Shown here: positions 1-64,000 of the stretch, piece after piece
Position numbering within the stretch: the first letter of the stretch is position 1
Layout of the letters: every line of letters starts with the position of its first letter
Source of the DNA: Devosia rhodophyticola
GTDB taxonomy: Bacteria > Pseudomonadota > Alphaproteobacteria > Rhizobiales > Devosiaceae
Length of the DNA stretch: 64,000 bases
NCBI RefSeq assembly: GCF_028816475.1
Contig: NZ_CP118247.1
Location: 1,364,001 to 1,428,000, forward strand
Direction: 5' to 3'
Notes under the pieces: generated by a model
Databases searched by the model: none
What the model saw: only the letters and a program-made list of their open reading frames with translations
Told to the model about the DNA's origin: nothing
Program-made: the position numbers and the translations under genes

Positions 1-414
1 ACCATTGCCTTGCTGGAGCGTGTCTCGCTGCCCCAGCCGCAGCGCATTGCCAATGCCTATCCTTATGAAGTTTCGGGCGGTCAGCGTCAGCGCGTCGCCA
101 TTGCCATGGCGTTAGCGTGTCGCCCCAAACTGCTGATTGCCGATGAGCCAACCACGGCACTCGATGTTACCACCCAGGCTGAGATTCTGGCCCTGCTCGA
201 CAGTCTGGTGCGCGACCTTGGCATGGCGCTCCTGTTCATTAGCCACGACCTTCCGGTCGTTTCCACCATCGTCGATCAGGTGCTGGTATTGCGGCAGGGG
301 CGCATGGTGGAAACCGGCCCGGTCAAATCGGTCCTTGGCACGCCCACCCAGCAATATACCCAATCGCTGGTGGCGGCTGCCCGTGCCTTTGATACTGCCT
401 TGGGGGCGAGATGA
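1..414 (+). CDS. Oligopeptide/dipeptide ABC transporter ATPase, DppD-like (5' end outside window)
   Basis: The frame is open from the first base, so the N-terminal part with the Walker A loop lies outside the window. What remains is the C-terminal half of an ABC ATPase. It has the signature SGGQRQR after a YPYEV lead, the Walker B stretch LLIADEP, the D-loop ALDVT and the switch histidine in FISHDLP. The [23 protein letters not shown]-type context and the TQQYTQSL tail are typical of DppD/OppD proteins, which power peptide or nickel uptake from the cytoplasmic face of the membrane. The stop overlaps the next start by 4 bp (ATGA), so the two ATPases form one operon and probably a heterodimer. 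The substrate cannot be told from the sequence. Confidence 0.9.
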
Positions 415-1157
415 GCATTCTATCGCTTGATCAGGTCAATTTTGGTTACACCAGCAAAGCCAGGGTTCTCAACGAAGTCAGCTTTGAGGTCGAGCGCGGC
501 GCCAATCTCGGCATTGTTGGTGAAAGCGGTTCAGGCAAAACCACACTGTTGCGCCTGCTACTCGGTCTTGAGCGTCCAACCAGCGGCACCATCAATTTCG
601 GCAGCGTTCAGCTGGATCCGCGCGATGCCAATTTCATGCGCCGCTATCGCCGCGCCGTGCAGATGGTATTTCAGGATCCCTATTCCTCGCTCGATCCACG
701 TCAGCGCGTTCGCGATATCATCGCCGAGCCGCTCCAGTCTCTGCGCATAGAGGGTAATCACGATGAGGCGGTTGCGGCAGCTCTCACCGAAGTTGGCCTG
801 CCCGCCGACGCGGTCCGGCGCTATCCGCACGAATTTTCCGGCGGCCAACGCCAACGCATTGCCATTGCTCGCGCCATCGTTGCCCGCCCCCAACTGGTGC
901 TGGCCGACGAAGCCGTCAGCGCCCTCGACCTCTCGACCCGCGTCCGCATTGTCGAGCTGCTCAAGCAATTGGGTCACACCATGACGCTGGTGCTGGTTTC
1001 ACACGATCTGGGCGTTGTCGCTGCCCTTTGCCCGCGCATTGTCATTCTCGAGCGCGGCATAGTTGTCGAGGCCGGCGACACTGCCACCATTTTGGCCGCC
1101 CCCCAGCACCCCTACACGAGAAAACTCATCGCCAGCGTCCCCCGCATGCCCGCCTAA
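411..1157 (+). CDS. Oligopeptide/dipeptide ABC transporter ATPase, DppF-like
   Basis: A complete 248-residue ABC ATPase, translationally coupled to the upstream ATPase. It has Walker A GESGSGKT near residue 38, a Q-loop in MVFQDPYSSLDPR, the signature [14 protein letters not shown], Walker [13 protein letters not shown] and the switch histidine in VSHDLG. The FQDPYSSLDPR block is characteristic of DppF/OppF. It is shorter than many DppF proteins (about 320 residues) because it ends soon after the QHPYTRKL motif and lacks the Cys-containing C-terminal extension. With the preceding gene it would supply both nucleotide-binding subunits of a Dpp/Opp importer whose permeases and binding protein lie before the window. 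It could serve the biosynthesis-like genes downstream, but that is only proximity. Confidence 0.92.
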   Translation: MSILSLDQVNFGYTSKARVLNEVSFEVERGANLGIVGESGSGKTTLLRLLLGLERPTSGTINFGSVQLDPRDANFMRRYRRAVQMVFQDPYSSLDPRQRVRDIIAEPLQSLRIEGNHDEAVAAALTEVGLPADAVRRYPHEFSGGQRQRIAIARAIVARPQLVLADEAVSALDLSTRVRIVELLKQLGHTMTLVLVSHDLGVVAALCPRIVILERGIVVEAGDTATILAAPQHPYTRKLIASVPRMPA

Positions 1158-1254
1158 AGCCACCGGCTCGGGCACGCATCTGGACTTTAGCCTTGCAATA
1201 CCGCCCCCAGTCCGCTTTCAAAGGGGATAACTTATCCAACAGGCCGCTGATCAC

Positions 1255-4158
1255 TTGCCAGATAATGTTTGCCGGCACATCGCCAACGTCGCGATCGCCC
1301 ACCCGACGTCGGTGGCGCTTTTGGCGCATGATCGCCAGCACGCCACCTACAGCGACATTTTCGATCAGGTCGACGCGCTCACCGGTACCCTGAGCCAACT
1401 CGAGTGCGCATCTGGCACCCGTATCGCGGTCATGTTGGACAGTGGACCAGAAATGGCGGTGGCCTGTCTGGCCATCATGGGCACCTCGATATGCGTTCCG
1501 ATCAACCCTCATTACCCGGCCAGCGAGCTTTTGTCGCTTTTGCCGCGTCTCAACGTTACTCACATGCTAACCGATCGTGCCCTCTACGCCACACATGGCG
1601 AGCTGTTTGTGAGCATGGGGTTAAGCGTCATCATCGCCACCCCAGACCCCACCGCGCCAGCCGGACGCTTTACGTTTGAGATCGCGCACAAGCCCGGAAA
1701 TCCGGTAGTTCCGTCCGCAAAGGGCACCCCGCAAAACCTTGCCCTGCTGCTCCACACATCCGGTTCCACCGGCACACCAAAACTGGTCCCCCTCACCCAC
1801 GAAAACCTGCTCAGCGCCATGGCCAATGTGGTCTCTTCATTGGCGCTAACCCCTTCTGATCGTTGCCTGAATACCATGCCGATGTTCCACGTCGGCGGCC
1901 TGGTCGACCTGTTCCTTGCACCCCTCTCCGTCGGCTCCAGCATCATCACCGCTCCCACCCTCGGGCCCCAATCGGCACTCACCAGCATCCTCGAATTTTC
2001 CCCGACCTGGTATCAGGGTGTTCCCACGATGTTGGCGGATTTTCTGGCCAATCTACCTGACGAACTGCCTCCGAAAGTCGCCAATCTTCGCTTCATCCGC
2101 TCTGTCTCGGCACCGCTGCCCGCGCGCCTTCTCGCTGACATAGAAGCACGGCTCGATATTCCGGTTATCGAGATCTTCGGGATGAGCGAGACGGCTGGTC
2201 TGATTGCGAGCACCCCCCTGCCGCCCGGGATGAGAAAACCCGGTTCGGTCGGCATTGCTGCCGGCCCCGAAGTGGCGATAGTGGACGTCCTGGGCAATCG
2301 GATCGGTGCCGACGTTCGCGGCGAAATTGTCGTTCGCGGCCCCAGTGTCATATCCAGTTATCTTGATCAGAATGCCAGTCAATCCAGTGCTTTCATAGGC
2401 AGTTGGATGCGCTCTGGAGACGAAGGCTATCTCGATGCCGATGGCTATTTGTTCCTCACCGGTCGACTCAAGGACATCATCAATCGGGGCGGTGAAAAGA
2501 TTGCCCCCAGCGAAATTGATATCATCGTCAACGAACTCGAGGGGGTTGCAGAAGCCGCGGCCTACGCCCGACCTCATGCAGGTCTAGGCGAGGAGGTCGG
2601 GCTGGCGGTCGTTCTGAGGCCAGGCGCTCCGCTTTCCGAAGCTGATATCCTCCACCATCTCAGCCCAAAGCTGGTCCAGTTCAAACAACCTCGCCATGTC
2701 GATTTCCTTGCGACCCTGCCTCGCGTTCCCAGCGGTAAACTTGACCGCAGGGCGATTGCCGGATTGGTGGGCATTTCGTCGTCCCAATCCGAGCAGTCGC
2801 CACCTCGCTTGCCGGAAACGCCGTTGCAGCGCCAATTGGTAGAGATCTGGCAGCGCATTCTGCAGATTGATGAGGTTGGTCTCGGTGACGACTTTTTTGA
2901 TCTTGGCGGCGACTCGCTCAAAGCCACGACACTGATGATTGAGTTAGAAGCAATTTTTGATCAACCACTTGATGGCGCTTTGCTTTTTGATGCGTCAACC
3001 ATTGCGGAACTGAGCGAAAAACTATCTCATCTGTCCAAGGATGCTGGCGTATTCCCAGCCAATGTCAGTCCGGGCGAACTCCCCGATGCGGTCTATCAGG
3101 AGATCAAACGCCAGATCGCCGGTTGGCAGGGCAACCGGGCACAATCGGCAAGCCTGATCACTGGCCGCAATACGTTCGGAACCAAAATCCCGCTGTTTTG
3201 GGGTGTGACCAAGGAAGCCGAGTTTTCCCAACTGGCACGCAATCTTGATGCGGACCAACCGATCTATGCGATGCGGTCTTTATCCACTACCCAGCTAAAG
3301 AGCGACGACAATACGAGGCTGCTCGCCCACCAATACGCGCGTGAAATTGTCAGACTTTGCCCGACCGACCCCATTCAGATTGGCGGATTCTGTGATGGGG
3401 GTCGGTTGGCCTTCTTTGCGGCTCAGTGGTTAAAGAAACAGGGGCGTCAGGTTGATCTGTTGCTGCATGATCGCTTCGTACCAGAACCCTATGATGGACC
3501 GGTGACCTTTTTCTGGGGCATTACGGGTTGGCTTTTCAGCCACGAGGTGGAGCGGGCGAACAAAGCATGGCGGCGGTACTATTCCGGTCCGCTGAGCGTT
3601 GTTGAACTGCCGGTTGAACACCAGATGGCCTACGAGGACAGTTTTGCGCCGCAGTTGGGCCGGGCGATTAGCGATGAATTGGCCCGCCTTGGAGGGCGCT
3701 CTGAGCCCGAGAGCACGACTTTTCAGCCACTTGAGGTGCCACTGCCATCGGACATTTACCAAGCGCGGCTTTCGGCCAGGGTGCTCCCGCTGCTGCGCCA
3801 AGGCCGCCCACACATCGTGCGAACCAAGGTTCGCAACACAAGTGCACACGACTGGATGCCGACCGAGCAGAGCGGCATTTGCCTGGCGGCGCGATGGACC
3901 AACCTTGATGGGTTTGAGATCGTACAGATCGAGGGATTTACGGCCCTGAAGCAGGCTGTTCCATCGGGAGGCGAAGTGCATCTGGAGTTGGAGGTGGTTC
4001 CGCCTGCGCGCGGCCTGCCGATGTTTTTGGTCATAGATCTTCTCGAAGAGGGCGTTGGCTGGTTTGGACCGCGCGGTTCAAGGCCCGCCAAATCTTTGGT
4101 GATGCCGCTGGGGCGGCGGGCCGAAGCGAAAAAGGTCTATAGCGCCAGACGGAGATGA
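1255..4158 (+). CDS. NRPS-like fused enzyme: acyl-activating domain, carrier protein, thioesterase-like domain, Ig-like tail
   Basis: A 967-residue multidomain protein. Residues 1-500 are an adenylate-forming domain closest in motif pattern to the oxalyl-CoA-synthetase/AAE3 type: HTSGSTGTPK near 168, FGMSET, NPLPP-like TPLPPGMRKPGSVG, TGRLKDIINRGGEKI and PSGKLDRRAI. Residues about 515-585 are a carrier protein with phosphopantetheine serine 554 in LGGDSLK. Residues about 600-810 resemble a type I thioesterase, but the nucleophile elbow reads GGFCDGG, putting Cys713 where Ser is usual; a candidate His lies in PVEHQM. The last 140 residues look like the Ig-like module with a VRNTSxxxW start and a GVGWFGPRGSRP end (Trp936). 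The TTG start is the only start codon between the upstream in-frame stop and the domain; no good ribosome site is at the usual distance. It converges on and overlaps the P450 by 22 bp. The substrate is unknown. Confidence 0.85.
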   Translation: MPDNVCRHIANVAIAHPTSVALLAHDRQHATYSDIFDQVDALTGTLSQLECASGTRIAVMLDSGPEMAVACLAIMGTSICVPINPHYPASELLSLLPRLNVTHMLTDRALYATHGELFVSMGLSVIIATPDPTAPAGRFTFEIAHKPGNPVVPSAKGTPQNLALLLHTSGSTGTPKLVPLTHENLLSAMANVVSSLALTPSDRCLNTMPMFHVGGLVDLFLAPLSVGSSIITAPTLGPQSALTSILEFSPTWYQGVPTMLADFLANLPDELPPKVANLRFIRSVSAPLPARLLADIEARLDIPVIEIFGMSETAGLIASTPLPPGMRKPGSVGIAAGPEVAIVDVLGNRIGADVRGEIVVRGPSVISSYLDQNASQSSAFIGSWMRSGDEGYLDADGYLFLTGRLKDIINRGGEKIAPSEIDIIVNELEGVAEAAAYARPHAGLGEEVGLAVVLRPGAPLSEADILHHLSPKLVQFKQPRHVDFLATLPRVPSGKLDRRAIAGLVGISSSQSEQSPPRLPETPLQRQLVEIWQRILQIDEVGLGDDFFDLGGDSLKATTLMIELEAIFDQPLDGALLFDASTIAELSEKLSHLSKDAGVFPANVSPGELPDAVYQEIKRQIAGWQGNRAQSASLITGRNTFGTKIPLFWGVTKEAEFSQLARNLDADQPIYAMRSLSTTQLKSDDNTRLLAHQYAREIVRLCPTDPIQIGGFCDGGRLAFFAAQWLKKQGRQVDLLLHDRFVPEPYDGPVTFFWGITGWLFSHEVERANKAWRRYYSGPLSVVELPVEHQMAYEDSFAPQLGRAISDELARLGGRSEPESTTFQPLEVPLPSDIYQARLSARVLPLLRQGRPHIVRTKVRNTSAHDWMPTEQSGICLAARWTNLDGFEIVQIEGFTALKQAVPSGGEVHLELEVVPPARGLPMFLVIDLLEEGVGWFGPRGSRPAKSLVMPLGRRAEAKKVYSARRR

Positions 4159-5440
4159 GCGAGCCATCGATGCCCGGGCCGGGCCAACCATTGTGGCGCG
4201 TCGTCCACGAGCCTGACGTTGGGCGCGTGCGCCAAAAAAGCAGCAACTGCCGCTTCTGTTTCAGCTTTGGCCAATTGGGCACCAAGGCACGAATGCTTGC
4301 CTTTGCCGAAGCTTAGGTAGGCTTGGCGTGGGCGGGCAATGTCAAAGCGATCAGGCGCGGGGAACTGGGCGGGATCGCGATTGGCGGCCCCCAATATCAG
4401 CAAGACGGTGCTGTCCTGTTTGATGGCGGTGCCGTGGATCTCAGTATCGGATCTGGCCACCCGGGCAATTGCCTGGGCCGGGGATTCAATACGGAGGGCT
4501 TCTTCAATCGCTGCCCCTGTCCGTTCGGGCACGCCTCTGAGGGCCGCAAACTGGTCGGGGTTACTCAAAAGCGACTGGACGACGCTGGCTATTCCGCGAT
4601 CGACATTTTCGACGGCATCGGCAAACAGCAGGATAATTGTGTCGGCCAGCACCATGGGATCGCGAATGCCCGCCTCGGCCATCGCCGGGATCAACGCCGA
4701 AACGTAATCGTGTTGCGGATTGGTGGTCCGAGCCTGCACCACGGTCAGAACATAATGTCGGAAGGCCGCCAATTGGTTGTCCATTTCCAAGCGCGCGGCT
4801 TCAGAGGGAATTTTTGAGAACAGATAAAAAAATACTCGCTGTGGGCTTTGAGTTGATCACCGTCGGTATCGGGAAAGCCAAGGATCGAGCAGATGGTCTT
4901 GAGCACAAACGGGGTAGCAAAATCCTTGATCAACTCGACATCGGAGCGCCCCTGTAGCCGCTCGAGGCAGTGTTGCGCAAAGCCCTGATAGTCGGGCGGC
5001 ATCGATTTGAGATGACCGGTAAAGCTGCGCGCCACAGCCCTTCTGGGCCCCGCGTGGGCAGGATCATCGAGAAAAGGCAGAATGTTGTTAGCCATGTCGG
5101 CGCAGACATAATTGTCGCGGTTACGCGAATGCACCACGGCATAGCGCGCCGGGGCATTCCCGAGTGCTGGATTGGCGAGCGCTGCAACAACGTCGTCATA
5201 GCGCGTCAACACAAAAGCCCCATTGGGAGCGCGGTGAACCGGCTCATTTTCGCGCAACCATCGGTAGGTTGGATAGGGATCGGCCACGAATTGGGGATGA
5301 TCGGGCTCGTAACGCTCGAGAAGCGTCCGTTCTTCGGGCGTATTCTGCCTGGTTATCCCAAACCTATTGAGCAGAGAACGAATGGTTCTCACCGATGACC
5401 TTGGCAATTTCAGCTTCATTCTTGGCCAGATGTTCGCCAA
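4137..5440 (-). pseudogene. Cytochrome P450, split by a one-base frameshift
   Basis: Two overlapping frames together make one full-length bacterial P450 of about 420 residues. The N-terminal part (5440-4745) carries LLERYEPDHPQFVADPYPTY and the C-helix region LDDPAHAGPRRAV. The C-terminal part (4790-4137) carries the ExxR helix region, RESPA-like IESPAQAIARVA, and the heme loop FGKGKHSCLG, with the ligand Cys codon at 4287-4289. Adding one A to the seven-A run at 4826-4832 joins them as EYFFYLFSKIPSEAARLEMD, a normal P450 sequence. So the gene is either recently broken or miscalled. The I-helix reads FADAVENVDRG instead of the usual AGxxT, so oxygen activation may differ. Start could be 5440 or 5419; both overlap the end of the upstream amidohydrolase gene on the same strand. 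Confidence 0.88.
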
Positions 5441-6494
5441 GAATGGCCCGATCTTCAGGACTCAAGCGCTTGCCAGCAGCCAGTTTGGCCAGAATATCGG
5501 TCTGATAGAATCGGATAGCCGCCGACAGAACGAATATTTCGTCCACCAGATCCGCCGTTGTGCTGGGTGAGCATATGTCGGCAATATTGTCAGTGCCGAC
5601 GCGCACATGCACACCCGCTTCGAGCAGTTCAAGCACCCTTGGGATGCAATTGTAAGTTGGCGTGTGCAACGGACGAAGCTGGCGCATGCCGATGGCGGCC
5701 GAAGGGCAGGTTATGACCCCGATATTGCATTCGAGCAGCCCCTCGACCATGCGCCGATGGCGCCTCTCATCATAGGTCGATGGCGAGATCATGTGCACCG
5801 CCCAAACGAGTGGGTCGCCATTGTCGGCGCACGGCGTACCGACAACGCGGGCGACTTCAATCAATCGCTCGGTGCCGCGCTCGCCCTCCTCATTTCGCTG
5901 GTCGGTGTGGACATGCAGCATCATCTTGTGGCGAAGCGCCAAATCCAGATGACGCTCGCAATGGTTCTCAAACCCAATGTGGTCGGGATAATCGTCAATA
6001 TCATCCGCTTCAGGAAGGCAGCCTATGAAATCGGCGCTGGCTACCGCTTCCTCGAGCAGCGCCCATCGTTGAGGCTCACCATCAACGAACCCAAACGGGG
6101 TATAGGCGCCCAGTCGAAGATCAATTTTGCCAGCGTAGCGATTGCGTAAATTGGCGAGTGTTTGCAGCGCCGATAATTGCACCCGATCATCTGTCACATC
6201 GACCATTGTATCGACGCGCGTTGTGCCGATATCAACCATGGCATCCAGATATTCAACCGCCCGCGCCGTCAGGTCCTCGACATCGAATGCGGGGCCAGCG
6301 TGCAAATTGTTGATCAATGAATGTTTGCGCATCAGCGAAACATGGGAATTGTCCAGAACAGTCAGATCAATCCCTGCCATATATTTCGGGTCGAGTGTAC
6401 CGGCCCGGTCAAGATGAGCGTGAGCATTGTGCATGCCACCGTAGCCCGCAATCTGGGTCTCCAGCAGTCGATAAAACGGCGTTTTACTTCTCAT
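5364..6494 (-). CDS. Cytosine-deaminase-like amidohydrolase
   Basis: A 376-residue protein of the metal-dependent amidohydrolase superfamily. Visible metal-site motifs in order are NAHAHLDRA near residue 24, LHVHTDQ near 195, a third histidine in VWAVHMIS and the aspartate in VGTDNIADI. This set matches the cytosine deaminase/N-isopropylammelide branch, in which one metal ion activates water to deaminate a cyclic amidine. The first motif has HxH, and HLDR at that place is typical for CodA-like enzymes that use a histidine of the next strand. It sits upstream of the P450 on the same strand, with an overlap of 56-77 bp, so the two are probably cotranscribed. A role in tailoring a small molecule is an inference from the neighbourhood; salvage of a base-like compound is equally possible. 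Confidence 0.75.
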   Translation of the reverse strand: MRSKTPFYRLLETQIAGYGGMHNAHAHLDRAGTLDPKYMAGIDLTVLDNSHVSLMRKHSLINNLHAGPAFDVEDLTARAVEYLDAMVDIGTTRVDTMVDVTDDRVQLSALQTLANLRNRYAGKIDLRLGAYTPFGFVDGEPQRWALLEEAVASADFIGCLPEADDIDDYPDHIGFENHCERHLDLALRHKMMLHVHTDQRNEEGERGTERLIEVARVVGTPCADNGDPLVWAVHMISPSTYDERRHRRMVEGLLECNIGVITCPSAAIGMRQLRPLHTPTYNCIPRVLELLEAGVHVRVGTDNIADICSPSTTADLVDEIFVLSAAIRFYQTDILAKLAAGKRLSPEDRAILGEHLAKNEAEIAKVIGENHSFSAQ

Positions 6495-6664
6495 AAATCA
6501 AAAAGGACCTAATCGGATATCGGGGTCAACCCCCCTAATGTGGTGTTCGAACAGCTTGGCAGCGAGCTGGCCTTCTCCTGATTCCACATCAAATCGAACC
6601 GGCGCCGTTAATTCGACGAGCTTCCAAGAATGATTGAACGGGGCGATGCCGACGCTTTGGAATT

Positions 6665-7648
6665 CTATCTTCCCAAGGCCGACTGGTCGGTACAGATGCG
6701 GTCGAGTAGTGCGTCCATTTCCCCTTTTTCGGGCATACCGCGCTCAAGGCGCTGCTTTAGAAATTTCATCGATTCCGCCAGTATTTCGTCGAGCCGTGTT
6801 TCGCAGGCAAAGGCGCCTGCGACGCCCTTAACTTTGGTATTATCGAACAGTGCCGACCAGGACTTGTCGCCGGTCAGGGGGCCTTCCCAGTCGCTGCGAT
6901 AACGCACCAGGGTGTCGGTTGGGACGTGCACGACCCGGGGTTCAACGCCCAGTGCCTTGCCAATGCTGGAATAGATCGCGTCCCAGGTGTGCGCTGTGTC
7001 TGAGGTGATGTGGAAGGTTTCCTTGATCGCGCCACTCTTGCCAAACAGGCTAACGAATGGGACTGCAAAATCGATGGAGCGCGTTAGCGTCCATGGCGTA
7101 TTGCCGTCGCCAGCGACAACTACCGGCTCGCCTTCAAGCATTCGCCGCGCAATCAAATCGCCCTCGCCCATCATTGTGGGCAGTCCGGTGCGGACGGTGT
7201 GGCTTGGGCGAATGATGGTCCAGGGTAGGTTGCTGCTATCCTTGAGCAATTTTTCGCAGGCAATCTTGTTCTGGCTATAAGTCCAGAACGGATTGATTGC
7301 CGGGGTCTGCTCGGTGATCACATAGTGGCTGGCAGGTTTTTCATAGACCGATGCTGAGGAGATGAATATATATTGCCCGACCTTGCCGGAGAACAACGCA
7401 ATGTCCCTGGCTAGCTGATCGGGGGTAAAGGCGATGAACTGACAGACCACGTCGAAGCCGAGATCTGCCAGGCCGTCATATTCCGGCCCATTCATGTCGC
7501 CGACAATGGAGGTTGTGCCGGTCGGAAGCGCAGCGCCGGACCTTCCGCGATTAAAGACACTGACATCATAACCCTGGCTCACGGCCCGCTCAACGCAGGG
7601 GTAGGAAATTTGTCCGGTGCCGCCGATGAATAATACTCTCTTGGCCAT
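6665..7648 (-). CDS. NAD(P)-dependent epimerase/dehydratase (extended SDR)
   Basis: A 327-residue Rossmann-fold protein. The N-terminus carries the dinucleotide loop FIGGTGQIS, followed by a basic FNRGRSG stretch that would favour NADPH. The active-site region has ISSASVYE and, further on, YSQNKIACE, which supplies the YxxxK pair of the SDR family. The mid region IIRPSHTVRTG is the usual extended-SDR substrate loop. It resembles the reductases annotated as NAD-dependent epimerase/dehydratase or isoflavone-reductase-like proteins. It stands 170 bp upstream of the amidohydrolase on the same strand and may share its transcript. Substrate unknown; a reductase or epimerase step on the product of the nearby acyl-activating enzyme is a guess. 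Confidence 0.82.
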   Translation of the reverse strand: MAKRVLFIGGTGQISYPCVERAVSQGYDVSVFNRGRSGAALPTGTTSIVGDMNGPEYDGLADLGFDVVCQFIAFTPDQLARDIALFSGKVGQYIFISSASVYEKPASHYVITEQTPAINPFWTYSQNKIACEKLLKDSSNLPWTIIRPSHTVRTGLPTMMGEGDLIARRMLEGEPVVVAGDGNTPWTLTRSIDFAVPFVSLFGKSGAIKETFHITSDTAHTWDAIYSSIGKALGVEPRVVHVPTDTLVRYRSDWEGPLTGDKSWSALFDNTKVKGVAGAFACETRLDEILAESMKFLKQRLERGMPEKGEMDALLDRICTDQSALGR

Positions 7649-7748
7649 GAAATGCCTCCATTGTCATTATGGGCCGGTAGTCAGGTCGACCGGCTTATAT
7701 CAAAAGTCGGGGTCCAAAGTGCGCCGCTTATGCTGCGTGAGCAAGGTA

Positions 7749-9533
7749 TTAGCGCGGCGCGACGACGTAGATTTTAAGCGGACCACCTTTGCTGATGTCG
7801 GTGAGCCAGGCCGGTAGCCTGCCTTCAGGCGCCAGCTTGACGAAAGAGTCAGGGGCAGCATCCGGTAAGCCCGCCATTTCGGGTAAGGCGGGGCAAGTAA
7901 CCACCAGATTGATGCCGCGCTTGTCGAGAATATCGCGCGCCGTCGAAATGGGTTGATTGAAGAAATGGAAGGCGTCGAGCACTCCCTGCTCGTTGCGGTG
8001 GTACGGTGCAGCCACAACCGAATGGGATGTGTTGAGCAGGATATGGGAACCCAGATCAATCGGGTTCATTATTGGCTGGGCTGGCAGGGTACCGAGTTGG
8101 ACAAAAGCTTCTGGCACGACGCAGGAGGCCCGGCCCGGCTGCTCAATGGCCGTATTGTTGGACGGCAAGGCCAGTCCGCCTGTCAGCAAAGTGACCAGCA
8201 CGACCATGATGATGCCCGAAAAAGTCAACCAGCTGCCCAACAATAAGGCTGCATCGCGCAGTCGCCTGCCATCGAGATAGCGCTTTCGCAGCGTCACGAT
8301 CAGCCAGGCAGCAGCCGGAATGGCGGGCATGGTCACCAACCGGGCCCCGCGCACCTGCAGCGCCATGACCAGCGTCGCCATGGCCAGGAATCCCATCAAG
8401 ACCAGCCATTCCGAGCGATCGTACGGAAACCGGATCGCGCGCCATGCAATAATGGCGATGCCGACAAATCCAGGCACGCTGACCGCTATCGTGTAGGCTG
8501 GCAGTTCCCAGATGCTTTCCCACCAGGTCTTGGCCTCTGAAATTGCATTCAGCCAGTTCGCAACGAGCCATGGATCAACGGACGCGTATGGTCCTTTTAT
8601 GCATTGCGGATCGATCAGTAGGGTCAACCCGATGCCGATTACACCCGCTACCACCATTCCAATCAATTTGCGCCAATAGGAGGATTGCAGCCACGACGCA
8701 GAGCCAAGTGCGCCAAACAGAACACCGATCAACAGTGCGCCGCCAATGTAAAATATCGATATTGCGTCGCATGCCGGGACAAACCAGCGCTCGGGCGGCA
8801 GGGCAATGACAAGATGCACGATGCCAACAACAGCAAAGCTAATACCGAAGCCGCGCAAATTCTTGCTTTGATCAGTCCGAAACACCCACAGTAGAGCCGT
8901 TCCAGCAATTGCAACAATCACGGCAGGGACCGATTCCGTGCCGACGGCCAATGCGGTTGCGCAAAGCCCACCTGCCAGCATGCTGAAGCGCCAGCGCTTG
9001 ATGGCCTCGATGCAGGCCCAGGCAATCGCCAATGTCAGGATGATCTGGACGCTATGATGGTCTATGCGACCGGGCGTAAATTCAGCGGTGACGGCAGGGC
9101 TGAGGACAGGCAGAATCAGCGCGGGCAGCACCCCGACCTCACCGACCAATCGCAAGGCAAGCCGCGCACTAAGCCATAACAGGATCAGCAGGAGCAGCAG
9201 GGGCCAGACATAGGCGGCGACCAGTTCGGCGTGCCCAAAGGCGAACGGGCGCGCCACAACAATGATGGTGGCAATGGGAAGATCGACCAGTCTGGACCAG
9301 TGTACCTCGGCGCCGAACGGAGCGTTGAGCCGGTGCTGAACGATATCGAACCAGTTTTGGCCGCCGAGAAAATCGCGCACAACCACCATGCGCATGGCAT
9401 CGTCGGTATCGGCGAACAGCGGCCCATGACCGCCGCCGACGATGGCGCGAATAACCAGTGTCGCTACGGCGATACCGAATATCGCCAGAACCAGCACCGG
9501 ATTGATGCGCCCTGCGCTTGATTTGTCTGTCAT
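7749..9533 (-). CDS. Polytopic membrane protein, GT-C-fold glycosyltransferase-like
   Basis: A 594-residue integral membrane protein with about eleven to thirteen hydrophobic segments and a soluble C-terminal domain of about 130 residues. After the first membrane helix comes a periplasmic loop with ADTDDAMR, an acidic pair where GT-C glycosyltransferases keep their metal or lipid-phosphate-binding aspartates, and later GRIDHHSVQ. Such layouts are seen in oligosaccharyltransferase/Stt3-like and ArnT-like enzymes that transfer sugars from lipid carriers on the outer face of the membrane. No close family can be named from the sequence, and acceptor and donor are unknown. It stands alone between the SDR and a peroxiredoxin. 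Confidence 0.6.
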   Translation of the reverse strand: MTDKSSAGRINPVLVLAIFGIAVATLVIRAIVGGGHGPLFADTDDAMRMVVVRDFLGGQNWFDIVQHRLNAPFGAEVHWSRLVDLPIATIIVVARPFAFGHAELVAAYVWPLLLLLILLWLSARLALRLVGEVGVLPALILPVLSPAVTAEFTPGRIDHHSVQIILTLAIAWACIEAIKRWRFSMLAGGLCATALAVGTESVPAVIVAIAGTALLWVFRTDQSKNLRGFGISFAVVGIVHLVIALPPERWFVPACDAISIFYIGGALLIGVLFGALGSASWLQSSYWRKLIGMVVAGVIGIGLTLLIDPQCIKGPYASVDPWLVANWLNAISEAKTWWESIWELPAYTIAVSVPGFVGIAIIAWRAIRFPYDRSEWLVLMGFLAMATLVMALQVRGARLVTMPAIPAAAWLIVTLRKRYLDGRRLRDAALLLGSWLTFSGIIMVVLVTLLTGGLALPSNNTAIEQPGRASCVVPEAFVQLGTLPAQPIMNPIDLGSHILLNTSHSVVAAPYHRNEQGVLDAFHFFNQPISTARDILDKRGINLVVTCPALPEMAGLPDAAPDSFVKLAPEGRLPAWLTDISKGGPLKIYVVAPR

Positions 9534-9712
9534 CTACCCGCAACCCACAATCGCCCGACACTGGATCGGCGTCTGACAATTGCTAGTTGCTTGTCATTAA
9601 TATCCGCTAAAAGCCGGTCTTTTGAATTCTAGCGCACGATGGGAGCGGGGGCATAAGTTGGGCGACACTGATCATTTCTGCCGTCCAACAACGGTAACGT
9701 TCTTGCGCGGCG

Positions 9713-10348
9713 TTATCCGCGAGGCTGCGGCACAATGCGCATATAGGGTTTTGGCTCTTTCCAGCCATTTGGATATTTGGCCTTGGCTGCGTCATTGTCG
9801 ACGGTTCCGGCGATGATGACATCCTCACCGTTTTTCCAATTAACGGGCGTTGCCACCGCGTGGTTGGCAGTCAGTTGCAAGCTGTCAATGACCCGCAGCA
9901 CTTCATCAAAATTGCGCCCGGTGGAGGCAGGATATTCAATCTTGAGTTTGACCTTCTTGTCCGGCCCGATGACAAAAACCGACCGCACCGTCAGCGTGTT
10001 GTCGGCATTGGGATGGATCATGTCATATTTGCGCGCAACCTCGCCCTCGGTATCGGCCAAGAGCGGGAAGTTCAGGGCCGTGCCCTGGGTTTCCTCAATG
10101 TCCTTGGCCCAACCGGCGTGGTCTTCGAGTTTGTCGACGGACAGGCCCAATACCTTGACACCGCGCCTGTCAAATTCTGGCTTCAGTTTGGCGGTATAAC
10201 CCAATTCGGTCGTGCAGACCGGGGTATAGTTCTTGGGGTGCGAAAACAGCACCGCCCAGGAACCATCGATATAATCGTGAAAATGTATGCGCCCTTCGGT
10301 TGATTCAATATCGAAATCGGGGGCTGTGTCGCCAATCAGAATTGCCAT
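9713..10348 (-). CDS. 1-Cys peroxiredoxin (Prx6 type)
   Basis: A 211-residue AhpC/TSA-family protein. It has the peroxidatic motif PVCTTE with Cys45 after FSHPKNYT, which is the Prx6 signature. No other cysteine occurs in the protein, so no resolving cysteine exists and the enzyme must be reduced by an external thiol or ascorbate. The C-terminal extension, with TPVNWKNGEDVIIAG and the PxPYxR end, is the dimer-forming domain usual for this class and gives the normal family length of about 210-220. It would reduce hydrogen peroxide and organic hydroperoxides in the cytoplasm. The gene has about 170 bp of noncoding DNA on each side and is probably monocistronic. No OxyR site was identified. Confidence 0.93.
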   Translation of the reverse strand: MAILIGDTAPDFDIESTEGRIHFHDYIDGSWAVLFSHPKNYTPVCTTELGYTAKLKPEFDRRGVKVLGLSVDKLEDHAGWAKDIEETQGTALNFPLLADTEGEVARKYDMIHPNADNTLTVRSVFVIGPDKKVKLKIEYPASTGRNFDEVLRVIDSLQLTANHAVATPVNWKNGEDVIIAGTVDNDAAKAKYPNGWKEPKPYMRIVPQPRG

Positions 10349-10515
10349 TGCTTACTCCTTGCTGCCCCGCGCACGGGGCTCCTTATAAATTTAAGAATAT
10401 CGTACCCTTAATGGGCAATCATAGCGGCATTGTGAAGAATATTTTCGGGCATTGGCGTCACATTGTATCATTCTGTTCCGGATTCAGCGTCAATTTCGAA
10501 AACGGCCCGAATGTG

Positions 10516-11019
10516 TTAGTTCGTTGCTGGCTGAGGCGGACCATCGGTCCAGGAAACATCGGCGCCGTTGAGGGGCACCACCGAAAGCGACATTTTGCCG
10601 GAGCCCTGCTGGATTTCGCGGGCATGAGCCAAATAAATGATCGCGTTATTTTGGGCGTCATAGATGCGTGAAACGCGCAGCGATTTCCAGATCAGCGACC
10701 GGCCCTCGCGGAATATTTCCTCACCGCCCGAACTCAGGGAAATGTCTCCAATGGTGATTGGCCCCATGGCCGAACAATCAAGCGCCGAATAGGAAGGATC
10801 TTCAAACCAGTTTCCCTGTTGCAGTCGGTCAATAAAGCTGCGGTTGAAATAGGCCAGATGGCAGACGACGCCCGAAACTTCGGGATCGGCCACCGCGTCA
10901 ATGGCAATGTCGTTGCCGGTCCAGTCAACGCCAACGCTCGCCACTTCGCGCTTGTCTGAACAGGCTGCAAGAACGAGAGCCAACCCAATGCCGACCACAA
11001 TGACGGAAATTCGTTTCAT
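10516..11019 (-). CDS. creA: CreA family lipoprotein-like protein
   Basis: A 167-residue exported protein matching the CreA family. The aligned blocks are VxSVGVDW, AVADPEVSGVVCHLAYF, SALDCSAMGPITIGD, FREGRSLIWKSLRVSRIYD and NAIIYLAHARE, in the same order as E. coli CreA. The N-terminus has a signal peptide ending in the lipobox-like LVLAAC, so it is probably an inner- or outer-membrane lipoprotein. The E. coli homologue is usually periplasmic, which makes the lipobox notable. Two further cysteines, in VVCHL and LDCSA, could pair. The molecular function of CreA is not known. It stands upstream of the peroxiredoxin on the same strand, 168 bp away. Confidence 0.85.
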   Translation of the reverse strand: MKRISVIVVGIGLALVLAACSDKREVASVGVDWTGNDIAIDAVADPEVSGVVCHLAYFNRSFIDRLQQGNWFEDPSYSALDCSAMGPITIGDISLSSGGEEIFREGRSLIWKSLRVSRIYDAQNNAIIYLAHAREIQQGSGKMSLSVVPLNGADVSWTDGPPQPATN

Positions 11020-11085
11020 GCCCTCAACTCCGAATGGCGCTATTTGTCGTGATGCATGTGGTGGGCAATATCTCGAGGTACAAGG

Positions 11086-11898
11086 TTAGCTCCTGTTGCG
11101 GGCCATGTGTCGTTCGAGCAGGCGCACCAGCAGCGACAGGGAAATGGTCATGGTGAGATAAAGGAACGCCACGACATTGTAGGTTTCGAAAAATTTGAAA
11201 TTGCTAGAGGAATAGACTTTACCCAGCTGGGTGATGTCCTGCACGCCCAATGCCGACACCAGCGCAGAATCCTTGATCATGGAGACGAAATCATTGCCCA
11301 GCGGGGGCAGGATGGTGCGCAGGGCTTGTGGTGCGATGACATGGCGAAAGGTGCGCCATGGCGACAGGCCCAGCGCTCGGGCCGCCTCGGCCTGTCCTTG
11401 GTGGACCGCCTCAATGCCGGCGCGGAAAATTTCGGCGATGAAGGCGGAGTAGGCGATGGTCAGCGCAAAGATTGCTCGCCAAGTGAAATCGAAACTGCGG
11501 ATGGTCAATTTGGGTAGCAGGCCCCAACCCACAAGAGGCGAAATCAGCCAGTTTGCCGCGTCGACCATGGCGGGGGCACCGACGAAGGCGATGTAAAACA
11601 GCGCTACCAGAATTGGGATGCCACGGATGACTTCGATGTAGAATGTGGCGGTTTGGACCAGTATCTGGTAGCGGGATGTTCGGGCCAGGGCAACGAGCAG
11701 GCCCAGGACCATGGCGAGAAAGAACGCGACCATGGCGACCCACAGCGTGGTGAGCATGCCTTTGACCAGTATCGAGAAAATCTCGTTATAGCCCTGGTCA
11801 GCGACGACTGCCCAGAGGATGAGCAGGCCGAGGAGCGCGATGGCGGCAAGCCACCACGGGAAGTGTCTTGCATCAGGTTTGGGATTGGGTTGCGACAT
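11086..11898 (-). CDS. Polar amino acid ABC transporter permease
   Basis: A 270-residue inner-membrane permease of the HisM/GlnP family. It has an N-terminal extra hydrophobic segment (LAAIALLGLLILWAVVA), then the usual transmembrane bundle. The family EAA-type loop is clear: EAARALGLSPWRTFRHVIAPQALR-type, with ALGLSPW and PPLGNDFVSMIKDSAL. The stretch RGIPILVALFYI is typical of polar amino acid permeases. It lies 41 bp downstream of the binding protein gene, so the two are an operon. A single permease gene here may homodimerise. No ATPase gene of this transporter is nearby, so it must be supplied from elsewhere. Confidence 0.9.
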   Translation of the reverse strand: MSQPNPKPDARHFPWWLAAIALLGLLILWAVVADQGYNEIFSILVKGMLTTLWVAMVAFFLAMVLGLLVALARTSRYQILVQTATFYIEVIRGIPILVALFYIAFVGAPAMVDAANWLISPLVGWGLLPKLTIRSFDFTWRAIFALTIAYSAFIAEIFRAGIEAVHQGQAEAARALGLSPWRTFRHVIAPQALRTILPPLGNDFVSMIKDSALVSALGVQDITQLGKVYSSSNFKFFETYNVVAFLYLTMTISLSLLVRLLERHMARNRS

Positions 11899-11939
11899 GG
11901 CAAATGACCGTGCACCGGGGATGCACGGTCAAACCTGAC

Positions 11940-12734
11940 TTATTGGTCAGCGCCGTATTCGAAGAACCATTTGTTGATCATTTTATCGAGTGTGCCGTCG
12001 CCCTTCATCTGTGACAGCGCGTCGTTGAAGGGGTCAACCAGATCCGACTTTGGTGTCAGGATGAAACCCAGCGGCTCGGATTTGATCGGCTCACCAACGA
12101 TTTTGAAGGCGCCGGGATCGGCGCCAATATAGCCCGCCGCCGCTGCCTGATCGGCAATCACCGCATCGACATCGCCACTCTTGAGGGCCTGAACGGAAGC
12201 GCCAAAAGTGTCAAAAAGCTTGATGCGCGGATTGGCTTCGTCGCCATCGAGCACGTCATAGACGGCCGTGTAAAAGGCCGAGGTGCCCGACTGGGCGCCA
12301 AACAGCAAATCGGGATGTTCGGCAAAGCTGGCGGTATCCTTGATCCGATCCTCGTCAGCCCGCACGAGGAACGATTGATCGACGGTGATGAACGGTTGGG
12401 TAAAGTTGACCTGCTCGGCACGTTCGGCATTGATGGTAATGCCGTCGGCACCGATGTCGTACTGGCCGGTGCGCACCGCCTCGATCATGACGTCCCAGGC
12501 CGAAAGGTTCCATTCAACCCTGGCGTTGAGCCGTTTGGCCGCCTCGTTGATCACGTCATATTCCAGTCCTATCCCGGTGCCGGTTTTGTCGGCGAAGTTC
12601 AGGGGGTAGTAAGCATTTTCGGTGACCGCGTGAATGGTCCGGCCGTCCAGATCAGGCAGCGCTTGCGCCAGAGAAGGAACGGCCAGTGCCAGGGCCAGCA
12701 CTGGCACAGCAAGAGTGGTAAGCAGGATTTTCAT
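11940..12734 (-). CDS. Amino acid ABC transporter substrate-binding protein
   Basis: A 264-residue periplasmic solute-binding protein of family 3. The signal peptide is MKILLTTLAVPVLALALAVP followed by SLAQA. Mature features are TGIGLEYDVINEAAKRL, FTQPFITVDQSFLV and the hinge-lobe stretch DAVIADQAAAAGYI. I chose the ATG at 12734 because an AGGAGA ribosome site stands 8-14 bases ahead and the signal peptide begins there. A longer frame starting at 12773 adds only a non-secretory leader. It delivers a polar amino acid or related compound to the permease encoded just downstream. Confidence 0.92.
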   Translation of the reverse strand: MKILLTTLAVPVLALALAVPSLAQALPDLDGRTIHAVTENAYYPLNFADKTGTGIGLEYDVINEAAKRLNARVEWNLSAWDVMIEAVRTGQYDIGADGITINAERAEQVNFTQPFITVDQSFLVRADEDRIKDTASFAEHPDLLFGAQSGTSAFYTAVYDVLDGDEANPRIKLFDTFGASVQALKSGDVDAVIADQAAAAGYIGADPGAFKIVGEPIKSEPLGFILTPKSDLVDPFNDALSQMKGDGTLDKMINKWFFEYGADQ

Positions 12735-12782
12735 GAGGCAGCAGTCTCCTGTGTCAACGATATGGCGTGACATTAGCCGGGA

Positions 12783-13151
12783 TCAGGCCTCGTCGACAAC
12801 ATCTGCTGCCGGGCCATTTTTCTGGACCGAGGCGATGCAGTTCTTGGAGCTGGATTTTGACTTGTAGGTTTCCGAACGCACTAGTGGTTCACCATTGGCG
12901 GCAACGAAGCGCACAAAAGTCTGGCCGTCCTTGGAAGCGGCGATTTCGAAGCGGTAGCCCTTGCCTTCTTCGCCAGCAGTCTGGTCGACAATGGCGGCGC
13001 CCGGCGCATTTTTCTTGATTGACTCGATGCAGTTCTTGGCGCTGGCCTTGGATTTGTAGGTTTCGGACCAAACCAGGGTTTCGGCATTGTAGACGAACTT
13101 GGCGACAAACTCGCCGTTCTTGGCGGTGGTGATCTTGAATTTATGGGCCAT
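12783..13151 (-). CDS. YegP family protein (DUF1508), two repeats
   Basis: A 122-residue protein made of two tandem copies of the YegP/DUF1508 domain, residues 1-60 and 61-122. Each copy has the pattern FKITTAKNGEF or FEIAASKDGQTF, then SETYKSKxSxKNCIxSxxKN and a closing A-ADVVD-like strand. The duplicated SETYKSK and KNCI blocks make the repeat obvious. Members are small cytoplasmic proteins of unknown role, common in proteobacteria and sometimes linked to stress. It lies between the amino acid transporter genes and the cyclic-nucleotide-binding-fold gene on the same strand, with gaps near 50 and 105 bp, so it may have its own promoter. Confidence 0.92.
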   Translation of the reverse strand: MAHKFKITTAKNGEFVAKFVYNAETLVWSETYKSKASAKNCIESIKKNAPGAAIVDQTAGEEGKGYRFEIAASKDGQTFVRFVAANGEPLVRSETYKSKSSSKNCIASVQKNGPAADVVDEA

Positions 13152-13255
13152 AGCGCAAGGTGCTCCTCAAGTAGTTATTGGCGATTCTTTGTGTCGTGGG
13201 ACACCAAGACTAGCAACGATCACAAAAATTGAAAGCGTTTGCTGAGGCGCGGGCG

Positions 13256-13708
13256 TCATTTGTTGTTATCGGACTGGGGTTCAACGAGCCGGGCGAGGAT
13301 TTGATCGACCAGATCAAGGTCCTGACGTTTGCCAGCGGCTTGTTGCTGCAGGTCGACGAGGTAGGAGGTAGTGTAATAGAGCCGCCGCGCCAGCATGGTG
13401 GCGATGTGCAGGGCAAATTCGGGGCGCTGGTCAAGAAAGGTCAGCGCGTCGGGGATCTGGTAGGCGCGCACATCCGAGAGCGCCTTGACGGTGGCCGAAT
13501 GGGGCATGTCGAGCAAAACGCTCATTTCGCCGAAGAACGAGCCGGGCTCGTCGATGTGGGTGACCTGGGTTCTTTCACGGATCACCTCGATCTGACCTTC
13601 GATCAGTATATAAAGACGCCCCAGCCGTTCGCCCTCAGGCAGGATCACCTGCCCTGGCTTGAAATCGGTAATTTCCAGATCCTGACAATAATCAAGGATA
13701 TCGGCCAT
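13256..13708 (-). CDS. Cyclic-nucleotide-binding-fold protein with altered phosphate cassette
   Basis: A 150-residue protein consisting almost entirely of a CAP-type cyclic nucleotide-binding beta-roll, followed by a helical C-terminus ending in SDNNK. The core reads EGERLGRLYILIEGQIEVI, then PGSFFGEMSVLLDMPHSATV. In nucleotide-binding members the phosphate-binding cassette has an Arg before the S/A-A-T; here it is His, so binding of cAMP or cGMP is doubtful. No DNA-binding helix-turn-helix is present, so it is not a CRP-type transcription factor. The start at 13708 has a GGAGGG ribosome site 6 bases ahead, better than a frame opening at 13747. Confidence 0.82.
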   Translation of the reverse strand: MADILDYCQDLEITDFKPGQVILPEGERLGRLYILIEGQIEVIRERTQVTHIDEPGSFFGEMSVLLDMPHSATVKALSDVRAYQIPDALTFLDQRPEFALHIATMLARRLYYTTSYLVDLQQQAAGKRQDLDLVDQILARLVEPQSDNNK

Positions 13709-13765
13709 CAGTGCCCTCCATAAATGTGCACTGGTTATATCGTGCAATCATGACGGGTCAAAGCA

Positions 13766-13792
13766 AAGCCGCCCGCGATGCGCGGGCGGCTT
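13766..13792 (-). terminator. Rho-independent terminator-like hairpin after the DUF1236 gene
   Basis: A perfect 12-bp inverted repeat with a 3-base loop: AAGCCGCCCGCG, ATG, CGCGGGCGGCTT. It begins 18 bases downstream of the stop of the DUF1236 gene on the minus strand. The tract that follows on that strand, TTTGCTTTGACC, is T-rich but not a pure run, so the terminator may be partial. Confidence 0.7.
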
Positions 13793-13810
13793 CGATCACC
13801 GGGAGTGTGA

Positions 13811-14431
13811 TTATTTGATCCAGACGACGGCGCGGCTGGAATTTTCAACCAGCACCGGGCGGTCATTGATATAGGCGTAGCTGTAGGTGCGATCATCGGG
13901 GACGGCGGTCAGCTGCACATCGGCAGGGACCTGGTAACCGACGACAATGTCACCATTGACGTTGACCGTGCCAACCGGATTGTTGACAACGAAATCAGCC
14001 GTTGCCTGCGGCACGAGATAGCCGGGCGACTGGACCAGCGCGCGACTCTGCATGTCCACGATCCAGACGCGGTCATTGGCATAGACATAGCCATATTGCG
14101 CATCGCCTTCGACCGGATGAATGGTCACATCGGCGGGCAGAGTCGCGCCGATATCCACGCTACCATCAATATAGATGGGCTCAACCGGATGGGTGCCGGC
14201 ATACTCAACCGTGGTTGCGGCAACGCCTGCTTCAGCGCCAAGCGTAGCGCCAGCAAAGCCGCCGACAACGGCACCGATAGGACCGCCGAGAACAAAGCCG
14301 AGAGCTGCCCCGCCTGTACCACCGGCGGTAGCGCCGACAGCGGCGTTGGCATCGGTCGTGGTTTGAGCAAATGCAGGCGTCATTGCCCCTAGCGAAAGGA
14401 CGGCGACGGTTGCCAAAAGAATGTTCTTCAT
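13811..14431 (-). CDS. Exported DUF1236 protein with glycine-zipper segment
   Basis: A 206-residue secreted protein. The start at 14431 gives a clean signal peptide, MKNILLATVAVLSLGAMTPA then FAQ. After it comes a glycine-zipper stretch (residues about 32-60, GGTGGAALGFVLGG and GGFAGATLGAEAG), which in other proteins inserts into or associates with membranes. The C-terminal part holds two DUF1236-type units, each with the pattern Y-x-Y-x-Y/NDRxxxV: YGYVYANDRVWIVD and YSYAYINDRPVLVE. DUF1236 proteins are typical of Rhizobiales and have no known function. The gene is followed by a strong hairpin and preceded by about 420 bp without a gene. Confidence 0.8.
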   Translation of the reverse strand: MKNILLATVAVLSLGAMTPAFAQTTTDANAAVGATAGGTGGAALGFVLGGPIGAVVGGFAGATLGAEAGVAATTVEYAGTHPVEPIYIDGSVDIGATLPADVTIHPVEGDAQYGYVYANDRVWIVDMQSRALVQSPGYLVPQATADFVVNNPVGTVNVNGDIVVGYQVPADVQLTAVPDDRTYSYAYINDRPVLVENSSRAVVWIK

Positions 14432-14852
14432 GGTTCTAGTTCCTTGTTTTGAGTGATTAATTCCCACTCGATTTTACGGAGGCACCTTGACTTGACAGGC
14501 GCCTTGCCACCCCGTGCCAATCAACGAGGCAGGTGGAGGCCGGTTCCTGAAAAGTTCGGCGCTGGAACCAATTGTGATAATTTGGCCACGCCAATTGCCC
14601 GACTGGCCAAAAAGCCATCGGGGAACAAGCAGACGGGCCCCGAGGCGGCTGACGCCTCGATGATTTGTTTTGTGTGAGACGCAAGTGCCTCGGGGCGCCG
14701 GGCTTTCTGGACTGCGGAGCGCTGCATGGGCCTGGCTGGCAGGCCGACATCCGTCACGCGGACCCAGGCGGAAAACGACTTCCGCCCTCCCGGCTGTCCT
14801 GCGCGCGGTTGGTCGTTGCAACTCCGTCCGGGCCCGCAGGATGGTTTTGAGT
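14432..14852. other. Intergenic region, about 420 bp, no gene supported
   Basis: The stretch separates the DUF1236 gene from a hypothetical gene, both on the minus strand, and should hold the promoter of the DUF1236 gene. Open frames here on both strands show no recognisable protein features. A 7-bp hairpin, CGAGGCG-GCTGA-CGCCTCG at 14641-14659, is followed on the plus strand by a T-rich tract. It cannot be tied to any gene on that strand. Confidence 0.5.
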
Positions 14853-15371
14853 TTACAGCGGGTTTTGGCTGGGGGGATAAGTTCTGGCCATAAGGGTTGG
14901 CGTGCGGTCCGCCAATATCTTTTCAATGCGCCGCGCCAGCTTGGCGCGCAGGCGGGCGGTATCATCCTTTGCCGGCGCGGGTGGTGGTGGCGGCAGTTGC
15001 GGCCTGAGGCGCTGCACCGGCAAAAATCCATTGTCGCCCAGGTGCCAGACGTAGCAATTATGCTGACCATCATAACTGGTGCAGCGCGCTTCATATGCCA
15101 CCAGCCCCGCCAGCGCCTGCCCCAACTGGGCCGCCAGCGCGCCATAGACAGGTGCGGCCACCGGCAGAGCGCGCCCGGGCGAGCGCACCAGAAACGGGCG
15201 ACAATCAAACAACAAGCCTTCGGCGACCATCCGCACCCCTTCAGGCACCTCGGCCCCCGGCCGACGCGCCGCTGCCGCCTCGGCCTGTTTGGTCAGGCTC
15301 GTCAATCGCAAAAAGATCGCCTCATGGCGCTGGGCGGCGGGGCGCGTGATTTTGATTATTTTGTCGGGCAT
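14853..15371 (-). CDS. Hypothetical protein, Pro-rich segment
   Basis: A 172-residue protein I do not recognise. The N-terminus is basic and helical (MPDKIIKITRPAAQRHEAI). The middle contains LLFDCRPFLVRSPGRALPV and a Cys pair in ARCTSYDGQHNCYVWHLGDNGF, followed by a proline run (PQLPPPPPAP) and a basic helical tail with KLARRIEKILADRTP. The ATG at 15371 has AGGAGA at a good distance (6 bases). No signal peptide or membrane segment is seen. Frames on the opposite strand are as long, but have no ribosome site. Function unknown; the start signal and the ordered Cys/Trp/Asp-Gly block are the reasons for calling it a gene. Confidence 0.6.
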   Translation of the reverse strand: MPDKIIKITRPAAQRHEAIFLRLTSLTKQAEAAAARRPGAEVPEGVRMVAEGLLFDCRPFLVRSPGRALPVAAPVYGALAAQLGQALAGLVAYEARCTSYDGQHNCYVWHLGDNGFLPVQRLRPQLPPPPPAPAKDDTARLRAKLARRIEKILADRTPTLMARTYPPSQNPL

Positions 15372-15473
15372 GGGGTTTCTCCTGCATGAATTTATTGCGT
15401 CAGGAGAGAGTAGGCCGGGTGGGTGAGGGCGGGGATTATGTTCCCATACACCTGGGACGCTCGTGGCGGCATG

Positions 15474-15507
15474 TCACGATGGGCCCCGGGTCAAGCCCGG
15501 GGTGACA
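15474..15507. repeat. 34-bp palindromic intergenic repeat, copy 1
   Basis: Copy 1 of a 34-base sequence that recurs without change at 16650-16683 in the same orientation. The core is a hairpin, CCCCGGG-TCAAG-CCCGGGG, inside an outer TGTCA/TGACA pair. Similarity extends a few bases further on both sides (GGCGGCAT before, GCGGTGG after). It resembles the short GC-rich palindromes scattered through alphaproteobacterial intergenic DNA. Confidence 0.85.
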
Positions 15508-15645
15508 CGCGGTGGAGTAGGGTGGTTTTGGGTGATATTTGTAGTTTGGGGGGACTTCTGATCAACAGACCTTGCCATATCGATCTGCCGTGACAGATAA
15601 TTCGTGTCTAATATTTAGATACCAAATCGTTGCAGAGCCAACCTT

Positions 15646-16557
15646 ATGAGTTTCGGCATTTTCATTCACCGAGCGGATTCGATCTACAATGATAGTCCGG
15701 CTGAGCGCTATCAGTTTCCGAAGCGATATCTGAAAGCCGCAAAGTCCTGCGTTGGCGATTGGATCGTTTACTATGAGCCAACAAAGGTCCTGGGCACCAA
15801 GGGCTATTATGCCGTGGCACAAATCGCGGAAATTGTCCGTGATGAAAGTGCGCACGATATGTATCTGGCGTACGTTAAACCCGGTAGCTACCTTGAGTTC
15901 GCCAATCCCGTTCCCTTCAATCTGGACGATGGATTGGCCGAGACGGGCCTTCTAAATGCCAATGGGCAAATATCAGGACTCAGGCAATCTGCCGTTCGGC
16001 CATTGTCCGCACGAGATTTCAATCGCATCGTTGGCATCGGTCTGGCAGATATCGACGTATTCCTGCCGCGTGTAGATGATGTTGAGCACAGCGAGCCGCT
16101 GCGCTCAGAGTTCGACGACGAGCAGGCACCATTTGAGTATGAACAAGAACGGGTGCGTCATACGGCGCTGACATCGCGGGTTGTGCGGGATAAAGTGTTT
16201 CGGCGGGTAATACTGCGGGCCTATGACGAACGATGTGCAGTGACCGGGCTAAAATTGATCAATGGCGGCGGACGTGCTGAAGTTGAAGCAGCCCATATTC
16301 GCCCGGTGGAGGCCAATGGTCCGGATATCGTCAATAATGGCATGGCCTTGTCAGGCACCGCCCATTGGATGTTCGATCGCGGCTTGATAGGCTTGGCTGA
16401 CAATCAGGAAATAATGATCTCCCGTCACGTCAACGACCGTGACGGCGTTGAAAGTATGATCAACACAACGGGGAGGTTGATTGGGCCACTCAAGGCACGC
16501 GATGGACCACACCCAGCGTTTTTGGCATGGCACCGCGATAATTGCTTCAAGCACTGA
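15646..16557 (+). CDS. HNH endonuclease with N-terminal PUA-like domain
   Basis: A 303-residue protein. Residues about 205-275 form an HNH nuclease: CAVTGLKL, then EAAHIRPVEANGPDIVNNGMALSG, then HWMFDRGLIGL, giving the H, N and H of the motif and the Cys of a structural pair. This is the HNH_2 type found in restriction-like nucleases. The N-terminal 130 residues (RYQFPKRYLKAAKSCVGDWIVYYEP and GTKGYYAVAQI) look like a small beta-barrel of the PUA/EVE/ASCH kind, which often reads modified bases; that assignment is tentative. No methyltransferase is adjacent, so a modification-dependent (type IV-like) nuclease is possible. The gene is alone, lies on the opposite strand to its neighbours and is flanked by two identical palindromic repeats. 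Confidence 0.75.
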   Translation: MSFGIFIHRADSIYNDSPAERYQFPKRYLKAAKSCVGDWIVYYEPTKVLGTKGYYAVAQIAEIVRDESAHDMYLAYVKPGSYLEFANPVPFNLDDGLAETGLLNANGQISGLRQSAVRPLSARDFNRIVGIGLADIDVFLPRVDDVEHSEPLRSEFDDEQAPFEYEQERVRHTALTSRVVRDKVFRRVILRAYDERCAVTGLKLINGGGRAEVEAAHIRPVEANGPDIVNNGMALSGTAHWMFDRGLIGLADNQEIMISRHVNDRDGVESMINTTGRLIGPLKARDGPHPAFLAWHRDNCFKH

Positions 16558-16649
16558 GTTTTGGTGGACCGGCCCACGGGGCACGCGGGGATCCATTGCG
16601 AGGTTTCGGTTTGATTCCGGATGACGCGTTTTGCGCCGGTGGTGGCACT

Positions 16650-16683
16650 TCACGATGGGCCCCGGGTCAAGCCCGGGGTGACA
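16650..16683. repeat. 34-bp palindromic intergenic repeat, copy 2
   Basis: Identical over 34 bases to the copy at 15474-15507 and in the same orientation, 1176 bp away. It lies about 100 bases after the lepA stop on the minus strand and 93 bases after the HNH gene on the plus strand. The core stem CCCCGGG/CCCGGGG could act as a transcript 3' end for either. Confidence 0.85.
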
Positions 16684-16782
16684 TGCGGTGGGTGGGGAAG
16701 TGCGCGGCTGATCCAAAAAACCCGGGACAATGTGGGGCCGGCGCTGGGCGTGACGTTCTAGTTGCGTCCCCAAAAACCAAAA

Positions 16783-18588
16783 CTATTCGTCACCCATTTT
16801 GAGGGCTTTGATGAAGGCTTCCTGGGGGATTTCGACGTTGCCGTACTGGCGCATCTTGGCCTTGCCCTTTTTCTGCTTTTCCAGAAGCTTGCGCTTGCGG
16901 GTGGCGTCGCCGCCGTAGCATTTGGCGGTCACGTCCTTGCGCATGGCACGCACGGTTTCGCGGGCGATGATCTTGCCGCCGATGGCGGCCTGAATGGGAA
17001 TGACGAACAGGTGTGGCGGGATCAGCTCCTTGAGCTTTTCGCACATGAGGCGGCCACGGGTTTCGGCCACAGTGCGGTGCACCAGCATGGAAAGCGCATC
17101 GACCGGTTCGGCATTGACCAGCACAGAGAGTTTGACCAGATCGCCGGGGCGATGTTCGATCAGGGCATAATCAAAGCTGGCATAGCCCTTGGAAATGGAC
17201 TTTAGCCGATCATAAAAATCGAACACCACCTCATTGAGCGGCAGTTCATATTCGACCAGCGCCCGGCTGCCGACATAGGAGAGGTTTTTCTGAACGCCGC
17301 GCCGGTCCTGACAGAGTTTTAGAATAGAGCCCAGATATTCGTCGGGCGTCAGAATCGTCGCCTTGATCCAGGGTTCGCGGATTTCCTCGATCTTCATGAC
17401 ATCGGGCAGATCGGCGGGATTGTGCAGCGCGATGGTTTGGCCATCGGTCTGGACGATCTCATAGACCACCGAAGGGGCGGTGGCGATCAGGTCGAGATTG
17501 AACTCGCGACTCAAGCGTTCCTGAATGATTTCGAGATGCAACAGGCCCAAAAAGCCGCAGCGGAAGCCAAAGCCCAAAGCGGCGCTGGTTTCCATTTCGT
17601 AGGAAAAGCTTGCATCATTGAGCCGCAGCTTGCCCATGGCGGCGCGCAGCTCTTCAAAATCGGAGGCATCGACCGGGAACAGGCCACAGAACACCACCGG
17701 CTGGGCCGGGCGGAAATCGGGCAATGCCGTGGCGGTGGGCTTTTTGTCGTCGGTGATGGTGTCGCCGACATTGGTATCGGCCACTTCCTTGATCGAGGCG
17801 GTGAAAAAGCCCAATTCACCGGGGCCAAGCTGATCGACCGCGACCAGTTTTGGCGTGAATACGCCAACGCGGTCCAGCTCATAGGTGGCCTTGGCGTTCA
17901 TCATTCGGATTTTCTGGCCTTTTTTGACCGTGCCATCGATGACGCGGATCAAGACGACGACGCCGAGATAGGTATCGTACCAGCTATCGACCAGAAGCGC
18001 TTTTAGCGGCGCACTGATATCGCCCTTGGGCGCGGGCAGGCGGGTGACGATGGCTTCAAGGACCGTATCAATGCCCATGCCCGATTTTGCCGAGATTTCG
18101 AGCGCATCGGACGCATCGAGCCCGATGACGTCCTCGATCTGCTGTTTGACGCGCGGAATATCGGCGGCGGGCAGATCAACCTTGTTGAGCACCGGCACGA
18201 TTTCATGATTGGCATCAAGCGCGTGATAAACATTGGCCAGGGTCTGCGCTTCAACGCCCTGGGAGGCATCCACCACCAGCAGCGAGCCTTCAACGGCGGC
18301 CATGGAGCGCGAGACCTCGTAGGCGAAATCGACGTGTCCGGGGGTGTCGATCAGGTTGAGGATATAATCCTCGCCATCCTGAGCATGATATTTGAGGCGC
18401 ACGGTCTGCGCCTTGATGGTAATGCCGCGTTCGCGCTCGATATCCATCGAATCGAGCACCTGAGCTTTCATCTCACGGATTTCCAGCCCGCCGGTCAATT
18501 GAATGAGGCGGTCGGCCAAAGTGGATTTGCCGTGGTCGATGTGAGCCACGATGGAAAAATTGCGGATATTTTTAAGCGGCGTTGTCAT
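16783..18588 (-). CDS. lepA: Elongation factor 4 (LepA), ribosome back-translocating GTPase
   Basis: A full-length 601-residue translational GTPase. G1 is AHIDHGKST near residue 17; the switch regions follow with [10 protein letters not shown] and [16 protein letters not shown]4 is NKVDLP. The C-terminal domain unique to LepA ends in [20 protein letters not shown], which reaches into the peptidyl transferase centre. It acts on stalled or mistranslocated ribosomes at the membrane or in the cytoplasm. It is transcribed alone here; no signal peptidase gene follows, unlike the lepA-lepB order of enterobacteria. Start ATG at 18588 leads directly into the family's [18 protein letters not shown] opening. 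Confidence 0.98.
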
Positions 18589-18710
18589 GGCCGCGCTGAT
18601 AGCAGAAGCGGGGCATGGCGCAAAGATGGTTTATGTGCCCTTAACCGCGCTATTTGCGTGATTGTGTCATTGATGGCAACGATTGGCACGCTGGCGGCGT
18701 TTGGAATGCC

Positions 18711-19427
18711 ATGCGCTGGCTTTGTATCATGATGATGAGTGTTGCTCTGACGGGGCCGGTTGGGGCGGCGGAGGTGGCGCTGCCGCGACCGCGACCGGCG
18801 GCGACAAAGCCGGTAATTGTGCCGCCCGAGGTGACAAAGCCCGAGGTCGAGGCAAAGCCAGCGGTGCGACTTTACCAGACCGCCTGCCCTGCGGTGATCA
18901 ACGGTCAGGTTGAGGCGAAGGCGTTGCCGCCGATCAGCGAAGGGGTGTGCGAGGCGCGCTCGCCGCTCAGTGTGACGAAAATTCTGGCCAACGGAAGGTT
19001 GGTGGCGCTGTCGAACCCAATCATCACCGATTGCGCCATGGCCAGCAGCCTGCCCGGATGGGTTGCGGCGATCGACGGCTATTTGGGGGCGGTGCAGAAC
19101 ACCCAGCTTGAGACGATTGTGGTGGGCACCAGCTATATGTGCCGCAAGCGCAATAACGCGGCGGACGGTTTGACTTCCGAACATGGTTTTGCCGACGCGC
19201 TTGACGTGGTGGGCTTTGCATTTGGCGATGGCACGGCGGTCAGTTTGACTAAGGATTGGTTGCCCGCCGAGGGGGCGGGGGGACGGTTGTTGCGGCTGGC
19301 CCACGATGCGGCCTGCGCCCGGTTTACCACGGTTTTGGGACCAGAGGCCAATGCGTTGCACCGCGACCATCTGCACCTTGACCTCGGGTGCCATGGCAAG
19401 ACCTGCACAGCGCGGCTGTGTGAATAG
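18711..19427 (+). CDS. Extensin-like C-terminal domain protein, exported
   Basis: A 238-residue exported protein of the extensin-like_C family (PF06904). The start at 18711 gives a signal peptide (MRWLCIMMMSVALTGPVGAAE), after which comes a Pro/Lys-rich linker. The catalytic-looking domain has GTSYMCRKRNNAADGLTSEH, then GFADALDVVGFAFGDG and the C-terminal HRDHLHLDLG. This histidine/aspartate pattern is shared with the metallopeptidase fold of D-Ala-D-Ala carboxypeptidases of the VanY/MepA type, so a periplasmic peptidoglycan-related role is likely but unproven for the family. An upstream frame from 18654 adds residues that do not look like a secretion signal. Confidence 0.85.
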   Translation: MRWLCIMMMSVALTGPVGAAEVALPRPRPAATKPVIVPPEVTKPEVEAKPAVRLYQTACPAVINGQVEAKALPPISEGVCEARSPLSVTKILANGRLVALSNPIITDCAMASSLPGWVAAIDGYLGAVQNTQLETIVVGTSYMCRKRNNAADGLTSEHGFADALDVVGFAFGDGTAVSLTKDWLPAEGAGGRLLRLAHDAACARFTTVLGPEANALHRDHLHLDLGCHGKTCTARLCE

Positions 19428-19429
19428 GG

Positions 19430-19567
19430 TTATGCGCAGGGGCAGTCGTTTTGCGGATGATAGGACGGCAGATCAGCCCATTGCCGGGTGGGTAGCCGGT
19501 CGAGCGCTGCCTGCGGGCAATCGCGGCGCAGGAGGGCGCGGAGCCAGTTGTGCAGTATCGTATACAT
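19430..19567 (-). CDS. DUF1127-like small protein
   Basis: A 45-residue basic protein starting MYTILHNWLRALLRRDCPQ. It is preceded by an AAGGAG ribosome site 7 bases from the ATG, among the best in the window. The pattern of a Trp-containing basic helix followed by ALDRLPTRQWADLPSYHP resembles DUF1127 proteins, small alphaproteobacterial polypeptides implicated in RNA maturation and phosphate or carbon control. It is divergent from the LysR regulator with about 105 bp between starts. This arrangement, a GcvA-like LysR beside a small DUF1127 gene, suggests the LysR controls it. It is shorter than typical gene-calling cutoffs. Confidence 0.65.
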   Translation of the reverse strand: MYTILHNWLRALLRRDCPQAALDRLPTRQWADLPSYHPQNDCPCA

Positions 19568-19672
19568 AATGTAACTCCTTCTTGCGGGTTTTCTGGATGT
19601 ATTCGTCAGAGTGATCCTGCCTTGCCTGGAAATCAATGGACATTGCCGGAGCAATCTCTATAGATTTTCTAT

Positions 19673-20584
19673 ATGACAAATCCGTTTCCCATACCGCTCA
19701 ATGCCTTGCGCGCCATCGAAATCGTGGCGCGGCGGGGGGCGTTGGCGCCGGCGGCGGAGGAACTTGGAGTAACCATTGGAGCGGTCAGCCAGCATGTGCG
19801 GCGGGCCGAGGAGCGGCTGGGGTTTGAACTGTTTAAGCGAACGCCGCACGGGCTGGTGCCGCGCCCGGTGCTGGCGCAGGTTTTGCCGCAGATCACGTCG
19901 GGATTTGCGGCGCTACAGGACGGGCTGGCGAATTTGAGTGGGCGCGACGAGCAGGTGCTGAACCTGACTATGGGCAGCGTATTTGCCTCGCGCTGGCTGA
20001 TCTGGCGGATCAATAAATTTACCGCGCTAAACCCCGCGTTCGAGGTGCGTTTGACGGTGACGGCGGCGATGCTGGATCTGGGGCGGTCCGACATTGATTG
20101 TGCCATTCGCTATGGGTTGGGTGATTGGCCCGGGGTGGCCGTGAGCCGGATCGGGGGCAGCCATTTCAGCCCGGTGTGTGCGCCGCAACTGGCCGAGCGC
20201 CTGCCTGATCCGGCAGCGTTGGCGCAGGTGCCGGTTATTCATGACCAGACCAGCATGTTGTCCTGGCCGCTCTGGAAAAAGGCGGCGGGACTGGGGGAGG
20301 ACGCGACTTTTTCCGGGCCGGTGATTTCGGATGCGTCGCTAGCGTTTGACGCGGCGATTGCGGGACAGGGTGTGTTGCTGGCAGCCGACATGATGAGTGC
20401 CGACGCGGTCAGCGATGGGCGGTTGATTCGCCCCTTTGCCATTTCAACCCAAGGACCGACCGGCTACTGGCTCGCGACAGCCAAGGGACGGCGCGAGCCG
20501 GAAAAACTCAAGCTGTTTCGGCGGTGGCTCGAGGATGAAGTGGCAGCATCGACGAGTGGATACATGGGGCAAATTAAGCAGTGA
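19673..20584 (+). CDS. LysR family transcriptional regulator, GcvA-like
   Basis: A 303-residue regulator. The N-terminal winged helix reads PLNALRAIEIVARRGALAPAAEELGVTIGAVSQHVRRAE, with the recognition helix around residues 32-50. It is followed by FELFKRTPHGL and a periplasmic-binding-like effector domain containing DCAIRYGLGDWPGV and the loop ATAKGRREPEKLKLFRRWL. These are features of the GcvA branch. It probably represses or activates its own promoter and the divergent DUF1127-like gene. The effector is unknown. ATG at 19673 is the only start that places the helix-turn-helix at the right distance. Confidence 0.92.
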   Translation: MTNPFPIPLNALRAIEIVARRGALAPAAEELGVTIGAVSQHVRRAEERLGFELFKRTPHGLVPRPVLAQVLPQITSGFAALQDGLANLSGRDEQVLNLTMGSVFASRWLIWRINKFTALNPAFEVRLTVTAAMLDLGRSDIDCAIRYGLGDWPGVAVSRIGGSHFSPVCAPQLAERLPDPAALAQVPVIHDQTSMLSWPLWKKAAGLGEDATFSGPVISDASLAFDAAIAGQGVLLAADMMSADAVSDGRLIRPFAISTQGPTGYWLATAKGRREPEKLKLFRRWLEDEVAASTSGYMGQIKQ

Positions 20585-20596
20585 CTTGCCGATAGA

Positions 20597-20611
20597 TTAG
20601 AATTATTCTAA
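20597..20611. promoter_or_regulatory. ICE-type Irr box upstream of mbfA
   Basis: A perfect inverted repeat, TTAGAA-TTA-TTCTAA, matching the iron control element (TTTAGAAnnnTTCTAAA-like) bound by the heme-responsive regulator Irr in Rhizobiales. It is 29 bases ahead of the mbfA start and overlaps a possible promoter (TTGCCG at 20586, TAAATA at 20609). In Agrobacterium and Bradyrhizobium Irr represses mbfA at low iron through such a site. Confidence 0.8.
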
Positions 20612-20639
20612 ATATCTAACTCTTTGTGCCGGGTCCGCC

Positions 20640-21620
20640 ATGATGCGTTTTTTACCTGATAATCGTCGTGATTTTTCTTCGCTCAATGAGCGCGAAATCC
20701 TGTCGCTTGCTATTGCCGCCGAGGAAGAAGACGGGCGGATATATGGTGAGTTTGCCACCAGACTTGGCGAACAATATCCCGGCTCGGCGGCGGTATTTGA
20801 GGGCATGGCCGCCGAGGAGGACGAGCATCGGCGGCGGTTGCTGGACCATTATCGCGAAAAGTTCGGCGAGCGGCTGGTGCCAATCCGGCGCGAACATGTG
20901 CGCGGGTTCTTGCAGCGCAAGCCGCTATGGCTGATGCAGAATTTAACGCTGGAGGGCGTGCGCCAGCAGGTCTGGGAGATGGAAGAAGGCGCCTACCGCT
21001 TCTATATGGCAGCGGCCGAACAGACCCAGGATGTGGGGGTGCGCAAGCTCTTGGGCGATCTGGCGGCGGAGGAACGCGCCCACGCCAATGCGGCCGACAA
21101 GCTCGAGGCGACCGAACTGGGTGCCGAAGCGCGATCACAGGAAGCCAGTGAAGAGCATCGTCAGTTTGTCCTGACTTATGTGCAGCCGGGGCTGGCGGGG
21201 CTGATGGATGGATCGGTGTCGACATTGGCGCCGGTGTTTGCCGCCGCTTTTGCCACCGGCGACACCTGGCAGACATTTCTGGTGGGGCTGGCGGCAGCCG
21301 TTGGCGCGGGTATTTCGATGGGCTTTACCGAGGCGGCGTCCGACGATGGCAAGCTGACCGGGCGCGGCTCACCACTCAAGCGCGGGCTGGCCGCCGGGAT
21401 CATGACCGCCATCGGCGGGCTGGGCCATGCCCTGCCCTATCTGATCCATGATTTTACCCTCGCTACCACGATTGCCGTTGTGGTGGTTTTGATCGAATTG
21501 TGGGCCATTGCCTTTATCCAGAGCCGCTATATGTCGACCCCGTTCTGGCGCGCCGCCCTGCAAGTGGTCGTCGGCGGTGCGTTGGTGTTTGCGGCGGGGG
21601 TTTTGATCGGCAGCGCCTGA
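20640..21620 (+). CDS. mbfA: Membrane-bound ferritin MbfA (ferritin-VIT1 fusion)
   Basis: A 326-residue fusion. Residues about 15-155 are an erythrin/rubrerythrin-like four-helix ferritin domain with metal-binding carboxylates in AIAAEEEDGRIYGE, AAEEDEHRRRLLDHY, EMEEGAYRFYMAAAEQ and AAEERAHANAAD. Residues about 175-326 are a VIT1/CCC1-like membrane domain (PGLAGLMDGSVSTLAPVF, GISMGFTEAASDDGKLTGRG) with about five helices. In Agrobacterium and Bradyrhizobium this protein exports iron and protects against iron and peroxide stress. The Irr box just upstream fits iron control. A second ATG at 20643 is equally usable; the ribosome site is weak. Confidence 0.95.
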   Translation: MMRFLPDNRRDFSSLNEREILSLAIAAEEEDGRIYGEFATRLGEQYPGSAAVFEGMAAEEDEHRRRLLDHYREKFGERLVPIRREHVRGFLQRKPLWLMQNLTLEGVRQQVWEMEEGAYRFYMAAAEQTQDVGVRKLLGDLAAEERAHANAADKLEATELGAEARSQEASEEHRQFVLTYVQPGLAGLMDGSVSTLAPVFAAAFATGDTWQTFLVGLAAAVGAGISMGFTEAASDDGKLTGRGSPLKRGLAAGIMTAIGGLGHALPYLIHDFTLATTIAVVVVLIELWAIAFIQSRYMSTPFWRAALQVVVGGALVFAAGVLIGSA

Positions 21621-21659
21621 CCATGAAACTGCAAACCATTGTGCAGCCGCAAATCGCCC

Positions 21660-22436
21660 CTAACCGCCGGGCCGATCAAGAAACCGCATGGCCGTTGCAG
21701 TAAATGGGATCAACGAATCATAAATGGGAACGTGGTCGCCGCCAGGAACAATCCATAACGCCGCATCTGGTATGGAACGATAGATACTCACCGGAATATC
21801 TACGGGAAAAAAATTGTCGCGGTCGCCGTGCACAATGAGTGTACGCGCCGAAATGGTTGATAAGCTCTGCGTCGTGAAATTCATATCATCGTGATTTTCG
21901 GCAAAGCCGTTGAACTGAGAAATAAGTTGGTGAACCTGTTTATCACCGCGAGTTGCGCACGCCCGATACATCGCCTGCACGTCCTGGGGTATGGTGCCAA
22001 TCGAGGCTCTACGCATTATGCCCCTGGCCTGGTCGGTGAAATGGGTGGTTGCGCTAATCAGCACCATTGCCTTGATGCGAGCTGGCTGGCCGGTGGCCAT
22101 ATGCAGGAGCGTCATGCCTCCTGAACTGATCCCCATGGAAGAGAAACGTTCTATGCCCAGCCTGTCCAACAGGCGGAACACATCGCTGGCCGCCTCATGA
22201 TGTGTGAACGTGTTTGCTGGATTGGTGGAGTAACCATGGCCGCGCAGGTCGATGAGGATTAATCTATAGCGCTCTGAAAGCTCGGCGACGAAGGGATGCC
22301 AGTTCTGTGTGGAGCCGCCAAATCCGTGCAAAAGTACCAGGGGCGGGCCATCTCCGTACTCCTCAAAATACATTTCGATGTCATTGACTGGCACCGTTTG
22401 CCCGCGCGTGGTCATTGGTTTGGGCGCATTATTCAT
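21660..22436 (-). CDS. Alpha/beta hydrolase
   Basis: A 258-residue alpha/beta-hydrolase. Features in order: the oxyanion HGFGG near residue 38, the nucleophile elbow GISSGG near 100, the acid in VHGDRDNFFP near 205 and the catalytic histidine in PGGDHVPI near 235. LIDLRGHGYS is the common strand-turn of esterase and haloperoxidase-like members. No signal peptide, so it acts in the cytoplasm. Substrate unknown. It converges on mbfA, with 39 bp between stops. Confidence 0.88.
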   Translation of the reverse strand: MNNAPKPMTTRGQTVPVNDIEMYFEEYGDGPPLVLLHGFGGSTQNWHPFVAELSERYRLILIDLRGHGYSTNPANTFTHHEAASDVFRLLDRLGIERFSSMGISSGGMTLLHMATGQPARIKAMVLISATTHFTDQARGIMRRASIGTIPQDVQAMYRACATRGDKQVHQLISQFNGFAENHDDMNFTTQSLSTISARTLIVHGDRDNFFPVDIPVSIYRSIPDAALWIVPGGDHVPIYDSLIPFTATAMRFLDRPGG

Positions 22437-22632
22437 TGTCCTCAGCTGGCTGGTAGAAACAGGGCTTTAATAGGCGGCACACCGCTCACCAAGCGACAAC
22501 ATGCGCGAGCGATTTTGCTATTTTGCCATGAGTCCTATCGCATCGCCAAGGACCGGTTGCACGCTCCTCGAATTTATGGATGAACGGCAAAAACGGGTGG
22601 CCGACGCCTCGCCAGCCCCACGCCTGCGAAAC

Positions 22633-23157
22633 CTAGTGGGCCAGGCTTTTCTGCCGCCGGGCGCGGCGGGCCGGCCGATATCGAGCAATCATGATGGTGG
22701 CCAGCGCGATGGTAATGATGGTTATGCCAAAGGCCAATAGCTCGGGCATGCTGGCCCCGTCGGCACCAAATATGACCCGGTTCATGATCCGCGTCGGCAG
22801 GAAGGTGAAGAGGCCGGTTATCAGCAAGGCGCCGATATAGGTCAGCTGCATGGTGCGTTTGTGCCGCGTGATATTGCGCTGGCGCGCATAGGATACGGCG
22901 CGCCACAAGGCGTAAAGTGTGCCCAGCGACAGCAGATGGATGGGGCTGAACAGGCCAACCATGCGCAACTCCCAGATAAACAACGAGCTGATACAGACCA
23001 CGACCAGCAGGCTGACCCAGATGCGGCCCATCATTCTGTGACGCGCATCGCCTTTGCGATTGAACAGCACATAGGCGCCGGTGATCAGGGCAAGGGTGGC
23101 GGCCAGCGCGTGTAGCTGGATAATGGGGCTGGCGTGGAGGAGTGGGTCGAGGCTCAT
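22633..23157 (-). CDS. DUF2306-type four-helix membrane protein
   Basis: A 174-residue inner-membrane protein with four hydrophobic helices. The N-terminal PIIQLHALAATLALITG, followed by RKGDARHRMMGRIWV and the later RHKRTMQLTYIGALLITG, is the pattern of DUF2306 proteins. The conserved histidines in QLHA, ARHR and RHK could bind heme or metal, as in cytochrome b561-like folds; that is inference. It is transcribed away from a LytTR regulator, with starts only about 75 bp apart, so that regulator is likely to control it. Confidence 0.75.
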   Translation of the reverse strand: MSLDPLLHASPIIQLHALAATLALITGAYVLFNRKGDARHRMMGRIWVSLLVVVCISSLFIWELRMVGLFSPIHLLSLGTLYALWRAVSYARQRNITRHKRTMQLTYIGALLITGLFTFLPTRIMNRVIFGADGASMPELLAFGITIITIALATIMIARYRPARRARRQKSLAH

Positions 23158-23233
23158 GAAAATCTCCGGCGGTTGGCGGCTCGTACGTCTTGCAAGTGCA
23201 GATGCCCGCGCTAGAGTGCAGGCGCAAATTGTG

Positions 23234-24037
23234 ATGCGCCAAACCCCGGATTTCTACGTGAGCAACTCGCCCCTGCGTTTCACGATGCGCGAAATGCGCG
23301 CCCAGATGACCAATCGCGCCACCCAGATCGTGCTGCTGGGGCTGGCTATGGTTTTTGGATTGTCGGGCCCGTTTGGCACGTTTGACGCGCTGGAGCCGTT
23401 GCCACGCCTGCTCTATTGGGCCGTGGTGGTTCTGAGCACCTATGCCATTGGGACGGCGACGGCCAATCTGGTCAAATTTGGACTGACGCCGACCGGGATG
23501 AACCCCTGGATATTGGCTTTGGTTGAAGGGTTTGTCGGCGGTGTGCCGGTAGCGCTTTGTGTATTGGGCATCAATCTGGTGGTTATGGGGGACTTGGGTA
23601 TTAATCCCTGGCACCTGCTTGCCTATTGCATGATCATTTGCGCTGGCGCGATCATCATTACGCGCCTTGTCGAACGTGCCCGGGTTCCGGTTGCCCAAAC
23701 AGCTGCCGCACCGGCGCCGCAGCCGCCCGCCATCCTGCAACGGCTGCCCCTGCCCCAACGCGGAAAATTGCAGCAGATTTCGGTTGCCGACCATTATGTC
23801 GAGATCACCACCGACAAGGGGCACGGGCTGGTACTGATGCGGCTGGGCGATGCCATTGGCGAAACCGGCGCGGTTGAGGGCCTGCAAATTCACCGCTCGC
23901 ATTGGGTGGCGCTCGATGCCGTGGTGCGCTGCATACGGGTCGATGGCAAGCCAATGGTGGAAATGGTGAATGGCACCCGCCTGCCGATCAGCCGTTCGTT
24001 CTTGCCAGCGGTAAAAGCTGCGGGGCTTATACCGTAG
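23234..24037 (+). CDS. Membrane-anchored LytTR transcriptional regulator
   Basis: A regulator of 267 residues if started at 23234. Four hydrophobic helices occupy residues about 25-160, followed by a Pro/Ala linker and a C-terminal LytTR DNA-binding domain (about 170-265) with LQQISVADHYVEITTD, IHRSHWVALDAV and LPISRSF. There is no receiver domain, so signals probably reach the DNA-binding domain through the membrane part. A longer frame from 23081 would run through the divergent DUF2306 gene and lacks a ribosome site, so I prefer 23234 (or the GTG one codon earlier). Divergent pairing with DUF2306 suggests they form a small regulatory unit. Confidence 0.8.
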   Translation: MRQTPDFYVSNSPLRFTMREMRAQMTNRATQIVLLGLAMVFGLSGPFGTFDALEPLPRLLYWAVVVLSTYAIGTATANLVKFGLTPTGMNPWILALVEGFVGGVPVALCVLGINLVVMGDLGINPWHLLAYCMIICAGAIIITRLVERARVPVAQTAAAPAPQPPAILQRLPLPQRGKLQQISVADHYVEITTDKGHGLVLMRLGDAIGETGAVEGLQIHRSHWVALDAVVRCIRVDGKPMVEMVNGTRLPISRSFLPAVKAAGLIP

Positions 24038-24064
24038 CGGGGACCGACACTGGCCTTTAAATGG

Positions 24065-24457
24065 TCAATTGTACCCCAGAGCGTTTTTCCGCTCGCTTGC
24101 GGCGCTTCGGATCAAATCGACCAGCGCGGGATTGGCGCATTCGGCCATCGAGCGGATTTTGACATGCCGCATTTTGGCGCCAGTGCCCTCGAGCAAATTG
24201 TCTGGATCATCAAGCGCGACGCCATAATTGAAGCCGAGATTGACCCATCGCGCGTGCGGGATGATATGGAGATAGCTCTCGGTCATTTTTTTGGTGCCGA
24301 CACCAAAGTTGGCGGCGCGGTAGCCGAGTTGAACCACAAGGCACGTTTCCGGATCAGCGGCCAGCACCAGATCGCGCAGGCGACGGACAACCGGCTGCAC
24401 CGCGTCTGGTGCCAAGCGGACAATATCGTCAAAACTGCCGGACTTTTCCGCGCTCAT
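24065..24457 (-). CDS. DUF1801 domain protein
   Basis: A 130-residue protein of the DUF1801/YdhG-like family. The ATG at 24457 gives MSAEKSGSFDDIVRLAPDAV, and the body has VVRRLRDLVLAADPETCLVVQLGYRAANFGVG and WVNLGFNYGVALDDPDNLLEGTGAKMRHVKI, which are the conserved blocks. An upstream extension of the frame, into the trhO gene, has no family similarity. Cytoplasmic, function unknown. It is 52 bp downstream of trhO on the same strand and may be cotranscribed. Confidence 0.82.
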   Translation of the reverse strand: MSAEKSGSFDDIVRLAPDAVQPVVRRLRDLVLAADPETCLVVQLGYRAANFGVGTKKMTESYLHIIPHARWVNLGFNYGVALDDPDNLLEGTGAKMRHVKIRSMAECANPALVDLIRSAASERKNALGYN

Positions 24458-24509
24458 CGTGCCAATCCCATCCCATCGAGTGGCCCGTTGGACAGCCCGA
24501 AATCGAGCC

Positions 24510-25550
24510 TTAGCCGACCTTGCCACTGGCGCGCGCCCGGTTGGCTTCGGCGCGCTGTTGCTTGGCCATTTTTCGCGCTTTGGCAGCGTTATGGGAGGCA
24601 TCGCCCATATGCTCAAGCCCGCGCGCACGGGCCAATTCGATCTGGCGATGACGTTCGGTAGCAGCCGCGTGTTTTTGGGGCTGGTCGGCGCAAAAAGGAC
24701 AGCAGATATCTTGCTGATAGGTCGGATCGGCGCGGTCAGCAGCGGTCAGCGGATGGCGGCAGGCCCGGCACAGCGTTGCATCGCCTTCGACCAACCCATG
24801 GCCAACGGCGACGCGCTCGTCAAAAACGAAACATTCGCCCTGCCAGCGGCTATCCTTGGCCGGAACGGTTTCGAGATATTTCAGAATGCCGCCCTTGAGG
24901 TGAAACACTTCCTCAAAGCCTTTGCTCAAAAGGTAAGAGGAGGCCTTTTCGCAGCGGATGCCGCCGGTACAGAACATCGCCACCTTCTTGTCGCGGGCCG
25001 GGTCAAGGTGGGTGGCGACATAGTCTTTGAACTCAGTGAAATTTTTGGTCGCTGGATCAAGAGCGCGCGAAAAGGTGCCCAGGCCCACTTCATAATCATT
25101 GCGGGTATCGAGAAGCACGATGTCGTTGCGCTCGATCAGCGCATTCCAGTTTTGCGGCTCGACATAGGTGCCCACGGTTTTTGCCGGATTGGCCTCGGGA
25201 GCACGCAGGGTGACGATTTCGGGCTTGAGCCGGACCTTCAAACGCAGGAATGGCATGGCGCTGGCCGCTGAATACTTGATCTCGGCGCCGACAAGCCGCC
25301 CGGCAAAGATCGCGCCGTCCAACAGAAAATCGGCCAGGGCATCAATGGCCTGGGGACTGCCAGCAACCGTGCCATTGATGCCCTCGGGGGCCAGGATCAG
25401 CGTACCGGCAACTGCGCGGGCGCGGCAAAAATCTTCAAGCGCTGGAACGATTGCGGCAGCGTCGGGCAATTGGGCGAATTTATAAACGGCCATGACCTTG
25501 AAAAGAGAGGTCTTGAAGGTTGGGGCGGTTTGGGTCAGGTTAGCATTCAT
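24510..25550 (-). CDS. trhO: tRNA uridine(34) hydroxylase TrhO (YceA rhodanese family)
   Basis: A protein of about 346 residues. The N-terminal acylphosphatase-like domain has VAGTLILAPEGINGTVAGS. The rhodanese domain follows with LLDTRNDYEVGLGTF and the active-site loop FCTGGIRCEKAS, where the Cys is essential in characterised TrhO. The C-terminal domain has a zinc-site-like Cys set, CRACRHPL and CCPFC. The enzyme makes 5-hydroxyuridine at wobble position 34 of tRNA using oxygen. The start could be 25550 or 25493 (MAVYKF, the usual family opening). Confidence 0.92.
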   Translation of the reverse strand: MNANLTQTAPTFKTSLFKVMAVYKFAQLPDAAAIVPALEDFCRARAVAGTLILAPEGINGTVAGSPQAIDALADFLLDGAIFAGRLVGAEIKYSAASAMPFLRLKVRLKPEIVTLRAPEANPAKTVGTYVEPQNWNALIERNDIVLLDTRNDYEVGLGTFSRALDPATKNFTEFKDYVATHLDPARDKKVAMFCTGGIRCEKASSYLLSKGFEEVFHLKGGILKYLETVPAKDSRWQGECFVFDERVAVGHGLVEGDATLCRACRHPLTAADRADPTYQQDICCPFCADQPQKHAAATERHRQIELARARGLEHMGDASHNAAKARKMAKQQRAEANRARASGKVG

Positions 25551-25652
25551 AGGGCAGGCCGCTGTTGGAATTTGTCCGCTTCTATCATTGCTCGCGCCGC
25601 GCTGCAAAGGGCGACGCAGTTGGGCAACCTGCACGAAATCTGGAGCTATGCC

Positions 25653-26690
25653 ATGACTTATCGCGCCGATCCGGCACGCTATGACTCAATGCAGTACCGC
25701 CGCTCAGGCAAATCCGGGCTGAAACTGCCAATCATCAGTCTCGGGCTGTGGCAGAATTTTGGCGGCACGCGGGACTATCCCAGTGCCATGGAAATCCTCG
25801 GACATGCGTTTGACGCCGGGATCACCCATTTCGATCTGGCCAACAATTATGGGCCGCCAGCAGGATCGTCCGAAGAATTGTTCGGCACGGTTTTGGCGCG
25901 CGATTTTCGCCCCTATCGCGACGAAATGATCGTTTCGACCAAGGCGGGTTATAATATGTGGCCGGGGCCTTATGGCGAATTTGGCAGCCGAAAATATGTG
26001 CTGGCGAGCCTCGATCAAAGCCTTGGGCGCATGGGGCTCGACTATGTCGATATTTTCTATTCACACCGGTTTGATCCCGATACCCCGCTCGAGGAAACCA
26101 TGGGCGCTCTCGCCCACGCCGTGCGGTCGGGCAAGGCGCTTTATGTCGGCATTTCCAGCTATCCAGAAAAGGAAACCCGCGAGGCCTATCGGATATTGAA
26201 GGAGATGGGGGTGGCCACCACCATTCACCAGCCCTCCTATTCGATGCTTAATCGCTGGATTGAAGACGACAAGACCATGGATGCCTGTGGCGAACTGGGC
26301 ATTGGCATGATTGCCTTTTCGCCCCTGGCGCAAGGGGTGCTGTCGGGCAAATACAACAAGGGCAAGACCGAGGGTACGCGGGGCGGCAATCCCAACGGAT
26401 CGTTGCGGGCCAGCCATATCGAGCCACGTGTGCTCGCCGCCGTCGAGGCGTTGGAGCCGATTGCGCATGCGCGGGGCCAGTCCATGGTGCAGCTGGCGCT
26501 GAGCTGGGCGTTGCGGCGGCCTGAAATGACCTCGGCGCTCGTCGGTGTGCGCACGCTTGAGCAGCTCAAAGACAATCTGGGTGTGCTCAATAATCTGAGC
26601 CTTGCCGACGATGAGATCGCGGCCATTGATGCGGCGACCAAGGGCGGATTGATGGATTTACATCCGCGCCCCAGCGGCTGGCTGCGATAG
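25653..26690 (+). CDS. Aldo/keto reductase, L-glyceraldehyde 3-phosphate reductase type
   Basis: A 345-residue TIM-barrel aldo/keto reductase of the YghZ/MgrA group (AKR14 type). It has LPIISLGLWQNFGG, the catalytic Asp and Tyr in HFDLANNYGPPAGSSEE, the catalytic Lys in IVSTKAGYNMWPGPYG, and FYSHRFDPDTPLEET, with the cofactor loop SALVGVRTLEQLKDN near the end. E. coli YghZ reduces L-glyceraldehyde 3-phosphate and helps with methylglyoxal. A longer frame starting at 25470 overlaps the divergent trhO gene and is not likely to be translated; MTYRADPARYDSMQYRRSG is the family's opening. The next gene starts 2 bases after this stop, so they are cotranscribed. Confidence 0.92.
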   Translation: MTYRADPARYDSMQYRRSGKSGLKLPIISLGLWQNFGGTRDYPSAMEILGHAFDAGITHFDLANNYGPPAGSSEELFGTVLARDFRPYRDEMIVSTKAGYNMWPGPYGEFGSRKYVLASLDQSLGRMGLDYVDIFYSHRFDPDTPLEETMGALAHAVRSGKALYVGISSYPEKETREAYRILKEMGVATTIHQPSYSMLNRWIEDDKTMDACGELGIGMIAFSPLAQGVLSGKYNKGKTEGTRGGNPNGSLRASHIEPRVLAAVEALEPIAHARGQSMVQLALSWALRRPEMTSALVGVRTLEQLKDNLGVLNNLSLADDEIAAIDAATKGGLMDLHPRPSGWLR

Positions 26691-26691
26691 G

Positions 26692-27315
26692 ATGATGATG
26701 CGGGCCGGGTTGAAAGAAATCCTGGCGGGCGTGGCGCTGCTGATCGCTGGCTGTGCGCCGGCGTTCAGTTTTGATGCGGCGACCGATGCAGTGCTGGGGT
26801 CGCTCAAGATTGGCAAGGTGCTGCACCAGAACGCGCTCACCACGCTGATGAGCGGTTCGCAGCGCTGGTGCTACGATCAGCAGCAAAACAGTTGTGGCTG
26901 GAGCGATATTTATCTCGATATCGGGGACGAGCGGGTCAGCTACGAGGGATCAACGCTGTGGGACGAGGCCACCGAAATTGCGGTGGTGCACGAATTGGCA
27001 CTGCGCGATGATCGCTATGTGTGCGAAGTGGCCGAAACGGCAACCCCGACCACCCGCGCCATTGCCGTGGGCAGTGGCCAGCCGATCGGGGGGCGTCCTT
27101 TAGCCGAACTCAAGGCCGAAATCGGGGCGGCAGAAGCGGCGGACATTTCCTACGATTGTTTTGATTATGTGCTGATTTCGCTCGCCCAAAACCGTGAAAG
27201 CCTGATCTTGCGCCAGCGTCAATATATCAATGGCACCACCGACGCCGCCAACGATGTGTCGGTGACGCTGCACTTCGATCCAACCGTCGCCCATTCGCTG
27301 AAATTGCGGTGGTGA
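26692..27315 (+). CDS. Hypothetical lipoprotein
   Basis: A 207-residue protein I do not recognise. Three ATGs in a row open the frame. The N-terminus is a signal peptide ending in LLIAGC, a lipobox, so it is probably a lipoprotein exposed to the periplasm. The mature part contains QRWCYDQQQNSCGW with two Cys, and YVCEVAET and DISYDCFDYV with two more, so two disulfides are possible. It has mixed beta character and a C-terminal LRW. It follows the aldo/keto reductase by one base, which points to one transcript. No family can be named. Confidence 0.75.
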   Translation: MMMRAGLKEILAGVALLIAGCAPAFSFDAATDAVLGSLKIGKVLHQNALTTLMSGSQRWCYDQQQNSCGWSDIYLDIGDERVSYEGSTLWDEATEIAVVHELALRDDRYVCEVAETATPTTRAIAVGSGQPIGGRPLAELKAEIGAAEAADISYDCFDYVLISLAQNRESLILRQRQYINGTTDAANDVSVTLHFDPTVAHSLKLRW

Positions 27316-27522
27316 GGGGTGTTTCGCTGAAACGCGAGGCGGGTGGTATCTGAACAGCAAGCCTGCATTCCTGACATCGTCGATTTTGCATGTATCCAGC
27401 TTTTGTTGGTGCCAGCGAGGCCGTAGTTGCGCTCGGCGGTCGGTATGCTAGAAGCCCGCGTTGGGAACAGTCCGGCGGGATGGGCATTGACACAATCAAA
27501 ATCAGCTTCAACCAGTCAGCCC

Positions 27523-28371
27523 ATGCATATTGCGCTGACGTTTGACGATAATTTCTGGGCGCCTGCGTATGCGGTGATGCGGTCGGTCTGTGTGCATACC
27601 AAGCGCAAGGCTGATCTGGTGTTTCACCTTTGCCATCGCACCATGAGTGATGCGCACAAGGCGGACCTCGCCAAGATCGCAATCGAATTTGGCGCCAAGC
27701 TGGTCTGGTATGATCTTGATCAATCTGACCAGTTCAATCAAACGGTCGACCGCATTCCAGCAAAAAAACGGTTCGGCAAGATCGTCTATGCGCGCCTGTT
27801 GCTGGACCGGCTTATTGATCCTTCAATCGAGCGGGTGGTCTATCTCGATTGCGATGTACTGGTGCGAGCGCCCATCGAGCAGCTATACGACGTCGATCTG
27901 GGCGACTGCGCAATCGGGGCTGTTCGCGACACGATGGGCGGCTTTATCACCGGGGGACGTGACCTGGCGCACAATGGCGAGATATTTGACATCGCCGACC
28001 CCTATTTCAATTCCGGCGTCATTGTCATCGATATTGCCAAGTGGCGCGAGGCCGATATTGGCAGCCGGATCGATGGACTTCTGGCCGACGGCACCATGGA
28101 CAAACTCTATTTTGATCAGGACATTTTGAACCTGATATTTGTCAACAAATGGCAACAACTGCCCGCGCGCTGGAATACGATTGACGCGCGCGGCGCGCAC
28201 GAAGGCATGGACGTTGCCTTGTTGCATTATACGGGCCCATCAAAGCCCTGGAACCTGATATCGACCGTGGCCTATCGGCGATTTTACCGCCATGTAATGA
28301 CCAATGAGCTGTTTTATCGCTTCATGCGGCATCGCTGGAAGCGGTACTGGGCAAAAAAGTTCGGACGTTAA
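27523..28371 (+). CDS. Glycosyltransferase family 8
   Basis: A 282-residue GT-A glycosyltransferase. MHIALTFDDNFWAPAYAVMRS opens the nucleotide-sugar domain. The metal-binding DxD is in VVYLDCDVLVRAP near residue 105, followed by PYFNSGVIVIDIAKWRE and YFDQDILNLIFVNKWQQLPARWN, and the closing LLHYTGPSKPW with the second metal histidine. All are standard GT8 marks (LgtC/glycogenin type). The C-terminal RHRWKRYWAKKFGR is basic and may bind the membrane. Retaining transfer of galactose or glucose to a lipid-linked glycan is the usual role; the acceptor is unknown. The longer frame from 27427 has no clear ribosome site and adds unrelated residues. Confidence 0.9.
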   Translation: MHIALTFDDNFWAPAYAVMRSVCVHTKRKADLVFHLCHRTMSDAHKADLAKIAIEFGAKLVWYDLDQSDQFNQTVDRIPAKKRFGKIVYARLLLDRLIDPSIERVVYLDCDVLVRAPIEQLYDVDLGDCAIGAVRDTMGGFITGGRDLAHNGEIFDIADPYFNSGVIVIDIAKWREADIGSRIDGLLADGTMDKLYFDQDILNLIFVNKWQQLPARWNTIDARGAHEGMDVALLHYTGPSKPWNLISTVAYRRFYRHVMTNELFYRFMRHRWKRYWAKKFGR

Positions 28372-28381
28372 CGGGGAAGCG

Positions 28382-29200
28382 TTAGGCGGTCGGGTCGATA
28401 TTGTGACGGGCGCAGAGGATTGCCATGGCGCTGTCGGGGGCGGGCAATTGCATGCCGGCGCGACCGCGATTGGTGAACTGGCTGCGCCAGACGTGGACGC
28501 CCAAAGTTTCAGGCCTGATCACGGTTTCGATGCGGCTGCCGGGTTGCATAAGCGCGGGTACATCCTCATAGGGCACCGGGTAGAACACGGGCGGCGGTTG
28601 CACCTGATCCCAGAGACCGCGCTGGCGGGCAAAATGGGTCAGGGCAAAAGGGCCGGTGGCGCCATATTGCATGTTTTCAGGTGGCACTTTCAGGCCGACC
28701 AGCCGCTTGGTAGCGACTTCAAGACGCCGGATCGGGGGCAGGTGCGGCTCGAACAGGGGTCGGTTTTCTGCCGAAAAAACCTTTATCAGATCATCGAGCA
28801 AGGGCGCGTTGGCGGGCATTGAGAGCACCGCTACATTGATCGAGCCGGGGCGCTCAAAGCCCATCAGATAGTCTGGCAGATCGGCAAAGGGGCGGACGCA
28901 GAAAATATCGGCGTCTGACCAGATGCCCGCTTCGGCCTGCAACAGCTTTAGCCGAAAATAGTCGGAAAACACTGCCGGGGTGCCGTGGCCCTTGTAAAAA
29001 ACGAGGCGATCTTCGGGCACGATCTTTGCTGCATCGTGCCAGACCGCGCCGGTTGGGAGGTCGGGGACTGGGGCGTAGCTATAGAGGTGGAAGGCGTGGC
29101 CCTGAGCGATGAAGGTGCGGATGCACAAATGCTCCAGCCAGCTCAAGGGTCCATGCCAGAAAGAAGCGATGACCGGCAGGCCGTTTTCCTGTGCGATCAT
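28382..29200 (-). CDS. Glycosyltransferase with DXD motif (GT32-like)
   Basis: A 272-residue protein with the DXD pattern of sugar-binding GT-A enzymes (Gly_transf_sug type): AVFSDYFRLKLLQAEAGIWSD then ADIFCVRPF, where the central DAD binds the metal of the nucleotide sugar. FWHGPLSWLEHLCIRTF near the start is typical for capsular or LPS-related transferases in Rhizobiales. The C-terminal region has GVHVWRSQFTNRGR, a likely acceptor loop. The acceptor is unknown. It converges on the GT8 gene with 10 bp between stops, and its start is 25 bp before the pheT stop side. Confidence 0.8.
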   Translation of the reverse strand: MIAQENGLPVIASFWHGPLSWLEHLCIRTFIAQGHAFHLYSYAPVPDLPTGAVWHDAAKIVPEDRLVFYKGHGTPAVFSDYFRLKLLQAEAGIWSDADIFCVRPFADLPDYLMGFERPGSINVAVLSMPANAPLLDDLIKVFSAENRPLFEPHLPPIRRLEVATKRLVGLKVPPENMQYGATGPFALTHFARQRGLWDQVQPPPVFYPVPYEDVPALMQPGSRIETVIRPETLGVHVWRSQFTNRGRAGMQLPAPDSAMAILCARHNIDPTA

Positions 29201-29225
29201 CGCGCTTATTTCTTTCTCAAATCGG

Positions 29226-31649
29226 TCACGCCCGGAGCGTGCCGCCGGTTGATTTGGTCACGGCGCCAATGATGGCGGCGGAGACTTTTTCGATATCCTC
29301 GTCGGTCAAGGTCTTGTCCAGCGGCTGAAGCGTTACCTCGATGCCGACGGACTTCTTGCCTTCCCCGACATGAGCGCCTTCAAAGACGTCAAAGATACCA
29401 ACATCGCTGATCAGGTTTTTGTCGGCGCCCCTCGCGGCGCGCAAAATGACAGCGGCAGTGACGGCGCGATCGACCACAAAGGCGAAATCGCGACTGACGG
29501 GCATCAAGCCTGAGAGATTGAGCGCCGGCTTGGTTTTGGTCGGTTTTTTGCGCGGTTCGGGCAGCGCGTCGAGGTCGATTTCAAAGGCGGCGACCGGACC
29601 ATCGAGATCAAGTTCGGCGGCCCAGGCGGGGTGCAGTTCGCCGAACCAGCCGAGAATGAGCTTTGGCCCAAGTTGAATGCGACCGCCCCGGCCCGGATGG
29701 CTCCAGGGCGCCGGTTCGGCCACCACCTGCACCTTGTCGATATCAACGCCCAAGGCATCGAGCGCGGCGCCAATATCGGCCTTTGCGTCGAAAACGCCGA
29801 CCGGTGCGGCCTTGCCGGTCCAGTGGCGACCTGCGCCGGTCAGCCCGGCAGTGCCGGTGCGGATGCCGGTGGCGTAGGTGTGCTGGCCCTCGGGCGCGGA
29901 CGACAGGAAAATCTGACCCACTTCAAAGAAGCCCAGATCGGCAATGCCACGATTGGCATTGCGCTTGGCCGCCGACAGAAGGCCGGGCAACAATGAGGGA
30001 CGCATGTCGGTCATGTCGGCGGCAATGGCATTGGCCAGTTGCAACTCGTCCTGACCGCCGCCGAATTTTTCGGCCATCTCGTGATCGATAAAGCTCCAGG
30101 TGACCGCCTCGTCCAGCCCCCGCGACGCCAGGGCCCGGCGGGCAATGCGGCGACGGTTCTGGATGGTCGTCAACATGGGAGGGGCGACATGGGTGAGCCG
30201 CTCGAGTGGCTCGACCGGGACATTATCGACCCCGACCATGCGCATGATTTCTTCGGTCAGATCGGCCTTGAGGCTCACATCGGGCCGCCAGCTTGGCACC
30301 CTGATTGTGAGGGTGTCGCCCGTGGCTTCAATGGCGAAGCCCAAAGCTGTCAAAATGGCCTTGATCACCATGGGTTCAACGTCGAGCCCGGTCAGGCGTT
30401 TGACTTCGCTCAAGGGGAACTGGATGGTTGTATTGGCATACACATCCTCGCCCGAAATCACCGGCTCGCAGGGCTCGCCGCCACAAATCTGCATGACCAG
30501 CCGGGTGGCCAGTTCGAGGCCCGGTTCGGTCAGCGCCGGATCGACGCCGCGTTCCAGCCGATAGCGCGCATCCGAGACAATGCCCGTCGCCCGACCGGTG
30601 CGGGCAATAAGATCAGGGTCCCAGCTGGCGCATTCCATGAAGATATTGACGGTGCCCTCGGTGCAACTGGTGGGCACGCCTCCAAGGATGCCGCCGAGGC
30701 AGAGAGCGCCGCTATCGTCGGCAATGACGGTCATGGTTTCGTCGAGTTCGTGGCTTTTGCCATCGAGTCCTTCAAGGGTTTCGCCCGGCTTTGCGTTGCG
30801 CAAATAGGGCGCACCAGTGAATTTATCGGCATCATAGGCGTGCAAGGGGCGACCCCAGCCGAGCGAGACCAGATTGGTAATATCGGCCAAGGCATTGATG
30901 GGGCGGAGGCCAACGGCGCGCAGGCGCTGTTGCAGCCAGTCGGGCGATGGACCGTTCTTGACATTGCGGATCAGGCGACCGGCAAATTTGTGGATGGTTT
31001 TGGGCTCGTCGGCGGCAAATCGCTGCTCAAGCGCGCCAATCGGGCTGGGACCAACGGAAGGGACCGGCGACATGTCGGCGGGCTTTAGCGCGCCCAGCCC
31101 ATAGGCGGCCAGATCGCGGGCGATGCCATATACCCCGGTGGCGTCGCCGCGATTGGGGGTGATGGAAATATCAAAGGTGACGCCATCCAGTTTGGCGAAC
31201 TGATCGTAGGGCACGCCAACCGGCGCATCCTCCGGCAATTCAATGATGCCGTCGTGATCGCCCGACAGCTCCAGTTCGGCGCCCGAGCACAACATGCCAT
31301 TGCTGACCGCGCCGCGAATATTACCCTTGCCGATGGTCATGTCCTTGCCCGGAATATAGGTGCCGGGCGCGGCGAAGACGGTTTTCAGACCGGTGACGGC
31401 ATTGGGCGCGCCGCAGACCACATCGATCAACTCGCCAGTGCCAGCATCAACCTTGCAGACGCGCAATTTGTCGGCGTTGGGATGTTTTTCGGCCGACACG
31501 ACATGGGCGGTGACAAAATTCTTGAGCGCATCGCCCTCATGAATCACCTCTTCGACTTCCAGCCCGATCATGGTCAGGGTTTTGGCAATGTCGGCGACGC
31601 TGGCGTCTGTATCGAGATGCTCTTTGAGCCAATCAAGGGTGAATTTCAT
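29226..31649 (-). CDS. pheT: Phenylalanyl-tRNA synthetase beta subunit
   Basis: An 807-residue beta subunit of the alpha2-beta2 enzyme. The N-terminal tRNA-binding (EMAP-like) domain has VVSAEKHPNADKLRVCKVD. The B3/B4 editing domain, with GVTFDISITPNRGDATGVYGIARDLAAY, follows. B5 has FPLSEVKRLTGLDV, and the C-terminal FDX-ACB anticodon domain runs from PALNLSGLMPVSRDFAFVVD to the end. Length is normal. It is the last gene of a tight set: 12 bp separate it from the ASCH-exonuclease gene, itself 7 bp from pheS, so the three are almost certainly one transcript. Confidence 0.98.
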   Translation of the reverse strand: MKFTLDWLKEHLDTDASVADIAKTLTMIGLEVEEVIHEGDALKNFVTAHVVSAEKHPNADKLRVCKVDAGTGELIDVVCGAPNAVTGLKTVFAAPGTYIPGKDMTIGKGNIRGAVSNGMLCSGAELELSGDHDGIIELPEDAPVGVPYDQFAKLDGVTFDISITPNRGDATGVYGIARDLAAYGLGALKPADMSPVPSVGPSPIGALEQRFAADEPKTIHKFAGRLIRNVKNGPSPDWLQQRLRAVGLRPINALADITNLVSLGWGRPLHAYDADKFTGAPYLRNAKPGETLEGLDGKSHELDETMTVIADDSGALCLGGILGGVPTSCTEGTVNIFMECASWDPDLIARTGRATGIVSDARYRLERGVDPALTEPGLELATRLVMQICGGEPCEPVISGEDVYANTTIQFPLSEVKRLTGLDVEPMVIKAILTALGFAIEATGDTLTIRVPSWRPDVSLKADLTEEIMRMVGVDNVPVEPLERLTHVAPPMLTTIQNRRRIARRALASRGLDEAVTWSFIDHEMAEKFGGGQDELQLANAIAADMTDMRPSLLPGLLSAAKRNANRGIADLGFFEVGQIFLSSAPEGQHTYATGIRTGTAGLTGAGRHWTGKAAPVGVFDAKADIGAALDALGVDIDKVQVVAEPAPWSHPGRGGRIQLGPKLILGWFGELHPAWAAELDLDGPVAAFEIDLDALPEPRKKPTKTKPALNLSGLMPVSRDFAFVVDRAVTAAVILRAARGADKNLISDVGIFDVFEGAHVGEGKKSVGIEVTLQPLDKTLTDEDIEKVSAAIIGAVTKSTGGTLRA

Positions 31650-31661
31650 TGCTTTGGCACC

Positions 31662-32705
31662 TTACCGGAAATCGCTGGCTGACCCGGAAATCGCGGGCAG
31701 TTGGCGGGAAATCTTGAACAGTTCGACCAGCACATTGGCAAAGCCGCGCGCATCATCAATGGCGTTATGGGTGTGGGCGATATGGCCGTAAAACTCGGCG
31801 GGCAATTTGCTCATGCCCCAATCGAGATAGGGCGCGCCGCGCAGGGTGCCAGCCATGGTGTAAAGACACACACCGCCGCCCCTGAAAATCTGCCGTGTCT
31901 TGAACGGGCCGCTTAAAACCCGCGTGCCAGCATAGACATCCAGATAATGGTCCATCCACAGACCATCAAACATCATCGGCGCGGCGGCGAAAACCTTGGG
32001 GCCGGGCAGGCTATCGACCCAATCGGCAAAGCGCGGCATGACGATTTTCGGCGCCTCGGCATTTTCGGTCGCCGCCTTCCACGCCTCAGGCTGTGTCTGC
32101 CACCAGGCCATGGTGGTCGGGTCGGTGCCACGATCGGCGCGCGGCTGCAATTGCGCTTCAAATTCACCATGGCGCGTCCCGTCGGCTTCAATCGCCACCG
32201 AGGCGAAACTCAGCATCGAATGATGCAGGGGCGTTGGGCCATTGCTTTCAATATCGGTGACAATGAAGATGGGGCTGGCGACTTGGGCATAGAGCGCTCT
32301 TCCGGCTGGCAAGATTTCCACCAGTTTGAAGGTCTCGCAGACAATCTCCATATCGGAGGTGAAACCGCCATTGCGGGCGAAATAGGCCTCATGGCCAGCG
32401 CGCCATTGTGCATAGTCGCCTTCCCCTTCAAGATCGGAAAAGGTGGCGGTGATGGCGGCGAACGGCTTGATCTGGACCGAGACGGTTTCGATGCGGGCCG
32501 TAGCTTCACCGCGCCCGTTGAGCACGATATCGCGCCGTCCCACGACCGGCATCGGCTCGCCGTCAGCGCCAAAATCGCGCAGAGCGCCACAGGTCGCGGT
32601 TTTTTTGCCGGCCAATACCAGTGCGAGCAGCGAATCGGCCAGTGCCGGGCTGTCCCCAAAGCTGAACGCTATGTCGCCATCCACATTTGGCGTGGTTTGG
32701 GCCAT
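31662..32705 (-). CDS. ASCH domain fused to DEDDh 3'-5' exonuclease
   Basis: A 347-residue two-domain protein. Residues 10-133 are an ASCH domain with LVLAGKKTATCGALRDF, VGRRDIVLNGRGEATARIET, LEGEGDYAQWRAGHEAYF and EIVCETFKLVE. Residues 145-345 form a DnaQ-like exonuclease: FIVTDIESNG gives the D151/E153 pair, FDGLWMDHYL a probable second Asp, and HNAIDDARG (H313, D318) the third motif of the DEDDh class. ASCH domains bind RNA or act as amidohydrolases on modified nucleosides; DEDDh domains degrade RNA or DNA 3' ends. A fused RNA-processing or repair enzyme is plausible. It sits between pheS and pheT with 7 and 12 bp gaps, so it is expressed with them. Confidence 0.82.
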   Translation of the reverse strand: MAQTTPNVDGDIAFSFGDSPALADSLLALVLAGKKTATCGALRDFGADGEPMPVVGRRDIVLNGRGEATARIETVSVQIKPFAAITATFSDLEGEGDYAQWRAGHEAYFARNGGFTSDMEIVCETFKLVEILPAGRALYAQVASPIFIVTDIESNGPTPLHHSMLSFASVAIEADGTRHGEFEAQLQPRADRGTDPTTMAWWQTQPEAWKAATENAEAPKIVMPRFADWVDSLPGPKVFAAAPMMFDGLWMDHYLDVYAGTRVLSGPFKTRQIFRGGGVCLYTMAGTLRGAPYLDWGMSKLPAEFYGHIAHTHNAIDDARGFANVLVELFKISRQLPAISGSASDFR

Positions 32706-32712
32706 TAGCTAC

Positions 32713-33834
32713 TCAGCCCCCAAAAAGGGTTGGCAGGTCAAGTGGCCGGAACCCATAATGATCGAGCCAGCGCTTGTCGGCGTCAAAGAAGGCGCGCAGA
32801 TCCGGCATGCCATATTTGAGCATGGCGATGCGATCGATCCCCATGCCCCAGGCAAAGCCCTGATAGACGTCCGGGTCAAGGCCGGCCATGCGGATGACAT
32901 TTGGATGGACCATGCCGCAGCCGAGGATTTCGAGCCAGTCACTGCCCTGCCCGATCTTGACTTCCGAGCCTGAGCGGTCGCATTGCACATCGACTTCCAT
33001 CGAGGGTTCGGTGAAAGGGAAGAAGGACGGACGGAAGCGGGTTTTCACTTCGTCGACCTCGAAATAGGCCTTGAAGAATTCTTCCAGAACCCAGCGCAGC
33101 TGACCGATATGGCTGGATTTGTCGATCACCAGACCTTCGATCTGATGGAACATCGGCGTGTGGGTCTGGTCGCTGTCATTGCGATAGGTGCGGCCGGGAA
33201 TGACGACGCGAATGGGCGGGTCCATCGGCGGGGTCATATATCTGACTGCCGGTTTTTCATTGGCTTTCTGCATGACGCGGATCTGCACCGGCGAGGTGTG
33301 GGTGCGGAGCAGTTTCTTGACCCCGTCGGGTCCGGGCTTCATGAAAAACGTGTCGTGCATTTCCCGGGCGGGATGGCCTTCGGGGAAATTGAGCGCGGTG
33401 AAATTGAAATAGTCGGTTTCGATATCGGGGCCTTCGGCAATGGAAAAGCCCATGTCGGAGAAAATCGCGGTGATTTCATCGAGCGTCTGGCTGACCGGGT
33501 GGATGCGGCCCCGCGCGGTCGGCGCGGGCTGCAGCGGCAGGGTGATATCGACGGTTTCGGCGGCCAGCCGCGCTTCGAGCGCCTTGGCCTTGAGCTCAAC
33601 AAGGCGCTTTTCGATGAGGCCCGCGATTTCGCCCTTGAGCCCGTTAATCGCCGGTCCGGCGGTCTTGCGCTCTTCGGGGTCCATCTTGCCAAGGCCCGCC
33701 AAAAGCGCTGATACACTGCCCTTTTTGCCTAGACCCGACACGCGCACGCCATCAAGGCTGGCCTCATCGCTGCTATTGGCAATAGCGTGGGTCAGTTCGG
33801 CGCGCAAACTGTCAATCTGATCGTCTAGGGACAT
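32713..33834 (-). CDS. pheS: Phenylalanyl-tRNA synthetase alpha subunit
   Basis: A 373-residue alpha subunit. The N-terminal coiled coil (residues 1-90) binds tRNA. Class II motif 1 is around [19 protein letters not shown]. Motif 2 contains [24 protein letters not shown], motif 3 is [18 protein letters not shown] near the end. Together with pheT it charges tRNA-Phe. A terminator-like hairpin lies about 40-80 bases before the start, so expression may be attenuated or partly set by read-through from rpmI-rplT. Confidence 0.98.
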
Positions 33835-33871
33835 GGCTGGTTTCTCTTAAGAGCGGTGGGCAGACTGCTTT

Positions 33872-33918
33872 TACAAAACAAAACGCCCTGCGCCAGCCCC
33901 CAAGGGCGGCACAAGGCG
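33872..33918 (-). terminator. Terminator or attenuator between rplT and pheS
   Basis: On the minus strand, CGCCTTGTGCC and GGCGCAGGGCG pair over 11 bp (two G-U pairs) around a 13-base loop (33884-33894 with 33908-33918). They are followed by TTTTGTTTTG. This is a convincing intrinsic terminator. Because pheS starts only about 40 bases on, it either ends rpmI-rplT with read-through or is an attenuator, as pheST has in enterobacteria. No Phe-rich leader peptide was identified. Confidence 0.75.
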
Positions 33919-33944
33919 CAAATTTGCCTCAGCGATGCTGAAGA

Positions 33945-34349
33945 TCAGGCGGCGTTGACGCGCGAGTGGGTCGTTTTTTCGACCCCTTCGAGATATGCCA
34001 GTGCTGCCTTGGCCTTTTCGACCAATACGCCGAACGCTTCGGGCTGGGTGATCGCGAGATCAGACAACACCTTGCGGTCAACGGCAATCTCAGCCTTGCT
34101 GAGGCCGTCGATAAATCGACCATAGGTCAGGCCATGATCGCGCACGGCGGCGTTGATACGCTGGATCCACAGAGCGCGGAAATTACGCTTCTTGACGCGA
34201 CGGTCGCGGTAAGCATATTGGCCTGCCTTTTCGACGGCCTGCTTGGCGATACGGATGGTAGACTTGCGGCGGCCATAATAGCCCTCCGCAGCCTTCAAAA
34301 CTTTTTTATGGCGGGCGTGGTTGGTAACGCCTCTTTTAACGCGTGACAT
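33945..34349 (-). CDS. rplT: 50S ribosomal protein L20
   Basis: A 134-residue L20. [35 protein letters not shown]-type opening, [26 protein letters not shown] in the middle and [23 protein letters not shown] at the end are all diagnostic. The basic N-terminal helix binds 23S rRNA during early 50S assembly. The C-terminus is about 15 residues longer than the E. coli protein, as in other alphaproteobacteria. It follows rpmI by 23 bp; both precede pheS. In enterobacteria L20 represses its own operon by binding the rpmI leader; infC is not adjacent here. Confidence 0.98.
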
Positions 34350-34372
34350 GTGTCAGCTTCCTTTCAGCGTTC

Positions 34373-34573
34373 TTAGCGGTTGTAGGGCATGTACCACTTG
34401 ACCAGGTTTTCATCGCCCTTTTGCAGGATCTTGGTCCCACGATTGGTGCGGATGTACTTGGCATTGTGGTTGATCAAACGGTGACGCTTGCCTGCGACAC
34501 CGGCTTTGACGCGGCCAGTCGCTGTGAAACTGAAACGCTTTTTGGCGCCAGATTTGGTCTTCATTTTGGGCAT
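34373..34573 (-). CDS. rpmI: 50S ribosomal protein L35
   Basis: A 66-residue L35 with the standard opening [20 protein letters not shown], the basic [15 protein letters not shown] and the C-terminal [18 protein letters not shown]. It is a late-assembly 50S protein. It is the first gene of the rpmI-rplT pair; about 140 bp without a gene lie upstream, before the chemoreceptor gene, and should hold its promoter. Translation initiation factor IF3 (infC), its usual partner in many bacteria, is absent at this place. Confidence 0.98.
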
Positions 34574-34715
34574 TTTGCGGGTCCTTGGTGTTTATAGATA
34601 GGTTTGGGCCTATCGCATTCATAGATCGCCACGGCATGCCTTTTGGCCGGGCGATCCGGAGAAGTTGGCTCTATAGGGGTATTAGACCATCATGGCAAGC
34701 CAGCAGTTGCCATTT

Positions 34716-36968
34716 TCAGCTGGCCAGACGTCGCGATGGGGCCGATTGATCGGATATTTCGGCCTCGCGTCCGGTAAACTCGGCCACGATGGCATCGAGC
34801 AGGCTGGCCTGCGCCTCTGTCTGGCAGATGGCGGCGTTGGTTTGTTCAACGAGCGCCGCGTTATTCTGGGTCATGACATCCATTTGCGCCATGGATTGGG
34901 CAATTTCGGCCACCGAGGCTGCCTGACGCTGGCAGGCCGCTGAAATCGCCTGCATCTGCTGGCCATTGTCACCGGTTGCCGAAACGATGGCTGTCAGTTT
35001 TTCCGCCGCTTCGATTACAAGACGAGTGCCGCCTTTGACCTCGTCGCCCGACTGTTCGATCAGAACCTTAATGTCCCTGGAAGCGACGGCGGCGGACTGG
35101 GCCAGACGGCGCACTTCCTGGGCAACGACAGCAAAGCCATTGCCGGCTTCCCCGGCGCGGGCCGCTTCAACCGAGGCATTTAGGGCCAGAAGATTGGTCT
35201 GGAAGGCCACATCGTCGATCAAGGCGATGATGTTGGCAATCTTGCCGACCGAAGTGGTGATGCGATCCATTGCATCGGTGGCCGCGTTCATGGCCTGCTC
35301 GCTTTGGTCGGCGACACCCATCGAGGCCTGCATGGCCAAAGCGGCATTATCGGCGCGATCGGCATTGTCCTTGATCGAGCCATTGAGACTGGTGATGGCG
35401 GTTGAAGTTTCTTCCAGAGCGCTAGCCTGACGGTTGGTACGTTCGGACAGATCATCGGCGCCGGTCAGGATTTCCCCGGTTGCCAGTTTCAAGGCGCGCG
35501 CCGACTCATCCAGGCGCGTCATGGTGGTGGCCAGGAATTCGGCCAACATGTTGGTATTGTCCTTGAGGACCTTGAAGGCCCCGGCATAGTCGCTTTCAAC
35601 GCGACGGCTGAGGTCAGCTCGGGCCAGTCCCGCCAGTACGGCACCGGTTTCCTCCAGCCCCCGCGATACGGTATCGAGCAGGCCATTGACCGAGCGGGCT
35701 ACGCCGTTGAGATCGGCGGCGCCATAATCGCGCTCCAACCGCGTGGCGAAATCGCCCATGGCGGCGGCCGCCAGCAGGAATTCGATATCTTCCTGCAATT
35801 CATCGCGCACTGACTGACGGGCCGCGGCCTCGTCGGCCTCGTTGATCCGCATGCGCTCATTTTCCATGATGGTGCGACCGTTGGCGCCAAAGACTTCCAG
35901 CGCGCGGGCGATGCGGCCCAGTTCATTGCTCTGGTCGGCCCCAGCCATGGTAACTTCAAAGTCGCCGTCAGCCATTTTTTCCATAGCCTCGGACATCAGA
36001 CGGATCGCGCCGGACAACCAGCGCGCAATAATGATGGCCAGGGCAATGCCGATGGTTAGCGCCAATACACCAAAACCAATGGCACCGGCATGGGTCTGGA
36101 TGGCCTGAGACTGGCTGGCGTCGCCCAAATGCTGCTGATTGGTTTGTGCCTTTTTCAGAACGTTGGCGTAGGTCGCCCCAATCGCAGTGTCGATGGCGCT
36201 GGCTTCGCCACCGAGTTTCTGGCGTTCGGCGAGACTGGTATAGGACTTTTCGATCATCTGGCCGAAGGGCGCAACCAGCGCCGTGACATCGTCCACCCGC
36301 GCTATGTCGTCGTCGCGGAAAAATACGGAGCGCAATTGTTCAAGGGTTGCCAGTGATTTGGCCGCCAACTGCTTTGTCTTTTCAAAGGAATCAGCGCTCG
36401 GATCGGTCATGAGCGCCGTGGCCGCAATGCGGGTTTGCAGCAATTGCTCCGTGGCCAGGCCCGATACGGCTGCGGCCCTTGCATTCAGATTTGCCGATTG
36501 AGCCGTCTCTGCAATCAGAGCGCCCAAGGTATCCGTCGCGGTGGCGCCTGCCGCCAGGAGACGTTTGGTGGAGGCCGAAATGTCCTTGTCGAGGTCGATC
36601 ATCGTGGCAAGCAGAGTTTGATAACGCGCCAGATTCTGACCAAGTTCGGGCGCAGAGAGTGCGGTGGTCCGGCCCATCAGGGCGCGCTGCTGGTTGACCA
36701 ATTTGTCCAGCCGCGCCGCCACCTTGTCGCCGCGCTCGGCATTGGGGACCAGTTCGTAGCGCGAAAACGCCAGCCGGGTCTGACCCAACTGATCGACCAG
36801 TTGATTGATGGCGCTGGTTTCAGAGCTTATGGCGCGGTAGCCGCCAAAGGTGCCGGTCAGGGACTGCACCCCCATGACCGCGACCACAACAACAATGGCC
36901 AGCAAAGCGGTCAGGGCTCCAAACGCTGCATAGATGCGTCCGGCAATCGACAGGCGTGACAAATTCAT
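34716..36968 (-). CDS. Methyl-accepting chemotaxis protein
   Basis: A 750-residue chemoreceptor. TM1 lies within the first 35 residues (YAAFGALTALLAIVVVVAVMG) and TM2 near 315 (IGFGVLALTIGIALAIIIARWL). A ~270-residue periplasmic helical domain of the four-helix-bundle kind lies between. HAMP follows at 340-395 (MSEAMEKMADGDFEVTMAGAD), a second HAMP-like stretch at about 430-510, and the signalling hairpin near 620 has DDVAFQTNLLALNASVEAA. It signals to CheA via CheW. No che genes or C-terminal NWETF-like tether are present. The ATG at 36968 is preferred: a longer frame from 37031 has residues before TM1 that look unlike a receptor start. Confidence 0.92.
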   Translation of the reverse strand: MNLSRLSIAGRIYAAFGALTALLAIVVVVAVMGVQSLTGTFGGYRAISSETSAINQLVDQLGQTRLAFSRYELVPNAERGDKVAARLDKLVNQQRALMGRTTALSAPELGQNLARYQTLLATMIDLDKDISASTKRLLAAGATATDTLGALIAETAQSANLNARAAAVSGLATEQLLQTRIAATALMTDPSADSFEKTKQLAAKSLATLEQLRSVFFRDDDIARVDDVTALVAPFGQMIEKSYTSLAERQKLGGEASAIDTAIGATYANVLKKAQTNQQHLGDASQSQAIQTHAGAIGFGVLALTIGIALAIIIARWLSGAIRLMSEAMEKMADGDFEVTMAGADQSNELGRIARALEVFGANGRTIMENERMRINEADEAAARQSVRDELQEDIEFLLAAAAMGDFATRLERDYGAADLNGVARSVNGLLDTVSRGLEETGAVLAGLARADLSRRVESDYAGAFKVLKDNTNMLAEFLATTMTRLDESARALKLATGEILTGADDLSERTNRQASALEETSTAITSLNGSIKDNADRADNAALAMQASMGVADQSEQAMNAATDAMDRITTSVGKIANIIALIDDVAFQTNLLALNASVEAARAGEAGNGFAVVAQEVRRLAQSAAVASRDIKVLIEQSGDEVKGGTRLVIEAAEKLTAIVSATGDNGQQMQAISAACQRQAASVAEIAQSMAQMDVMTQNNAALVEQTNAAICQTEAQASLLDAIVAEFTGREAEISDQSAPSRRLAS

Positions 36969-37240
36969 CGGTATACCCAGTAGTACAAATCCCCTACGCA
37001 CAAATACCGAACAAGAGTTAAAGAGCTGCAAATCCTACAGTCATCATCTTGTTACATAGAGATTTTTTGGGTTGTCGCGAAAGTCGGGTGAACAATTCGG
37101 GGCGTCATCATTTTGATGGGCGAGGTGGGCCAATCGCCACGCTCGGTAAAACAAGGCTGAAACTCTTTTTGGGAAGGTCCCGTTGTTTCAACCGAGCTTA
37201 GAAAAACTCGCCCCGCGTCAAACCCCAAAGGAATTACATC

Positions 37241-37555
37241 ATGAAAATGTTCAAAATCATCGCCGTTACCGCTACGCTTTTTGCTGGTGCCAGTGCTGCC
37301 TACGCCAGCCCCTTCAACGCCATGGGCGGGGTCGACGGCCTTAGCATGTTGAGCGATGCCACCTATGCAACGGTTCTGACCACCTCAGCAGGCGATGTAC
37401 CGTTCCTGCGCTCGCAGACCGATACCCAGGCCCTGCAGCAGCGCATTGCCAACAACCCCTATCTGGCCAAATCGGTGCATGATCAGGGCTATGAAATCAC
37501 CGATGTAATCGGCCTGGATGCTAGCGGTTCGAGCGTAACGCTTTACGTCCTCTAA
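37241..37555 (+). CDS. Small secreted protein, unknown
   Basis: A 104-residue protein with a good signal peptide (MKMFKIIAVTATLFAGASA then AYASP) and a mature part of about 80 residues. AAAGGAATTACATC before the ATG is a good ribosome site. The mature part has LSDATYATVLTTSAGDVPFLRSQ and a C-terminal IGLDASGSSVTLYVL. No cysteines. No family is recognised. It is expected in the periplasm or outside. It has its own upstream region of about 270 bp and ends in a strong terminator. Confidence 0.8.
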   Translation: MKMFKIIAVTATLFAGASAAYASPFNAMGGVDGLSMLSDATYATVLTTSAGDVPFLRSQTDTQALQQRIANNPYLAKSVHDQGYEITDVIGLDASGSSVTLYVL

Positions 37556-37577
37556 TCTTTGCATCATCTCTCCCGAC

Positions 37578-37608
37578 CGGGCGGCCCTTAAACGGGCTGC
37601 CCGTTTTT
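37578..37608 (+). terminator. Rho-independent terminator after the small secreted protein gene
   Basis: CGGGCGGCCC and GGGCTGCCCG pair over 10 bp with one wobble, with a TTAAAC loop and a TTTTT run at 37604-37608. It begins 23 bases after the stop at 37555. It overlaps the last codons of the convergent glycosyltransferase gene. Confidence 0.88.
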
Positions 37609-38430
37609 GTTGAGCATTGGCTCGAGATGATCCTCAAATAATTGGCCGGTTTCGGGCGCATAAAGGCGTTCGGCCTGGAGTGAAACCTCGAGGAAATCTA
37701 TCAGGCCGTCGCGGCCCTTGTCGTTGGCGAGCGGATAGTATGTCGACCCCAACCGCTGCAAAAGAACCTGCTTGGAAGCGATCATGCCCGCCTTTGCCTT
37801 GTCACTGTTGCTCATCGAGCCGGCCCGCTTGATATAGTCGTGCAGCGGCGCGCCCAAATGAAAGCTTTGGGGCGCAGTGCGGTAAAGCTGCAGCAGGAAT
37901 TCCAGATCCGTCATGTTGCTCATGCTCAGATCATAACGTCCGTCGGCGGCGCGCCGGTCCCAGACCAGCATTGAATCCATTGAAATATTGACCCATTTAT
38001 GGGCGCCGGGCGTCAGCACCCGATCCGGACCGCTCGCTACAAAACGCAAATGGACAAATTGCTCGTCCATGACATCAAGGGCCGTTGTCACAATGGGGTG
38101 TTCGGCCAGCGCATTGACGGCCCGCTCGAGTTTTTGCGGCTTGAGCCGATCGTCGGCGTCCAGAATTGCGGCATATTCGGTGGAGATATTATCAAGCGCC
38201 ACATTGCGGGCAGCCGAAGCACCGCCGCCCAATTGGCCGCTATCAAGGAATTTTATCCGCGTATCGGTAATGCCTTCTGCGCCGAGCACTGGCCCATAAT
38301 CGACGCCATCGTCGGCAACAATGACCAATTCCCATGCCGAATAGGATTGATCAAGCACGCTCTTGACGCTGTAGCCGATGGTGGCATGTGCCTTATAGGC
38401 TGGCATGATGACCGAGACAGTTCCGCGCAC
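37588..38430 (-). CDS. Glycosyltransferase family 2
   Basis: A GT2 enzyme of about 280 residues. GTVSVIMPAYKAHATIGYSVKS opens the nucleotide-sugar fold, VADDGVD carries the first acidic motif and AILDADDRL the DxD equivalent. The GTG at 38430 has an AAGGGGAG ribosome site 6-7 bases ahead; a longer frame starts with GTG at 38454 but its SD would be too close. The acceptor-binding half is less conserved (TVRTAPQSFHLGAP-like region, MTDLEFLLQLYRTA). No transmembrane helix, so it acts at the cytoplasmic face. Its last codons lie in the terminator of the convergent gene. Confidence 0.88.
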   Translation of the reverse strand: MRGTVSVIMPAYKAHATIGYSVKSVLDQSYSAWELVIVADDGVDYGPVLGAEGITDTRIKFLDSGQLGGGASAARNVALDNISTEYAAILDADDRLKPQKLERAVNALAEHPIVTTALDVMDEQFVHLRFVASGPDRVLTPGAHKWVNISMDSMLVWDRRAADGRYDLSMSNMTDLEFLLQLYRTAPQSFHLGAPLHDYIKRAGSMSNSDKAKAGMIASKQVLLQRLGSTYYPLANDKGRDGLIDFLEVSLQAERLYAPETGQLFEDHLEPMLNKNGQPV

Positions 38431-38453
38431 GACATTTCTCCCCTTTGCACTCA

Positions 38454-38484
38454 CCCTTGAAGCATTCTCATCACTGCCCCATAT
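38454..38484 (+). promoter_or_regulatory. RpoH (sigma-32) type promoter of hsp20
   Basis: CCCTTGAA at 38454-38461 and CCCCATAT at 38477-38484, with 15 bases between, match the heat-shock sigma factor consensus CTTGAA...CCCCATnT closely, including the upstream CTCAC. The transcript would start near 38491, about 65 bases before the small heat-shock protein start. It partly covers the divergent GT2 gene's leader. Confidence 0.8.
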
Positions 38485-38557
38485 CTGTTGGGAACGCCAG
38501 ATGCTGAAAGAAATCGGGTCTGCGTTTTGACGTTGCTTGATTCAAGGACGCTATGGA

Positions 38558-38977
38558 ATGTCGCGTATTTCTGTTTTTTCAGCCCCGTTTCTGCTTGGCT
38601 TCGATAATTTCGAAGAACGTGTGGATCGGCTTGCCAAATCGGCTGAAGGCTATCCGCCCTATAACATCGAACGCAGCGTGACGCCTTCGGGTGTTGAACG
38701 GTTTTTGGTTTCGATTGCGGTGGCCGGTTTTGCCCTTAACGAACTCGAAGTGATTGCGGAGGACAATCAGATATTGGTCCGCGGTCGGCAAAAGGACGAT
38801 CCAGGCCGGGAGTTTCTGCATCGCGGCATTGCCGCGCGTCAGTTCCAGCGCAGCTTTCTCCTAGCCGAAGGGATGATCGTCAAGGATGCAACTTTAGGTC
38901 ATGGTATGCTCGTTGTTACTCTTGAGAGGCCACCTGTCGAAAAGATCGCTCGTCAAATCGAAATTCGATCAGTTTAG
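38558..38977 (+). CDS. Small heat-shock protein, Hsp20/IbpA type
   Basis: A 139-residue alpha-crystallin-domain chaperone. MSRISVFSAPFLLGFDNFEE is the IbpA-like start; YPPYNIERSV, FLVSIAVAGFALNELEVIAEDNQILVRGRQ and GMLVVTLERPPVEKIARQIEI form the crystallin domain. The C-terminal IEIRS replaces the I-x-I/V anchor with a similar one. It forms oligomers that bind unfolding proteins in the cytoplasm. The ATG at 38558 is preceded by AAGGA; an upstream in-frame start at 38537 is less likely. A sigma-32-type promoter stands upstream. The DUF1150 gene follows 15 bp later, a pairing common in alphaproteobacteria. Confidence 0.92.
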   Translation: MSRISVFSAPFLLGFDNFEERVDRLAKSAEGYPPYNIERSVTPSGVERFLVSIAVAGFALNELEVIAEDNQILVRGRQKDDPGREFLHRGIAARQFQRSFLLAEGMIVKDATLGHGMLVVTLERPPVEKIARQIEIRSV

Positions 38978-38992
38978 AGAAAGGGCCGAATA

Positions 38993-39280
38993 ATGTACGA
39001 AAAACGTAGCGAACAGCCCGAAGCCGTCGATCCGAATCATCCGCTGAAAATGTTGACCGCAGCCGAATTTGCCGCACTGGGCGGCGATGCCGTTGCTTTT
39101 GTGCGCGCGATTAGCGGGCATGAGTTGGACATGATCGTGCAGGATGTCGATTTTATCGCCGACGAACTCTACCAGCTGGTGATGTCCGCTGATGGCACCC
39201 CGCTTCTGGTTACCGACACCGAAGACTCGGTGGCTGAATGGCTCGATGACAAAAATTTGGGACTAGTGTCGGTTCACTGA
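38993..39280 (+). CDS. DUF1150 family protein
   Basis: A 95-residue acidic protein of the DUF1150 family. Conserved features: LTAAEFAALGGDAVAFVRAISG, then a Y-Q-L-x-x-S-A-D-G-x-P-L-L-V-T-D-like block (YQLVMSADGTPLLVTDTED) and a short tail. The family is typically located beside Hsp20 in alphaproteobacteria. It is 15 bp downstream of the Hsp20 gene and very likely on its heat-shock transcript. Function unknown. A bidirectional hairpin follows at 39296-39317. Confidence 0.9.
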   Translation: MYEKRSEQPEAVDPNHPLKMLTAAEFAALGGDAVAFVRAISGHELDMIVQDVDFIADELYQLVMSADGTPLLVTDTEDSVAEWLDDKNLGLVSVH

Positions 39281-39295
39281 CCGATCATGGTAAAC

Positions 39296-39317
39296 GGCCG
39301 ACCCTTCAGGATCGGCC
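39296..39317. terminator. Bidirectional terminator-like hairpin between DUF1150 and ptsN
   Basis: GGCCGACCC-TTCA-GGATCGGCC, a 9-bp stem with one mismatch and a 4-base loop, lies between two convergent genes (stops at 39280 and 39333). The T-rich tracts are short on both sides, so termination may be incomplete. Confidence 0.5.
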
Positions 39318-39332
39318 TTCAAACTTGAAATA

Positions 39333-39800
39333 TCAGGCCGCGACGTAGGTTGCGACCGGGCTGGTCAGAATCTCATAAAGATGTTGGGGATCATGGCTCT
39401 TGCGCAAATCTGCCACCAGCGCTTCGGTGCGCAACAGGCGGGCCACGCGCGACAGCGCCTTGAGATGATCTGCCCCAGAGCCTGCGGGCGCCAAAAGCAT
39501 CATCACCAAATCCACCGGCAAATCATCAACCGAATCAAATTCGAGCGCTGGTGACAGGCGGGCAAATACGGCGGTAACGCCATCCAGCCCGGCCAGCTTG
39601 CCATGGGGCACAGCTACACCATCGCCAAGTCCGGTTGATCCCAACGTCTCGCGTTCGAGCAAAGTGGTCAGAATTTCGCTTCTGTCGTGTCCGGTAGTCT
39701 CCGCTGCATTGTCAGCAAGTTGTTCAAATAACTGGCGTTTTGATGTGAGATCCGTACAAATAAGTACGGATCTCTTAGCCAGAATATCGGCCAGTTCCAT
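39333..39800 (-). CDS. ptsN: PTS IIA-like nitrogen-regulatory protein PtsN
   Basis: A 155-residue EIIA-Ntr. The phosphorylated histidine is in VAVPHGKL near residue 65, within GSTGLGDGVAVPHG. LTTLLERETLGSTGLG and VMMLLAPAGSGADHLKALSRVARLL are the other family blocks. It receives phosphate from the PtsP-NPr chain and adjusts potassium and nitrogen responses. It is 48 bp downstream of hpf. In most proteobacteria rpoN lies before hpf; here it does not. Start ATG at 39800. Confidence 0.95.
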   Translation of the reverse strand: MELADILAKRSVLICTDLTSKRQLFEQLADNAAETTGHDRSEILTTLLERETLGSTGLGDGVAVPHGKLAGLDGVTAVFARLSPALEFDSVDDLPVDLVMMLLAPAGSGADHLKALSRVARLLRTEALVADLRKSHDPQHLYEILTSPVATYVAA

Positions 39801-39848
39801 TCAGATACCTTAGAATTTTCTTAATTCATTATCTGGATTGGTCTTTCG

Positions 39849-40418
39849 CTAATTTGCCCCCAGCGCCGGATCAATCCACCCAATATTGCCATCGGTGCGG
39901 CGGTAGACCACATTCAGCCCACCATGTCCAGCGTGGCGGAAAACCACGACTCCAGATTGGCTGAGGTCTAGTTCCATCACGGCTTCACCCACACTGAGCG
40001 AACGCAGGTTCTTGGTGGTTTCGGCAATGACGGGCGGCGCGTAGTCCTCATCGAGCTCATCATCGCCATCGCCGGCGCCCAAAACGGTATATTGGGCCAT
40101 CAGCCCCTCACCCTTGGCGCCCTTTCCATGCGATTTGAGCTTGCGCTTGTAGCGGCGCAGCCGCTTTTCGATATTCAGCGTCATCACGTCATAGGCTGCG
40201 GTAGCGTCGTTCCCTTGCGCGCTCGATTGCAGCATTGCTCCCGAATCCAGATGCACGATGCAGTCGGCGCGGAAGCCACTACCGTCCGGAGTCAGCGTGA
40301 GATGCCCATCATAGCCGCCATCGAAATATTTGGCGACGATGGCATCGAAGTTCTCTTCCGCCTTGGATCGGAGCGCTTCACCAACGTCCATGTTCTTGCC
40401 AGAAACGCGTAAGGTCAT
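39849..40418 (-). CDS. hpf: Long-form ribosome hibernation promoting factor
   Basis: A 189-residue long HPF. The N-terminal RaiA/S30AE domain is residues 1-100 (MTLRVSGKNMDVGEALRSKAEENFD, LTLTPDGSGFRADCIVHLDSG, DAYDVMTL-type loop, KLKSHGKG). The C-terminal dimerisation domain (about 130-189) has RSLSVGEAVMELDLSQSGVVVFRHAGHGGLNVVYRRTDGNIG. Long HPFs make 100S ribosome dimers in stationary phase. An acidic linker separates the domains. The ATG is followed 49 bp after its stop by ptsN. About 200 bp without a gene stand before it, presumably with its promoter; the upstream gene is a broken hydroxyacid dehydrogenase, not rpoN. Confidence 0.95.
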   Translation of the reverse strand: MTLRVSGKNMDVGEALRSKAEENFDAIVAKYFDGGYDGHLTLTPDGSGFRADCIVHLDSGAMLQSSAQGNDATAAYDVMTLNIEKRLRRYKRKLKSHGKGAKGEGLMAQYTVLGAGDGDDELDEDYAPPVIAETTKNLRSLSVGEAVMELDLSQSGVVVFRHAGHGGLNVVYRRTDGNIGWIDPALGAN

Positions 40419-40620
40419 GGATCCCTCTTTTCGTTATTTTATCGTCGCTTTGGTTCCGACGATCCTATGGATATGGTCACGAACCACCTTTGATGCTAGT
40501 CCCAAGCCCGGCTTTGAGGCAATGCGCAACTGTGCGCCCGACGGCAATTGACGGGGTGACAATGGCGGCGAACGCCTTTACGCTTCGGCTCGAGTTTTCG
40601 GGTAGCCAGAGCGCCCCAAT

Positions 40621-41648
40621 TCAAGCGCGCGGTTCGGCCCGTTTGAGGCCATGGCTGGCGTCTGGCAAAACCAGGTGCGGCGGCTGATGCCCATCCATGA
40701 ACGCCCTGATATTGACGATGACCGCTTCGCCCATCTCGATGCGCGCCTCTAGCGTTGCCGAGGCCATATGGGCAGTCAGCACAACCTTGTTGGCTTCGGC
40801 CAGCGCCAATAGTTTTTCATTGATCCCATTGCGGTTTTCAAAGACATCGAGCGCCGCGCCGCTGAGATGGCCGCTTTCAATGCCGGCAACCAATGCTGCC
40901 TCATCGACCAATTCGGGGCGGGAGACATTGACCACAAAACTGCCCGGCTTCATGCGGGCCAACCGGTCGGCGTCGAGAATGCGATAGGTCTCGCGGGTGC
41001 GCGGGGTGTGCAGGCTGACGATATCCACCGCTTCGATCATGGCGTCGAGATCGGCCCAGTAGACGGCCTCCAACGGCTCTTCGAGCGCGGGGGGCGGCGA
41101 TTGCGCGAATAATAATGGATTTTCAACCCGAACGCCTTGGCGCGCTGGGCAACGGCGGTGCCGATGCGGCCCATGCCGACAATGCCCAGCGCCTTGCCGC
41201 GCAGCCGATGGCCCAGCATCCAGGTCGGAGACCAGCCGGCCCATGCCCGCTCGCGCACCAAAAGCTGGGTGCCCTCAATCAGGCGGCGCGGCAGCGCCAG
41301 CATCAGCATCATGGCCATGTCGGCGGTATCTTCGGTCAGAACGCTGGGGGTATTGGTTACAGCCAGCCCCGCCGCCAATGCCGCCTCGATATCAATATTA
41401 TCCACCCCATTACCGAACTGGGCAATCATGCGCACCGAGGGGGGCAGGCGCGCGATCAGTCGGGCGTCGATAATGTCGGTAATCGAGGAAACCAGCACAT
41501 CCTTTTCGGCCAGTCCGGCCACCAGATCATCGGCGTGGAGCGGCACATCGGCTTCGTTGACGTCGGTTTCAAACAGCGTGCCCATACGGGCCTCGATGAC
41601 ATCGGGCAGTCGGCGTGTCACCAGAATTCGAGGCTTGCTCGTGTTCAT
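40621..41648 (-). pseudogene. D-isomer-specific 2-hydroxyacid dehydrogenase, split by a frameshift
   Basis: Two frames make one NAD-dependent 2-hydroxyacid dehydrogenase of about 330 residues. The first (41648-41037) has VRMIAQFGNGVDNIDIEAA, DTADMAMMLMLALPRR and the nucleotide loop GIVGMGRIG. The second (from about 41094 to 40621) has VDIVSLHTPRTRETYRI, SFVVNVSRPELVDEAAL and the C-terminal His region LTAHMASATLEARIEMG, where the catalytic His is in AHMAS. Adding one G to the six-G run at 41089-41094 restores one frame across NRRPPALEEPLEAVYWADL. So it is probably an undercall, not decay. The family reduces 2-keto acids such as glyoxylate or hydroxypyruvate. It lies upstream of hpf on the same strand, about 200 bp away. 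Confidence 0.85.
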
Positions 41649-41797
41649 CTATGCAATAATTTCCGCACCGGTTTGGACCAGCCCGACGCGCGTACAATGC
41701 GGTGCATCGGGTCAAAAAGACAGTCAGACTGCCATTTTCAAGGACCATTAAGGATCATGGTGTAGTGATAGGTCAATTCCACTATCACTGCAAAGCC

Positions 41798-42379
41798 ATG
41801 TTTGATTCCAATCCCTGCAAGCCCACCAACCTCCGGCCACATCGGCTCGCCTTCTGGCGGGCGGCAATGGTTTGGGCGCTGGTGTTTACCGGGATGGTGC
41901 TTCCGACACTGGCGCAGGAAAATCCAAGCGGGCTGCCGTTGCCCCGATTTGCCAGCACGCGCTCGGATCCGATCAATGTGCGGGTGGGTCCGGGCACCAA
42001 ATATGAGGTCGCCTGGATCTATCTCAAGGCCGGTGTGCCGATTGAAATCATTGCCGAATTCGACACGTGGCGCAAAGTGCGCGACGTCGAGGGGCAAACG
42101 GGCTGGATTCACCAGAATCTGTTGTCGGGCAACCGGGTCGGCTATGTCAAAACCGACGATGCTGGCGGTGAAATCACGCTGCTGTCGGCACCAGACCCCG
42201 CAGCCAAGGCGCGCGCCATGCTGCAAAACGGCTTTCGCGTGCAGCTAAACGAATGCGATGGCCAATATTGTCAGGTCACGGCCAGCTATCAGCCTGATGG
42301 CGGGCGCAGCCAGTCCTATACCGGCTATGTCGAGCAGGCTCTGGTTTGGGGCGCGCTGCCCAACGAAAATTTCGACTAG
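41798..42379 (+). CDS. Secreted SH3-domain protein
   Basis: A 193-residue exported protein. The ATG at 41798 is followed by a basic stretch (NPCKPTNLRPHRLAFWR) and a hydrophobic signal core (AAMVWALVFTGMVLPTLAQ). The mature part has a bacterial SH3 domain (SH3_4/DUF1058 type): TRSDPINVRVGPGTKYEVAWIYLKAGVPIEIIAEFDTWRKVRDVEGQTGWIHQNLLSG. A second, less clear SH3-like unit follows (EITLLSAPDPAAKARAMLQ, QLNECDGQYCQVTASY). Such proteins bind peptidoglycan. The frame from 41702 is longer but lacks a better signal. Its last codons overlap the cutC stop on the other strand by 4 bp. Confidence 0.85.
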   Translation: MFDSNPCKPTNLRPHRLAFWRAAMVWALVFTGMVLPTLAQENPSGLPLPRFASTRSDPINVRVGPGTKYEVAWIYLKAGVPIEIIAEFDTWRKVRDVEGQTGWIHQNLLSGNRVGYVKTDDAGGEITLLSAPDPAAKARAMLQNGFRVQLNECDGQYCQVTASYQPDGGRSQSYTGYVEQALVWGALPNENFD

Positions 42380-43128
42380 TCCCGCGCCGCAGCAATCGTG
42401 CGGGCCACCGCCGCCGAATCGGTCTGGGTAAGCTCATATTCGCGTTCAAGATTATCGCCGCCCATGCCGACATGGGGATTGCGGAACGCCATCGGGCTTT
42501 TAGCGGTTTTGGGTGCGGCAAAGTGCATTTCGGTAACGCCGGTGCCGGCGCGCACCGCCGCTATATTGTTTGCATCCAGTTCGCCGCAGGCCATGATAAC
42601 CAATCGCCCGGCCGCCAGTTGCACCGTGTCTTTCAAGATATCCATGCCCTGGACAGCGGTATCTCGTTGTCCGCTGGTCAGGACGCGATCAACGCCGCAA
42701 CGCACCAGCGCCTCGACGGCAGCGCGATAGTCGCGGGTCATGTCAAAAGCACGATGGCAGGTGACGCTCATGGGCCGAGCCGCCTCGACCAGCGCAGTGG
42801 TGCGGGCCTCGTCAATGTCACCTTTTTCGGTCAGGCAACCGATGACGATGCCGGCCACACCCAACTCGCGCAGGGCGGTGACGTCGGCCAACATGGCGGC
42901 AAATTCGGCCTTTGAGTACAAAAAGTCGCCGCCGCGTGGCCGCACAATGACATGAAATGGAATGTGGGAGAGGCGGAGCGCTTCATGGACTACCCCGAAG
43001 CTGGGCGTCAGTCCGCCTTCGATCAGGCTGGCACAAAGTTCGACCCGGTCCGCGCCACCCTTTTGGGCTGCAACCAGCCCGTCGGTGCCCTCAACGCAAA
43101 TCTCGATTGTCAGCTTGTCCGTGGCCAT
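42376..43128 (-). CDS. cutC: CutC family protein
   Basis: A 250-residue TIM-barrel CutC. Family marks: LTIEICVEGTDGLVAAQKGGADRVELCASLIEGGLTPS, FHVIVRPRGGDFLYS, SVTCHRAFDMTRD, RVLTSGQRDTAVQG and the late GVTEMHFAA. Early work linked CutC to copper tolerance, but its biochemical role is unclear. The ATG at 43128 follows a GGGGAG ribosome site; a frame from 43182 adds residues with no similarity. It is convergent with the SH3 protein gene and overlaps its end. Confidence 0.92.
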   Translation of the reverse strand: MATDKLTIEICVEGTDGLVAAQKGGADRVELCASLIEGGLTPSFGVVHEALRLSHIPFHVIVRPRGGDFLYSKAEFAAMLADVTALRELGVAGIVIGCLTEKGDIDEARTTALVEAARPMSVTCHRAFDMTRDYRAAVEALVRCGVDRVLTSGQRDTAVQGMDILKDTVQLAAGRLVIMACGELDANNIAAVRAGTGVTEMHFAAPKTAKSPMAFRNPHVGMGGDNLEREYELTQTDSAAVARTIAAARD

Positions 43129-43310
43129 CTTGCTCTCCCCCAAATCAGTGGCGAGTAGACCCCCTGTCGCTTTGGCAGGCAAGCCCCAGGCTGGGGCAAA
43201 TTGCCATCATTTCGCCAAAACATTGGGTGAACTGCGCAGTCCAGGCGAAAGCAGCGAGCAACCTATGGCCGCCATTGTGCCGGGATAGAATCTCGTTCGC
43301 TGGAGCCTTC

Positions 43311-43736
43311 ATGTTGCCGCTTCGCGCCTTTTTGTCTAATTGCCGCGCCGCCTCGGCGGTGGAATTTGCCTTGTTGACCCCGGTCTTTGTGTTGATGCTG
43401 ACCGGTATGCTGGCCTACAGCATCTATTTTGGCGCGGCCCATTCGGTCCAACAGATTGCCGCAGATGCAGCGCGCACCTCGATTGCCGGGCTGAACGGGC
43501 GCGAACGCGATGCGCTTGTTGCGGCCTATATCGACAATAATGCGGCTGACTATCTGCTGATCGAGCGCGCGCGGCTGAGCTATACAATCGGGGACAAGGC
43601 GAGCGATCCCAGCCAATATCAGGTCAGCATCGATTATGACGCCAGCGCGCTACCAATCTGGAACCTTTATCCGCCGCTCCCCTTGCCCAGCAAGACCATC
43701 CGCTTTTCCTCCTCGATCCGCCGGGGCGGGTTATGA
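43311..43736 (+). CDS. TadE-like pilus assembly protein
   Basis: A 141-residue protein with the TadE pattern: a basic start, SAVEFALLTPVFVLMLTGMLAYSIYFG as a single membrane helix with the Glu after the Ala, then a periplasmic domain. TadE proteins are minor pilins processed by a prepilin peptidase; the SAVEF motif is the typical processing region. GGAG at 43302 lies before the ATG. The longer frame from 42957 would run through cutC's opposite strand and has no secretory look. It overlaps the next gene by 4 bp (ATGA). Other tad genes (tadA, tadB, cpaF) are not in this window. Confidence 0.85.
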   Translation: MLPLRAFLSNCRAASAVEFALLTPVFVLMLTGMLAYSIYFGAAHSVQQIAADAARTSIAGLNGRERDALVAAYIDNNAADYLLIERARLSYTIGDKASDPSQYQVSIDYDASALPIWNLYPPLPLPSKTIRFSSSIRRGGL

Positions 43737-45409
43737 AACTGCTTGGGCGTTTTGGACGGGCAGAGGATGGCAATATGGCCATCCTGTTTGCCGTGGCGCT
43801 TTCGATATCTGCGGTGGTTTCGGCTTTTGCGGTCGACGCCGCCAGCCTTTACAATATGCGGCGGGTCATGCAGTCCAATGTTGATCTGGCAGCACTTGCC
43901 GCCGCGCGCGATCCGGCCAACGCCACCGAAATTGCCCGGGCGGCGCTGGCGGAAGCTGGCCTGATCGAGCCAGACGCGCCGGCATCAGCGGGTTCCAAAT
44001 CGGGCGCCCGACTAAGCGTTATGCCCGGCCACTACGAAGCCGATCCAGACCTGCCGGTGGCGCAGCGCTTTGTGGCGGGACAGGCACCGCTCAATGCCGT
44101 GCAGGTGCGGCTTGAACGGCCCGGTGAGCTCTATTTTGCCAAATCCTGGAGCCCGACACCGACGTTGGGTGCCAGTGCAATTGCCCGGATCACGCCGCAG
44201 GTCAGTTTTTCCATTGGCTCACGGCTGGCAAAGTTTCAGGGCGGATTAGTCAATGGCGTGCTCAATGGGTTACTCGGCACCAATGTCTCACTCAGTCTCG
44301 TCGATTACAAGAGTCTGCTGGACGCCAGAATCGACGCCTTCGCTTTTCTTGATGCGCTGGCCCAGCAATTGCACATCAGCGCTGGCACCTATGATGATGT
44401 GCTCGCCGCCCAAGCCGACCGGGGCGACATTGCCGCGGCTCTGGCCCAAACCCTGGATGGCAGCGCACAGTTGGTGGCGCAAAAACTTGCCAACGGACTT
44501 GCCGAAAGCGATGCGGTCAATGTGGGAAGGCTGTTTGACCTGGGAGATCTGGGACGACTCGATATCAATTCGGGCGGTCAGAACCTGTTCACCTCGTTTT
44601 CGGCGCTGCAAATGCTGGTCGCCAGCGCCAGTGCGAGCGATGGCAGCCACCAGATCAATCTCAAGCTGGCCGCCAACGTGCCGGGGCTGGCCGGGCTTTC
44701 GCTCAAGCTGGCGGTGGGTGAACCGCCTCAAACTGGCAGTTGGTTTGCTGTTGGACCACGAGGCACGGTGGTTCGGACCGCGCAGGTGCGGCTGGCCCTG
44801 ACCGCGCACCTGTTAGGCGGCGGCGTATTGGGCAATGCCGGGGTCAATCTGCCGCTCTATCTTGAATTGGCCCATTCCGAAGCCATGGTCAGCGGGGCCA
44901 GTTGCCCCACCCCCTCGAGCCCGCGCGGTACTGCCAATATCGCGGTTCGGCCCGGGGTTGCCCGGCTGATACTGGGCGAGGTCGATGCCAATAGTTTTGG
45001 GGCCTTTGCCAGTCCGCCCAGCATCGGGGAGGCGCAATTGATCAATGCGCTGCTGCTCAAAGTCACCGGTAGCGCCAATGTCGAGATCGCCCAGACCACG
45101 CCGCAAACGCTCTCTTTCTCGTCGGCCGACATCGAGGCAGGACGGCTCAAGAGTGTGCATACCCAAACCATTGTTTCCTCACTGATCGGTTCGCTCCTGG
45201 GGGACCTGCACCTTAAGGTTCGCGCGCTGGGACTGGGGCTGGCCTCGCCCGCCATCATTGCCCAGGCGATCGAGGGGCTAATCTCACCGCTGGCGCCGAT
45301 GCTTGATCTGACCATTGAAACGCTACTGCAAACACTGGGTCTCAGTCTCGGCGAGGCCGATGTGCAGGTTTATGGCGTTCGGTGTATTGAACCGGTGCTT
45401 GTCGGATAG
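43733..45409 (+). CDS. TadG-like pilus-associated membrane protein
   Basis: A 558-residue protein whose N-terminus is the TadG/Flp-assembly kind: EDGNMAILFAVALSISAVVSAFAVDAASLYNMRR, with a membrane helix and the processing Glu/Asp before it, then SNVDLAALAAARDP. The remaining ~500 residues are periplasmic and rich in Leu/Ala/Gly, with LDLGDLGRLDINSGGQNLF and many short beta-like repeats. Unlike canonical TadG it has no von Willebrand A domain that I can see. It is coupled to the TadE-like gene by a 4-bp overlap. Likely a surface structure component or an assembly factor; the exact role is uncertain. Confidence 0.8.
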   Translation: MKLLGRFGRAEDGNMAILFAVALSISAVVSAFAVDAASLYNMRRVMQSNVDLAALAAARDPANATEIARAALAEAGLIEPDAPASAGSKSGARLSVMPGHYEADPDLPVAQRFVAGQAPLNAVQVRLERPGELYFAKSWSPTPTLGASAIARITPQVSFSIGSRLAKFQGGLVNGVLNGLLGTNVSLSLVDYKSLLDARIDAFAFLDALAQQLHISAGTYDDVLAAQADRGDIAAALAQTLDGSAQLVAQKLANGLAESDAVNVGRLFDLGDLGRLDINSGGQNLFTSFSALQMLVASASASDGSHQINLKLAANVPGLAGLSLKLAVGEPPQTGSWFAVGPRGTVVRTAQVRLALTAHLLGGGVLGNAGVNLPLYLELAHSEAMVSGASCPTPSSPRGTANIAVRPGVARLILGEVDANSFGAFASPPSIGEAQLINALLLKVTGSANVEIAQTTPQTLSFSSADIEAGRLKSVHTQTIVSSLIGSLLGDLHLKVRALGLGLASPAIIAQAIEGLISPLAPMLDLTIETLLQTLGLSLGEADVQVYGVRCIEPVLVG

Positions 45410-45512
45410 CGCTTTTTGGGCTTCTCAATCTTTCCCGAATTTTTGGGTCGCAACATGCTTGACATCCTAGTTTAGTGTGCTACATATCCAGCACACTACG
45501 TAGGTAATTCAC

Positions 45513-46787
45513 ATGGACGACTTTCATACTGGCCAGCCGATCTTCATGCAGATCCGCCAGCGCCTGATCGAAATGATCCTGCGTGGATCGGTTGGGGAGG
45601 GTGATCCCCTGCCCTCGGTGCGCCAGATCGCCGCCGACATGGCGGTCAATCCGTTGACGGTCACCAAGGCCTTTGAAGCCCTGGTCGATCTTGGAGTAGT
45701 CGAAAAACGCCGGGGACTCGGCATGTATGTCAAAACTGGTGCGCGACCGGCCTTGCTGGCCCATGAGCGCGAAAAATTCCTGAGTGAAGACTGGCCGCGC
45801 ATTGCCGCCCAGATCAAGGCACTCGAACTCGACCTGTCCACATTGCTGACCAAGAACAGGTCGGCTACCCCCGGGGGGAAAAATCCGATGACTGAACCTG
45901 AAGCCGCACTGGCCCCAATCGTTACGGCGCGTGGCCTGCGCAAGAAATTTGGCAACAAGGAAATCCTGCACGGGCTGGATTTCGACATTCCTGCCGGGCG
46001 CATCTATGGGCTGATCGGCCATAATGGTGCCGGCAAGACCACGACGCTCAATGCCATTCTGGGGCTGACAAATTGCCAGGGCACTATCCGGGTGCTGGGC
46101 GAGGACCCGTTTGCGCGCCGGGCCAAGCTGATGGAAAATGTCGCTTTCATTTCCGATGTTGCCAGCCTGCCCCGCTTCTTGCGGGTGCGTGAACTGTTTG
46201 CTCTTCTGTCCAATATCCATCCCAATTTTTCTCAGGACAAGGCGCGCAGTTTCCTTGAGGGCACCGACATTCGGCCCGAAGCCAAGATCAAACAATTGTC
46301 CAAAGGCATGATGGCCCAACTGCACCTTGCCGTGGTCATGGCGATCGATGCCAAGCTGCTGGTGCTGGACGAGCCGACGCTGGGGCTGGATATCACTTAT
46401 CGCAAGCGGTTTTACCGTCGCCTGCTCGAAGACTATATGACCGAGGAGCGCACCCTGCTGATCACCACGCATCAGGTTGATGAGATCGAATTTATGCTCT
46501 CGGACATCATGTTCATTCGCGATGGCAACATGATCCTGCACATGCAGATGGAAACGGTGAACGAGAAATTTGCCCAATTGGTGGTAGCTGATGAGCAAAG
46601 CGCCGAGACGGCGCGGACGCTCAAGCCGGTCTATGAGGAAACGCGGTTTGGCCAGACGGTAATGATTTTTGACGGGGCCGACCGCGAGACGCTTCAGACG
46701 CTGGGCAAGGTATCGACGCCAACCATGTCGGACCTGTTTGTTGCGCTGATGCAGCGACCAACGGTTAATCCGGAGACAGCAAAATGA
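45513..46787 (+). CDS. GntR (YtrA-type) regulator joined in frame to an ABC ATPase (YtrB-type)
   Basis: As read, a 424-residue polypeptide. Residues 1-76 are a GntR/YtrA winged helix (IFMQIRQRLIEMILRGSVGEGDPLPSVRQIAADMAVNPLTVTKAFEAL). Residues 77-125 are the short YtrA effector tail. From residue 126 an ABC ATPase follows: GLIGHNGAGKTTTLN, LSKGMMAQLHLAVVMAIDAKLLVLDEPTLGLD and TTHQVDE. The join falls in a C5-G6-A5 tract (45868-45883). If one G were added the regulator would stop at TGA 45893-45895, overlapping an ATG at 45888 that opens a normal ATPase with a G-rich ribosome site. So two overlapping genes are probable and the fusion may be an artefact. The permease follows with a 4-bp overlap. 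YtrA represses its ABC operon in Bacillus. Confidence 0.8.
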   Translation: MDDFHTGQPIFMQIRQRLIEMILRGSVGEGDPLPSVRQIAADMAVNPLTVTKAFEALVDLGVVEKRRGLGMYVKTGARPALLAHEREKFLSEDWPRIAAQIKALELDLSTLLTKNRSATPGGKNPMTEPEAALAPIVTARGLRKKFGNKEILHGLDFDIPAGRIYGLIGHNGAGKTTTLNAILGLTNCQGTIRVLGEDPFARRAKLMENVAFISDVASLPRFLRVRELFALLSNIHPNFSQDKARSFLEGTDIRPEAKIKQLSKGMMAQLHLAVVMAIDAKLLVLDEPTLGLDITYRKRFYRRLLEDYMTEERTLLITTHQVDEIEFMLSDIMFIRDGNMILHMQMETVNEKFAQLVVADEQSAETARTLKPVYEETRFGQTVMIFDGADRETLQTLGKVSTPTMSDLFVALMQRPTVNPETAK

Positions 46788-47674
46788 AGGCTTTTGTTGC
46801 TTTGGTGCGGCGCGAGCAGATTGAGCATCGCGGTGCCTTCCTGATTGCGCCGCTGGCGCTTGTGGCCATCCTGTTCGGCGCCACTGTTCTGGCCTTTACC
46901 GTGGGGCGGGTCGATGCGCGCTTTTCGGGCGCCATGATGAATCTGGCCCCGCTGCGGGTGTTTGCAATCGGCTTTCTGGGCGTCGGCTTCGCCTGGGCAC
47001 TCTATCTGATCGCGACGCTGTTCTTTTATTGCGCCGACGGCTTTGCCGCCGACCGCCGCAACAATGCCATGCTGTTCTGGAAGTCGATGCCGGTTTCGGA
47101 CCTTCGAATTCTCTATGCCAAACTGGCAGCAACGCTCACGATTTTTCCGGCCACCATCTACGTGGTTTCACTACTGAGCAGCGCTCTGCTGATGGGTGTG
47201 GCGGTGGTGACCTCCAATATCAGCACCGGCAATGGGCTGGCGATGCTGGGCAATATTTTTGACATCTATGTGCAAGTGGCGGGTTCAACGCTTCTGGCGC
47301 TGGTTTTGGGTCTGCTCTGGTATGTGCCCTACATGGCGCTGGTTGGGGCTCTGGCAACCGTTGTGGGGCGCTGGGCGATACCGCTGTCGCTGCTGCTACC
47401 ATCGCTCGTGTCGCTGCTTGAATGGGTGACGCTAGGCGGGCTCAGCCCCTTCCATACCCATGTTTGGAACTATCTGGCCGACCGTAGCGATTTCAAGCTC
47501 GCCGATGGCTATCTCGAAAACTGGTTTCACGCGGAAGGCACCTTCAGCATGGTCGATTTTGGCAATGACCTTCTGGCGCGCACCGATTGGACCCAGATGG
47601 CGATCGGCTGGCTGTTTGCCGCTGTCGTCATATATCTGGCCAGCGAATACCGGCGCCGGTACAACGACAACTGA
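46784..47674 (+). CDS. ABC-2 type permease of a YtrBC-like exporter
   Basis: A 296-residue integral membrane protein with six or seven hydrophobic helices. It begins MKAFVALVRREQIEHRGAFLIAPL, a typical ABC-2/YtrC-like start, and has a conserved ADGFAADRRNNAMLFWKSMPVSDL cytoplasmic loop that fits the ATPase coupling region, then ALVLGLLWYVPYMALVGALATVVGRW and a soluble loop with SDFKLADGYLENWFHAEG. It overlaps the ATPase gene by 4 bp, so they form one transporter with the preceding gene. Substrate unknown; in Bacillus the homologue is a cell-wall antibiotic-stress-related exporter. Confidence 0.85.
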   Translation: MKAFVALVRREQIEHRGAFLIAPLALVAILFGATVLAFTVGRVDARFSGAMMNLAPLRVFAIGFLGVGFAWALYLIATLFFYCADGFAADRRNNAMLFWKSMPVSDLRILYAKLAATLTIFPATIYVVSLLSSALLMGVAVVTSNISTGNGLAMLGNIFDIYVQVAGSTLLALVLGLLWYVPYMALVGALATVVGRWAIPLSLLLPSLVSLLEWVTLGGLSPFHTHVWNYLADRSDFKLADGYLENWFHAEGTFSMVDFGNDLLARTDWTQMAIGWLFAAVVIYLASEYRRRYNDN

Positions 47675-47706
47675 GCGACGGCGGCAGGCCTTTCTGGTCT
47701 GCTGCG

Positions 47707-49011
47707 CTAGACCTTGACCGGGTGTTCGGCCCGGTCCTTGTCGCCAAAAATGCGCAGATAGCGGGCAATTTCGGCAGGATCGCCGGTCGCCTTGGCTGGA
47801 TTGTCCGACAGTTTGACTGCCGGGCGACCATTGGCCTTAGAAACCTTGATGACGATGGAAATCGGATCGAGGCCCGGATTGACGTCGGGGGCGCAGCCTT
47901 CAAAATCATTGGTCAGATTGGTGCCCCAGCCAAAGGCCATGCGCACCTTGCCATCAAAATGCAGATAGGCCGCCTCGATCATGTCGACATCGAGTCCATC
48001 GGAAAAGATCAGCAGTTTTTCGCGCGGGTCGCGGCCGTGCCGCTTCCACCATTGGATGATCCGCTCGCCGCCTTCGATGGCCGGGGCGCTATCGGGGCGA
48101 AAACCGGTCCAGTCCGCCACCCAGTCGGGCGCGTCGCGCAAGAAAGCGGTGGTGCCGAAGGCATCGGGCAGGACGATCTTGAGGTTGCCACCATAATAGC
48201 TCTCCCAATCCTGCAATACCTGATAAGGCGCGGCCTTGATCGAGGATTCGGTGGTGGCAAGCGCTGCCAAAACCATGGGCAGTTCATGGGCGTTGGTGCC
48301 CAACGCCTCAAGATCATTGTCCATGGCCAGTTTGACGTTGGAGGTGCCGGTGAAATTATCGCCGATTCCCTCCTTGAGCGCTTCCACGCACCAGCGTTGC
48401 CACAAAAATGAATGGCGCCGCCGGGTGCCGAAATCGGAAATTTTTAGATCGGGCAGTTTTTGCAGCCGCTCGACCTTTTCCCACATCTTGGCCTTGGCGC
48501 GGGCGTAAAGCACATCGAGCGTGAAGGGCCCGTAGCGCTTCATGGCGGCGCGAGATCGCATTTCATTGATGATGGCGAGGGCCGGAATTTCCCACATGGA
48601 GGTTTCGACCCAAGGCCCGTAAAATTCCAGATCGAACTGCCCGTCGCGCTTTTCCAGCCGATATTCGGGCAGTTGGAAGTCTTCGAGAAATTTGAGAAAG
48701 TCTGGTTCGAAAATCTGTCTGGAGCCATAAAAACTGTTACCGGCCAGCCAGATCATTTCCTTTTTGGAAAAACGCAGGCCGCGCGCATAATCGAGCTGGG
48801 CGCGTAACTCATCGATGTCGATCTCCTCGGCCAGACGCACCCTTTTGGTGCGGTTGATCAGGGAAAAGGTGGCATCGACCCTGGGATAAAGTCCCCAGAT
48901 CATCTGCAGCATCAAAATCTTGTAAAAGTCGGTATCGAGCAGGCTCCGAATGATCGGATCAAGCTTCCAGGTGTGATTGTGCACCCGTCGCGCTATATCG
49001 GTCTTCGGCAT
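47707..49011 (-). CDS. pncB: Nicotinate phosphoribosyltransferase
   Basis: A 434-residue Pnc[22 protein letters not shown] opens the family fold. The catalytic and PRPP-binding regions include [50 protein letters not shown] and [37 protein letters not shown]. It converts nicotinate and PRPP to nicotinate mononucleotide in NAD salvage. Length and order are standard. It converges with the permease gene, whose stop is 32 bp away. Confidence 0.96.
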
Positions 49012-49095
49012 TGGTCCCGCCCAGGCTCTTGCAAATTCACCTCGGGCTTTTATCGCGAACTAACGATGAATGCCAGCCGTTGCCCGGCACCGGCC

Positions 49096-50251
49096 TTAAG
49101 CAAACTGAAAGACGGCGAAGCGGTCAAGCGCCTCGTCAAGCGCGGCCTTGGCATTGGCGTCCGGGGCGCGGTGCCAATGCAGGTTTTGCACCAGCAGCGA
49201 CCTGGCCGTCCGGTCCGCCTTGAGATCGATCACCGCCGCGATCTCTTCGCCCATCAGCACCGGCAGGGCAAAATAGCCCATTTTACGCTTTTCTGACGGC
49301 AGATAGGCCTCAAACAGATGTTGGTAGTCAAAAAACAGTTTGAGGCGGGGGCGCTGGATAGTCAGCGGATCGAACGGCGACAGGATATGGACCAGTTCCG
49401 AGGCTGGATGCGGTGATGCCGCCATGGCAGCGGGCGTTGCCCAATGCTGCACACCGGGGGCGTTGGCCAGATGGACCGGCATCAATTTTTTCGACCGCAC
49501 CCGCGCCGCGATCAGGGCGCCGATCGCTTTTTTGCGCGGGGCGTCGAGATGGCAGATGGACTGCAGGCTGACCATGCCCTGGGCACGCAGGGCCCGATCC
49601 AGCACATAGGCGGTGACCTGGTTCTCGCTGGCGGGCCGGGGACGGCTCAACCAGCCAAAATGGCGCGCGCTCAGATCATAGGTCTTGAGCATCCCTTCGC
49701 GGGCGCTGACCGTCAGATGGCCTTGAAAAAACGCCATTTCGAGGATGCGTTTGGAGGGTTTTCGGCTGCCCCAGAGATGGGCCTTGTCTACCCGCACATC
49801 ACTATCGAAATCGCGCATCGACAATGGCCCCTCAGCCCGAATACGCCGGAGCAAGGCTTTCACGTCACGGGGCGCCACAGTGCCAAACCAGCGGCTGGGC
49901 GTCTCGCGAAGACGCGCCATCAGAATCCATGAAATAGCGATAGTCGGCGCTCGGCACATAGGCCAGCGCATGGGTCCAATATTCGAAGACCGATTTATCA
50001 GTCGACTGGGCCTGAGCCAGATCGGCGCGGCGATAGTCGGGAATGCGTGAATAAAGGATATGATGGTGGCATCGCTCGATGACATTGATGGTGTCGATCT
50101 GGACATAGCCCAGATGCGCAATGGCGCGCGGCGTCGCTTCTGGTCCGGCGCCGAACGGGGCAGACTCGTCCAGCCGCTGCGCCCGCAACCAGATGCGGCG
50201 TGCCTGCGATGTCGATACGGGATGGGAGGAAAGCTTTGGGCTGCGACTCAT
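49096..50251 (-). pseudogene. YcaQ-like winged-helix DNA-repair protein, split by a frameshift
   Basis: Two frames together resemble the YcaQ/DUF1006 winged-helix family, whose members excise DNA crosslinks in E. coli. The N-terminal frame (50251-49865) carries QARRIWLRAQRLDESAPFG, AIAHLGYVQIDTINVIERCHHHILYSRIP and YWTHALAYVPSADYRYFM. The other frame (about 49960-49096) carries MARLRETPSRWFGTVAPRDVKALL, WGSRKPSKRILEMAFFQGHLTVSARE, SPFDPLTIQRPRLKLFFDYQHLFEAYLPSEKRKMGYFALPVLMGE. The frames join if one base is removed near the AA at 49924-49925, giving YRYFMDLMARLRE. This is an added base, not a missing one, and not in a long homopolymer. The gene's signature QxD (QIDT) is intact. Confidence 0.82.
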
Positions 50252-50602
50252 GGATGATATTATTGCCAAGACGCGGCAAGACTTCCAGTAGTGACTGACA
50301 GATCAAGGACCTGAGGACACCGGGCGGGATTGCCAATGATCGATATATCGATTACCCGTGCTCCGCGTCTCGCTGTTGGGGACAACGTATTCGCCTGAGT
50401 TTGTCTTTGCGTTGTTGATCATTGGTTTAACTGGATATGGGCATTAGATATTATCTGACCTTCGTTTATATGTTACGTTCTAGCAGAATTGCGGCATTGG
50501 CATTGGCTGAAATGCGATTTTCCAGCACTCCTTATTGTATCACAGTTGCAGGCCTATGCAGGAGCCGCAGTTGTATAAACTGCCAACGCCTTTGGATTTA
50601 TC
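50252..50602. other. Noncoding, AT-richer upstream region of the O-antigen ligase gene
   Basis: About 350 bp between two genes that are read away from each other. The stretch around 50400-50480 is visibly AT-rich (GGTTTAACTGGATATGGGCAT, TTAGATATTATCTGACC), as expected for a promoter. No convincing protein frame, RNA or repeat was found here. The shift in composition marks the left edge of the polysaccharide-IS region. Confidence 0.5.
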
Positions 50603-51836
50603 ATGACATTTGAAGAGACGCGACCGGCCCTGCTTCTCGCAGCGCTCGTTGGCGCACTTGCCATGGCGCCGGTAGCGCCTGAGGCAGGCAATGCACTGTT
50701 CCTGATTGCTGGTGTATCGGCACTACTGCTACTACGGGCCCAAGATCTAAAGCTGCTCGCGCGCCCAATCGTTTGGATGCCATTGATTGCCATGGGATTG
50801 CTATCGATTGCCTACGTGGTCGCCGATGGGTCGTTCAATGGACTTATCGGGATTGCCTATTTTGCCCCCCTGCTGGCCATCTGGCCACTTCTTGCCTTGA
50901 ACCGCGGCAGTATCGCAACGGCACCGGGGGCCATCGCAATCCTGGCTTTATGTGGTGTGGCAGGGGCCACAACAATGGGGATCAATGATTTTCTGACAAC
51001 AGGGACCGATCGCGCCGGCGAATCGGTTGCCAACCCGATCCACTACGCGGATGTGGCCCTTGCCATCGGCTTTTTGGCAACAATTGGTGTGGTCTATACC
51101 AAGAAGGGGTGGCGATATATTTATCTGGCTGGACCGCTATTGGCATCAGCGGCCGTTTTGCTCTCGGGAACACGCGGTGCGGTTGTCGCCCTTGTCGTCA
51201 TGGGCACGGCAGCAGTCACTTTGATAATTTGGTTTCGGTTGGTGACATTGCGATTTGCCGGAATTGCGACGCTGATAAGTGCGGCTATTTTGGTCGTTGC
51301 CCTTTTCGCGGGCGTCGGCGAGACTTCCGGGGTACTGCGCATGTCGTCAGAAGTTACGGATGTGCTGCGCAACGGCCCTCCTACTGACGAGATCAACAAA
51401 GCTCAGGCTGCAGATGTACACGGGGGGCCTGCGTGCCTTTCTGGCTTCGCCCCTGGTTGGGCACGGTCCATTTGATTTTACGACCGTTGCGTCGAACTAT
51501 GTAGACGTGCCGTTCACTCCCCCACCGCATTTGCACAACGATCTCGCCGATTTTGCAGCTAGTGGTGGCGTTCTTGGGCTCCTTGGGTATTTCATGTTCT
51601 TGCTGGCACCAGTCGTCGAAGCTCTGCGCGCGCCCCATTCCGCCAAGCGCTTTGGGCTTATTGTGATCGCTGCGACCCTGAGCGTCGGCTATTTGGTGAT
51701 GGGTTTGACAAATGCGATGTTCGGCATACTCAACGTCACAGTTTGCTTTGCCGCATTGTCCTTGGTCGTCGGGCTGCTGAGCCACCGTCCACAATCGGGG
51801 CAAACAGCGGCGCTGAATTCCTCGCCTCAATGTTAG
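50603..51836 (+). pseudogene. O-antigen ligase / Wzy-like polymerase, frameshifted
   Basis: Together the two frames give a polytopic membrane protein of about 410 residues of the O-antigen ligase family (PF04932). The first frame (50603-51475) has many hydrophobic helices and LLSGTRGAVVALVV, the characteristic SGTRG motif. The second (from about 51400 to 51836) continues LQMYTGGLRAFLASPLVGHGPFDFTTVA, HLHNDLADFAASGGVLGLLGYF, the conserved periplasmic-loop and following helices. The frame moves by one base near 51396-51406, where one base must be removed. The two parts were one gene. Function: polymerise or ligate O-antigen or other lipid-linked glycan. Whether it is dead or miscalled cannot be told here; neighbouring IS remnants and a broken acetyltransferase make decay plausible. 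Confidence 0.8.
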
Positions 51837-51974
51837 TGCACGAGCGCTCCATATTGGCGTTATGTCCGGTCGAAGAGGCAAGGCGTCCCTAGCTGGGCGA
51901 AGGTCAACTAACGCCATCACTGGCATCAAAAAGTACGCCCTGGTGCACGGTGGGTTGATATCCTCACGGCAATT

Positions 51975-52184
51975 TTGGACATAAAGATCATGTCGATGAT
52001 CCTTCCTAAGCGTTGCGAGGTGGAGGAGACAAGCGATGGGGCGCGGGCTCGATATGAGCAGGGAGGCAGCAACATCTCGATTGGACAGGTCGTCGTTATC
52101 GGTGTAGGCAGCGCTGTAGTCCGCAATTTTGAGAGTGGCCAGACTGTTGTGGGCGTGGCAGCGTGCGCCTTGGAGAAATCATAG
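51975..52184 (+). pseudogene. Remnant of a left-handed beta-helix (PglD/NeuD-like) acetyltransferase
   Basis: A 69-residue frame whose C-terminal half is the end of a hexapeptide-repeat acyltransferase: NISIGQVVVIGVGSAVVRNFESGQTVVGVAA fits the closing coil and the VGVPA-like end of PglD/NeuD sugar O- or N-acetyltransferases. The upstream catalytic coil and N-terminal domain are missing from all frames here. Its stop (TAG at 52182-52184) overlaps the GTG start of the aminotransferase gene, a coupling that must have come from an intact operon. So it is a decayed gene, not a functional one. Confidence 0.6.
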
Positions 52185-53362
52185 TGCTCAATACTCCATT
52201 TTCCCCTTGGCCATCCTTTACAACGGAAGAAATCGAAGCCGTTTCCAAAGTCCTGGCGTCCAACCGCGTGAATTACTGGACAGGAGACGTCTGTCGGGGC
52301 TTCGAGACGGCATTTTCCCGCTTCGTTGGTGCAAAGCACGCTGTGGCCCTGGCAAATGGAACTCTGGCTCTCGATGTCGCCCTTAAGGCGCTAGGTGTCG
52401 GCGCTGGCGATGAGGTGGTTGTGACACCAAGAACCTTTATTGCCTCGGTGTCTGCAGTGGTAACGGCGGGGGCCATCCCCGTTTTTGCTGATGTTGATCG
52501 GGACACACAAAACATCACGGCTGAGTCTATTGCGCGCGTTCTTTCGCAGCGCACCAAGGCGATTATTCCCGTTCATCTGGCGGGCTTGCCTTGCGATATG
52601 GATCCGATCATGGATTTGGCACGCGAGCGTGGATTGTTCGTTATCGAAGACTGCGCACAGGCCCATGGCGCCCTCTACAAGGGGCGTAGTGTTGGAACAA
52701 TTGGCGACGTCGGTGCCTGGTCCTTTTGCCAGGACAAGATAATGACGACCGGCGGCGAGGGGGGCATGGTCACGACCAATGACGGCGCGCTTTGGTCTGC
52801 CATGTGGTCCTACAAAGACCACGGCAAAAGCTGGCAAGCCGTCTATGATCGCAGCCACCCACCGGGGCCCCGGCTCGTTCACGATAGCTTTGGCACGAAT
52901 TGGCGCATGCTGGAAATGCAGGCAGCCATTGGTTTGATTCAGATTGACCGCATGCCGAAGTGGACACAACGACGGACAGATGTGGCGCATGCCATCACCG
53001 AGACGCTTCGGCGACATGTTGCGGTTCGCGTACCCTTGGTACCTGAGTATGCCCGGCACGCGCATTATCGGCTCTATGCTTTTGTCTGTCCCGATCAATT
53101 GGACACTGGCTGGTCACGAGATCGGGTCATTGATGAGATCGTCAAACGGGGGGTCCCATGCATGCATGGCTCGCAATCCGAAGTCTATCTTGAGGCCGCC
53201 TTCGATGACTCCTCATGGCGCCCGATGCACAGGCTTTCGGTCGCCCGCGAACTTGGTGAAACCGGTATCGCCTTTCTGGTCCATCCCACACTGACTGATG
53301 CCGAGGTGTCAAAAACCTGCGATGTCGTCGCACAAGTGCTCACCGAAGCTGTCGGGGGCTAG
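52184..53362 (+). CDS. DegT/DnrJ/EryC1 family sugar aminotransferase
   Basis: A 392-residue PLP-dependent aminotransferase of the DegT class. FEAxxxx-like AKHAVALANGTLALDVALKALGVGAGDEVVVTPRTF opens it, the PLP-binding Asp is in EDCAQAHGALYKG and the Schiff-base lysine in WSFCQDKIMTTGGEGGM near residue 190. The GTG start at 52184 has GGAG at 52172, and MLNTPFSPWPSFTTEEIEAV is the usual opening; the longer frame from 52163 is not needed. It would add an amino group to a nucleotide-linked keto-sugar, and with a PglD-like acetyltransferase make an acetamido sugar for a surface glycan. The acetyltransferase remnant just before it suggests a broken pathway. Confidence 0.92.
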   Translation: MLNTPFSPWPSFTTEEIEAVSKVLASNRVNYWTGDVCRGFETAFSRFVGAKHAVALANGTLALDVALKALGVGAGDEVVVTPRTFIASVSAVVTAGAIPVFADVDRDTQNITAESIARVLSQRTKAIIPVHLAGLPCDMDPIMDLARERGLFVIEDCAQAHGALYKGRSVGTIGDVGAWSFCQDKIMTTGGEGGMVTTNDGALWSAMWSYKDHGKSWQAVYDRSHPPGPRLVHDSFGTNWRMLEMQAAIGLIQIDRMPKWTQRRTDVAHAITETLRRHVAVRVPLVPEYARHAHYRLYAFVCPDQLDTGWSRDRVIDEIVKRGVPCMHGSQSEVYLEAAFDDSSWRPMHRLSVARELGETGIAFLVHPTLTDAEVSKTCDVVAQVLTEAVGG

Positions 53363-53408
53363 GGACTAAGGACGACGTGGGGAGGGCATTTCAGAACCAA
53401 GCTGCGCC

Positions 53409-53918
53409 CTATGCTCGTTGCCAGAGGGTACACCGCGGCAGTTCGGTCTTTCGCTGGTCTGAGGTATGATACGCACGCCCATAGGCCCATTCGGGAAGCG
53501 AATACTGAATGAAGCGCTCGGCCTTGCCGTTGGTTTTGGGCGTGTAGGGTTTGGTGCGGATGTGCTTGAGGCCATTGTTCAGGCAAGCTAACTTGAACTG
53601 CTTCGAACGATAGCAGATCCCATTATCGCTCATAATGCGCTCAACACGGATTCCGAGTTTGCGATACTAGGCCACTGCGGCCTTCAGGAATGCCACCGCA
53701 TCCTGCTTGCGTTCGCCGGCTAACACCTGGCTGAAGCCGAGGCGCGAATGGTCGTCAACGCAGACATGCACAAACTCCCAACCGATACTGCGCGCGTTGC
53801 TCTGATCCACGAGATCAGCGGCGATGCGATGGCCTGTGCGGGTGAACTTGACAGCGACGGCCTGCGATACAGCCTCGCCGAACGCGGCGCCATCGCAGAC
53901 ATCCGCCGATGCCGACAC
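53409..53918 (-). mobile_element. IS481-family transposase remnant with an in-frame stop
   Basis: Fragments of an IS481 transposase on the minus strand: GHRIAADLVDQSNARSIGWEF and FVHVCVDDHSRLGFSQVLAGE in one piece, then an in-frame TAG at 53667-53669 that replaces the usual Tyr, then GIRVERIMSDNG and LKHIRTKPYTPKTNGKAERFIQ in the same frame. The catalytic-core Asp residues are in VDDHS and MSDNG. The first ~150 residues and the C-terminal end are absent. No terminal inverted repeats could be defined. A dead element. Confidence 0.8.
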
Positions 53919-53929
53919 GACGCAGGCTC

Positions 53930-54130
53930 CCCGCTTTCGAAGCTGATCTCTACAAGAAGCGCCATCAGGTTGAGAGGTTCTTCAGCAAACCAAAACACTT
54001 TCGGGCTATCGCCACCCAGTACGACAAGCGCGACGCCAACTTCCTAGCCCCCCATACAACTCGCCTCACTGCGCACTGGTTGCGGACTTGCGAAGCGATG
54101 ACCTATTGCTGTTTGTCTAGCGGAGAAGCG
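53930..54130 (+). mobile_element. IS5-family transposase C-terminal remnant
   Basis: A short plus-strand frame with ADLYKKRHQVERFFSKPKHFRAIATQYDKRDANFLA, which is the C-terminal R-x-x-[VI]-E-R-F-F-[NS]-K-x-K-x-F-R-x-[IV]-A-T-R-Y-D-K signature of IS5-group (IS427/IS1031-like) transposases. The catalytic D-D part is not present. It abuts the IS481 fragment, so one element probably inserted into or recombined with the other. No target duplication can be seen. Confidence 0.75.
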
Positions 54131-54245
54131 GATTCTCTCTATCACGCCGAGGTTCGACAAGTAGCTCGCTTACTGCACCCCGCGGCTGTGGCTTGACTCG
54201 TTGTTAGGGCAACATCACCCATTTTGTGCGGCCATACAAACATAC

Positions 54246-55400
54246 CTAAAGCGACGCCTTGTAGATCTCCAAAATAGACTCTTTTGACATTTTGCGAGGA
54301 TTGTAATCCAGGAGGCGACGAATTTTGAATGCTTCTTCGACCATCGGCTCGAGGTCGGATTCCGACACACCAAGTTGACCCATTCTCATCCCTATCCCGA
54401 GACCCGAGCAAAACTGATAGGCTCCTGCAAATGTATCGCCGTCAGCAAATCCCAAACTGCCTGCAATCTCCCGCGTCTTGCCTGGCGTAGCCTGCTGGTT
54501 GAATGCCAGCGTATGTGGAAATATTACAGCGTTGGCTAGTCCATGTGCAACGTTATGTCTTGTCCCAAGCGGGTATGAAATTGCATGCCCAGCCGTGGTG
54601 TTGACGGGTCCAAGGCAGTACCCCCCGATACAAGAGGCGTAGCAGAGGCCCGCCCTGGCCTCCAGGTCACCGCCATCACGAACTGCTCGGCCAAGAAACT
54701 TACCGACTAACTCAATACCTTGGCGTGCATACATGTCTATCAGCGGATGCGCACGCGTGCTCGTGAAAGCCTCAACGCAATGCGCCAATGCGTCTATCCC
54801 GGTCGTCGCCGTAATCGCGGATGGCAAACTGACAGTCAGCACGGGATCAATAATGGCCACATCGGCCAGCATATAGGTACTTTCCACCGAGATTTTTTGT
54901 CGGGTCCCAGGGTCCGTTACGAGTGCGCGCGATCCAACCTCGCTACCGGTCCCCGATGTCGTCGGGACTTGCATCAAAAATACGCCTCGTTGCGGCGCAT
55001 TGCCAACACCAGCAATATCCTGAATCGACTGCCGCGCCGACACGAGGACCGAAACCAGTTTCGCTGTGTCCATGACGCTACCGCCGCCAAATCCGATAAT
55101 GAGGTCCGCAGATACCTCGCGGGCGACGGCTAAAACCTTGTTAATGGAGATCAGATCGGGTTCAGACACGAGGTCGCCTTGCACGAAAACCTCTCCGGGC
55201 AGATCCAATTGATCCACACGGACAGCGTTATACTGATCTGAAATTACGAGTGTCCGCTTTACTTCCTTGTTGGTTGCCCACTGTCCGGCGCTGGATATCT
55301 TGCCGATGCCAAACTCAATGCATTTGGGACGTTCAATCCTGAGCGGCGCGCCGTATGTCGCCGGACCCAACTTCTTACTGCCAAGCGTAGCTGCGCACAT
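54246..55400 (-). CDS. Iron-containing alcohol dehydrogenase
   Basis: A 384-residue type III (iron-dependent) alcohol dehydrogenase. The cofactor loop GFGGGSVMDTAKLVSV is near residue 95; SGTGSEVGSRALVTD follows near 145. The metal ligands are the Asp and His in GIDALAHCVEAF, the His in TTAGHAISYPLG and the His in RHNVAHGLANA. It oxidises or reduces small alcohols/aldehydes, or maleylacetate-type compounds, with NAD(P). The 320-bp upstream region separates it from the sulfatase-DppF unit. It has the same direction as that unit. The substrate is unknown; the neighbourhood suggests use in catabolism of an imported compound. Confidence 0.92.
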   Translation of the reverse strand: MCAATLGSKKLGPATYGAPLRIERPKCIEFGIGKISSAGQWATNKEVKRTLVISDQYNAVRVDQLDLPGEVFVQGDLVSEPDLISINKVLAVAREVSADLIIGFGGGSVMDTAKLVSVLVSARQSIQDIAGVGNAPQRGVFLMQVPTTSGTGSEVGSRALVTDPGTRQKISVESTYMLADVAIIDPVLTVSLPSAITATTGIDALAHCVEAFTSTRAHPLIDMYARQGIELVGKFLGRAVRDGGDLEARAGLCYASCIGGYCLGPVNTTAGHAISYPLGTRHNVAHGLANAVIFPHTLAFNQQATPGKTREIAGSLGFADGDTFAGAYQFCSGLGIGMRMGQLGVSESDLEPMVEEAFKIRRLLDYNPRKMSKESILEIYKASL

Positions 55401-55722
55401 TTACCGTCCCCTTTGAATTCGCGATGCAAGCCTCAAACTGCGAACGCACACCCAACCTCATAACGCCCCGTTTCAAGAATGCATCGCTTCAGCATGCCAT
55501 AGAATTACAAGTTGTCAACTACTTGCAATTTCTCTCATCAAAAATTGGCTGCAAAAATGCATATTTAGTTGATAATGCATTGTTATTCGTTCTCTTCCTA
55601 CCCTGGCATCGATAGATAACAAGTTGTCAGGAGACATCACCCACTGCGTCGGTTTCGGTATTCCACCTAGGTGGTGCTTCAAGACGGAACAGGGGCGTCG
55701 GCTGCAGCGGTCCTGGAGGAAT
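55401..55722. promoter_or_regulatory. Upstream region of the alcohol dehydrogenase gene with two direct ACAAGTTGTCA repeats
   Basis: About 320 bp without a gene. It holds two exact copies of ACAAGTTGTCA, 55507-55517 and 55619-55629 (112 bp apart). The first continues to TTGTCAACT, which also occurs in the promoter of the binding protein gene at 58606-58614. The region is AT-rich (GCATATTTAGTTGATAATGC). It is likely to hold the alcohol dehydrogenase promoter and operator sites of a shared regulator. Confidence 0.55.
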
Positions 55723-56732
55723 CTAAGCGCTCGCCGCAACTAAAGGCGGATTGAGAACCGGGCAAGCGGCCAAATGACCGTCGCCGACGTCGACCAACTG
55801 CGGAACGTCCCGGCGACAAGATTCCACGGCGTGTTTGCACCGACCATGGAAGCTGCATCCGGAGGGTGGATCAATTGGGTTTGGGATCTCCCCTGTAAGG
55901 ATTTCCCGCTCGCTTTTCCGCTTTGGGTTGGGGACTGGCGCGGCCGAAATGAGTGCGCGCGTATAGGGGTGCCGAGGATTTCGGAACAACTCCTGATTTG
56001 CCGCCACTTCGACAATCTTGCCCAGATACATCACCGCAACGCGGTCGCTCATGTGGCGCACCACGCTCAGGTCATGGGCGATAAAAATGTAGGCGAGCTC
56101 GAGTTCACGTTTGAGACCCTGCAACAAGTTCACCACCTGCGCCTGAACCGACACGTCCAGGGCCGAGACTGCTTCGTCGGCTACTATTAACTTGGGACTA
56201 AGTGCCAGCGCTCTTGCAATGCCGATGCGCTGCCGCTGTCCGCCGCTGAATTCGTGGGGATAACGATCCGCGAGATCGCGATGTAGTCCCACCTTTTCCA
56301 ACAGCACGCCGACTCGGTCGGGTATTTCGCTTGCGGGCACCACATTGTGAACCAAGAGCGGTTCGCCGACAATTTTTTCGACTGTCATCCGCGGATTGAG
56401 CGACGCGTAGGGGTCTTGAAAAATGATCTGCATGTCCCTGCGCACTCGCAGCATCTGTCTGCGAGACAGGTCGGCAATATCCGTGCCTTCAAAAAAATTT
56501 TACCTGCCGTGGGCGCAAGCAATTTCAGGATCAACCGGCCGAGCGTGCTTTTGCCCGAACCACTTTCACCAACCACACCGAGGGTCTCGCCACGGTTCAG
56601 GTGCAGCGTCACGTCATCGACCGCCTTGACCGATTTCTTTTCAGATTGAAACATGCCGGTTCGCACCGGAAAGTGCTTCTTTAGCCCTCGAACTTCGAGC
56701 AGCGGCTCCATCACTTTGGCCTCCGTTGGCAC
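55723..56732 (-). pseudogene. Oligopeptide ABC transporter ATPase, DppF-like, split by a frameshift
   Basis: Two frames form one DppF-like ATPase of about 337 residues. The first (56732-56385) carries VRGLKKHFPVRTGMFQSEKKSVKAVDDVTLHLNRGETLGVVGESGSGKSTLGRL with Walker A. The other (from about 56497 to 55723) carries [56 protein letters not shown] and the C-terminal Cys motif [14 protein letters not shown] of this family. Adding one A to the seven-A run at 56491-56497 restores [15 protein letters not shown]. It is the missing second ATPase of the Dpp-like transporter encoded on the opposite strand at 58664-63430. Its start is 9 bp after the sulfatase stop, so they share a transcript. Confidence 0.88.
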
Positions 56733-56741
56733 TTAGCTTGG

Positions 56742-58214
56742 TCAGCGGTCGATCGGCGACACAGGGACAGTGTCCTGTGTACGATGTTGCCAGTCTCTGA
56801 TTTTCGCGACCAGGGAATTTACAAGTTCTATATTTGTCCTACCGTAGATATTGTCGGTCTCGCCGGCGTCCACGGTTAGCTGGTAGAGCTCATGTTCCCC
56901 GAGTTGGCTATAGTTGAACTTCCATCCGTCCTGAGTATAGACAGTGCGGACAGGATCGGACATCGCCGCAACGATCTCGCCTTGCTTGTAAAACTCAAGC
57001 ATCCAGTCACGGGTAGAAACCTCACCTACCACGTCGCCCAGTCCGTTGTTGCCACCGCTCCATTCCATGAAGACATCGCTGTCGGGCACCGTCGCGCTTT
57101 CGGCTTCAATCCAGCGCCTAAGGCTGTTTCCCTGCAAGCCGTCAGGCCCAGTTGCACCGAGGTAGTCAAGGATGGTTGGAACCACGTCAATCTGACTGAA
57201 TGCGCCGGATATCAACTTGCCTTGGGTCTGGCCGGGTAATTTGACGAGGAACGGCACCCGCGCCGCCTCTTCGTACATGAAGCACTTGGTCAGCAACTGG
57301 TGGGCGCCCATCATGTCTCCATGGTCAGAAGTGAACACAATCATGGTGCTATCATCGAGTCCACAAGCGTCGAGCGTGTCCAGAATGCTGCCGATATGCG
57401 TATCAACTAGGCTGCACAGTCCCCAGTAGTGGGCAATCATGCGCTTCCAATCATCCTCGGTCTCCAACGCCATGCCGCTGTGCCCGTGACGTCGAAACTG
57501 CTCCTTCATGATGCGGGTCTTGAGCGGGCTGTCATTAGCCAGCTCGTGGTCAAAGTTGTCGGGCAACGGGATGCATTCTAGTGGATATTGATCGTCTCGC
57601 GGACTGAAAAAGGGCATATGAGGTTCGAAGAAGTTCACATAGAGCACAAACGGTGTGTTGATATGGGTGCGCAGGAAATCGTTTGCCATCTTGGCAACAT
57701 AGGCTGGTTTGCCCAGTTCTTCGGGAAGCCGGGCTGCTTCACCTCGACTGAAATAATCACCGTTCTTCGGCGTCAGACCTTGGGCGATGAGATAGTCGTG
57801 GTAGGATGATCGGGCGGCTTTGTCTCGTCCCTCGCTGAAATATTTCTGATATTGGTCCTCGACGCTCGCCCAATGCTGAAACCCATGCTGGGCAAACACC
57901 TCGTCGCCGAGATGCCACTTGCCGAAATGGGCGGTCACGTAGTCGCCATCTACCATTTCCGGCAGGCATTTGGTGGTTTGCGCCAATGGCACATTGTTCT
58001 CGGAGCAGCCGTTGGTATGTGGATAAAGCCCCGTCAACAGACTGGACCGAGATGGCGTACACACGGGTTGGGTCACGTACATGCGCTCAAACACATGGCT
58101 GCGGTCGGCCAGACGATTCAGATTCGGCATATCGATCTGATCGTTGCCGTAAGCTTTTAACGTATTGAATGCCTGCTCATCGGTATAGATAAACAACAAG
58201 TTTGGCTTGTTCAT
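56742..58214 (-). CDS. Type I (formylglycine) sulfatase
   Basis: A 490-residue sulfatase. NLLFIYTDEQ holds the metal-binding Asp, VCTPSRSS (Cys52) is the C-x-P-S-R motif whose Cys becomes formylglycine, and FTSDHGDMMGAHQLLTK has the second metal pair Asp-His. GKWHLGDEVFAQHGF is another active-site block. No signal peptide is seen, so it may act in the cytoplasm on imported substrate; MNKPN starts right at the first strand. The ATG at 58214 follows GGGGAG. It hydrolyses a sulfate ester; the substrate is unknown. It is the first gene of the sulfatase-dppF transcript and divergent from the ABC transporter operon. Confidence 0.92.
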   Translation of the reverse strand: MNKPNLLFIYTDEQAFNTLKAYGNDQIDMPNLNRLADRSHVFERMYVTQPVCTPSRSSLLTGLYPHTNGCSENNVPLAQTTKCLPEMVDGDYVTAHFGKWHLGDEVFAQHGFQHWASVEDQYQKYFSEGRDKAARSSYHDYLIAQGLTPKNGDYFSRGEAARLPEELGKPAYVAKMANDFLRTHINTPFVLYVNFFEPHMPFFSPRDDQYPLECIPLPDNFDHELANDSPLKTRIMKEQFRRHGHSGMALETEDDWKRMIAHYWGLCSLVDTHIGSILDTLDACGLDDSTMIVFTSDHGDMMGAHQLLTKCFMYEEAARVPFLVKLPGQTQGKLISGAFSQIDVVPTILDYLGATGPDGLQGNSLRRWIEAESATVPDSDVFMEWSGGNNGLGDVVGEVSTRDWMLEFYKQGEIVAAMSDPVRTVYTQDGWKFNYSQLGEHELYQLTVDAGETDNIYGRTNIELVNSLVAKIRDWQHRTQDTVPVSPIDR

Positions 58215-58663
58215 ATTGATTGCTCCCCTGCCAGCTACTGCGAATACGCTCCACATTGTTTGTCGGTCGTGAAACATGAGGTGCTAGGGGCATTGTGCCC
58301 AACAAATTCGACAAAAAGATCACATCGACCCGGTTGGAAGTTACACATTTACAAGATGCGATTGCAACCTGCGTCTCAGCAAAAATTTTACCCTTAAGGT
58401 CTAACGCTCCAAGTGCGTTTCGCTTTTGCACGGCAGCCATGAATTTTCTAATACTTTATGGTATTGATATTATTGGTATAATTTTGTCATAAGGAACACC
58501 ATCATAATATTATAGACACATTCGCACTGTGCTCTCAGTCAGTTCGTCGGCAAGCAATCGGCACTTGCGACCATGGGATTTACCCTCACCTGTCCACATT
58601 TAATATTGTCAACTGGACAAATTTAGGTATCCTCTGGACTTCGCAACGAGGGAGGATGGACTA
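58215..58663. promoter_or_regulatory. Divergent regulatory region between sulfatase and ABC transporter operons
   Basis: About 450 bp without a gene, AT-rich from 58440 to 58520. Upstream of the binding protein gene, TTGTCAACTGGACAA (58606-58620) is an inverted repeat, TTGTC-AACTG-GACAA, which overlaps a possible -35 (TTGTCA at 58606) paired with TATCCT at 58628 (16-base spacer). It is an operator candidate. TTGTCA also occurs at about 58490. The region should control both divergent units. Confidence 0.6.
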
Positions 58664-60319
58664 TTGCAACGATTTGACAACGCAGCCAACACCAATGTGG
58701 ATTGGGGTGCGCGCAACCGGAAATTGGGGCTCTGCATTGTTGCGGCAGCTTCCCTCGCTTTGGCGTTCGCCGCCCCTGCCAACGCGCAGGACGACAATGT
58801 CTTGCGTATCGCAACCGCGGCCCAGGGGGAGGCGAGCTTTTCATTCCAACCCACGGTGTGCGGTTCGGACCAACAAAATTGGGAGACCCTGCTCTACGTG
58901 CCTCCAATGTACTTCGATGAAGACTCGAAAATGCAACCAGGGATTTTCAAGTCCTGGTCCTCAAATGATGACAGAACTGTCTGGACCTTCGAAATTGATC
59001 CGCGTGCCAGATTCTCCGATGGCTCTCCTGTGACGGCAGAAGACGCCAAGGGCACCTGGGAGATTATGGCCAATCCGCAATATTGCGGCCGCGCCGCGCA
59101 GTACCTTGGAAACATTGTCGGATTCCAGGACACCGCAGATGCGAACGATATCAACGCGACGATGACAGGGCTCAAGGTCGTCGACGATCACACGCTGGAA
59201 GTCACCCTGGCGGAGTCCGACCCGGTGTTCATGTACCGGATCGCAACAACCCATCTGAACATTATCAATCCTACAGATGCGCGCGAACTTGGCGAAGCCG
59301 ATTTCTGGTTGCCGGAAAACAACCCCAAGTTCACCGGCCCCTATGTCCTGTCGGACTACAGTCCTGATTTGGGCGAAGCGACCATGACGCCGAACGAGAA
59401 TTGGTGGATGGACGTCGGGCCGTATCTTGACGCCGTGAAGTTTCAGTTCGTGCCGGACGCACAGACGGCCGGCGTTATGGTGGTCAACAATCAGATCGAC
59501 GCATCCCAAGCAGATATTCCGACGGTCTTCAAAGACCAGGCACCGGGCTATTTCGATCACATAAAAAGCATTGGCTATCACACATTCTTTCTCCGCCCCA
59601 ACGCCGCACCGACGGACGATCCACTTGTTCGCAAGGCGCTGGCCCTTTCTGTGGACTGGAATGCGGTAGCGAAGGCGACATTCGCCGACGTCGACTATCT
59701 GCCAACCCCACAGCCGCTCGACCCCGAAATGATCCAGGATCCGGACAATAAGGGCTATCCATACGATCCGGAAGCGGCTCGGCAGGCACTTGCAGACTCG
59801 AGTTATGGCGGGCCGGAAAACTTGCCCAAGCTGCGTGTGTCTCCGCGCGGAAATCGTCTCTCCAACAACCGTGCACTGCAGGCTGTAATGGGGTATTGGA
59901 AGGAAAATCTCGGCATCGAAAATGTTGAGTTCCAGGAGCGCCCTGCTGGCTTCGGCAAGGACTGGGTGGACACTATCAACCTGACACGCGACGACGTCGT
60001 CATTCGCTATCCCGATGCCGCCAGCTACATGAATGCTGCGGCCAACTCCACCAGTGTAACCGCAACTGACACGATGAACGGATATTCCAATCCGGAAATC
60101 GACAAGGTGTTGGCAATGGCCCTGAAGCTCGATCCGTCGGATCCAGAGCGGGATCAGTTGGCATTCAAGGCCCAGAAGATGTTCATGGATGATTATGTCA
60201 TGGTCGGTTTTGGCAAGGCGATTCGGAACATCAATGCGCGCAACTACGTCACTGGCTATTTCAAGGGCCCTGATGTGGGCCTGATTGCCCCGTGGCGCAT
60301 CAAGCTCGAAAAGGAATAG
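58664..60319 (+). CDS. Family 5 oligopeptide-type substrate-binding protein
   Basis: A 551-residue periplasmic binding protein (SBP_bac_5). The signal peptide is within the first 40 residues (LGLCIVAAASLALAFAAPANAQ). The mature part has the family blocks LLYVPPMYF, WTFEIDPRARFSDGSPVTAEDAKGTWE, NNPKFTGPYVLSDYSPD and PLVRKALALSVDWNAVAKATF. The TTG start at 58664 follows GGGAGG. The Dpp/Opp-type fold can bind peptides, oligosaccharides or other amino compounds; the sulfatase/sialidase context favours a glycan-derived or sulfated substrate, but this is inference. It is the first gene of the transporter operon. Confidence 0.93.
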   Translation: MQRFDNAANTNVDWGARNRKLGLCIVAAASLALAFAAPANAQDDNVLRIATAAQGEASFSFQPTVCGSDQQNWETLLYVPPMYFDEDSKMQPGIFKSWSSNDDRTVWTFEIDPRARFSDGSPVTAEDAKGTWEIMANPQYCGRAAQYLGNIVGFQDTADANDINATMTGLKVVDDHTLEVTLAESDPVFMYRIATTHLNIINPTDARELGEADFWLPENNPKFTGPYVLSDYSPDLGEATMTPNENWWMDVGPYLDAVKFQFVPDAQTAGVMVVNNQIDASQADIPTVFKDQAPGYFDHIKSIGYHTFFLRPNAAPTDDPLVRKALALSVDWNAVAKATFADVDYLPTPQPLDPEMIQDPDNKGYPYDPEAARQALADSSYGGPENLPKLRVSPRGNRLSNNRALQAVMGYWKENLGIENVEFQERPAGFGKDWVDTINLTRDDVVIRYPDAASYMNAAANSTSVTATDTMNGYSNPEIDKVLAMALKLDPSDPERDQLAFKAQKMFMDDYVMVGFGKAIRNINARNYVTGYFKGPDVGLIAPWRIKLEKE

Positions 60320-60406
60320 TCGAGCGCCTCACACGGCGACCAACACGACGCATGCCACACAAGTCGAACTGGTGTGGCATGCGTGCACAAGGTGAGAACG
60401 AAATTT

Positions 60407-61348
60407 ATGGCTTCATATCTGCTTGTCAGACTGGTCCGGTGGATCACGGGGTTATTGATGGTGATGTTTTTGACATTCACCATGATGCATTTCAGCGGTA
60501 GCAACCCAGTGGACATAATGGTTAGCCAAGGCAGTTCAGCGGATTGGCCACAGCAACGGATTGAAGCCCTCAAGGAGAAGTTCGGCTTTGACAAGCCGTT
60601 CTTCGAACAGTTGGTCGACTATACAAACAACCTTCTGCATGGCGAATTCGGTCGTTCGATAAAATTCAATCGTGACGTAGCACCCATCCTCGAGACCAAG
60701 GTGCCAATCTCGGTGCAACTCGGCCTGGCGGCAACATTTCTTGTGATTTTGTTTGGTGTACCATTGGGTGTGTTGGCGGCAGCAGCGCACAATCGGTGGC
60801 CCGACACCGTGATCCTGGGCACGACCATGACGTTGCAGGCTATTCCAGAATTTGTGCTGGGTCCTGTCCTGACCGTGATATTCGTTCTGTGGCTAAAGAT
60901 CCTTGCTGTGCCAGTCGGCTGGAACGGCCTGTTTACCCAGCAGTCTATCCTGCCACTCGCAGTGCTCACTATCGCGAACGTACCGATCATTATTCGCCAA
61001 ACGCGCGCATCCATGCTGGAAATGGCGGGGAGCGACTACATCAGGACAGCGCGCACCAAGGGCCTGTCAGAACGAAAAATACTAATGAAGCACATGCTTC
61101 GTCCCGCATTGATTCCTGTCAGCACGACTGCCGGCATGTTGATGACGAGCCTGGTGAACGGCGCAATTTTTGTCGAAGCAGTGTTCAACATTCCAGGTCT
61201 TGGAAACCTGACTCGCGACGCGACGCTGTCACTGGATTATCCACTGGTTATGGGCGTGGTGATCATCATTACCGTTCTCGTCATGATGGGAAACCTGATT
61301 GTCGATCTAAGCTATCCTCTTATCGATCCGCGAATCCGAAACCGGTGA
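60407..61348 (+). CDS. ABC transporter permease, DppB-like
   Basis: A 313-residue inner-membrane permease of the DppB/OppB type. It begins MASYLLVRLVRWITGLLMVMFLTF with AAGGTGAG 11 bases before. Family marks: EALKEKFGFDKPFFEQLVDYTNNLLHGEFGRS, PVSVQLGLAATFLVILFGVPLGVLAA-type helix (PISVQLGLAATFLVI), and the EAA loop DYIRTARTKGLSERKILMKHMLR. Six membrane helices. It is 88 bp after the binding protein gene and followed by the DppC-like gene 51 bp further on. It pairs with that protein to form the channel. Confidence 0.93.
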   Translation: MASYLLVRLVRWITGLLMVMFLTFTMMHFSGSNPVDIMVSQGSSADWPQQRIEALKEKFGFDKPFFEQLVDYTNNLLHGEFGRSIKFNRDVAPILETKVPISVQLGLAATFLVILFGVPLGVLAAAAHNRWPDTVILGTTMTLQAIPEFVLGPVLTVIFVLWLKILAVPVGWNGLFTQQSILPLAVLTIANVPIIIRQTRASMLEMAGSDYIRTARTKGLSERKILMKHMLRPALIPVSTTAGMLMTSLVNGAIFVEAVFNIPGLGNLTRDATLSLDYPLVMGVVIIITVLVMMGNLIVDLSYPLIDPRIRNR

Positions 61349-61399
61349 AGTGACCTTGAAAACTGCGTCGACTGAATTAGCAAGGTTTGTTGATAAGCT

Positions 61400-62370
61400 A
61401 TGACCGCAACAGCACACGTCACAGGACTCAAACGAGCAAAGTCGCGCAATCTGTGGCGTGATGCGGCGCGGCGCTTTGTCCGCAACAAGTTGGCAATTGT
61501 CGGCATGGTCGTGGTTGTGGTGTTTCTTGTACTCGCGATACTGGGCTCGGCGATCACACCATATGATCCGTTCGACCAGGATTTGATCGCAGCATTACAG
61601 GGACCAAGTGCAGCACACTGGCTTGGTACCGACGATCTGGGCCGGGACGTACTCAGTCGGTTGATAATTGGTGCGCGCACGGCGCTGTTCGTGGCGATTG
61701 TGACCATCTCAATCAGCCTTGTCATTGGTATCGTGCTCGGAACGATGGCGGGCTATTTGGGGCCATGGGCAGATACGCTGATCATGTGGTTCAGTGATGT
61801 GGTTCAGTCGATCCCCCCTTACTGCTGGCCATGATTGTGACAGTGACACTACGCCAGCCCGCGACATACTGGGCGGACCAGGTTTATTCGGCGACCCACT
61901 GGTCGATACTCGCCAATACAAACCGATGGTGGATAGACTTTGTGATTGTCTTTGGCGCCCTGTCGCTTGCCTCATGGCCATATTATGCCCGCCTGATCCG
62001 TGGCACGGTACTCAGCCTATCCAGCGAGGATTATGTGCTGGCGGCGCGTGCGATCGGTGTACCCGATATTAGGATCATGACACACCATATTCTGCCCAAT
62101 GCGATCGGTCCTATCATCGTTCTTTCCACATATCAGTTCGGCGCCGCGATTGTTGCTGAGGCAGGTCTCAGTTTCCTGGGCGTGGGCGTGCAACCGCCGA
62201 ATACGAGTTGGGGCAGCATGCTGTCCAGGGGCTGGCAATTGTGGACCATCGCGCCACACGTGATGTTCGCTCCGGCGATTGCAGTGGCGCTCATCCGTAT
62301 TACTTTCAACTTCCTTGGCGACGGACTGAACGACGCGCTTAATCCCAAATATTCGAAGGGAGGCAAGTAG
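61400..62370 (+). pseudogene. ABC transporter permease, DppC-like, split by a frameshift
   Basis: Two frames form one DppC-like permease of about 323 residues. The first (61400-61834) has RRFVRNKLAIVGMVVVVVFLVLAILG, HWLGTDDLGRDVLSRLIIGARTAL and the start of the next helix. The second (61831-62370) has the EAA loop DYVLAARAIGVPDIRIMTHHILPN and AEAGLSFLGVGVQPPNTSWGSML. Adding one C to the six-C run at 61813-61818 yields SIPPLLLAMIVTVTL, the normal sequence. The stop codon that ends the first frame comes right after the run. So it is probably intact in the organism. Confidence 0.88.
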
Positions 62371-62374
62371 ACAG

Positions 62375-63430
62375 ATGCCGCGCACCGCCTCCCTCACACA
62401 GACCACCGACCAAGCTAAATTGACCACAGCCGTGGACAGCGACGTGCTGCTCGACATTACCGACCTTAAAACCTACTTCTTCACCGAGAACGGCGTTTCG
62501 AAAGCGGTGGATGGTGTAGATTTTCAAGTCCATAAGGGAGAGACACTCGCAATTGTGGGCGAGTCAGGTTGCGGAAAGAGCGTTACTGCCATGTCCATCC
62601 TGCAAATCCTCGACAAGGCCGTTGGCAGAATAGTCGGCGGCAGAATATTGCTGGAAGGCACAAACCTGCTCGAGTTGTCCAACCGCGAAATTCGGCGGAT
62701 CCGTGGCAAGGAGATCTCGATGATTTTCCAGGAGCCCATGACCTCGCTAAATCCAGTATTCACTATTGGCAATCAGATCAGCGAGGCCATACTCGTGCAT
62801 CAACGGATCGCGAAGTCGGCTGCCTGGGACGAAGCGCAGCGACTACTGTCGCTGGTTGGGATCCCGTCTCCCGAACGAACGATGCGCGACTACCCTCATC
62901 AACTGAGTGGCGGCATGCGCCAGCGGGCAATGATTGCCATGGCACTCAGTTGCAATCCGAAACTGCTCATTGCCGACGAACCAACCACGGCACTCGATGT
63001 AACTATTCAAGCGCAGGTCATGGAACTGATCGACTCGGTCAAAACCCAGTTTGGCATGTCGGTGTTGCTCATCACGCATGATCTTGGAGTCGTGGCAGAG
63101 TCGGCAGATCGTGTCGTGGTGATGTACGCCGGCAAAGTCGTCGAGCAAGGCGAGGTTGGCGCCATATTCGAGAACGCGCTACACCCTTACACACAAGGCC
63201 TTCTTCAATCTATGCCGCGACTTGACGAAGACCAACCCATAGGTGATTTGCCAGAAATTGCTGGCATGGTTCCGATGGCAAATGATCGCCCTGAAGGATG
63301 TTATTTTCATCCGCGCTGTCCCAAGGCCATGGACATTTGCCGACAGCAGATGCCAGAGCTCACGACGCACGGCGAGACACGGGACGTCAGATGCTGGCTC
63401 TACACACCAGAAGCCTCAAACGAGCATTAG
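62375..63430 (+). CDS. ABC transporter ATPase, DppD-like
   Basis: A 351-residue ATPase of the DppD/OppD type. Walker A is GESGCGKS near residue 59; [18 protein letters not shown] is the Q-loop region. The signature is [17 protein letters not shown], Walker [15 protein letters not shown], and the switch histidine is in ITHDLG. The C-terminal oligopeptide-permease domain has [17 protein letters not shown], with the Cys set that binds an Fe-S cluster or metal in some homologues. It is 4 bp after the DppC-like gene. Its partner DppF-like ATPase is on the other strand at 55723-56732. Confidence 0.95.
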
Positions 63431-63574
63431 GGTATTGGGGGGAGCAGTATATTGGCTTGCCATCGCGGATACCATGGACCACTTGGACATAGCTGAGTAA
63501 CCGGTGCCTGACGGCATTTACATCTTTCTTGCCGGGCGTGCGGACCCGGCAAGATCGGGTTGGCGCCGCCTTAG

Positions 63575-64000
63575 TCAGGACGACGATGCGACGGAATTGC
63601 CAGAGGATACCCATTTGCGCGGGAACCGCACAAATTTGATGGCGCGGCGGAAAAACGTGAACGCTACGTTTATCGTTCCCTCCGGTCCCTCCGTAACAGT
63701 GGGGTAGGACAATTCGCGACCGTGCCGCTCCGCTTTGGAATCGGGGTCTTTGAGCGGTGCACTATCGCCAACTTGAATGTCGCGCTGCTCCGGCCAAGTC
63801 ACCCCGTCATCATAGGACAGGGCAATGCTGAGTGGGGTGCGTGGCACACCCCATACCGCCCGTCGAATCTGTGCGGCTTGCCCCCCGTCCGTACGAAGGT
63901 TTTCTCTTGCGTAGCGCCGGTCAGCAAACGCGGCTGCATTCACCGAATTGAATACCAATACCAATGCGCCATCTGATAGTGCGCTCACCTGGATTGACGA
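63575..64000 (-). CDS. BNR-repeat sialidase-like protein (5' end outside window)
   Basis: The frame is open to the window edge (codons for SSIQV precede the first candidate start), so the N-terminus is missing. The visible C-terminal ~140 residues have LSDGALVLVFNS, then LSIALSYDDGVTWPEQRDIQVG, a bacterial neuraminidase (BNR/Asp-box) repeat with S-x-D-x-G-x-T-W, and ELSYPTVTEGPEGTINVAFTF, as in the BNR_2 family of exo-alpha-sialidase-like proteins. It ends with RAIKFVRFPRKWV, a usual C-terminal strand. It may hydrolyse a glycoside or only share the propeller. It converges on the transporter operon with 144 bp between stops. Confidence 0.78.
   Translation of the reverse strand, partial: SSIQVSALSDGALVLVFNSVNAAAFADRRYARENLRTDGGQAAQIRRAVWGVPRTPLSIALSYDDGVTWPEQRDIQVGDSAPLKDPDSKAERHGRELSYPTVTEGPEGTINVAFTFFRRAIKFVRFPRKWVSSGNSVASSS

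Follow-up and report, generated by a model that had tools for sequence, protein, structure and literature searches.

A fused ASCH and DEDDh exonuclease gene between pheS and pheT of Devosia rhodophyticola: a possible accessory nuclease in an often occupied operon gap

Background

Among solved structures, the closest relative of the exonuclease domain discussed here is Cap18 (PDB 7t2s), the predicted 3'-5' exonuclease of the E. coli upec-117 CBASS, which is the best match in both sequence and structure. Cap18 is an uncharacterised protein. In a report on this system, a catalytically dead mutant of Cap18 was still protective against phage (PMC9122588). RNase T, which has the same DEDDh fold, is described as a trimmer of small-RNA 3' ends (PMC11981726). 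For the ASCH domain, one point of comparison is YqfB, an N4-acetylcytidine amidohydrolase with the residues Lys21, Thr24 and Glu74 and an essential Arg26 (PMC6972931). Defence against T-even phages is reported for a 5hmC glycosylase whose fold, in a model, is ASCH-like (PMC13160076). The nearest ASCH structures are the DUF984-type proteins 1t62 and 3s9x, which are of unknown function.

The two domains are already known, and what is new is their architecture and their place. A literature search, for which subscription papers were mostly out of reach, returned no account of a protein joining ASCH to such an exonuclease domain or of the gap between pheS and pheT as an insertion site.

Gene organization

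The sequence analysed (the window) is a 64-kb stretch of the D. rhodophyticola contig NZ_CP118247.1, and all positions given below refer to it. The gene order on the minus strand is rplT, pheS, a 347-aa fusion ORF and pheT. The rplT gene (L20; 33945..34349; PF00453, E-value: 3.4e-47) precedes pheS and is co-directional with it. PheS is encoded at 32713..33834 (PF01409, E-value: 1.9e-93) and PheT at 29226..31649 (PF03483, E-value: 1.3e-60; PF17759, E-value: 7.6e-47). Between them, the fusion ORF (31662..32705, minus strand) begins with an ATG codon and encodes an ASCH domain and a DEDDh exonuclease domain (EXO) in one chain. A 7 bp spacer (32706..32712) separates the pheS stop codon from this ATG, with a G-run (TTTGGGGGC) just upstream, inside pheS. 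The spacer between the fusion ORF and pheT is 12 bp (31650..31661), and here an AAGGTG resembling a ribosome-binding site overlaps the stop codon. The initial annotation had described two such domains in a single chain at these distances from pheS and pheT, and both the ORF coordinates and the Pfam matches agree with that description.

The fusion ORF has a single matching place in its own genome, and the closest named relative found is the orthologue of Devosia algicola (locus L002; 94% identity). The predicted structure of the whole chain, based on an alignment of 51 window and locus sequences, has a mean pLDDT of 92.1. Across 10 sequence pairs, dN/dS was 0.065-0.32 for ASCH and 0.058-0.216 for EXO; purifying selection acts on both domains. 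Because the two are read in one open frame (≥346 aa) in 46 of the 74 pheT-bearing genomes of the window's genus, and because dN/dS is 0.06-0.32, the fusion is more than a chance event.

The ASCH domain

The ASCH domain (residues 24-130; 32316..32636, minus strand) is a PUA-like barrel of the DUF984 type. It belongs to the ASCH superfamily by its match to PF04266 (E-value: 1.1e-17; 65.1 bits against a cut-off of 21.2) and by Z scores of about 17 to ASCH structures. The only significant matches of the ASCH profile in the PDB are 3s9x (Z 17.4) and 1t62 (Z 16.9), with 31% identity. Both of these proteins are free-standing, whereas the ASCH domain of the window is fused to EXO. The fusion could reveal what role the mostly uncharacterised DUF984-type group has.

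Two conserved elements are candidates for an active site. The first, K35-x-x-T38 (32592..32603, minus strand), supplies a putative catalytic lysine and threonine; K35 is present in 82/82 ASCH sequences and position 38 is T in 75/82 and S in 7/82. The second is E95 (32421..32423, minus strand), a putative catalytic glutamate that is likewise found in 82/82. K35, T38 and E95 may be the counterparts of YqfB Lys21, Thr24 and Glu74 (PMC6972931), a correspondence judged by eye from the Lys-x-x-Thr spacing and the conserved glutamate. By contrast, the oxyanion Arg26 of YqfB, two residues after the threonine, is without a conserved counterpart: position 40 is G, D, S, E, N, A or T, and never R, in 82 rows. 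YqfB-type amidohydrolase chemistry is therefore unsure for this domain. A search of the PDB with the ASCH profile did not recover YqfB.

The exonuclease domain

EXO spans residues 148-325 (31731..32264, minus strand). Its active site comprises motif I, D151-x-E153 (32247..32255); motif II, D247 (31965..31967); and motif III, H313 to D318 (31752..31769), all on the minus strand. Together these residues, four acidic ones plus the histidine of motif III, form a complete DnaQ-like DEDDh set, and each is invariant in 92/92 EXO sequences. D151/E153 and H313/D318 had been proposed as the activity residues from the outset, with the suggestion that poor conservation would speak against the assignment; all four are conserved, but that set was incomplete in leaving out the third aspartate, D247. 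The fold was confirmed on the predicted structure, with Z scores of 15-20 to RNase T, DnaQ, Orn and Cap18. Two residues past the catalytic glutamate, N155 (32241-32243) is an asparagine in the window and in D. algicola and an aspartate in 88/92 EXO sequences.

Cap18 matches the EXO family profile with an E-value of 3.1e-25 and the EXO structure with Z 19.9 (24% identity). It differs from the fusion in having no ASCH part and in lacking a match to the TMxWWxTQ segment of the EXO family. The direct neighbours of the fusion are pheS and pheT, and not a CD-NTase gene as would be expected of a CBASS accessory. A PADLOC exonuclease model labelled 'Effector' matches EXO (E-value: 4.3e-10), and PADLOC models gave 0 matches at 1e-3 in 10 chosen larger ORFs between 22.6 and 40.4 kb of the window. 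RNase T is the second-best fold (Z 18.6 over 183 residues, approximately 15% identity). It is not the nearest relative by sequence, as its profile E-value (2.9e-4) falls behind those of a PolC exonuclease (9.3e-5) and Cap18. The match of the fusion ORF to RNase_T (PF00929) is below the cut-off for that family, which has two matches in the genome: a strong one elsewhere and the fusion ORF.

EXO also matches the Rv2179c-like exoribonucleases (PF16473; E-value: 2.7e-6), with 13 of 14 members matching at 1e-3. The full chain passes narrowly, by 0.6 bits (27.6 against a cut-off of 27), and the domain alone scores 29.8; the reverse-order fusion described below scores just under the cut-off (26.6). 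The Mycobacterium tuberculosis structure 4hec, an uncharacterised protein in its PDB entry and presumably Rv2179c itself, aligns with EXO at Z 15.2 and 12% identity. Members of this group differ from the window gene in the ASCH fusion and in the operon place.

The EXO frame is broken in a few Devosia genomes (loci L043 and L045, including Candidatus Devosia symbiotica, and, by coordinates, genomes G061 and G081), and named and unnamed entries among these may represent one and the same assembly. Since pheT is interrupted as well in L043, the break there could be a sequencing error.

Distribution in the family

A survey of 136 genomes of the family gave matches to EXO in 96, to ASCH in 72 and to pheT in 132. 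A domain was counted as at the site if its coordinates placed it on the same strand and no more than 5 kb upstream of pheT. By this measure EXO is at the site in 94 of the 96 genomes that match it, and ASCH in 70 of 72. The exceptions are two genomes with a weak EXO match elsewhere (G049 and G016), one with a partial ASCH at the edge of a contig (G064) and one whose ASCH is not on the contig of pheT (G006). In 87/94 genomes no more than 40 bp lie between the EXO end and pheT; in the remaining seven (six with the reverse-order fusion, and G104) the distance is 397-428 bp. In all, EXO is next to pheT in 94/132 pheT-bearing genomes and 12/16 genera.

Presence is patchy. The 132 pheT-bearing genomes divide into 63 with both domains, 31 with EXO alone, 7 with ASCH alone and 31 with neither, a few of these last being fragmentary drafts. 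Even within the window's genus, neither domain is at the site in 11/74 pheT-bearing genomes. In 10 of these 11, pheS and pheT are just 25-79 bp apart, and in the eleventh the gap holds DUF4160 and DUF2442 genes. The gene is thus not present in close relatives wherever the PheRS pathway is. One locus (L069) carries, between pheS and pheT, ASCH and a pair of EXO copies from different lineages, together with other ORFs.

Fusion orders and phylogeny

The two domains are joined in two orders. The ASCH-EXO order is that of the 46 genomes already mentioned. The reverse order, EXO-ASCH, forms one ORF of 338-398 aa in 6/6 genomes of another genus (Pfam scan on one of the six), where the ORF start overlaps the pheS end. 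In other genera ASCH and EXO are separate neighbouring genes (e.g. L072 and L074). A single-sequence model of the reverse-order fusion was uninformative (mean pLDDT 33.9). One apparent fusion from outside the family, a class-level row (G537) whose match seemed to span both domains, was discarded when its locus was found to hold ASCH alone.

In the EXO tree, all 64 pheT-linked rows group together in a single clade that excludes the EXOs located elsewhere (95* after removal of eight long rows; 83, unstarred, with all rows). One EXO labelled 'elsewhere' in this tree (L026) is in fact pheT-linked, its contig beginning inside the gene. In the ASCH tree, the fused ASCH-EXO rows and one ASCH-alone row form one clade (98* after removal of six rows, five distant and one duplicate); the ASCH-alone row, L077, lies within the fused group as if its EXO had been lost. 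The first ASCH tree grouped the ASCHs of the reverse-order fusion with those that another family carries downstream of pheT (86). This suggested that ASCH might have arrived at the site more than once, but neither a single clade of both fused groups (p 0.415) nor one uniting the 46 ASCH rows of the family (p 0.114) was rejected.

On a pheS tree of 132 rows, picked partly for carrying EXO or ASCH, there are 18 EXO changes and 29 ASCH changes. Correlated gain and loss of the two domains on this tree was not significant in either direction (independent pairs 2.2 vs 1.0, median p 1; in the reverse test 1.9 vs 0.4, median p 0.625).

The pheS-pheT gap

A census of the gap was drawn from the order search, using the best approximately 150 places each for pheS and pheT, so that nearer relatives are over-represented. 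The two match lists have 129 genomes in common, 119 of them outside the family; pheS and pheT are unlinked in 11 of these and linked in 108. Among these 108 linked pairs, as far as the matches listed go, the gap is <100 bp in 53, 100-250 bp in 11 and ≥250 bp in 44. Only 10 of the 44 long gaps in the matches listed hold EXO or ASCH, and 34 hold neither.

Sequences were examined for 26 of these 34. A Pfam scan of 37 other gap ORFs, from the family and from outside it, matched 24 to unrelated families: DUF559 (7), DUF2442 and/or DUF4160 (7), BrnA antitoxin (2) and, once each, CAP12/Pycsar TIR, GIY-YIG, YetF, histidine phosphatase, GFA, DUF6173, DUF922 and cation efflux. For the TIR gene there is a PADLOC match as well (PDC-S35). 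Some gaps, such as that of L109, are without a clear gene.

The initial annotation had read the tight linkage as a sign of a role in tRNA-Phe metabolism or translation, had proposed a survey of pheS-pheT operons for the gene, and had named its absence from close relatives as a finding that would count against the idea. The position next to pheT did prove persistent where EXO occurs. The gene is nonetheless absent, often cleanly, from close relatives in the family and in the genus alike, and outside the family most of the long gaps among the matches listed hold neither domain. Since the gap often holds unrelated genes, the tight spacing of the fusion to its two neighbours says little in favour of a tRNA-Phe function. 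More telling are the long persistence of EXO beside pheT in this family and the joining of the same pair of domains in both orders. If it is often loaded in this way, an essential synthetase operon would be a natural landing site for genes, and such a hotspot is a warning that closeness in an operon need not mean membership of a pathway.

Distribution outside the family

The order survey (249 genomes) gave 22 genomes matching EXO and 34 matching ASCH. Within the order and outside the family, EXO adjoins pheT in at least 2/15 genomes; for six weak matches (E-value: 9.7e-9 or worse) the place of pheT is absent among the matches listed, and G171 is without a pheT match. ASCH lies beside pheT in at least 13/28, again among the matches listed and with the pheT place missing for G246. 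Eight of these listed ASCHs are upstream in the gap (four families) and five are downstream (one genus). The latter genus, of another family, carries ASCH approximately 90-105 bp downstream of pheT and hence outside the gap (L087, L088 and L101, with G347 and G280 by coordinates).

A class survey of 385 genomes gave 38 that match EXO or ASCH, the window's own included. In the 20 of the 37 other loci that were examined, no pheS, pheT or partner domain was found in the surrounding stretch examined (tblastn, 1e-3). The same holds for pheS and pheT at 14/14 EXO loci from other phyla and classes (L048-L062 without L056).

Proposed function and alternatives

The proposed model, to which we give slightly less than even credence, is as follows. 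The fusion is an accessory 3'-5' exonuclease, probably active. Its ASCH half either binds a modified base or hydrolyses one, and the gene sits in a hotspot for cargo, where it is expressed together with the housekeeping operon. The DEDDh domain would strip nucleotides from the 3' ends of single-stranded RNA or DNA, as its fold and invariant residues suggest. ASCH would either hold the substrate by a modified base or hydrolyse a base or nucleoside that carries an acyl group or another modification, and the pair could then complete the breakdown of 3' ends bearing modified nucleotides. Expression would presumably occur through co-transcription with the pheS-pheT operon, which would explain the tight spacing. 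Retention of both domains and their joining in two orders suggest that ASCH and EXO work together; against this, adjacent co-directional genes can fuse without shared function. The accessory part of the model is opposed by the persistence of EXO next to pheT across 12 genera and by the single pheT-linked clade, which appear to exceed what casual cargo would show. A bolder version is doubtful: that in the Hyphomicrobiales this gap serves as a hotspot, so far unrecognised, where single-gene nucleases and toxin-antitoxin-like cargo lodge within an essential operon, and that the fusion is a new modified-base-dependent 3'-5' exonuclease, for defence or clean-up, assembled there in both orders. The two-order fusion offers a clean test of whether ASCH can guide a 3'-5' exonuclease or finish what it begins.

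The same persistence beside pheT, shared by EXO and ASCH in the family, could instead reflect a link with translation. The fusion would then trim or edit tRNA 3' ends, those of tRNA-Phe especially, or deacylate aminoacyl or modified tRNA, hence its place in pheST. Five other families also have ASCH next to pheT, one of them on its far side, and this would fit such a role, as would the RNase T fold, given the small-RNA trimming described for that enzyme (PMC11981726). This reading is nevertheless quite improbable in view of the 31/132 family genomes with neither domain at the site, the many unrelated genes that occupy the gap, the 20 class-level loci with no pheS or pheT in the stretch and the finding of no tRNA gene in the 64-kb window. 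Anti-phage defence is also unlikely. In this reading ASCH would recognise modified bases and direct the exonuclease to them, within a hotspot of defence and toxin-antitoxin genes. It is favoured by Cap18 being the nearest solved relative of EXO, by the match to the 'Effector' model, by the patchy presence on the pheS tree and by other gap cargo (TIR, BrnA and DUF4160/DUF2442). Defence genes less typically show a low dN/dS or stay at one site for long, and EXO does both. The PADLOC scan of 10 ORFs around the locus gave no match at 1e-3. The ASCH-like 5hmC glycosylase is a precedent for such a role (PMC13160076), but the loss of Cap18 catalysis did not lower protection in its own system (PMC9122588).

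A neutral fusion is possible too: two unrelated accessory genes in one hotspot may have been joined by loss of a stop codon, with the domains acting independently. Separate adjacent genes in L072 and L074, the genomes with one domain alone (ASCH in 7/132, EXO in 31/132) and the apparent EXO loss in L077 are all compatible with this. The existence of both orders, each maintained over several species, and the invariant active sites of both domains make it improbable.

Free-standing relatives

Distant relatives of EXO (27-29% identity) are encoded by the very large rhizobial phages Sinorhizobium phage Phosso (H1) and Agrobacterium phage Atu_ph07 (H6). Matches from Klebsiella and E. coli plasmids that seemed to run into the start of EXO were rejected as candidates, the one examined (H23) being a 139-aa ASCH protein. 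The gene directly behind a free-standing EXO encodes a NUDIX protein in 3/5 loci scanned (L052, L053 and the Paenarthrobacter plasmid locus L124, but not L050 or L059), possibly indicating a nucleotide-cleaning neighbourhood. In L052, and likewise in L057, the gene immediately upstream of EXO encodes an rRNA adenine dimethylase (KsgA/Erm-type).
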